Assembly: GCA_001002415.1 (NCBI GenBank)
Contig: LCMB01000001.1
Location: forward strand, 1 to 33,998
DNA: 33,998 nt
Source: Microgenomates group bacterium GW2011_GWF2_46_18
Lineage (GTDB): Bacteria; Patescibacteriota; Microgenomatia; UBA1400; UBA12108
Reading direction: 5' to 3'
The notes beneath the pieces were generated by a model. That model saw nothing but the letters and a program-made list of their open reading frames with translations. It did not search any database and had not been told where the DNA came from. Shown here piece by piece: positions 1-33,998 of this stretch (its first letter is position 1; each line of letters opens with the position of its first letter). The position numbers were made by a program, and so were the translations under genes.

Positions 1-16
1 AATAAGTGCCGCATGA

Positions 17-337
17 TTATTTTTTCTTCTCTTTGGGTTCTTTGGGCTTGTCGAGTTTGTCGAGACCGAGGCCGTGCACACCAAAGTAGACTACGGCGGC
101 GATGATGGCAAAGTCAATCAGAACAGCGAGAAAGTGACCCCACATAATTTCCGACCCAGCCAGCCAAAATGAAGCATCTTGCAAATTGGCGGTAAAGCCC
201 AGAAGAATACCCACGAGCGGATTAACAATATCGGTAACCAGTGAGGAGACAACTTTGGAGATGGCTCCACCCAAAATGAAGCCAACGGCCAGCCCCATAA
301 CACCTTGTTCGCGAATAAAGCTGAGGAAACCTTTCAT
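17..337 (-). CDS. mscL: Large-conductance mechanosensitive channel MscL
   Basis: 106 aa; N-terminus KGFLSFIREQGVMGLAVGFILGGAISKVVSSLVTDIVNPLVG is a typical MscL TM1 region; second TM and charged C-terminus. Confidence 0.95.
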   Translation of the reverse strand: MKGFLSFIREQGVMGLAVGFILGGAISKVVSSLVTDIVNPLVGILLGFTANLQDASFWLAGSEIMWGHFLAVLIDFAIIAAVVYFGVHGLGLDKLDKPKEPKEKKK

Positions 338-403
338 GATTTATCATTATATACCAAATTAAACTAAGACTAATTTAGTATGGGTTGACACGGTGATATA
401 AAT

Positions 404-1291
404 GTGGCAGATTGGATATATATGAGAAGAAAAAAAGCAGCGTTTATTTTCCCGTTAATAGGTATAGTTGGTGCCATAACTTTATTTGGTCTGGTGCAGG
501 CTCAGTCAATGAACAGTACTCCTACTAATGATTTTTGGGCAACAAGTGAGAAAAAAAATCCGATTTTGGGGGAGGAGGATGAGACCCAGATACAGGAAAC
601 TGAACGGGAACAAGAAGAGATAAAGAATACAATTGAACAGCAAGGAGAGGAACAAAAACAGGCAGAAGAAGAACAAAAAGAAACCGAAATTGAAACTGTG
701 GACGGACAAAAAATTAAAACTAAGATTGAAGATGACGGGGTAACTAAAGTTGAAATTGAACAAGATGATCTCAAGATCAAGTACGAAGTAAGAAACGGGG
801 TAATGACAGCACAGACAGAAGAAAACGAGGAAGATGAGTTCGAAGAAGAGACCGAGGACGAGCAAGAAGATGCAACCGAGTCAGGTATTAGTATAGAAAC
901 AGACAGTGATAGGCGGACGATTAGGAGCAACCAAATTCAGGCAACAACAAGATTCCCACTCTCGATAGACATAGAAACCAATCAGCTTATGATTACAACC
1001 CCGAAAGGCACCAAAATAGTCGCTGTACTGCCTGACCAGGCAGTCCAAAATCTTTTGGCTACGGGAATTGTTAGTAGTGTAAACCAGACCGGTACAGATG
1101 ACGGCGGAGTAGAAATAATAATACAAGAGGACGAGCCGGTATACGAAATAAAAGGAGAAAAAGAATATCATTTGTTAGCATTCATTCCGATCAATCAGCC
1201 GGTGACGGCAATAGTGTCGGCAGAAACGGGAGAAGTCATTACAACTCAACAATCATTTGTCGCCAAGTTGGTGGATTTGCTGTCTCCATAG
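404..1291 (+). CDS. Membrane-anchored protein with long Glu/Lys/Gln-rich linker and C-terminal domain of unknown function
   Basis: Open frame 295 aa with GTG start at 404 (alternative ATG at 422); N-terminal TM helix (AAFIFPLIGIVGAITLFGL) followed by about 110 aa of highly charged sequence. Confidence 0.75.
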   Translation: MADWIYMRRKKAAFIFPLIGIVGAITLFGLVQAQSMNSTPTNDFWATSEKKNPILGEEDETQIQETEREQEEIKNTIEQQGEEQKQAEEEQKETEIETVDGQKIKTKIEDDGVTKVEIEQDDLKIKYEVRNGVMTAQTEENEEDEFEEETEDEQEDATESGISIETDSDRRTIRSNQIQATTRFPLSIDIETNQLMITTPKGTKIVAVLPDQAVQNLLATGIVSSVNQTGTDDGGVEIIIQEDEPVYEIKGEKEYHLLAFIPINQPVTAIVSAETGEVITTQQSFVAKLVDLLSP

Positions 1292-1316
1292 ACAATACCT
1301 AAGGGTGTGTTATAAT
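1289..1316 (+). promoter_or_regulatory. Predicted sigma70-type promoter for the RRM protein gene
   Basis: TAGACA (1289-1294), 16-nt spacer, TATAAT (1311-1316); predicted start near 1323, giving a 5' UTR of about 100 nt. Confidence 0.65.
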
Positions 1317-1422
1317 AGCAACTAGTTATTTATGTGCGCATGCTTTTCCCAACGATCCAGTGAGTAATTCCCTGTTAGTTTGAGCGTAAAGTGTTGGCAC
1401 GCAATTTTAGGAGGTGCCTCAC

Positions 1423-1791
1423 ATGGCAACCAAACTATTTGTCGGCAGTCTAGCCTGGGCTACAACTGACGATTCATTACAAGCTTTTTTCTCCCAGGCA
1501 GGAACAGTTTCGTCTGCTCGCGTCATCACTGACCGTGCAACTGGACGCTCAAAAGGCTTCGGCTTTGTTGAGATGTCAAGTGACGAAGAAGCCCAAAAAG
1601 CAGTTGCCGAATTAAACGGCAAGGAGCTGGATGGCCGCGCAATCGTGGTCAACGAAGCCCGTCCGATGGAACCCCGCACTGGCGGATCTTCCTTTGGTGG
1701 AGGCAGTCGTGGTGGTTTTGGCGGTGGTTCTCGCGGAGGTTTCTCTCGCGATAACAATCGTGGCGGCGGATATGGCCGTTCTAGCTACTAA
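1423..1791 (+). CDS. RNA-binding protein with one RRM domain and Gly/Arg-rich tail
   Basis: KLFVGSLAWATTDDSLQAFF (RNP2) and KGFGFVEM (RNP1); GGGSRGGFGGGSRGGF tail; SD aggaggt just upstream of ATG 1423, preferred over the GTG at 1414. Confidence 0.92.
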   Translation: MATKLFVGSLAWATTDDSLQAFFSQAGTVSSARVITDRATGRSKGFGFVEMSSDEEAQKAVAELNGKELDGRAIVVNEARPMEPRTGGSSFGGGSRGGFGGGSRGGFSRDNNRGGGYGRSSY

Positions 1792-1822
1792 GATCTTTTA
1801 GAAATTAGGAATTAGCAAAAAA

Positions 1823-1857
1823 GAAATCCCCCTTGGTGTAAACCGAGGGGGATTTTT
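1823..1857 (+). terminator. Intrinsic terminator after the RRM gene
   Basis: AAATCCCCCTTGGT-gtaa-ACCGAGGGGGATTT stem followed by a T run. Confidence 0.9.
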
Positions 1858-1878
1858 CAAAGTATAATGCCTTTATCT

Positions 1879-2523
1879 ATGACTTGGTTGTCTTATTTAC
1901 TGCCAATAACGATATATCGAAAGGAAACGAGCCGGGGTAGTTTGATCGAAGTCAGGGAGATGTGGGGAGAACGCAAACTGGACATGAACGGTTACCCACA
2001 ATCAAACCGGGGGTACCGGAGGCTGTGGACCAAAGTTTTGAAGCGAGCCAACGCACAGGATCTACCACCGCAAGCTACAGGATTGATTTTGGGACTGGGG
2101 GGAGGAGATACGGTAAAGATACTTGGATCGGACTATACAGTGACTGTCGTGGAGTTAGAAGCGGAGGTAGTTGGAGTCGCTCGTGAATATTTTGGGATTA
2201 AAAGCTCCCCTACCCGATCAATCATTATCCAGGATGCCAAAGATTTTGTGGCGCGTAACCATACCAAATATGATTTGGTCATAGTTGATGTGTACGACGG
2301 AGACGGAATCCCCTTGTTTGTGAGGGGACAGAAATTTTTAAAAGATATCTGCCGGGCAAGCAAACCAACAGGGAAAGTAATTATCAATTATGCGTCACAT
2401 AGCTTTAAGGAGCGCGACTTTACCCAGTTTGAAAAGAAACTCAAACAGATTTTCCCCCAAGTCGAGTTAATCAAGATTGGGGGACATACGCTTTACACAG
2501 GAGCTGTTTCTCGGCGTGGGTAA
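1879..2523 (+). CDS. Spermidine-synthase-like SAM-dependent methyltransferase family protein
   Basis: ILGLGGGDTVKIL, VVELEAEVVGVAREYFGI and YDLVIVDVYDGDGIP motifs; ATG 1879 preferred because the ORF-track ATG at 1867 overlaps a TATAAT box (1863-1868). Confidence 0.8.
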   Translation: MTWLSYLLPITIYRKETSRGSLIEVREMWGERKLDMNGYPQSNRGYRRLWTKVLKRANAQDLPPQATGLILGLGGGDTVKILGSDYTVTVVELEAEVVGVAREYFGIKSSPTRSIIIQDAKDFVARNHTKYDLVIVDVYDGDGIPLFVRGQKFLKDICRASKPTGKVIINYASHSFKERDFTQFEKKLKQIFPQVELIKIGGHTLYTGAVSRRG

Positions 2524-2728
2524 GCTGTTTAACTACGTGTTCACGTTTGAGGGCGGAAGATTTGTCGGGGAGGGATTCTTGGTAGACTATTTTGACGGGG
2601 CGGTGACTGCGAGTATAACTGGCACCTAAACCTTGGGTATGAGCGCGAAAGCGCTTGACTAAATCATTAGTGATCCCGGTGTAGTAACTCCCGTCTTCGC
2701 AAAGCAGCATATAGACAAAGTAGGCCAT
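2471..2728 (-). CDS. GIY-YIG nuclease superfamily protein (UPF0213/YhbQ-like)
   Basis: MAYFVYMLLCEDGSYYTGITNDLVKRFRAHTQGLGASYTRSHRPVKIVY; start ATG at 2728. Confidence 0.92.
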   Translation of the reverse strand: MAYFVYMLLCEDGSYYTGITNDLVKRFRAHTQGLGASYTRSHRPVKIVYQESLPDKSSALKREHVVKQLTHAEKQLLCKAYVPQS

Positions 2729-2765
2729 AACGCCTATTATGACTCCTATGGAAGAAAAGTGTCCA
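2712..2765. promoter_or_regulatory. Predicted bidirectional promoter with overlapping -10 elements
   Basis: + strand TAGACA(2712-2717)-17 nt-TATTAT(2735-2740); - strand TGGACA(2765-2760)-18 nt-CATAAT(2741-2736); both predicted starts fall at the start codons. Confidence 0.6.
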
Positions 2766-3284
2766 AAGTGTGGAAGTAGTCTCGGACCAGTGACCGAAAC
2801 CAAAACTGGGCGGCAGCTGCAGCGCTGCAGTGAGGGAAGCTGGAATTCGGAAACCCACAAGAACGAAGGCTGTGATTATGTGAAGTGGCTCGAAGTTCAA
2901 CCCCAACAACTGGACGAGAAGTGTCCCAAATGTGGGAGTCCCTTGGTCCTCAATGTGACCCGGTTTGGCAAAAAGATGAAGAAGTGTAGTACCAATGTGT
3001 GGAACAAAGAGACGAAGAAAGCGGAAGGCTGTGATTATATCGAATGGATCAATGGCACCACGGAAAAATTGGATGAGGATTGCCCAGAATGCGGAAAGAA
3101 GCTGGTCTTATATACCACGGCCGCGGGGAAGAAAATGAAGAAATGCAGTACTGCCGGGTGGGACCGAGAGAAACGGGAAGCTACGGGATGTACGTACGTT
3201 GAGTGGCTTAAGGCAGAACAGTATTCTAAGACTGAAAGCGGGGACGAATTTTTGCCCCCTGGACCTCCCCCCGAAGAGAATTGA
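2748..3284 (+). CDS. Stand-alone protein of three topoisomerase-type zinc ribbons
   Basis: Three tandem CPxCG...GK..(K/Q)(K/R)CS...W..E.....GC.Y..W units; ATG 2739 or 2748 possible. Confidence 0.82.
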   Translation: MEEKCPKCGSSLGPVTETKTGRQLQRCSEGSWNSETHKNEGCDYVKWLEVQPQQLDEKCPKCGSPLVLNVTRFGKKMKKCSTNVWNKETKKAEGCDYIEWINGTTEKLDEDCPECGKKLVLYTTAAGKKMKKCSTAGWDREKREATGCTYVEWLKAEQYSKTESGDEFLPPGPPPEEN

Positions 3285-3330
3285 TTTTCGATAAGAAAGA
3301 TTTGGCAAATTAGTTCAACCTAGACGATTA

Positions 3331-3834
3331 TTACGGGATAGTGATCTTAAGAGTGGCGATAATATCATCGATTTTGGGGTCAGAGTTATTGTTGAGAAAA
3401 GAAATATAACGATTGCCAATTTTCTTCACGGTAAGGTTGGCTTGATTGGGATATTTTTGCTCGTAGGCCGAAGTGCTATCCCAGTGTTCGATGATCAGAT
3501 CGTAGGATTGGCCGCCGCCATAAATCAAAGCGATGCCGTTGGGGTACCCATAGAGATTGTTGCGATCGGTCAAAAGCTGATAAGAAGATGGGTAGGAAAT
3601 GGCAAAACCATATTCTGAGTTAGTGTAAGTTTCCCAACCAGAGGGGATATTGGAGGTGGGAGAAGGAACCAAAGATGGGAGAGAGGATGTTTGGGGGATG
3701 GGAGTAGATTCCGAGGTAGAAGTGGGAGAAGGCAGGGGTTGGTCCGGCTTTTGAGTACCGTAGTAATAAGCAAAACTCAAACTGACAATTATCAGGAGGA
3801 TAAAGAGGAACGTGGAAATTAGTTTATTTCCCAT
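3331..3834 (-). CDS. Membrane-anchored protein of unknown function, PsbP/lipoprotein-like C-terminal domain
   Basis: N-terminal TM, Pro/Ser/Thr-rich linker, GWETYTNSEYGFAISYPSSYQ motif seen in extracytoplasmic proteins. Confidence 0.7.
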   Translation of the reverse strand: MGNKLISTFLFILLIIVSLSFAYYYGTQKPDQPLPSPTSTSESTPIPQTSSLPSLVPSPTSNIPSGWETYTNSEYGFAISYPSSYQLLTDRNNLYGYPNGIALIYGGGQSYDLIIEHWDSTSAYEQKYPNQANLTVKKIGNRYISFLNNNSDPKIDDIIATLKITIP

Positions 3835-3892
3835 TAGCAGTGATTATTCCACATTCAAAAATCGAAGTAAATATCTAGAGGAAGAGAATTGA

Positions 3893-4120
3893 TTACAGTT
3901 TCAGCAAAGAGAGAGCTTGGTAGACCAGCATGGCTGGCCAGACGAGGCTTTTGCCGACGGCGAGGAAAAATCCGGTCAGGTTAGTGATGTGAGGGAAGTA
4001 ATAGAAGGCCGCGCCGATAATCCCAATTCCATAGACAGCACTGCTACTACTGCCGCCGTAGTGTTTGGGGGAGCAACATTTGCCACAACATTTTTCAGTA
4101 CAATTTTTCTTATCAATCAT
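3893..4120 (-). CDS. Small Cys-rich membrane protein of unknown function
   Basis: MIDKKNCTEKCCGKCCSPKH followed by hydrophobic helices; ATG at 4120 preceded by AGGAG; the ORF-track start at 4138 is TTG. Confidence 0.6.
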   Translation of the reverse strand: MIDKKNCTEKCCGKCCSPKHYGGSSSSAVYGIGIIGAAFYYFPHITNLTGFFLAVGKSLVWPAMLVYQALSLLKL

Positions 4121-4128
4121 ACGATCTC

Positions 4129-4383
4129 CTAACGACAATAATTAATAGTTTTGCTGGCGTAGGCGCCGATACCGAGCAAAAAGCCAAAGTCATACCAGCG
4201 GCCAGCGTTGTGAGTTTCGTAGATTTTGACATTGTCGGTAAACAACCCGACAAAGAAAACCATGGGGGCGATAATCCCGTGCCACAAGCCAGCCCAAAAG
4301 CCGGCAGGAGCGGCACCTTGGATTCGATACTTGGAGTTGGGACCGGCGACGGAAAGAATGTTGGGTTTGGATTTAGTAGTCAT
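4129..4383 (-). CDS. Small conserved hypothetical membrane protein
   Basis: GFWAGLWHGIIAPMVFFVGLFTDNVKIYETHNAGRWYDFGFLLGIGA; ATG at 4383 6 nt after TAGAAT box. Confidence 0.7.
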   Translation of the reverse strand: MTTKSKPNILSVAGPNSKYRIQGAAPAGFWAGLWHGIIAPMVFFVGLFTDNVKIYETHNAGRWYDFGFLLGIGAYASKTINYCR

Positions 4384-4431
4384 AAACTGATTCTAGAATA
4401 AATCAGCGACTCGCGCAAGAAAATAAAAAAA

Positions 4432-4887
4432 TTATTCTTTCTGGATATCGTCAAAGAGTGAGAGAATCTGGTCTTTGAGGATCCCTCGGTGGATCTTGAT
4501 TTCATGCCCAGAATCTTGGGCCAAATCTTCGATATGCAGTTTCCTGGGGCGGAGAAGGTGAGGCAGATCATCTCTTGATACGCCGATATATACATTGCCG
4601 ATCCCGGCCTGGAAGATACCGGCGGCACACATGGCACAGGGCTCGTTGGAACTATAAAAAGTACAGTCATGCAGATCGTTGGTGTGCAGATTTTTGCAGG
4701 CTTCGCGGAGGGCAACCAATTCGGCGTGCTCGGTCACATCTCCGCCGGATTTATCGGTGGTATAGCCTGCCCCGACTACTCTCCCCTCTTTGACAACGAC
4801 GGCTCCAAACGGCCAATCCCCTCTTTGCTTGGCTTTTCCCGCTTCTTGGTATGCCAGAAGCATAAACTTGTCATGCTGATTCATCAT
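4432..4887 (-). CDS. Nucleoside deaminase (guanine/cytidine/tRNA-adenosine deaminase superfamily)
   Basis: HAE (zinc ligand, catalytic Glu) and PCAMCAAGI zinc motif; ATG 4887 or 4884. Confidence 0.92.
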   Translation of the reverse strand: MMNQHDKFMLLAYQEAGKAKQRGDWPFGAVVVKEGRVVGAGYTTDKSGGDVTEHAELVALREACKNLHTNDLHDCTFYSSNEPCAMCAAGIFQAGIGNVYIGVSRDDLPHLLRPRKLHIEDLAQDSGHEIKIHRGILKDQILSLFDDIQKE

Positions 4888-4892
4888 AATAA

Positions 4893-5348
4893 CTATACTA
4901 GTTCAAGCTCGTAGTGCAATTGGGTACCAGTCTTGCCAATATTTTTAAATCCATGTTTTTCGTAAAAGTGATGGGCACGAGTCATATGTTCGTTGGTGTT
5001 AAGAACAATCTTGGTGAATCCTTGCTTTTGCGCGTGAGTGAGGGCGGATTGGAGGAGGGCTTCACCAATTCCCGTCCCGTGTAAATCTGATTGGACAAAC
5101 ATGCGCTTGAGTTTAACGGTGTTATCGCCCATGTCTTTGAGGGCGACTGTACCAATAACTTGATCTTCGCTGACGGCGAGCCAGAAACCACCGCGACCAG
5201 AATATACTTCCGTAATGTGATCTAGATCCTCGTCGTCTATAGGTAAATCTGAGGATGAGATTGTCCCGGTGTAGACCAAGAGACTGCCGACCAAGTCGAC
5301 TACTTGTTTCTGATACCGTTCTTCGTAGGGAATGATTTTGTAGTTCAT
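4893..5348 (-). CDS. GNAT family N-acetyltransferase
   Basis: LKRMFVQSDLHGTGIGEALLQSALTHAQKQGFTKIVLNT...ARHFYEKHGFK-type acetyl-CoA motif. Confidence 0.92.
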   Translation of the reverse strand: MNYKIIPYEERYQKQVVDLVGSLLVYTGTISSSDLPIDDEDLDHITEVYSGRGGFWLAVSEDQVIGTVALKDMGDNTVKLKRMFVQSDLHGTGIGEALLQSALTHAQKQGFTKIVLNTNEHMTRAHHFYEKHGFKNIGKTGTQLHYELELV

Positions 5349-5440
5349 GAGGAAATTGTAGCACTGGTTGGAGTTTTCTCTTTTTGTCGAGGGATTGGGT
5401 GGGCAGCTCTAGGATCCTACGACACCATAGCTAAACACTA

Positions 5441-6250
5441 TTAAATTAGAAGTTTATAAACTTCTATCGCGTTTTTACTAAAAATTCTTTCTCTTTCGTC
5501 TTCATCTATTTTTAAAGATTTTACCAAATCAATTTGTTTCTTGATATCACACATGGGCCAATCAGTACCAAAAATAACTTTGTCTGGCCTGTTCTGAATG
5601 GTTTTTTCAAGTACATTTATCATTTTCTCAATGCCGCCACTTTTCTCTAGAACTTCAGGGTCTGCAGTCCCAGCCAATTCAAAATAAATGTTGGGTGAGT
5701 TCTTGGTGATTTCATAGCAATATTCAATCTTGGGCCAAAAATAATGGGTAATGATTACTTTTAATTTTGGATACTTATCGGCAATCTCGACTATATATTT
5801 TGGGTCATTATAGAAAAGGGGGTTTTGAATATTTGGATCCGAAGAAATATCGCCGGTATGAAAAACTACCGGGCAACCTAATTTCTGTAAAAGTTCGTAA
5901 TATGGCAGACATCTTTGATCTGTTGGATTATAGGGATCATGGCCTGGAAATAGCTTTATGCCTTTAACAGTTCCACTTTCTAGTAATTCTCGATACTTTT
6001 GTATTTCGCTGTTTCCCCGTTGGATTATTTGAGGGCTCCCTAAAAGAAAAAATTCCTTATACCCATTGGTGAGTTCGATTGCTTTTGCAAGATCTGCTAT
6101 ATCGTCCTTATTTTCTAAATTATCAGGAATAACTATTGCGTACTCAATCCCGTTTCTGGCCATTTCTTGCAACAACAAATCTCTGCTTTCTTCGAGAGAT
6201 TGAGCATTATTTTCGTAAAGTGAAATGTGGACATGTGAATCAATAATCAT
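5441..6250 (-). CDS. Amidohydrolase family (TIM-barrel metal-dependent hydrolase)
   Basis: IDSHVHI, VKGIKLFPGH, VFHTGD, VIITHYFWPK, IFGTDWPMCD; SD CAGGAGA upstream of ATG. Confidence 0.88.
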   Translation of the reverse strand: MIIDSHVHISLYENNAQSLEESRDLLLQEMARNGIEYAIVIPDNLENKDDIADLAKAIELTNGYKEFFLLGSPQIIQRGNSEIQKYRELLESGTVKGIKLFPGHDPYNPTDQRCLPYYELLQKLGCPVVFHTGDISSDPNIQNPLFYNDPKYIVEIADKYPKLKVIITHYFWPKIEYCYEITKNSPNIYFELAGTADPEVLEKSGGIEKMINVLEKTIQNRPDKVIFGTDWPMCDIKKQIDLVKSLKIDEDERERIFSKNAIEVYKLLI

Positions 6251-6285
6251 TTGTTGCGTCTCCTGGACGATGTTGGAACTTTTTT

Positions 6286-6657
6286 TTAGTATCTACCAAG
6301 TAAATACATTACTAAAATTTTGTAGAATATGAAGGCATCGATGAAAGCTATAATATAGGGATTAACAAATTGAAAAAGCTTGTCATTGTTGCTTCCGAGA
6401 TACTTAAGTAGTTTTACGCGTGTGTTTGGTTTAGAGTTGAAAGCAATAAGCGCGCTAAGGAGTGTACAAAAAAGTAAAGTAATGACAATTAACTCTACCC
6501 AGACTGGATGTCGTCCATATCTAGTCCAACCATTAATCAACGTAGAGAAACTAAGTTGAAGTCCTAGATGTGTAGCTAGAACAAAGTCGATCGTAAGTGC
6601 GAAACAACCAATAATAAGAAATATATTGGTGATTGTATTGATGTTGGTTGGTTTCAT
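6286..6657 (-). CDS. Hypothetical membrane protein
   Basis: 123 aa with several hydrophobic helices; ATG 3 nt downstream of the tRNA-Gln discriminator base. Confidence 0.65.
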   Translation of the reverse strand: MKPTNINTITNIFLIIGCFALTIDFVLATHLGLQLSFSTLINGWTRYGRHPVWVELIVITLLFCTLLSALIAFNSKPNTRVKLLKYLGSNNDKLFQFVNPYIIAFIDAFIFYKILVMYLLGRY

Positions 6658-6659
6658 TG

Positions 6660-6730
6660 TTGCCGAGCAGGGATTCGAACCCCAATAAGCAGCTTCAGAA
6701 ACTGCTGTCCTACCATTAGACGACTCGGCA
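6660..6730 (-). tRNA. tRNA-Gln (anticodon CUG)
   Basis: Minus strand tgccgag...gcagt-ttCTGaa-gctgc...ggttcgaatcc...ctcggca-a; U1-A72 pair, 7-bp acceptor stem, CCA not encoded. Confidence 0.93.
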
Positions 6731-6741
6731 GAGATAGACGT

Positions 6742-6750
6742 ATTTTATCA
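6742..6750 (-). promoter_or_regulatory. Extended -10 promoter for the tRNA-Gln operon
   Basis: Minus-strand TGATAAAAT; predicted start about 5 nt before the tRNA 5' end. Confidence 0.5.
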
Positions 6751-6759
6751 CTAGCACCA

Positions 6760-7098
6760 TTATTCTTTGGGTTTACGCTTGCGGGCTTCGATTTTTTTGA
6801 GGGAACCGAGGATCCGTTCGTGGAGATTGATATCTTTGATCCGGGCAATTCTTAGAATAGTGACTACCAAATCCCCGAGTTCTTGTTCGTAGGATTCATC
6901 CCGTTGGGCGGCTAGATTGAGGGGTTTGCGGCCGTGCTCGGCCAAGTAGGCTCGGGCAATTTCGCCGACTTCTTCAACTAAGGAAAGAATGAGGATTGAG
7001 CCATACTCCTGGGAATAGCGTTTACCCCGATCGATCCGGGAGAGGTAGTTAAAGTACTCGGCAAAGGGGGATTTGTAATGAGTGCGTTTGGGGGTCAT
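6760..7098 (-). CDS. MazG-like nucleotide pyrophosphohydrolase domain protein
   Basis: SLVEEVGEIARAYLAEHG (EExxE) and YEQELGDLVVTILRIA (ExxD). Confidence 0.85.
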   Translation of the reverse strand: MTPKRTHYKSPFAEYFNYLSRIDRGKRYSQEYGSILILSLVEEVGEIARAYLAEHGRKPLNLAAQRDESYEQELGDLVVTILRIARIKDINLHERILGSLKKIEARKRKPKE

Positions 7099-7114
7099 AT
7101 AGATATGGTAGCAT

Positions 7115-7747
7115 ATGCTCGTGCAGATTGAGGAACTTTATCAAAAATACCACAATATGCCGCAGCTGGTTACTCATCAGTTACGGGTGGGAGCAGTGGG
7201 GAGAACGGTCGCGAAGCATTGGAAGAGCAAGTGTGACCCCATCTTTATCACCCAATTGTGTTTGATCCATGACATCGGGAATATCGTGAAGTTTGATTTG
7301 ACCAATCCAAATTTTGGGAAAATTGAGAACATAGAAGAATGGAAAAAGATCCAAAAACAATATCGGGCGAAGTATGGGGAGAATGCCCAGGAAGCAACGA
7401 GAGGAATTTTGCAGGAAGCCGGGTTAAATCAATTTACCGAGTTAATTGCTGAGGAGGAGAAACTTTATTTTGCGGAAGCGAAGGAAGCGGAGCTAGAGAG
7501 AGCCAGTACCGCGGCCATCATTTTGATGTATGCAGACTGCCGGGTCACACCCAAGGGAGTTGTCAGCTACCGCGAACGAATCGACGATTTGAAAGAGCGC
7601 TATGGAGGAGTGGCCAGCCCGACTTGGTACGCTTGGACTTATTGGTTTGAGGAGTGGATACAGAAGCAGGTTACGATTGATTTGCATTCCATTACGGAGA
7701 GTCAAATGGCACCTCTATTTACTGAACTGTTGACGAGTACCATATAA
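7115..7747 (+). CDS. HD domain phosphohydrolase-like protein
   Basis: THQLRVGAVGRTVAKHW...LCLIHDIGNIVKFD. Confidence 0.82.
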   Translation: MLVQIEELYQKYHNMPQLVTHQLRVGAVGRTVAKHWKSKCDPIFITQLCLIHDIGNIVKFDLTNPNFGKIENIEEWKKIQKQYRAKYGENAQEATRGILQEAGLNQFTELIAEEEKLYFAEAKEAELERASTAAIILMYADCRVTPKGVVSYRERIDDLKERYGGVASPTWYAWTYWFEEWIQKQVTIDLHSITESQMAPLFTELLTSTI

Positions 7748-7754
7748 TGAAGTG

Positions 7755-7913
7755 AGTTAATAAATGCGTTGACGGGGTTTCCCGCCCCTGAGCAGTCTGC
7801 GATGAGTAGACCGAGCCTACGCGAGAAGTAGGAAACCAAGTAAAAAGGCGAGGTGGTACCGCTCGAGAGAGCCCTTGCATGTCCCTGGTTCGGGGATGTG
7901 CAAGGGTTTTTTT
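7755..7913 (+). promoter_or_regulatory. T-box riboswitch upstream of csaA-like/proS
   Basis: gcgttgacgggg Stem I base (GCGT 7766-7769 pairs with ACGC 7819-7822), T-box aggTGGTacc (7851-7860) in an antiterminator, terminator 7872-7906 plus T7; upstream TATAAT 7743-7748. Confidence 0.85.
7872..7913 (+). terminator. Regulated intrinsic terminator of the T-box leader
   Basis: cccttgcatgtccc-tggttcg-ggga-tg-tgcaaggg stem with two wobble pairs followed by ttttttt. Confidence 0.88.
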
Positions 7914-7944
7914 GTATTTAATACCATCAAAGGAGAAAAAATAT

Positions 7945-8280
7945 ATGGCAACATATGATGACTTTGTCAAAATTGATATTCGAGTGGGCAAAATTTTGGC
8001 GGTAGAGGATTTTCCAGAAGCCAGGAAACCATCGTACAAATTGAAAATCGACTTTGGGGAAGAAATAGGAATCAAAGTATCAAGTGCCCAGCTAGTCAAA
8101 CACTACACCAAGGAGCAGTTAATGGGTAAGTTGGTCATGGGAGTAGTTAATTTCCCACCGCGGCAAATTGGCCCGTTTATGTCGGAATGTTTGACGCTAG
8201 GTGTACCGGACGAGAATCATGAGTGTGTGTTGATCACACCCGACAAAGCTGACGCGGTAGTCGGAGGTAGGTTATACTAA
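7945..8280 (+). CDS. csaA: CsaA/Trbp111-like tRNA-binding OB-fold protein
   Basis: DDFVKIDIRVGKILAVEDFPEARKPSYKLKIDFGEEIGIKVSSAQLV...VNFPPRQIGPFMSECLTLG; SD aaaggag before ATG 7945. Confidence 0.9.
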   Translation: MATYDDFVKIDIRVGKILAVEDFPEARKPSYKLKIDFGEEIGIKVSSAQLVKHYTKEQLMGKLVMGVVNFPPRQIGPFMSECLTLGVPDENHECVLITPDKADAVVGGRLY

Positions 8281-8296
8281 TTCTGAGGAGAATTTT

Positions 8297-9544
8297 ATGC
8301 AGTATTCAAAATTGTTTAGCAAGACACTTAAAACGGCACCGAGTTCGGCGGAGACAGTCAACCACAAACTACTGGTACAAGCGGGGTTTGTCCGGCAAGT
8401 AATGGCGGGGGTGTATACCTATACACCGTTGGGACTCCGGGTCCTAAACAAGATTTCGCAAATTATCAGGGAAGAAATGAACAATGTCGGCGGACAAGAA
8501 GTATTGATGCCGATTTTGCACCCATCGGCTTTGTGGAAGCAAACTGGGGCTTGGGACAAGAGTGACGTTTTGTTTAAAATTAAAAGTCGGACGGGACGCG
8601 AGTATGCCCTAGCCCAAAGTAATGAAGAGACAGTTACCCCACTGGCCAAAGAATGGATCCACAGCAAAAATGATTTGCCGCTCTCAATTTACCATATCAA
8701 TGCGAAGTTCCGGGATGAGCTACGGAGTAAAAGCGGGATCCTGCGCGGCAGGGAGTTTCTCATGAAAGACATGTACAGCTGGCATGAGAACCAGGCGGAC
8801 TTTGAACAATACTATACCAAGGTGAAAGCCGCGTATATGCGAATCTTTGGGAAACTAGGACTAACCGCCAAAGCGACGGAGGCTTCGGGGGGTGGATTTA
8901 GCGACAAAATCAGCTACGAGTTTGAAGTCCTAACCGACGCCGGGGAAGCGCCGATACTCTATTGCAGCAAGTGTGATTACTGCGTCAATGTAGACGATAT
9001 CAAAACTTACAAAGAGGGGGACTCTTGCCCCAAGTGCAGCGGAGATAAACTCAAAGCGGCCATGGCTTCGGAAGTGGGGAATGTGTTTGATTTGGGGACG
9101 AAATACTCCAAGGCGTTTGAGCTGACCATCCCCAATAGCAAAGGCGAAAAAATATATCCGATCATGGGCTGTTACGGGATAGGGATCAGCCGGACAATGG
9201 GAGTCTTGGTCGAAAAGTTCCACGATGAGCGAGGGATTATCTGGCCAGAATCAGCGGCCCCGTTTAAGGTCCACTTGGTGGCCATTGCCGGCAAGAATGA
9301 AGCCGTGACAAAACAAGCCGACAAGGTCTACAACGAACTAACCAAAGCGGGAATCGAAGTTTTGTATGATGATCGAGAGAGTGTCATGGCGGGAGCCAAA
9401 TTGGCGGACGCGGACTTGATCGGGATCCCCTACCGAGCGGTAGTTTCGGAAAAGACGGGAGAGCAAATTGAGGTCAAGAAAAGAAACGAAACTGAGGCCA
9501 AACTAATGAGTTTAGAGAACTTTCTGCAGACGCTCAAGAATTAG
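8297..9544 (+). CDS. proS: Prolyl-tRNA synthetase (short form, no INS editing domain, internal zinc-ribbon-like Cys motif)
   Basis: Class II motif 2 FRDELRSKSGILRGREFLMKDMYSWH and motif 3 GCYGIGISRTMGVLVE; 415 aa; YCSKCDYC...SCPKCSG. Confidence 0.95.
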   Translation: MQYSKLFSKTLKTAPSSAETVNHKLLVQAGFVRQVMAGVYTYTPLGLRVLNKISQIIREEMNNVGGQEVLMPILHPSALWKQTGAWDKSDVLFKIKSRTGREYALAQSNEETVTPLAKEWIHSKNDLPLSIYHINAKFRDELRSKSGILRGREFLMKDMYSWHENQADFEQYYTKVKAAYMRIFGKLGLTAKATEASGGGFSDKISYEFEVLTDAGEAPILYCSKCDYCVNVDDIKTYKEGDSCPKCSGDKLKAAMASEVGNVFDLGTKYSKAFELTIPNSKGEKIYPIMGCYGIGISRTMGVLVEKFHDERGIIWPESAAPFKVHLVAIAGKNEAVTKQADKVYNELTKAGIEVLYDDRESVMAGAKLADADLIGIPYRAVVSEKTGEQIEVKKRNETEAKLMSLENFLQTLKN

Positions 9545-10837
9545 GTCACGCCCCAAAATCAGCATGGATTCGGTGAGCGGGGGGGAAACGGGTTTACCGG
9601 TAACTGCTAAGCGAAGGGCGGCAAAAAAGGGAGTATTCTTCCAGCCATGATCCTTGACTTGAGAAACCAGGTTGGATTCAATTCCCTCCTTGGTCCAGTC
9701 GCAGGTTGTAAGAATCTCATAGGCCATCTTGAGATAGGCTAAATCTTCGGGAGTAAAAGAAGAGGGTTTGGGCTCCGTGAAAAAGAATTCCGCCAGGTTT
9801 TTGAATTCGGAGAGAAGAGTAATTCTAGTTTTCACGAGAGGAATAATTTGGAGCAAAAGCTCATCATTAACCGAATTGGGGACAAGCGGACGGACGAGGG
9901 GCAAGAGCTCGGCATCAGATTTGCGGCGGAGGTACTGACCATTAAACCAATTGAGTTTGTCGAGGAAAAAGCGCGGATTGGCGTCTTGAAAGCCTTGAGC
10001 GTCAAAGTGCTCGACCAGCTCAGGCAGGGTATAGAGCTCACGATTATCTTTGGGGGCCCAGCCCAAAAGAGCCACAAAATTGAGGATGGCCTCGGGAAGA
10101 TAGCCTTGCTCTAAATACTGTTCACAAAAGACCGAATCACGGCGTTTACTAAGTTTTTTGCCGGTAGTCGATGAGAGGATATCGGTGAGATGCCCGATCT
10201 GGGGCTGCTCCCCCCCAAGATAGCGAAGAACTAAAAGGTGGATGGGGGTAGAAGGCAACCAATCGTGGCCCCGCAGGATGTGGGTAACTTTCATGTCGAG
10301 GTCGTCGACCATGGCGGCTAGGGCGTAGGTCGGGAAAGTATCGGACTTGAGTAAGGTGGCATCATAGACTTGGTTACTGCTCCAGCTAATCTCTTTGCGA
10401 TGTGCAAAATCGTGATAGGAAATGGTTTCGTTATCGGGGACGCGGAGTTTGATCGCCCCCTTGGTTAGTCCCAGATCGCGGCAGGGGTCACGCATGAGCG
10501 TGGAGTAGCCATCAGATTGGGCATTGCGGGCTGGGCACTGGCAATAGAAGGCATGACCATCTTTGACTAATTTTTCGGCGGCCTGTTGATAGATGCCGGT
10601 TTGATGGCGAGCGGATTGAATATAAAATTCGTCCCACTGGAGACCAAACTTGTGGAGCACATCCTGCAGTGATTGGAGGGCTCCTTCGACTTCGCGTTTT
10701 TGGTCGGTATCTTCGATCCTCAGGATGAAATCCCCACCAGAATGTTTGGCGAGTACATAGGCGTAGAGGGCGGTACGGAGACTGCCGATGTGTAAGAAGC
10801 CGGTCGGGGAAGGAGCAAAGCGAGTACGAATAGTCAT
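9512..10837 (-). CDS. gltX: Glutamyl-tRNA synthetase
   Basis: RFAPSPTGFLHIGSLRTALYAYVLAKH (HIGH) and GKKLSKRRDSV (KMSKS); start ATG 10837 rather than the ORF-track 10903. Confidence 0.95.
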   Translation of the reverse strand: MTIRTRFAPSPTGFLHIGSLRTALYAYVLAKHSGGDFILRIEDTDQKREVEGALQSLQDVLHKFGLQWDEFYIQSARHQTGIYQQAAEKLVKDGHAFYCQCPARNAQSDGYSTLMRDPCRDLGLTKGAIKLRVPDNETISYHDFAHRKEISWSSNQVYDATLLKSDTFPTYALAAMVDDLDMKVTHILRGHDWLPSTPIHLLVLRYLGGEQPQIGHLTDILSSTTGKKLSKRRDSVFCEQYLEQGYLPEAILNFVALLGWAPKDNRELYTLPELVEHFDAQGFQDANPRFFLDKLNWFNGQYLRRKSDAELLPLVRPLVPNSVNDELLLQIIPLVKTRITLLSEFKNLAEFFFTEPKPSSFTPEDLAYLKMAYEILTTCDWTKEGIESNLVSQVKDHGWKNTPFFAALRLAVTGKPVSPPLTESMLILGRDLILERLQKVL

Positions 10838-10843
10838 GGAGTT

Positions 10844-10853
10844 ATTATATACT
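10844..10853. promoter_or_regulatory. Overlapping divergent -10 elements between gltX and the 10860 gene
   Basis: Minus TATAAT (10849-10844) and plus TATACT (10848-10853), each 6 nt from its start codon. Confidence 0.6.
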
Positions 10854-10859
10854 AGAGGG

Positions 10860-11909
10860 ATGAATAACTTGGGTGAAGGGAGTGCACTAGCAAGGAAGGT
10901 CATTAAGTACGGAGGGATCGGGATAGTAGCTTTGATGGTGGGAAGACTAGTGATTGGCGGAGCTATTTCCTATTACAAAAAACTTAATCCCCCTCCTCCA
11001 CCCCCACCAGACGTGAAGTTTGGTAAGTTGCCGAAATTGATTTTCCCCGAAAAACCAACCGTCCCCCTCGCCTACCGGCTAGAAACTAGGACGGGAACGC
11101 TCCCAACAAATTTACCTAATCAATTTACAGTGTTTTTTATGCCGATCAAAAAACCAAATCTATTGGCATATGATATGGCCAAGGCAGTGGCTAATCGGCT
11201 TAATTTTATCCAGGAACCCAAGAAGCTGACGGAGCGCAATTACCGCTGGGACAGTAACAGTCCAGTCCCTTCGTCTTTTACCATCGATATTATTACCGGA
11301 GCTTTTGTGATGAACCGCAAGTGGCAGGATGACCCGTCTTATTTGACTCCCACAATTTTTTATAATGAAAGCCAGGCGGTTGACCGAATTTACAACCTTT
11401 TGTCACGGGTAGAACTATTGCCGGAAGATATCAAAACCGGAACGTATACTGTGCAGAACCTTAAGGCCGAGAATGGGCAGATTGTCTCAGCGGTATCGTT
11501 GTCGCAGTCTCAGTTTGTCCAAGTCAATCTATACCGGAAAAGTGTCGATGAAACACCGGTAGTTTCGCCCCGAGCGGAACGAGGGCTCATTTCGGGAATC
11601 TTGGCACTACAGAGAGAAGATGACCGGCAGTTTGTCCAGCTAGATTACAACTACTTCCCGGTTGATATGCAAACATCAGCGGTGTATCCACTGATTACTG
11701 TGGGTGAAGCATGGAAGCGGATGCAGAGCAATGGGGGGTATATCGTGGCGGTCAAACCAGAGACCAAAGAAGTGACAGTCCGCGAAATTACCTTGGCATA
11801 TTATGATGCGGAACAGCCTCAACAATTTATGCAGCCAGTTTACGTATTTCGAGGAGACAGTGATTTTGTGGGGTATGTACCGGCTTTGGCTGATGAATGG
11901 GTAGAGTAA
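10860..11909 (+). CDS. Membrane-anchored extracytoplasmic protein of unknown function
   Basis: 349 aa; N-terminal TM (GIGIVALMVGRLVIGGAISYY), poly-Pro linker, large soluble domain; ATG at 10860. Confidence 0.8.
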   Translation: MNNLGEGSALARKVIKYGGIGIVALMVGRLVIGGAISYYKKLNPPPPPPPDVKFGKLPKLIFPEKPTVPLAYRLETRTGTLPTNLPNQFTVFFMPIKKPNLLAYDMAKAVANRLNFIQEPKKLTERNYRWDSNSPVPSSFTIDIITGAFVMNRKWQDDPSYLTPTIFYNESQAVDRIYNLLSRVELLPEDIKTGTYTVQNLKAENGQIVSAVSLSQSQFVQVNLYRKSVDETPVVSPRAERGLISGILALQREDDRQFVQLDYNYFPVDMQTSAVYPLITVGEAWKRMQSNGGYIVAVKPETKEVTVREITLAYYDAEQPQQFMQPVYVFRGDSDFVGYVPALADEWVE

Positions 11910-11910
11910 G

Positions 11911-13197
11911 TTAGGGGCGGAGACGTTTGACATCACGGGGGAGGAAGGCAGATTCTTTGACGCTAGAGAGACCCAAGATTTGGGCAACAATCCGACCCGG
12001 ACCGATCCCAACTCCACCATGAGGAGGACAACCATATTTAAAAAAGTTGAGATAGTCGGATAGAGATTCGGCGGTGAGACCACGTTCCTTGGCTTGCTTA
12101 ACTAAGACATCATAGCGATGTTCCCGTTGAGCGCCGGTAGTAATTTCTACCCCTTTGTAGAGCAAATCAAAACCACGGGTTAGCGCGGGATTATCGGTGT
12201 GACGCATGTGGTAGAAAGCCCTGCCCTCGGGGGGATAGTCGTAGATAAAGACAAAGTCACTGCCAGAATCCTCTTTGACCAATCGGCAAATTTCCCGTTC
12301 TTCGTCAGGAGAAAAATCGTGGGGCTTATCACTAGTAATGCCAGATTTTTGAAGCTGGATTTTGGCATCGGTAAAGGTAAGGCGAGCGAAAGGAAAAGAA
12401 ATAGATTCTTGGATAAGCTCTTGTTTTTTGAGCTCGGTAAAGCCAGCTTTGAGGGAGGCTTCGAGGGTATCCATAATTTCGTGATGGGAATTAATGTAGG
12501 CAATTTCAAAATCCCAGCCGGTAAACTCGGTCATGTGACGAGTCGTAAAACTGAGTTCGGCGCGAAAAACCGGACCAACCAAAAAGACTTTTTCAAAACC
12601 ACTGGCGATTGCCATTTGTTTGTAGAACTGAGGAGACTGGGCAAGATAGGCTTTGGTTTCGAAATATTTAACTTCGAAGACCTCGGCCCCGCTTTCGCTG
12701 GCGGCACTCATCAGACTGGGAGCATAGATTTGAACAAAATCATGCTCGGCAAAATAGGCGCGCATCCCCTGTTCCAGAGCGGTCCAAACGCGGAAGATAC
12801 GGTGAGAATCGCTTTTGCGTAAGTCAAGCCAGCGCCAATCAAAACGTTTGGCGACATCGACATCAACGGCTCCCTTTTCGGCAGAAACGGGAATGGGGAG
12901 CGATGAATCAGCGACGGAAAGCACGGTGATAGCTTGGGCTTCGAGTTCAAGTTTTTCGGGAACTTGGGGAGCGGCTTTGACTAACCCCGTTATTTCGACG
13001 ACGGATTCGACGGAAAGAGATTTGACAATTGAAAATGCCTCGACATTACTACTTAGGATAACTACTTGGAGGGAACCCGAGTCATCGCGCAAACGAAGAA
13101 AGGCAATTTTGCCCTGATTACGGAGGGAATGGACAAAACCGGCAAGCGTTACGGTTTGGCCAAGGGACTTTGAAACAGCCGAAATTTTGGTGCGCAT
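11911..13197 (-). CDS. aspS: Aspartyl-tRNA synthetase, archaeal-type (no GAD insertion)
   Basis: OB domain; YFETKAYLAQSPQFYKQMAIASGFEKVFLVGPVFRAE; RGFDLLYKGVEITTGAQREHRYDVLVKQ; FFKYGCPPHGGVGIGPGRIV; FLPRDVKRLRP; 428 aa. Confidence 0.92.
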   Translation of the reverse strand: MRTKISAVSKSLGQTVTLAGFVHSLRNQGKIAFLRLRDDSGSLQVVILSSNVEAFSIVKSLSVESVVEITGLVKAAPQVPEKLELEAQAITVLSVADSSLPIPVSAEKGAVDVDVAKRFDWRWLDLRKSDSHRIFRVWTALEQGMRAYFAEHDFVQIYAPSLMSAASESGAEVFEVKYFETKAYLAQSPQFYKQMAIASGFEKVFLVGPVFRAELSFTTRHMTEFTGWDFEIAYINSHHEIMDTLEASLKAGFTELKKQELIQESISFPFARLTFTDAKIQLQKSGITSDKPHDFSPDEEREICRLVKEDSGSDFVFIYDYPPEGRAFYHMRHTDNPALTRGFDLLYKGVEITTGAQREHRYDVLVKQAKERGLTAESLSDYLNFFKYGCPPHGGVGIGPGRIVAQILGLSSVKESAFLPRDVKRLRP

Positions 13198-13212
13198 ACC
13201 GTGAATTATAGA

Positions 13213-14151
13213 CTAGAGCCGAGGCTCTTGCCACGTGTGATGAGAGTAAACCCAGTCGATTAGGGTGCGGGTATCGCCAAAACGATCGGTGGAACCCAAA
13301 ACGACCAGGATAACAGCGTGCTCATCCCGTTTGACGTAACTAACCAAGCACTCCCCGGCATTTTCGGTCCAACCGGTTTTGAGACCAGTAAGTCCCTGGA
13401 TAACTCCTAAAAGTTCGTTGGTAGTTGTGAGGGGGTGAGTTATGTTACCGGTCGTGTCAGAAATGATGGTTTGACGGGTGCCAACAATTTCGGCAAACAA
13501 AGGATCGGTCATGGCAACCCCAGCCAGAATGGCCAAATCGCGGGGGGTAGTCACGTGACCGTATTGCTCAACGCCGCTCGGGTTTTTGTAGACGGTATGA
13601 TCCAAGTGAAGAGCCTTGGCTTTGGCATTCATGGCCAAGACAAAAGCGGAGTAACCTCCGGGATAGTTATCGGCGAGGGCGAGGGCCGCATCGTTACCGG
13701 AGTGAATTAACAATCCTTGGAGGAGACTCTTTATGGTGAGCTGTTCACCTCGGACCAAATCAATTGTTTGACCGATGGCGCGGTCTTCGTTTTTGACGGT
13801 TAGGACAGTATTTAGATCGGTCCAATACTCACGGGCAACTAACGCGGTCATAATTTTGGTGGTACTGGCTGGGAGCATAGGAACGTCAGCTTGACGAGAA
13901 AAGAGCAGGGATTTGCTACTTATATCTTGGATCACAATGCCGCGAGCTAATGTCGGGGGAACTGGGGTTTTATCGCTCACGGGATAAACGGCCGGGTTCA
14001 GTTCACCTAAAACATAGTTTTTGAGGGGCCCGGGAGTAAGAACTATCGTCTGCAAACGGTTGTGGCCGGGATAAGCGGCTAGCAAAAACAGACAGCCAAG
14101 AGCAAATAATTGGCGGGAGAGGGGGAAAATAGTTGGCTTAGGTTTCGACAT
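13213..14151 (-). CDS. D-alanyl-D-alanine carboxypeptidase (DacA/PBP5-like)
   Basis: STTK (SxxK), SGNDAALALAD (SxN), KTGWTENAG (KTG); N-terminal hydrophobic segment; start ATG 14151. Confidence 0.9.
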   Translation of the reverse strand: MSKPKPTIFPLSRQLFALGCLFLLAAYPGHNRLQTIVLTPGPLKNYVLGELNPAVYPVSDKTPVPPTLARGIVIQDISSKSLLFSRQADVPMLPASTTKIMTALVAREYWTDLNTVLTVKNEDRAIGQTIDLVRGEQLTIKSLLQGLLIHSGNDAALALADNYPGGYSAFVLAMNAKAKALHLDHTVYKNPSGVEQYGHVTTPRDLAILAGVAMTDPLFAEIVGTRQTIISDTTGNITHPLTTTNELLGVIQGLTGLKTGWTENAGECLVSYVKRDEHAVILVVLGSTDRFGDTRTLIDWVYSHHTWQEPRL

Positions 14152-15799
14152 AGGAAGCAATGAGTTGGAGCGACTGTTTGTCACGCCAAAGATTAATATC
14201 GAGAGTACATATCAGAGACTTGAGGTACTTGAGCGGATGGTGGTGTTTGGTATTGAACAATAGAACTTCGCGGGTAATCCCCTCTTGTTCTACGGTTAGC
14301 TTGTGATGTTTCCCCTCAGAACCGAGAGCGCGGTCTTCTAAGACAGTCAAATCGGTAAACAAAAATTTGGGTTTGGGATTGCCGATGCCAAAAGGTTCGA
14401 GAGTGTGGAGTAGTTTGGCCAAGGACAAGGAAGAATTGTTGAGCGAAAGAGAGAGATCGGCGTGCTCGGTTTTGACAAGGGCGGAATCGGGAATTAATCG
14501 ATTGGCCAAGGCTTCGAGTTTCGCAGTAAAAGTTTTGACCTGGGAAACATCCAAACTAAAGCCGGCGGCTTGGGCGTGACCGCCCAGACCCAAGAAAGGA
14601 GTAGGGAGAGAACGCAAGAGATCGGTAATATTGATGCCGGGAAGAGAGCGAGCGGAACCTTTGACAAGATTATCATGCACTGACATCACCACGGCGGGAC
14701 GGTGAAACATTTCAACTAATTTGCCGGCCACCAAGCCGATGACTCCCTCGTGATAATCCCCTTTAATTACAATGATTTTGTGGGTAGATTTGCGTGCGAC
14801 TGCTTGGGTTAAAGCTTGGTCAGTCAAGGTCTGCCGATCCTGGTTGTGAGATTCGATTTTAACAGCGAGTTCACCCGCCAAATGTGAGTCGTGAGTACAA
14901 AGCAATCTGAGAGCGTCGAGAGGGTTGTAGATCCGACCGGAAGCATTGATGCGGGGAGCTAAACCAAAGCTAAGATCATAGGTGGTTATCGGTTTTTGGG
15001 TAATGCCCATCATCTGTTTCATTGCCAATAATCCCGGACGTTTGGTTTTGGTGAGAGCGTGAAGACCGGCGGCAACCAGCGAGCGATTGAGCGAAGTTAG
15101 GGGCATCATATCGCCAACGATCCCGATCGTGGCCAAATCCAAAAGAGCGAGGGCTTGCTCGCCAAGTAGAAAGTAGGCAAAGAGCCAAGCGACACCAGCA
15201 CCGGAAGTAGCGGTGGTGTGGAGGATGGCGCTCGCTTTGGGCAAAGTAACTTCTGGCTGGTGGTGATCGGTGAGAAGAATGTCCCGCTTGGCTTTCCGAA
15301 AACGGTCAATCGAAGAGTGGGCGACAATGCCGGTATCGACGGAGATAATGAGCTGGGGAGCAAAATCACGGATTTGGGTGAGCTTGAAAGCTGAACCATC
15401 CAAAACTTCACTCACCGCCAAATCGGACAAACCATAGCCATGGCGATGGCGGTCGGGGATAAAGGGTAAGATCCGAGAGGTGGAGTCAGTTTTTTTGGCA
15501 TAGGCGGTTAGCGCCAGCCACATGACAGCGGTTGCCGTCACTCCGTCGGCATCATAATCGCCGAAGACACAGATATCGTGACCAAGCACAAGGTGTTGAT
15601 CCAACAACTGCTGGGCCTGGCGCAGATAAGATTTTTTCAAACCGGATGTTTGAAGAAGATAGGCCAGGGTGGGAGCGGGGGGATGCAAAAATTCGGTTTG
15701 TTGTTTGGAAGTTAAGTAGCCACGATTTTTGAGAATCGTTTGAAGAATATGCTCGGCGGAAGCTTGGCCCTCAACTTTGGTTTTAACACGGATCTCCAT
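14138..15799 (-). CDS. recJ: Single-stranded-DNA-specific exonuclease RecJ
   Basis: DHH phosphoesterase motifs CVFGDYDADGVTATA, LLTDHH, DLATIGIVGDMMPL and C-terminal DHHA1 GLGGHAQAAGFSL. Confidence 0.95.
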   Translation of the reverse strand: MEIRVKTKVEGQASAEHILQTILKNRGYLTSKQQTEFLHPPAPTLAYLLQTSGLKKSYLRQAQQLLDQHLVLGHDICVFGDYDADGVTATAVMWLALTAYAKKTDSTSRILPFIPDRHRHGYGLSDLAVSEVLDGSAFKLTQIRDFAPQLIISVDTGIVAHSSIDRFRKAKRDILLTDHHQPEVTLPKASAILHTTATSGAGVAWLFAYFLLGEQALALLDLATIGIVGDMMPLTSLNRSLVAAGLHALTKTKRPGLLAMKQMMGITQKPITTYDLSFGLAPRINASGRIYNPLDALRLLCTHDSHLAGELAVKIESHNQDRQTLTDQALTQAVARKSTHKIIVIKGDYHEGVIGLVAGKLVEMFHRPAVVMSVHDNLVKGSARSLPGINITDLLRSLPTPFLGLGGHAQAAGFSLDVSQVKTFTAKLEALANRLIPDSALVKTEHADLSLSLNNSSLSLAKLLHTLEPFGIGNPKPKFLFTDLTVLEDRALGSEGKHHKLTVEQEGITREVLLFNTKHHHPLKYLKSLICTLDINLWRDKQSLQLIASYVET

Positions 15800-15845
15800 G
15801 GGGTTATTTTAACCTAGAATGGGTAGAAGCGGGTATAATGGGGGC

Positions 15846-17219
15846 ATGAAGTTTAAATTGGACGCGGGAGTCACCAAAATCGTCGAGACCCTAGAGAAAG
15901 CGGGTTATGAAGCCTGGATTGTCGGAGGAGCAGTACGAGATTTACTGCTAGAAATTCCGGCTTACGACTGGGATGTGACTACTAATGCAACGCCCGAACA
16001 GATTCAACCTTTGTTTACGGAATGTTTTTATGACAACGAGTATGGGACGGTAAAAGTGGCCGGCAAGCATGTGCGGAAACAGTTTGGACTGGATGAAGGA
16101 ATAATTAATGAAGACGTCTTGTATGACATTACGACTTACCGCACAGAGTTTGGGTATAGTGACAAACGCCGACCAGACAAAGTAGTGTGGGGTAAAACTG
16201 TTGAAGAAGATCTGTTACGACGGGATTTTACGATTAATGCGATGGCGATGAAGACAAACGGAGAAATGGTGGATCCGTACGGAGGAAAGAAAGATTTAGA
16301 ACAAAAATTGATTCGAGCGGTGGGAGACCCAACAGAGCGCTTTACCGAAGATGCCCTACGAATCCTGCGAGCGATTAGGATTGCTAGCCAACTAGGGTTT
16401 GCGATCGAAGAAAAAACTCTCGCTGCTTTACAGGCAAAAGTGCCTAACCTCAAAGAGATTTCGTGGGAGCGGATCGGCGCGGAAATGATGAAACTGCTTG
16501 CTACCCAGCATGCAGCCGACGGAGTTATCATGATGGCGGGTACCGGAATTTTAGAGATTGTGATCCCGGAATTACTGCTTACTAAGGATGTAAAACAGGC
16601 AGGACACCACATTTACGATGTGTATACCCACTCGATCGAGGCACTGCGCGCTTGCACATCACCAGACCCGGTCGTTCGCTTGGCAACATTACTACATGAT
16701 ATCGATAAGCCAACGGTAGCCAAAGCGGAAGGACCCAGAGGAGTGACTTTCCATAGTCACGAGGTCAAAGGAGCCAGAACAGCGAAAAAAGTTGCCGAGA
16801 GATTAAAATTGTCCAAGCATGATCAGGACCGCGTGTTTACCTTGGTCCGCTGGCACATGTTTACCTATGACCCCAAGATGACGGATGCGGCGATCCGCCG
16901 GTTCATCCGCCGAGTGGGAGTAGAGAATATTCACGACATTATTGCTCTAAGGATCGGAGACCGGGTGGGGAGCGGGAGCAAGACAACCAGCTGGAGGCTG
17001 ACGGAGATGCAGAAGCGGATCGGGGAGCAACTGTATGAGCCGTTATCGCTCAAGGATATGAAAATTAATGGGACCGAGGTGATGAAATTACTCGGGATAA
17101 AGCCAAGTCAAAAAGTAGGAGAGATCCTTGACACTTTGTTTGAGGAAATTATCGAGGATAGTAGTAAAAATACGAAAGAGTATTTAGAGAAGCGGGTAAA
17201 AGAGCTGGGGTCAAAGTAG
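15846..17219 (+). CDS. cca: CCA tRNA nucleotidyltransferase / poly(A) polymerase family with HD domain
   Basis: AWIVGGAVRDLLLEIPAYDWDVTT, RDFTINAMAM, DPTERFTEDALRILRAIR, LLHDIDKP; ATG 15846 6 nt after TATAAT. Confidence 0.93.
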   Translation: MKFKLDAGVTKIVETLEKAGYEAWIVGGAVRDLLLEIPAYDWDVTTNATPEQIQPLFTECFYDNEYGTVKVAGKHVRKQFGLDEGIINEDVLYDITTYRTEFGYSDKRRPDKVVWGKTVEEDLLRRDFTINAMAMKTNGEMVDPYGGKKDLEQKLIRAVGDPTERFTEDALRILRAIRIASQLGFAIEEKTLAALQAKVPNLKEISWERIGAEMMKLLATQHAADGVIMMAGTGILEIVIPELLLTKDVKQAGHHIYDVYTHSIEALRACTSPDPVVRLATLLHDIDKPTVAKAEGPRGVTFHSHEVKGARTAKKVAERLKLSKHDQDRVFTLVRWHMFTYDPKMTDAAIRRFIRRVGVENIHDIIALRIGDRVGSGSKTTSWRLTEMQKRIGEQLYEPLSLKDMKINGTEVMKLLGIKPSQKVGEILDTLFEEIIEDSSKNTKEYLEKRVKELGSK

Positions 17220-18056
17220 AAAATAAGCACCAACAAGAACAAGGACAGTAGCGACAAATTTACGCAGTAAATGAGAACGCTCGTGCAGAAAAACGGCTGC
17301 TAGAATGATAGTAAGAATAATCTCGGTTTTGAATAAAATAGCCATTTGTGAAGCCATCGCACCGCTTTCTAAGGCCAAATAGTAGGTAACTGCCTGCACT
17401 GCGTAAAAGAAACAATAGAGGAAAAGTGGTCGAATACGTTTATTGTTGAGAGTTTCAATAACTGATTTATATGAAGAAGGTTTGAGTAAGACAAGTAATA
17501 AACCGGGGAGAAATGAGATGACCGGAGTATATGAAATGGCATCATACGAACGGAGGATAAAAGTATCATTGGTTACGGCTAGGCCATATAATGATGTACC
17601 AACAATCGCATAAATTATCCCGCGATTCCACCTAATTCCCCTATTGCTGGCCGACACAATTCCAACAGACGCAATGATAAAAACAAATCCTAGCAATTGA
17701 AATAACGTTAAACGTTCTCCGAGAAATATATATGCAGAAATTATCGTAACCATACCTCCGATACTGGTGAGAATGGTGGACTCGGAAGCTTCAATATGCT
17801 TGAGTGCGTGAAAATAAGACAAGGTCCCGAAACCATAGAATAAAGTGCTAATTAAAAAATATCCAATTAAATTGATGGGAGGGAATTCAAAACCTTTTAT
17901 CAGAGCAAAGATGCCGGTCAAAATTGTTAGGACAAATTGGAAAATTATAGAACCTGCATAAGGATTGCTCTCTTCTTCTTTCATAGCGATTCGTTGATAT
18001 AAGTTACCAATGGCAATCGAAAAAATGCTAATTACGGTGTATAAATACCAAGTCAT
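17211..18056 (-). CDS. EamA/DMT superfamily transporter
   Basis: About ten predicted TM helices with two EamA-like halves. Confidence 0.85.
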   Translation of the reverse strand: MTWYLYTVISIFSIAIGNLYQRIAMKEEESNPYAGSIIFQFVLTILTGIFALIKGFEFPPINLIGYFLISTLFYGFGTLSYFHALKHIEASESTILTSIGGMVTIISAYIFLGERLTLFQLLGFVFIIASVGIVSASNRGIRWNRGIIYAIVGTSLYGLAVTNDTFILRSYDAISYTPVISFLPGLLLVLLKPSSYKSVIETLNNKRIRPLFLYCFFYAVQAVTYYLALESGAMASQMAILFKTEIILTIILAAVFLHERSHLLRKFVATVLVLVGAYFLL

Positions 18057-18077
18057 AAATTATTATTATAGAGCTTC

Positions 18078-18086
18078 TGATATACT
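18078..18086 (+). promoter_or_regulatory. Extended -10 promoter of rnpB
   Basis: TGATATACT; predicted start about 18093. Confidence 0.55.
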
Positions 18087-18097
18087 ACGCATACCTT

Positions 18098-18361
18098 CGG
18101 GTTGGAGGGTGATCGGGCGACCCACGCTGCTCTCGAGCGGCGGGGTTGTCAGGAAAGTCCAGACAGCAGAGTGTAGGGTGGTTAGCGTAAGCTAGCAGTT
18201 CCGCTAACGCGGAAGTGAAACGGGCAATCCTCCCCGCTGCAACCGACGAATTGGATGACGGGTAACACTCCCCTGTCTCGCCGCAAGGCGGACGAGTCCT
18301 AAAGTTTGCGGGCATAGAGAAATGATTACCGAGAAACAGAATCTGGCTTACTACCGACCCG
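18098..18361 (+). ncRNA. rnpB: RNase P RNA (compact)
   Basis: caggaaagtccagac (CR-I), agggtg, gtgaaacgggcaatcc, acagaatctggcttac (CR-V); P1 cgggttgg/ccgacccg at the ends. Confidence 0.92.
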
Positions 18362-19220
18362 GAGGTTTTTTGAGTTTATCCCACAAAATCAGGATTGGCG
18401 CGGCGGTGAAGGTAGAGCTGTAGGTACCGGAAACAGTCCCAACCAGAAGAGCAAAAATAAACCATTTGGTGGTCTCTCCGCCAAGCAAGTACATAGCTAG
18501 GAGCATAAATATGATAGTCAAACTGTTATTGAGACTTCGGCCCATGGTTTCGACCACTGCACGGTTAACTAGATCAGGAAATTCGAGGTATCCGTGTTTC
18601 TTTTTGAGTTCGCGGATCCTATCATAGACCACAATGGTATCGTGAACCGAAAAAGACAGGATGGTTAACAGGGCGGTGACAAAGAGAGTGTCAACTTTGA
18701 CCTGATAGTAATGACCCAAGAGGGAAAAGACCCCGAGCAAAACAAGCGAGTCGTGGAACATGGCAAGAATGGCGGAAGCCCCAAATTTGAAATTTTTGAA
18801 ACGATAAGCGACATAGGTCAGGATGAAGAGAGCGGCGAGCGCAATCCCATAAATAGTTTTTTTGATTAATTCGGCGCCGAGACTAGGACCGACGGTGGCA
18901 AAAGACAATTCCTGAACTTCTAGGGGTTTGAACTGCTGATAAACCCCTTCGGCCAAAGGAGGGGTCGCCAGAGTCCAGGTGTTACCTGACTGAGCAATAC
19001 TTTCGAGCGAAATATTGAGTTCCTTGGCACGCTCTTCCAAGATGACCTGAGATAGATTATCGCCTTGCCAGACAAAGGTAGTGCCGCCGGTAAAATCGAT
19101 GGAGGGAGACAGGCCGTAGCGAATCAGGGAATAGGATCCGGGAATAATAACTATAAGGGAGAGCAGAAAATACGCCCAGTAATATTTCATGGGCTGGAGA
19201 ATGACTAATTTATCGTTCAT
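18351..19220 (-). CDS. secF: Protein translocase subunit SecF
   Basis: SIDFTGGTTFVW and SFSVHDTIVVYDRIRE motifs. Confidence 0.95.
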   Translation of the reverse strand: MNDKLVILQPMKYYWAYFLLSLIVIIPGSYSLIRYGLSPSIDFTGGTTFVWQGDNLSQVILEERAKELNISLESIAQSGNTWTLATPPLAEGVYQQFKPLEVQELSFATVGPSLGAELIKKTIYGIALAALFILTYVAYRFKNFKFGASAILAMFHDSLVLLGVFSLLGHYYQVKVDTLFVTALLTILSFSVHDTIVVYDRIRELKKKHGYLEFPDLVNRAVVETMGRSLNNSLTIIFMLLAMYLLGGETTKWFIFALLVGTVSGTYSSTFTAAPILILWDKLKKPPGR

Positions 19221-20545
19221 AGTTTGTCCTTAATAATAGAGGCACGCAGGAGATTGCGAGTGACAAAGATGCCGGTAAAGAGGGAGATGGCGATACCTAG
19301 GAAAAGGGTAAGAGCAAACCCGCGCACCAGACCGGAACTGTTTAAGAAGCTCCATTCAAAAGGATTATAGAGAATAAAAGTGGTCATAAGGGTGGCGATA
19401 TTGGCATCTTTGATGGCATCCCAAGCTTTGCCAAACCCGAGTTCCATACTTTCCCGAAGATTGTTACCTTTCCGCCGCTCTTCTTTCATGCGTTCGAAGA
19501 TCAGAATATTGCTGTCGACGGCCATCCCGATAGAGAGGAGAAAACCAGCTAAGCCAGGGAGAGTGAGGGTGATTGGAACTAATTTATAGATAGCCAAAGT
19601 TAGGAGGGCGTAAATAATCAACCCGAGGTCAGCCACAAGGCCCAGCCAGCCATAGTTAAAAATCATAAAAATAGCTACCAGCCCCAAGCCGATTCCGCCG
19701 GCCCGAAGACTTTTGGTGACACTGACGGATCCCAGGGTGGGCGCAATGTTTTGCTGAGAGAGGACAGTAATTTTGACTGGGAGGGCACCGGCATTGAGGG
19801 TAATCGCCAGGTTTTTGGCTTCGTCAAGCGTGTACTCACCGGTAATCACGGCATTGCCACCCTCGATTTTGGCTTGGACCACCGGGGCGGAGAGAGGATA
19901 GTCATCTAGGAAAATGGCGAGTGGTTTACCGATGTTACGACCAGTGATTTCGGCAAATTTGGCCCCTCCGGCTTCGGAAAATTGGAGGGATACTTCGGGT
20001 TTGCCAGTGTTGGAACTAAAAGTCACACTGGCTTTTTTCAGATCGCTGCCGGATAAACCGGTGGAGAGAAAGTCGGAGTAAAGGGCGCTGTCGGTCGCTA
20101 CCGGGAGTTCACGAAAATCAAGTCGTGCGGTGCTACCGATTAGGGCAAGAGCTTGTTCGGGATTATCAACACCGGGGAGAGCAACGTGGATGCGATGGCT
20201 ATCACCGCTGATAGAGGTTTTAACGGTGGATTCGGTGACACCATAAAGGTCGACCCGGCGACTAATGACTTCACGGGCGGATTCGAGGGCATCGGTACGA
20301 TCGGCTGAGTCAAGAGAACTCATGTCGGCTTCGAGGATAACTTCGGTACCACCTCGCAAATCTAGTCCTTGTTTGATAGTTAAATCGCGCTCCCAAGAAC
20401 CTAGTTTTAGGGTCGGGCTAGTAATCACAAACGAGATGGGGCGGCCAAAAAAAGAGAAGTTGACAGGATAATTTTTGGGAGCATCGATAACAAGCGCCAA
20501 AGCGGTTAGGAGACCAATAAGAAAGAGATTGCGACGGAGTTTCAT
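19217..20545 (-). CDS. secD: Protein translocase subunit SecD
   Basis: GLDLRGGTEVILEAD, SIGMAVDSNILIFERMKEE; overlaps secF start by 4 nt. Confidence 0.95.
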   Translation of the reverse strand: MKLRRNLFLIGLLTALALVIDAPKNYPVNFSFFGRPISFVITSPTLKLGSWERDLTIKQGLDLRGGTEVILEADMSSLDSADRTDALESAREVISRRVDLYGVTESTVKTSISGDSHRIHVALPGVDNPEQALALIGSTARLDFRELPVATDSALYSDFLSTGLSGSDLKKASVTFSSNTGKPEVSLQFSEAGGAKFAEITGRNIGKPLAIFLDDYPLSAPVVQAKIEGGNAVITGEYTLDEAKNLAITLNAGALPVKITVLSQQNIAPTLGSVSVTKSLRAGGIGLGLVAIFMIFNYGWLGLVADLGLIIYALLTLAIYKLVPITLTLPGLAGFLLSIGMAVDSNILIFERMKEERRKGNNLRESMELGFGKAWDAIKDANIATLMTTFILYNPFEWSFLNSSGLVRGFALTLFLGIAISLFTGIFVTRNLLRASIIKDKL

Positions 20546-20561
20546 AGAAAATAAGTATACC

Positions 20562-20738
20562 TTAAGCAGCTAGTTTTAGCTGTTTTGTATGGGGGAAACG
20601 GACCGAGAGGATTTGAGTAGACTCTAAGTAGACTAGCTCCACGGGATCACCTTCTTCGAGAGCCAGCGCGCGGATAATTTCATGGGGGATAACAATACCT
20701 TTGGAGTTACCGATTTTGGTTATTTTGGTTGTGATCAT
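20562..20738 (-). CDS. AbrB/MazE (SpoVT-AbrB) fold small DNA-binding protein
   Basis: Read from minus strand: MITTKITKIGNSKGIVIPHEIIRALALEEGDPVELVYLESTQILSVRFPHTKQLKLAA* (58 aa; absent from ORF track); ATGA overlap with upstream gene. Confidence 0.85.
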   Translation of the reverse strand: MITTKITKIGNSKGIVIPHEIIRALALEEGDPVELVYLESTQILSVRFPHTKQLKLAA

Positions 20739-21316
20739 GCCACTAGATCTTCTTCATCACCAATAATCATGACGCGAGAACCTTCGAGAATGCGACCAAT
20801 AAAGGGGTCGTTATGGGTTTTGCGATACTCCAGCTCTTCGTTGGTCATAACTGTATAGTTGATTTCCCGGCCGAGCACGGCTTCTTGCTCTCTAATTAAC
20901 TCGGAGAGCTGGGGCAAGATAATCTCGCCAATGAGCAAAAGATCGACGGTATCTTTGGCGCGAGGCATGTGACGGACAAAGCGCCCAGAGATCATGGCAA
21001 ACTTGATGTGTCCCAGCTTGGGAGCAGAGTGACTGATGGCTTTGCCGAGACCGGTGGTTTTGCCAATCATACTCATTAGTTCTTTGTGAAAAAGATAGTT
21101 TTTGTTAAAGGTATAGTAGCGCCGGTTGCCGCGAGTTTCTTCTTTGACCATACCGCAGTCGTTCATGTGGATGAGTTCACGCCGGACGGCGTTAATTTCT
21201 TCGTCAATCTTGCGGGTGAGTTCTCGAATGTAGAACATGTCAGCGGGAGAACCCAAAAAAACTTCGAGTAATTTGATCCGAACTTTGGAAACAATGAAAT
21301 CAGTTAAATTGGCCAT
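20735..21316 (-). CDS. Winged-helix regulator with C-terminal nucleotidyltransferase-like domain
   Basis: KVRIKLLEVFLGSPADMFYIRELTRKIDEEINAVRRELIHM...RYYTFN; ISGRF...KDTVDLLLIGEI; start ATG 21316 with SD GGGAG. Confidence 0.82.
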   Translation of the reverse strand: MANLTDFIVSKVRIKLLEVFLGSPADMFYIRELTRKIDEEINAVRRELIHMNDCGMVKEETRGNRRYYTFNKNYLFHKELMSMIGKTTGLGKAISHSAPKLGHIKFAMISGRFVRHMPRAKDTVDLLLIGEIILPQLSELIREQEAVLGREINYTVMTNEELEYRKTHNDPFIGRILEGSRVMIIGDEEDLVA

Positions 21317-21401
21317 ATGACTCCCTTCGGTCGTATAGTGAAATTGTACAGCAAAAGTACTCGTGTACAAAGATAGATCAAACTACTCGAACTGAGTCAA
21401 A

Positions 21402-22604
21402 TCAATACTTGACTTCGTTATCGGAGGGCAAAACCTCGATCATGAGTCGGCCGCGGTTGAAAGAGATTTTCTTACCCTTGGAGTCGGTAAAGACAGTGCG
21501 GCTCTCGCGATCTTTTTTGCTCCAGGTGATTTCGGTGGCGGTGCCGTCTTGGAAGAGCAGGCCTTTACCGGTCCCAATCACTTCGTAGAGCATGTGTTTG
21601 TGATCGTCTAAGGGACCCAATTCTTTGACAAACTGGATCACGATAGCTTTGGCGGTTAGCGTAGATTGGTTGTTCAAATCCTGGTGGGGAGAACCACCAT
21701 TGGTGCGAGAGTAGTTATTGGATCCGGCATCATAATTCCAGGTGACGTCGAAGTCGTGATAACTTTCCCAAAACCCAAAAGAAATGGTGTTGGTGGTTCC
21801 ACGCTTATCGGAATTGGCATCGTCCTTCCAGGTGAAGGGCACAAACTTATCTTTCCATTCGAGCTTTCCATCAGGAGATTTATTGGTCCAACCCCGACCA
21901 GCAGCAAACTTCCAGAGTTTTTCGCTACTACTATACATGGTGTGTTCGGTGGCTACCGTACGACCAAGCCTCTCGTAGTCGCGCCAGTAGGTGGGAAAGC
22001 CGATACTAAATTGGTTCAAGTCATTACCTTTGCTGCCGACCCAACCATAGGAAGAGAGCTGTTCCAAGGCTTGAACACGTTTATCGGTTGTACAGGTTTT
22101 ACCCCCATCGGCACTACTACAGTTGGCTCCACCGACGTGAGCATAGAGCGGATAGTTGTATTCGGAAGCAAGATTGACAAAGGGAGTACGGGCCGAGCGG
22201 ACCGGGCCAAGAATGGTATCTTGGGCTGAAACTCCACACAGATAGACGGCGCCAAAACGGGTGACCCCGCCTTCGGCTACCATTTCGTAGATAATGTCTG
22301 CAGAAGACAGTCCAGATTGAGGACGTGCATCGACTGAATTTTCAATCATCACATAAAGAGGCCGACGAGCACTCCAGACTTTTTGTTCGGCCACGGTATA
22401 CATCGCGCCATTAATGGGGCATTCGGCAGTTTTGAGAGCATTGGGATCAATATTTAACCCACCACCAATACCAGGGGTGGCGGCAGGAGAAATGGGACCA
22501 GAATCGGAGGAGTAGAGGTAAAGAGTGGTGGCGTAACTGGCACCACCTGAGAGCAAAAAGGCAAGTAAACCAAATAACAGACCTTTGATGAGTGGATTTT
22601 TCAT
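21402..22604 (-). CDS. DUF3048 (YerB-like) domain protein, membrane-anchored
   Basis: VMIENSVDARPQSGLSSADIIYEMVAEGGVTRFGAVY; GPVRSAR; N-terminal TM/signal. Confidence 0.88.
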   Translation of the reverse strand: MKNPLIKGLLFGLLAFLLSGGASYATTLYLYSSDSGPISPAATPGIGGGLNIDPNALKTAECPINGAMYTVAEQKVWSARRPLYVMIENSVDARPQSGLSSADIIYEMVAEGGVTRFGAVYLCGVSAQDTILGPVRSARTPFVNLASEYNYPLYAHVGGANCSSADGGKTCTTDKRVQALEQLSSYGWVGSKGNDLNQFSIGFPTYWRDYERLGRTVATEHTMYSSSEKLWKFAAGRGWTNKSPDGKLEWKDKFVPFTWKDDANSDKRGTTNTISFGFWESYHDFDVTWNYDAGSNNYSRTNGGSPHQDLNNQSTLTAKAIVIQFVKELGPLDDHKHMLYEVIGTGKGLLFQDGTATEITWSKKDRESRTVFTDSKGKKISFNRGRLMIEVLPSDNEVKY

Positions 22605-22619
22605 AAGAATCGGGCTCCT

Positions 22620-23081
22620 TTAGCGTTTGATAATTTTCTGCTCTTCTTTGGAAAGTGGGTGATCGATACCGACCCCACCCTTTACTGATTTTACATAGAA
22701 ACGAGTATTTTCTCTACTGTGAAGTGAGGTGATCACTACTCCATCGGAATTACCGTCGAGAATAGCCAAAATAAAGCTTTGATCGCCGCCGGTATCACCA
22801 AAAGGATTAAAGCGTTTAAGAGTCAAGTGCTGTAAATGGAGGCGAGTGGCGTCGGTAAGCTTTTTGAGGTCAGCCTTGGTAGTTAGGCTGCGAGCTTCAT
22901 GTTCGGAGAGCGTCCGCTGGATACCTTCGAGGACCCGCATCAAAGATTTGGGTTCGACTCCATGAGTTAGGGAGTTATAGTGGCGAGAAAGTTTGGCAAC
23001 CCAGACGAGAAGAAGCATGTTAATTAAAAGCGCAAGCCCGGCGAGGGCATAGGCGAGAGCGAGATCAGATGCAAATGGCAT
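22620..23081 (-). CDS. DUF4446 family protein
   Basis: N-terminal TM and KRFNPFGDTGGDQSFILAILDGNSDGVVITSLHSRENTRFYVK; start ATG 23081. Confidence 0.88.
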   Translation of the reverse strand: MPFASDLALAYALAGLALLINMLLLVWVAKLSRHYNSLTHGVEPKSLMRVLEGIQRTLSEHEARSLTTKADLKKLTDATRLHLQHLTLKRFNPFGDTGGDQSFILAILDGNSDGVVITSLHSRENTRFYVKSVKGGVGIDHPLSKEEQKIIKR

Positions 23082-23096
23082 AAGATATATGATAGC

Positions 23097-23702
23097 ATGG
23101 AAGACATGGCGAGCATAAGTTATGACACACACGGATTGGATGAAGGAATTGAAGCGGGGACTAAATTGGGAGCAATTTTAAAGATTGTCTCGTTGTTTGC
23201 GTTTGCGGGGGTAATTGGAGTGTTTTTGCTGATTAGAGGAGTGGGGCGCGGGAAAGTAAACCAAGTTTCAATTAACAATAGTTTTGGACAGATAGAGTAC
23301 AAAATCCCATATAAAAATACCTTGTATGAAAACTTTGGGTTTGTGCAAGAACCCAAGGTAACGGTGCCTTTGAAAACTTTGTCAGGATATGTGGATACAA
23401 CGTTTTTACTAGATTCGGGAGCGGTTGTCTCAACTCTACCTTTACAGGCGGCACATGATACAGGAGTGGATTTGGCCAAAGCCAAGCGGATTACTTTGCA
23501 GGGTTTCTCAGGAGTCCCGGCATTTGCTTATCTGGACAAGATTGTTCTTCAGTTAGCTGGGCAAGAGATTGAGTTCCCCGCAACTTTTACAGAGAGCAAT
23601 TCGACCACTTATATTCTGGGAAGAAAGGGTTTGTTCGATGACTTTACGATTAATTTTGACCACCAGGACCGCGTAATTACTATTAAGGGTCAAGCGAAAT
23701 AA
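23097..23702 (+). CDS. Membrane-anchored retropepsin-like aspartic protease
   Basis: TTFLLDSGAVVSTLP (DSG) with GRKGLFDDFTINFD; N-terminal TM; ATG 23097 or 23106. Confidence 0.75.
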   Translation: MEDMASISYDTHGLDEGIEAGTKLGAILKIVSLFAFAGVIGVFLLIRGVGRGKVNQVSINNSFGQIEYKIPYKNTLYENFGFVQEPKVTVPLKTLSGYVDTTFLLDSGAVVSTLPLQAAHDTGVDLAKAKRITLQGFSGVPAFAYLDKIVLQLAGQEIEFPATFTESNSTTYILGRKGLFDDFTINFDHQDRVITIKGQAK

Positions 23703-23722
23703 GGGATATAATAAGGAGAAAT

Positions 23723-24544
23723 ATGGCGGAAAATTTTTACGAGCGAGTTAACAACACTTTGACATGGAAGCGGATTGTGGGTTTTAACGTGATTTTATTT
23801 CTGGTGATGATTATTCCCCTCTCAATCCAATTAGCTCAACAAGATACGGAAAATCGATCGGGAGCGGCAGGCGAAGTGGAAGCTCCAGTTGTGACACCTC
23901 CACCCAATTATCCCAATAGCCCCCCCAGAATTGAACGAGTCAACGCTTTTTTTGGGAAAACTGGAGATACGGTCGTAGTCTTGGGAGCGAATTTTGGCGA
24001 GTATAAATGGGGGAGCAAAGTGTATGTGGGAAATGTGGAAGCAATGGATTCGGCAATCGTCAGGTGGAGTAATAGTGTACTGGAAGTAAAAATCCCGGAT
24101 TCGGCGCGCACTGGCAAAGTCTGGGTGACCGTGAACGGGAATCGGGCTGACTGGGAAGGCAACTTGCTACTATATGACGTCACGAGGTCGGCACAAGTAG
24201 GACTGCGGAAGGTTGAGAGCGGGAAGGTAGCAGTATATGTCAGTAACGCCGCGGGGACAGTGCGAGGAATGGTGGAATTGGGATACGTGAGTGAACCGTT
24301 GATTATTACACCGGGGGATAACGTGCAAGTCACAGCGCAAACGGCGGGGGCCGATTCTTTGGGCAAAAAGATGCAGATTACCTGGCAGGCGGGGGGAGAA
24401 TTAACCAGTACTCAAACAACTCTCTTTACGGTGAGTTATCCAGGGATCGGCTCACTGGAGCTCCTCCGGATGGAAATGTTCAGTGCTAGTGGCGGATTAA
24501 TCCCGGTTTACGCAAATCCACTCAATGTTAAAGTCTTACCCTAA
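23723..24544 (+). CDS. Membrane-anchored IPT/TIG-domain protein
   Basis: N-terminal TM; PRIERVNAFFGKTGDTVVVLGANFG...VYVGNVEAMDSAIVRWSNSVLEVKIPDSARTGKVWVTVNG; SD aaggag. Confidence 0.82.
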   Translation: MAENFYERVNNTLTWKRIVGFNVILFLVMIIPLSIQLAQQDTENRSGAAGEVEAPVVTPPPNYPNSPPRIERVNAFFGKTGDTVVVLGANFGEYKWGSKVYVGNVEAMDSAIVRWSNSVLEVKIPDSARTGKVWVTVNGNRADWEGNLLLYDVTRSAQVGLRKVESGKVAVYVSNAAGTVRGMVELGYVSEPLIITPGDNVQVTAQTAGADSLGKKMQITWQAGGELTSTQTTLFTVSYPGIGSLELLRMEMFSASGGLIPVYANPLNVKVLP

Positions 24545-25311
24545 AGAGCTAGAAGTGTTCCCACAATCAGTCGGTACCAAGCAAAAAGTCTCAGGGTGTG
24601 GGTACGAAGGAACAAAAGAAGCCAATGGACGACAAAGTAGGCAGTAATAAAGGCACTGACAAAACCAATTAGGAGAGGAAGAAAATAAGGACTGCTACCG
24701 ATAAATAAGTGACGGCCTTGATAAAGGTCAAGGGCGCTAGCGGCAAGAATGGTGGGGATAGAGAGAAGGAATGTATAGCGGGCGGATTCGTCACGGCGGT
24801 AACCAAGTAAAAGCATAATGATAAGGACAATACCCGAGCGAGAAACTCCGGGAATAATCGCTAAGGCTTGAGCAAAGCCAATTAAGACCGCATGCTGATT
24901 GGTTAAGTCGGCAAGTTCATAATGAAGAACCAAGTGCTTGCGGGCAAGCAAAGCTTCCAGTAGAAAAAAGACTAATCCAATGGCAATAAAGACACTAAGT
25001 TGGAGAGAGGAATTGAGAAAAAAAGTTCCTTTAATAATGGGGTAAAGGAGGCCGCCGAGGATGGCGGTCGGGACAAAGGAAATTATGGTGAGAGAGAGCA
25101 AGCGGGAATTGTGTAATAAGGTCTTGGTATAGATAAATAAGAGAGAAAGAATGGCGCCAGACTGAATAACTACCTCAAAAAGAGAGATAAACTCGGTTTG
25201 GGTAAGACCAAGCAGCCGACTGGCAGTAATCAAATGAAAAGTTGAGGAGACGGGCAAAAATTCGGTCAAACCTTCAATGATGCCCAGAATAAGGCTGTGA
25301 AGAATAGTCAT
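24541..25311 (-). CDS. uppP: Undecaprenyl-diphosphatase UppP/BacA
   Basis: GIIEGLTEFLPVSSTFHLI and IPGVSRSGIVLIIMLLLGYRRDESARYTFLLSIP. Confidence 0.92.
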   Translation of the reverse strand: MTILHSLILGIIEGLTEFLPVSSTFHLITASRLLGLTQTEFISLFEVVIQSGAILSLLFIYTKTLLHNSRLLSLTIISFVPTAILGGLLYPIIKGTFFLNSSLQLSVFIAIGLVFFLLEALLARKHLVLHYELADLTNQHAVLIGFAQALAIIPGVSRSGIVLIIMLLLGYRRDESARYTFLLSIPTILAASALDLYQGRHLFIGSSPYFLPLLIGFVSAFITAYFVVHWLLLFLRTHTLRLFAWYRLIVGTLLAL

Positions 25312-25317
25312 GAAGAA

Positions 25318-26010
25318 TTATTTTTTTAGGTCGTGTTGGACGTCTTTATACCAGTCGGAGAGAATTTTGCCGACCAAGTCTTTGGCACCCAGGCCGATGG
25401 CCAAACCAAACCCAAGAGCCAACATGGCAATGAGACCGATAAAGAGGATGTTAACAAAGCTTTCGGCAATTTTGAGTTCGGAGAAAGCGGCTAAGGTAGC
25501 GATAGTAATGACGGCGTAACTGGCAATTTTGCCCATGAGGCGGGAGGTTTTGAGATCAACTGAGGCCAACGCCCCCTTGACGAAACCTTCCACTAGGCCG
25601 GCCAAAAGAACCCCCAGGGCTAGGACAATGACAGCTGAGAGAACATGGGGAACATAGGCGAGAATACCGCCCAAAACAGCCGAGACGGCTTGAAGACCAA
25701 TAATATTGGTGGCGGCAATAAAGAAAGTCAATACAATCAACCATTTGAAAATGGAGCCAATGATAATTTCGAGCTTCTGGGTAACTTCGGCTTTGAGAAG
25801 AAAGTTCTTAAATTTGGTGTCTTTGATGAAAGAATCAAGTTTGAGTAATTGAAGAGCTTTAACAACTAAGGTACTCACCCACTGACCAATAATGATACCG
25901 AGTAAGGCTACCAGTAGTCCTCCTATTAGATTGGGAAGAAAAGCAAAGCTGGACCCAATGGTATTTTGCCAAACCGATACTAAAGCTTGCTGCCAAAGAG
26001 AAATATCCAT
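25318..26010 (-). CDS. Conserved TM-helix (mechanosensitive channel-like) membrane protein
   Basis: LPNLIGGLLVALLGIIIGQWVSTLV and VLALGVLLAGLVEGFVKG repeats; SD AGGAGGT. Confidence 0.78.
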   Translation of the reverse strand: MDISLWQQALVSVWQNTIGSSFAFLPNLIGGLLVALLGIIIGQWVSTLVVKALQLLKLDSFIKDTKFKNFLLKAEVTQKLEIIIGSIFKWLIVLTFFIAATNIIGLQAVSAVLGGILAYVPHVLSAVIVLALGVLLAGLVEGFVKGALASVDLKTSRLMGKIASYAVITIATLAAFSELKIAESFVNILFIGLIAMLALGFGLAIGLGAKDLVGKILSDWYKDVQHDLKK

Positions 26011-26023
26011 AGAACCTCCTCAA

Positions 26024-26998
26024 CTAGTTTTTATTATATTCAACGACGATGGTTTGGATGGTTAAAAAGACTGGCATCGCAAGAACAGCTCCCGCAATCC
26101 CGCCAAGAGTATAACCAATTAGTAAAACTAAAATGGTTACCAACGGTTTGGTACCAGTCGCTGACTGCATAATTTTGGGAACAATAAGGTTGTTTTCTAG
26201 TTGTTGAATCAAAATACTCATAGCCAAGGCACCTAATCCAACGATGGGAGAGACAGTCAGACCCATTAAAATCGCCGGAATGGCCGCGATGGTTGGCCCG
26301 ATATTGGGGACCGCTTCGAGTAATCCTGAAAGGACGGCAATGGGGAGGGCATAGGGAATCCCAAGCAAAATTAGTCCGAGGTAGGTCATGAGGCCAATGA
26401 TCCCCATCAGCAAGAGTTCACCGCGAACCCAACCACCGACTTGACTCTCAACAGCGAGAACGAGCCCTTCGGCGCGTTCTTCGGCTTTCTCGCGTGGGAA
26501 GAAACGCAAGAGATATTTGTGGAGATGGGGGCGTTCGAGCGTGAGATAGTAGGCCAAAAAGAAAACGGCCAAGATGTTAATAATGTTATCAAAGAGACCG
26601 GCGGCGAGTTTGAGAATATTACTGGGAATACTACTAAAGTAACTGCCAGCGACACTAGGGTCAAACTGAGTGTTAAAAACCCCTTCGAGGTTATGCAGGT
26701 AAATGGGAATCATTTGGGTTAATCCACGGGTCTGTTCAATGACGGCAGGAACTAGAGAGGCCACGACGGTAGTTAGGAGAGTAATTATTCCAATGTAGAC
26801 CACCAACATAATAAGAAGTGAGGGAATCCGAATTTTTTTGCCTAATTTGATTAGGGGGTTAACGGCAGTCATCAAAATAAAGGAGATAAATATTAAAATG
26901 ATAATGCTGCGAATCTGGTAAAGGAGCCAGAGAGCAAGCAAGAAGAAAACACTAAAAATGATAGTTCGATTGGAAATGTCAATTCTTTGGGTAGTCAT
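26024..26998 (-). CDS. AI-2E family transporter/permease
   Basis: Multiple TMs; LEAVPNIGPTIAAIPAILMGL, LIQQLENNLIVPKIM; SD AAGGAGG. Confidence 0.9.
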   Translation of the reverse strand: MTTQRIDISNRTIIFSVFFLLALWLLYQIRSIIILIFISFILMTAVNPLIKLGKKIRIPSLLIMLVVYIGIITLLTTVVASLVPAVIEQTRGLTQMIPIYLHNLEGVFNTQFDPSVAGSYFSSIPSNILKLAAGLFDNIINILAVFFLAYYLTLERPHLHKYLLRFFPREKAEERAEGLVLAVESQVGGWVRGELLLMGIIGLMTYLGLILLGIPYALPIAVLSGLLEAVPNIGPTIAAIPAILMGLTVSPIVGLGALAMSILIQQLENNLIVPKIMQSATGTKPLVTILVLLIGYTLGGIAGAVLAMPVFLTIQTIVVEYNKN

Positions 26999-27845
26999 AA
27001 TCCTCCTTGTCGATATCGTACCATTGTATACTTTTGTCCCGACGAAACCAAGTTAGCTGGCGTTTGGCATAGGCGAGCTCTCCCGCTACCCAATGATCGA
27101 TCAATTCGGCTTGGGATAATTTGCCTGTTAGGTGAGCGATTAGACTGCGATAGCCAATGGCTGTCAGGGAGGGAAGGTTAGCTGGGTATTTTTGCAGTAA
27201 TTTTTTGGTTTCACGGACGGCACCGGTTTGGAGGCGAGAGAGGACGCGGGCGCGGATAGCTTCTTTTTGCAGAGTTAAGGATGAATAGCGCAGGCCAATT
27301 AATTGAGTTTGCGGAAGGGAAAGATTAACAGTTGGGGAAAGCGAAGAGGAAAGAGCCACTTCAATTGCCCGAATGAGGCGACGAGGATTAGATTGATCGG
27401 AATGGTTCATGGCAAAAAAACGAGCGGGGGCGATAGCACAAAGCTTGGCTTGCAATTTAGGTAACGAAAGAGTTGTCAGCTGGCTACGAAGCTCCTGATT
27501 AATAGGGACGGACAACGTATGGATCCCATGAGTGAGAGCATGAACATAGAAGCCGGTTCCGCCAACAACGATGGGGAGTCTCCCCTCTTCCCAAGATTGA
27601 GTGATGATCGGCATGACGGCGTTATACCAAACAGAGACTGAGCAGGATTCATCGGGAGCAACGAGATCAATCCCAAAAAGTTGAGTATTGGTTGGATGAT
27701 CTTTGCCGGTTACGATATCCATCCCACGATAGACCTGACGAGAATCGGCCGAGATCAGAGTTGACGGCTCTTTGGCAGCTAAATGGAGGGCAAGAGCGGT
27801 TTTGCCGATAGCGGTTGGGCCAACAATACAGAGTAATTTACCCAT
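26979..27845 (-). CDS. miaA: tRNA dimethylallyltransferase MiaA
   Basis: IVGPTAIGKTALAL, SADSRQVYRGMDIVTGK, GGTGFYVHAL, NPRRLIRAIE, YAKRQLTWFRRD. Confidence 0.95.
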   Translation of the reverse strand: MGKLLCIVGPTAIGKTALALHLAAKEPSTLISADSRQVYRGMDIVTGKDHPTNTQLFGIDLVAPDESCSVSVWYNAVMPIITQSWEEGRLPIVVGGTGFYVHALTHGIHTLSVPINQELRSQLTTLSLPKLQAKLCAIAPARFFAMNHSDQSNPRRLIRAIEVALSSSLSPTVNLSLPQTQLIGLRYSSLTLQKEAIRARVLSRLQTGAVRETKKLLQKYPANLPSLTAIGYRSLIAHLTGKLSQAELIDHWVAGELAYAKRQLTWFRRDKSIQWYDIDKEDYDYPKN

Positions 27846-27848
27846 AAT

Positions 27849-28634
27849 TTATTCAACGGAAATTAGTCCCCGTTTGAGGATGTGCAAGAAACTCCGGTGA
27901 ATCATGTAGGCGGCGAGCAGGAAATAAGTCAGACATAAAATAAGTGGCCAGATTAAATTAGTAAGAGGGACTGTGCCGCCAGCAAGGGTTGTTCTCATGG
28001 CTTCAAAAACATACGAGGCGGGGACAAAGCGAGAAATGGTTTGAGCCCAGGGGGGGAGGATGGAGACCGGATAGTAGACACAAGCAAAGGGGGCAACTAT
28101 GTAAATGGCGGTCCAAGCCAGAGTTTGAATCCGGGTACCATAGCGCATAACAATGCCGGCAATGAGGAGTCCAAACACCCAGCCGAAAAGGATAAGCAGT
28201 GCTCCCCAAGGCAGTAATAACCAACCCAACGAGAAAATGTTGGCTTGATAAAGAAGCAAAGCAAGACAACCGGCAAAAGCAAAAGAAACTAAGGCTTTGA
28301 CAACTCCTAGGAGGAGGAGAGTGGTAATCCATTCGAGGAAAAGAATTGGAGAGACAAAAAGATTGACGAGGTTGCGATTCCAAAGGTCTTCGAGAAGATT
28401 AACCGAGATTTCGTACTGACCCCGCCAAGGGAAAATCCAAAGAATAATACCTCCCAAGAAGGCCAAAACCAGATGATTGTCAGCCAAGGAGGTCGAGGCA
28501 AAATAGCGACTGGTCAAGCCCCACAGGACTAAATCGACAACGGGCCAAAAGAAAGCATCGGAGAGCCGATCAAGCGAGTGGCGGAAAAGAAACAGATAAC
28601 GGAGAGCTATCCCCCAAAGACGATAAAGTTTCAT
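27849..28634 (-). CDS. ABC-2 type transporter permease
   Basis: Six-helix hydrophobic profile; FACVYYPVSILPPWAQTISRFVPASYVFEAMR. Confidence 0.88.
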   Translation of the reverse strand: MKLYRLWGIALRYLFLFRHSLDRLSDAFFWPVVDLVLWGLTSRYFASTSLADNHLVLAFLGGIILWIFPWRGQYEISVNLLEDLWNRNLVNLFVSPILFLEWITTLLLLGVVKALVSFAFAGCLALLLYQANIFSLGWLLLPWGALLILFGWVFGLLIAGIVMRYGTRIQTLAWTAIYIVAPFACVYYPVSILPPWAQTISRFVPASYVFEAMRTTLAGGTVPLTNLIWPLILCLTYFLLAAYMIHRSFLHILKRGLISVE

Positions 28635-29569
28635 AGATCACCTCCGGTGGATTTGCCATGATCTTTGCCTTTGGCAATACGGAGAAAATAATCTTCGAGG
28701 GTAGGCTTGTCAATGGTAATTTCACTGTAATGAATTTTGTTTTTGGCTACTTCATAAAGGAAAAGTGGGAGCAACTTCTCTTTGAGAGTAATCGAAGTTA
28801 CTCCATCAGTTTCGACAGATTTAAGTTTGCTGGTTTCAATTAATTGGGCAAGAATATCTGCACGCTTGGTGACGCGGAGATTAAGATGGGTTTCGTCGAT
28901 CTTTTTGGCAAGACGGCCTGGCGTATCATTGCCGATAATCCGCCCGTTTTTGAGAATCAAGACCCGATCACAGAGATTTTCAACTTCGGTCATATTGTGA
29001 CTAGTTAGGATAATACTGGTGTTAAAGCGAGTACGCTGATCAGCAAAAAATTCGCGGATGTAAGCGGCTACTTCCGGATCCAAACTGGCAGTAGGTTCGT
29101 CAAGTAAAAGGAGCTGAGGAAAGTTGACATAAGCGCGGGAAAGATTGACCCGGGTGCGCTGACCGGCCGAGAGACTGCTGGTAGATTGGTTCCAAAGCTT
29201 GTCCAGGCGAAAAATTGTTTTGATTTTATCGAGCCGACGAGCGCGATCGGGGATATTGTAGAGATATGAGGTCCAGATGAGATTTTCTCGAACGGTAAGG
29301 CGCCAGGGGAGGTCGGTATAGGTTGAAGAAAAATTGACCCGTTCCATGATCGAGGTTTTGTCTTGCGGCATATTCTGGCCAAAAATAGTGACTGTGCCAG
29401 AGGTGGGGGTGAGAATCCCTAGGATCATTTGGAGGGTAGTGGTTTTGCCGGCTCCATTGGGACCCAAGATACCCAAAATCTCTCCTTCGGCCATGTCAAA
29501 ACTAATCCCTTTGATCACGGGAGTTTGCTTAAAAGTTTTCTTTAGGTCTTTTACCTCAAGTATGGCCAT
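28631..29569 (-). CDS. ABC transporter ATP-binding protein (ABC-2 exporter)
   Basis: GPNGAGKTT (Walker A), LSAGQRTR signature, LLLLDEPTASLDP (Walker B). Confidence 0.95.
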   Translation of the reverse strand: MAILEVKDLKKTFKQTPVIKGISFDMAEGEILGILGPNGAGKTTTLQMILGILTPTSGTVTIFGQNMPQDKTSIMERVNFSSTYTDLPWRLTVRENLIWTSYLYNIPDRARRLDKIKTIFRLDKLWNQSTSSLSAGQRTRVNLSRAYVNFPQLLLLDEPTASLDPEVAAYIREFFADQRTRFNTSIILTSHNMTEVENLCDRVLILKNGRIIGNDTPGRLAKKIDETHLNLRVTKRADILAQLIETSKLKSVETDGVTSITLKEKLLPLFLYEVAKNKIHYSEITIDKPTLEDYFLRIAKGKDHGKSTGGDL

Positions 29570-29591
29570 TTGGTGATTGTATCATACTGGA

Positions 29592-30395
29592 TCAGGAGGA
29601 GGCGGAGGAATACGAGAGGAGGGAGCGGTGCCAGAACCAAAGCGAGAGGCGGAGTTGGATAAAGGCGAAGAGGGCAAAGAGCAAAAGAAACCACGGATTA
29701 AATAATCCAAAGACTAGCTGAGCGGGAATAGTAGCCATGAGCGCAAAGGGGAAAAAATAAGTTAAGAGATTTTCGCCAAATTTACCATAGATGGAGACTG
29801 GAAAGGAACCCATGCGTTCGAGGTCGCGATAAAGCATGACAGTATTATCGACTTCGAGATATCTCACCCCAACGGCAATGATCACAATATGCCAGGCTGT
29901 CACCATGAGGGTAGAGAGAATAATAATAACGAGCAACAGTAATACTACTGGCAAGGTAATGGCATACCCCGTATTGACCCAAGCCCAGCCAACTAGGAAG
30001 AAGTAAGGCATCGAAACGATAATATCGAGCGGATCAGTAGAGGAGAAAAGGCTGTAGAACAACTCAGAGAGTGGGTTGAGTAAGTAAAAATCAAAAGTAC
30101 CATCTACGACTTTTTGGCGGAACAGGTAAACACCGCGCAGAAACAATTGACTAATGGTTTGGGTCAAATTGAAAAGCATGAGGAGGAAGATGGCTTGGTT
30201 TAGTGAGTATCCGGCAATCAACTTGGCTTTACCTACTACCACATAAACTAAGAATAAGGCGGAGGCCAGACGGAAAAGTTTGCCAAAAATAAAGAGAGCG
30301 GCGGCACCACGCGCATTTGCTACCTGGCTCTGAAATTGCTGGATGGTGAGTTTGAGCCAAACACGAACGTAGGCTTTAAGGTGTTGTATTTTCAT
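29592..30395 (-). CDS. ABC-2 family permease (YvfS/COG3694-like)
   Basis: Multiple TMs; KVVDGTFDFYLLNPLSELFYSLFSSTDPLDII. Confidence 0.82.
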   Translation of the reverse strand: MKIQHLKAYVRVWLKLTIQQFQSQVANARGAAALFIFGKLFRLASALFLVYVVVGKAKLIAGYSLNQAIFLLMLFNLTQTISQLFLRGVYLFRQKVVDGTFDFYLLNPLSELFYSLFSSTDPLDIIVSMPYFFLVGWAWVNTGYAITLPVVLLLLVIIILSTLMVTAWHIVIIAVGVRYLEVDNTVMLYRDLERMGSFPVSIYGKFGENLLTYFFPFALMATIPAQLVFGLFNPWFLLLFALFAFIQLRLSLWFWHRSLLSYSSASS

Positions 30396-31180
30396 CGGCC
30401 TTCGGCCTCGTAAGATTTAATACCCTTGTTCCAAATGATTTTAGCGAGTGATCCCAAGATGACCAACCAAACAAAACTACCTAGGAGTTGAAGGGGGGCA
30501 GAAGCACCGCTACCTAGATAAATTTTGAGCGGGATAAATAAGAGATAAGGGAACGGAGTGAAAGCCAAGACACGTTGCCAAACTTGGGGGAGCATATCGA
30601 GGGGAAACATGGCACCGGTTGCAAACTCCATAATAACCATGAGAAGGAAACGCGGCGCCCAAACGTCACGGGACCAAAAAGCTAAGGAGCCAAAAATGAC
30701 GTTAATAAAGAAATAAATAAGGATAGCGAAGAGCACAGAGCTAAAAGCTAAAAATAATTGTAACGGATTGAATTGGAGGAAAATGGGGGGGTGAAAAATG
30801 AAGTAAATAAGAGGGAGCTCAAGAAACATAAATCCTAAATTGAATAATTTGTCGGCTAGATCGCGAACAAAAAATAATCCAAAAGTATTGAGGGGACGCA
30901 TGAGGGGAATAGTGAGATAGCCACTATTGATCATCCAACCTAAGTCCACCGTACGCGAACCCATGACGAGTGAGCGCAGAATAGTGGTACCAAAAAGATA
31001 GGTCATGACAGCCGCAAATGAGTAACCATAGATTTCGCCGCCAGTCCCAAGCACCGATTTCCAAATGAAAAAAGGAATGAGAAACACAAAAACCTGACGC
31101 ACTCTCCACATGATCATGTTGAGGCGATAAGTAAAGATTTCTTGGAGGGTGATTTGGAAAATTGAAAAGTATTTTTGCAT
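30392..31180 (-). CDS. ABC-2 family permease (COG4587-like)
   Basis: Multiple TMs; INSGYLTIPLMRPLNTFGLFFVRDLADK; ATGA overlap with next gene. Confidence 0.82.
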   Translation of the reverse strand: MQKYFSIFQITLQEIFTYRLNMIMWRVRQVFVFLIPFFIWKSVLGTGGEIYGYSFAAVMTYLFGTTILRSLVMGSRTVDLGWMINSGYLTIPLMRPLNTFGLFFVRDLADKLFNLGFMFLELPLIYFIFHPPIFLQFNPLQLFLAFSSVLFAILIYFFINVIFGSLAFWSRDVWAPRFLLMVIMEFATGAMFPLDMLPQVWQRVLAFTPFPYLLFIPLKIYLGSGASAPLQLLGSFVWLVILGSLAKIIWNKGIKSYEAEGR

Positions 31181-31198
31181 TATAATGTTCGGGACTAT

Positions 31199-32128
31199 TT
31201 AGTCTTTCTTCTCCCCAGCAAAAATACGGCGGATTACATCCTCAATTTCTACTTCTTTAATATTGATGTCAATAACTTGGGGATCTTTGAGAAGATCCGC
31301 AGCTTTTTCTGCAACCTTGGCTCGTAATACTTTGTGAGTCTTGGTACCAGAGGGAGTAATGACTTCGATGATTTTGTGTTGGGAGAAGCGAGCGATTACC
31401 TCGGATAAAAGTCCGTCGTAGAGGATGCTACCCTGGTCGATAATAATGACTCTTTTGCAAAGTTCCTTGACGTCATCCATGTAGTGACTGGTTAGAATGA
31501 TGGATCCTGGGTTAGTCTGATTGTATTCTTTCAAAAAAACTCGCATAGATTGTTGCATGACCACGTCGAGTCCGATTGTGGGTTCGTCTAAGAATAAAAT
31601 TTTGGGGGAGTGGATGAGGGCTGCGACCAGTTCGGCTTTCATCCGCTGCCCAAGTGACAATTTGCGCACCTGGACATTGAGCACGTCGCCGATGTCGAGC
31701 ATTTGGACTAGTTTGTCGAGCGTTTTTTGGTACACTTTGCCATCGATACCATAGATATCTTTGGCAAGATTAAATGACTCAATGGCGGGCAAATCCCACC
31801 ATAGTTGATTTTTTTGACCCATGACTAGGGAAATGGATTTGAGAAAATTGTGCTCCCTTTTCCAAGGATCAAAACCAAGAACACGGACCTCGCCCCCCGT
31901 GGGGTAGAGTAAACCTGAGAGCATTTTGAGGGTAGTAGTTTTGCCGGCGCCATTGGGACCGATAAAACCCACCAGCTCACCTTCCTCAATGACAAATGAG
32001 ACGTCTTTGACTGCCACTTTATCTTCGTGGATGGGAGAGATTAGATCTCTGATCGAACCGGATAATCCTGGGCGTTTTTTTTGAACTGAGTAAACTTTGC
32101 GCAGATTCTGAGAGAGAATAGTGGGCAT
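31199..32128 (-). CDS. ABC transporter ATP-binding protein (COG4586-like)
   Basis: GPNGAGKTT, LSLGQRMKAELVAALIH, ILFLDEPTIGLDVV; MGQKNQLWWDLPA. Confidence 0.95.
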   Translation of the reverse strand: MPTILSQNLRKVYSVQKKRPGLSGSIRDLISPIHEDKVAVKDVSFVIEEGELVGFIGPNGAGKTTTLKMLSGLLYPTGGEVRVLGFDPWKREHNFLKSISLVMGQKNQLWWDLPAIESFNLAKDIYGIDGKVYQKTLDKLVQMLDIGDVLNVQVRKLSLGQRMKAELVAALIHSPKILFLDEPTIGLDVVMQQSMRVFLKEYNQTNPGSIILTSHYMDDVKELCKRVIIIDQGSILYDGLLSEVIARFSQHKIIEVITPSGTKTHKVLRAKVAEKAADLLKDPQVIDINIKEVEIEDVIRRIFAGEKKD

Positions 32129-32137
32129 AGCACTATC

Positions 32138-32413
32138 TTACCAGATGATTTTGCGGAGAGGTTTGGCAGCTTTGAAATTCACGACATGATGAGCTTTGAC
32201 AGTAGTACGTTTATCAGACTTGCCGAAAGGAACGACGTCTTTGGGTCCCACTTTGCCAACTGACAAGGTTCCTACTCCCGACAAAACAACTTTGTCACCT
32301 TTTTTGAGATTTTTGACAACCTCGGAAAGGAAGGTATCAATAGCGTCCTTGGCGGTTTTTTTGGTCATATGGGCGGACTTGGCAACTACTTGGTAAAAGT
32401 CGGATTTTTTCAT
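32138..32413 (-). CDS. HU-family DNA-binding protein
   Basis: MKKSDFYQVVAKSAHMTKKTAKDAIDTFLSEVVKNLKKGDKVVLSGVGTLSV; start ATG 32413 with SD AAAGGGA. Confidence 0.93.
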   Translation of the reverse strand: MKKSDFYQVVAKSAHMTKKTAKDAIDTFLSEVVKNLKKGDKVVLSGVGTLSVGKVGPKDVVPFGKSDKRTTVKAHHVVNFKAAKPLRKIIW

Positions 32414-32462
32414 ATTTTCCCTTTCAATCGCGCAAAAAATGGTTTGCGCGGAGACTAAATAA

Positions 32463-33998
32463 TTATTTGGCAACCTGTTGGGTGCGTAGTTCACGGATCA
32501 CGGTCACCGTGACGGTACCGGGATAAGTTACTTTGGCTTTGATTTCGTCGCGGATATCACTGGCAAGACGAGTGGCCTCGTCGTCAGTAGCTTTGCCGGG
32601 GTCAACCATAACGCGAACCTCGCGGCCAGCACTAATGGCGTAGGCTTCGGTGACACCTGGTTTACTCAGCGCGATTTCTTCGATGGCAGTTAGGCGCTTG
32701 ACGTATTCGTCAATATTTTCGTAGCGTGCACCGGGACGGGAACCAGAAATTGCATCGGAAATATAGACCAGAATGGATTCTTTACTAGAAAATTCTTGAT
32801 CTTCGTGGTGTTCAGCAACACAGTTGATGACTTCTTTGGGAAGATTATATTTTTGGAGGAGCTTGACACCAAGTTCGATATGACTCCCCTCTTCACCGGT
32901 AATAATTTTGCCAATATCATGGAACAAACAACCCAAGCGCACAACGTCGACATTGGCCTTGACTTCGGCGGCAAGTTTCATACCAATGCGGGTTTCTTCG
33001 AGGGTGTGACCGAGCATGTTTTGACCATAACTACTACGGTATTTGAAGTGTCCCAAGAGCGTGATTAAATCGTGGGGAACGTTGTAGGCTCCGACAGCGT
33101 GACAAAGGTGTTTACCTTCTTCGAACATAATTTTTTCAATATCACGATGGGCTTTAGCAACATATTCCTCGATACGAGAAGGCTGAATCCGACCGTCTTT
33201 AATGAGACGTTCGAGGGCAACGCGAGCTACTTCACGCCGAACTCCGTCGTAGCAAGAGAGACGGATGACTCCGGGAGTTTCGTCCATATCGATATCAACC
33301 CCAGTCACTTTTTCAAAGGTACGGATATTACGGCCATCTTTACCAATAATTCTGCCTTTAACTTCGTCATCGGCAATTTTGACGGTGGAGACCGTAAACT
33401 CGGCGACATATTCGGTGGCTCCGTGATACATGGCGTCGATTAAAAGATCACGAGACTTTTGATCCACAGCTTCTTTCATTTCGTCTTCGGCACTACGGAT
33501 TCGTTCGGCCACGTCACGGGTAAGTTTTTTGTCGACGGCTTCAAGAAGAATTTCTTTGGCTTTGTCACGGGTTAAACTACCGATTTTTTCGAGCTTTTCT
33601 ACTTGTTTGACCTTGAGTTCTTCGATGTCGTGTTTGAGTTTGTCAATTTCGGTTTGCTTGAGAATAATATTCTCTTCACGACGATTAATTTCGCTGATTC
33701 TGGTATTCAAATCGCGAGACTCTTGCTCGAGTTTATGCTGGAGACCCTGAAGAGAAGATTGGAGCGCGTCCATTTCCACTTTGGCGCTGGCTCTGATTTT
33801 GTCGGCCTCTTCGCGAGCAAAAGTAATAATTTCACGGGCCGCAGTTTCGGCTTGCTTGGTAGATTCTTGGGTGGAGTGAGAAGCAGGTGCAGAAGGAGAA
33901 GTCACCTTTTTGGCGACGAGAGGCTTGATTTTAGGTTTGGAGACGCTAACTTTTTTGGCTTTGAAGGTGTTAAGTAATGATTTAAGTAATAAGCTCAT
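32463..33998 (-). CDS. rny: Ribonuclease Y (KH + HD domains); 5' end at the window edge
   Basis: GRIIGKDGRNIRTFEKVTGVDIDMDETP (KH), RLGCLFHDIGKII (HD), DPGKATDDEATRLASDIRDEIK; ORF starts at the last base of the window so may extend beyond it. Confidence 0.93.
   Translation of the reverse strand: MSLLLKSLLNTFKAKKVSVSKPKIKPLVAKKVTSPSAPASHSTQESTKQAETAAREIITFAREEADKIRASAKVEMDALQSSLQGLQHKLEQESRDLNTRISEINRREENIILKQTEIDKLKHDIEELKVKQVEKLEKIGSLTRDKAKEILLEAVDKKLTRDVAERIRSAEDEMKEAVDQKSRDLLIDAMYHGATEYVAEFTVSTVKIADDEVKGRIIGKDGRNIRTFEKVTGVDIDMDETPGVIRLSCYDGVRREVARVALERLIKDGRIQPSRIEEYVAKAHRDIEKIMFEEGKHLCHAVGAYNVPHDLITLLGHFKYRSSYGQNMLGHTLEETRIGMKLAAEVKANVDVVRLGCLFHDIGKIITGEEGSHIELGVKLLQKYNLPKEVINCVAEHHEDQEFSSKESILVYISDAISGSRPGARYENIDEYVKRLTAIEEIALSKPGVTEAYAISAGREVRVMVDPGKATDDEATRLASDIRDEIKAKVTYPGTVTVTVIRELRTQQVAK

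Follow-up and report, generated by a model that had tools for sequence, protein, structure and literature searches.

RESULTS

A tRNA-Gln gene lies two nucleotides from an ORF

The window, by which we mean the whole stretch of 33,998 nucleotides analysed here, belongs to an ultra-small, uncultured bacterium of the Microgenomates (Patescibacteria), with an assembly of 674 kb that is about 89% complete. On its minus strand is a gene for tRNA-Gln with anticodon CUG (6660..6730), called by both ARAGORN and Rfam (RF00005, 58 bits), with the acceptor stem TGCCGAG/CTCGGCA and with A 6660 as the discriminator. Behind it, and separated from it only by C 6659 and A 6658, is the ATG (6657-6655) of a 123-codon ORF (6286..6657, minus strand), the earliest start codon in that frame. 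The order of tRNA-Gln, CA and ATG in a preliminary description of this DNA is thus correct, as is its statement that CCA is not encoded. The sequence that it placed about 5 nt upstream of the tRNA is also present, as an extended -10-like box (TGATAAAAT, 6742..6750, minus strand) that we assign to tRNA-Gln, but the spacing is 11 nt. In the six family genomes described below, 122 of 190 tRNAs have a -10-like hexamer 5-25 nt upstream, mostly at 8-12 nt.

With a gap of 2 nt, the coding sequence starts next to the tRNA as in tRNA punctuation, and a Shine-Dalgarno (SD) sequence between tRNA-Gln and ATG 6657 is impossible; the preliminary description was right that a separate SD would not fit, and a promoter of the ORF's own would not fit either. 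No terminator or promoter was seen in the sequence between tRNA-Gln and the ORF. The neighbouring genes on the minus strand are a MazG-like gene upstream of the tRNA (6760..7098, Pfam PF03819) and, behind the ORF, an amidohydrolase-family gene (5441..6250, PF04909), probably a second cistron, which has an SD-like AGGAG motif at 6260..6264.

The 123-codon ORF is an orphan in a segment of low GC content

The 123-codon ORF encodes a protein with three membrane-spanning segments predicted from hydropathy (residues about 8-31, 50-76 and 98-121), and the probability of an open frame this long is ∼0.0009 by first-order resampling. The structure predicted from the single sequence is all-helical and of low confidence (pLDDT 63, pTM 0.38), too weak for a fold search. 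We detected no relative of the protein in any collection searched, including Pfam and the family genomes; a match to G001:C9 (26% identity, E 0.045) was treated as chance. Viral contigs, phages and PHROGs likewise held no match, and we rejected a phage or virus origin. At the start of the ORF there is an imperfect inverted repeat (6655-6590, GAAACCAACCAA ... TTGGTTGTTTC; fold z-score -2.4), which could be regulatory or could be the trace of an insertion.

The GC content of the ORF and of the amidohydrolase gene is 34-35% (35% for the latter) with low GC3, compared to 46-51% in the flanking genes. The segment looks foreign, and the ORF was probably acquired recently. The preliminary description had made conservation of the ORF as a protein a test of its own proposal, and by that test this ORF is not conserved, as the searches returned no relative; conservation cannot be demonstrated because the ORF is an orphan inside a low-GC, acquired-looking segment.

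The same locus, near ProS, differs in two relatives: in L057 tRNA-Gln is followed by a terminator-like hairpin in place of an ORF, and in L072 by an unrelated 212-codon membrane-type ORF that starts six nt after the tRNA. The site behind tRNA-Gln is thus variable and probably takes in foreign genes. Attachment-site duplication was considered and rejected, as we found neither a second copy of the 3′ part of tRNA-Gln in the window nor a direct repeat flanking the low-GC segment. Two ORFs named by resemblance only as LAGLIDADG-like were observed among the other loci, one near tRNA-Gln in L072 (2239-3051) and one of 216 codons in L321, which has a CA-ATG start behind a tRNA-like end.

ORFs directly behind tRNAs recur in the family and the order

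To place the locus among its relatives, we use a family sample of six Microgenomates genomes (G000-G005; 87-97% completeness) with 190 tRNAs. Among ORFs of 80 codons or more, 17 begin 1-7 nt past a tRNA discriminator, and these include genes for ThrRS, an SDR, a NUDIX protein (assigned by motif only), a cyclophilin, a VIT-family protein, a polysaccharide flippase and GIY-YIG proteins. Of the 30 ATGs found 0-7 nt behind tRNAs, 19 open an ORF of 60 codons or more, compared to 66 of the 217 ATGs that lie 10-100 nt away (Fisher p = 0.0005). As a triplet, ATG is at most mildly over-represented directly behind tRNAs, and near chance by a rough estimate; what is raised is the fraction of tRNA-adjacent ATGs that open genes, not the occurrence of ATG.

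Pattern searches for tRNA-C-ATG and tRNA-CA-ATG in 79 genomes extend this layout across the order. The exact N73-CA-ATG arrangement precedes genes for MscL, a flippase, an alpha/beta hydrolase and a GIY-YIG protein, and N73-C-ATG precedes a peroxiredoxin gene, such that the abutting genes in the order include those for MscL, peroxiredoxin, ThrRS, SDR and flippase. The layout of tRNA followed by ORF thus recurs with conserved genes well beyond the window locus. At single loci, abutment is not kept over long distances. The SDR gene lies behind tRNA-Thr(GGT) at spacers of 3 and 4 nt with no SD, and at 38 nt with GGAACCGAAGG, and its N-terminus is the same; the NUDIX gene lies behind tRNA-Ser(TGA) at 4 nt with no SD and at 12 and 78 nt with an SD-like motif. 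We rejected conservation of the ThrRS abutment across the order, since of the loci that we read, only that of G001 has tRNA-Val and ThrRS abutting.

At distances of 1-33 nt, seven different tRNAs from different genomes are followed by a small GIY-YIG gene (L185, L202, L223, L058, L287, L315 and L334; one identified by Pfam and the rest by sequence resemblance), as if these genes landed behind tRNAs repeatedly. A separate observation is a conserved protein of 56-57 amino acids whose gene begins one nt after tRNA-Pro(GGG) in two genomes of the same genus (L297 in G042, L314 in G043).

These results bear on an alternative, that foreign DNA came to lie behind tRNA-Gln by chance, the ORF being either no gene at all or one that is not expressed from the tRNA, with the amidohydrolase gene and its own SD as the sole cargo. 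The orphan status of the ORF, the base composition of the segment, the different contents of the locus in L057 and L072 and the no more than mild over-representation of ATG at this position would all fit such an explanation. We nevertheless regard it as unlikely, given the improbable length of the ORF, its three well-formed hydrophobic segments and the continuity of the junction, in which nothing resembling a separate promoter or terminator intervenes.

Position 74 is encoded as C in nearly all tRNA genes

A C directly follows the discriminator in 189 of the 190 tRNAs in the six genomes, but the full CCA is present in only 38, with position 75 mostly A. Indeed, C74 is found in 151 of the 152 tRNAs that have no CCA, and thus the base after the discriminator is not free to vary. 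Because C74 is encoded so generally, C 6659 belongs to tRNA-Gln, and its assignment in the preliminary description, with the A, to the leader of the mRNA is not supported. The lone A at 6658 separates C74 from the ATG and is a possible one-nucleotide leader. On a tentative reading of an RNase P RNA alignment, the loop position that should pair with C74 seems conserved and its neighbour variable, which would explain C74.

The enzymes expected at the two ends of a tRNA were found in part. All six genomes have a CCA-adding enzyme (PF01743) and an RNase P RNA. In the window, the catalytic domain of the former (15912..16316, plus strand, 119.8 bits) lies within a 468-codon open frame, and a class A RNase P RNA (18097..18366, plus strand) matches over its full length at 65.7 bits, compared to the Rfam gathering score of 100 bits; scores below gathering are also obtained in 4 of 5 family relatives. 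These two genes lie near each other. In contrast, searches of the six genomes (87-97% complete) with TIGR02651 and PF12706 revealed no RNase Z gene. TIGR02651 matches all 14 controls but gives nothing above cut-off in the six genomes, only weak matches of 18-29 bits: five are in frames of about 550 amino acids, of which that of the window genome reads as RNase J, and a short one in G004 belongs to a small metallo-hydrolase of a different kind. With PF12706, the window genome yields in addition only a ComEC-like frame, and G004 and G005 a few further short, unassigned matches. Overall, the weak matches are for the most part RNase J-like or ComEC-like.

Bacteria that lack RNase Z can use exonucleases to trim tRNA 3′ ends. 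If the 3′ end were matured in this way, back to C74, then each transcript from the locus would have one of two fates, either as a tRNA or, unprocessed, as an mRNA with a folded tRNA in its 5′ region and the AUG directly behind the fold. The failure to find RNase Z in six genomes is consistent with such a scheme, which we nonetheless consider rather improbable. If exonucleases alone make the 3′ ends, a maturing tRNA would destroy the mRNA, and to lose the mRNA at each tRNA maturation seems costly for genes that are conserved and sometimes essential (ThrRS in G001). Moreover, Propionibacterium acnes, which has no obvious RNase Z, makes endonucleolytic cuts inside the CCA triplet, between the Cs (PMC3848588). 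Cleavage by RNase Z behind the discriminator to yield a CA-AUG mRNA, as originally suggested, suits a tRNA-Gln gene with no CCA and a compatible layout, but is very improbable in view of the failure to find RNase Z genes in the six genomes and the nearly universal C74.

A leaderless initiation signature is common in these genomes

If the ORF is translated from a start at or near the 5′ end of its mRNA, leaderless initiation should be plausible in the host. A TA-like signal about 10 bp upstream of the start is taken as a mark of bacterial leaderless genes (PMC3160421). In the six genomes, a TATAAT-like hexamer lies 5-9 nt before the ATG of 87 of 366 long ORFs (24%), but before only 19 of 1759 internal in-frame ATGs (1%); the signature was noted over the window, L050-L056 and L168-L244. 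An SD is found in 66 of the same 366 ORFs, and the SD and the -10-like box almost never occur together. By this sequence signature, leaderless initiation looks native to the lineage and apparently widely used.

The ORFs behind tRNAs divide by spacer length. At spacers of 1-7 nt, none of 17 has an SD and none has a -10 box of its own; at spacers of at least 10 nt, an SD-like motif is seen in 9 of 34 and a leaderless-type -10 box in 8 of 34. The short spacers with no SD, together with orthologues that switch mode, therefore indicate that a gene can lose its spacer and apparently stay translated.

DISCUSSION

We propose that the tRNA-Gln promoter would drive a single transcript that spans tRNA-Gln and the 123-codon ORF and probably extends through the amidohydrolase gene. 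On its 5′ side the tRNA would be trimmed by RNase P; on its 3′ side it would be freed by an endonuclease other than RNase Z, with the cut at or beside the encoded C74, and the CCA-adding enzyme would then complete the 3′ end. The remainder would be an mRNA with a leader of 1-2 nt (A-AUG or CA-AUG), to be translated by the leaderless pathway. We give this scheme an even chance of being correct. The layout, its recurrence, C74, the failure to find RNase Z and the leaderless promoter signature rest on sequence, and from these we infer co-transcription, the cut and translation. The preliminary interpretation is partly supported: the layout and the lack of room for an SD stand, leaderless initiation looks native and the layout recurs, but RNase Z is probably the wrong enzyme, and the C as part of the leader and conservation of the ORF are not supported. 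A link between expression of the ORF and tRNA-Gln maturation, as that description proposed, would be a putative consequence.

Similar arrangements exist in other systems. In animal mitochondria, tRNAs punctuate transcripts (Ojala 1981; reviewed in PMC4394434), and the window locus resembles these in that a coding sequence directly follows a tRNA whose excision would form the 5′ end of a nearly leaderless mRNA. It differs in that the bacterial genome has many promoters and only some of its tRNAs abut genes, in that searches of the six genomes gave no RNase Z and in that C74 is encoded. The window locus belongs to a layout that recurs across the order, and on our reading, which we hold at even odds, this layout would be a bacterial counterpart of mitochondrial tRNA punctuation.

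Bacterial leaderless mRNAs are established in Actinobacteria and Deinococcus-Thermus (PMC3160421, PMC3898074, PMC3848588). Here too, the AUG would be at or within a few nucleotides of the putative 5′ end with no SD, and other such genes of the window genome are marked by a TA-like box some 10 nt upstream of the ATG. However, the 5′ end of those mRNAs is made by transcription initiation, and here it would be made by release of the tRNA. P. acnes is similar in having no obvious RNase Z, and a cut after C74 could be repaired by the CCA enzyme, but the cuts in P. acnes were mapped by RNA-seq and ours are deduced from sequence; also, P. acnes encodes CCA in about half of its tRNA genes (PMC3848588). 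In Thermococcus kodakarensis, a tRNA-Lys lies within the 159-nt 5′ UTR of TK0306, such that a tRNA and a coding gene share one transcript, as we propose here, but TK0306 keeps a long leader and has no near-leaderless junction (PMC4247193). In the open-access literature we found no report of bacterial tRNA processing that creates leaderless mRNAs, although this does not prove priority, no report of tRNA genes that encode C74 only, and no mention of absent RNase Z in Patescibacteria.

A broader and more tentative view, which we think somewhat less probable than the scheme for the window locus, is that Microgenomates use a bacterial form of tRNA punctuation: tRNA precursors would be cut at the near-invariant C74 by some nuclease that is not RNase Z, an ATG directly behind would yield a leaderless mRNA, and tRNA 3′ ends would be ready-made expression sites where mobile genes, such as GIY-YIG genes, can land. 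If true, gene finders should be used with caution, as a start codon immediately after a tRNA may be genuine, and the question arises as to which enzyme forms tRNA 3′ ends where RNase Z is missing. For the organisms themselves, which form part of a vast group of uncultured bacteria, tRNA maturation and mRNA 5′-end formation would be a single event, and their gene expression would parallel that of mitochondria.
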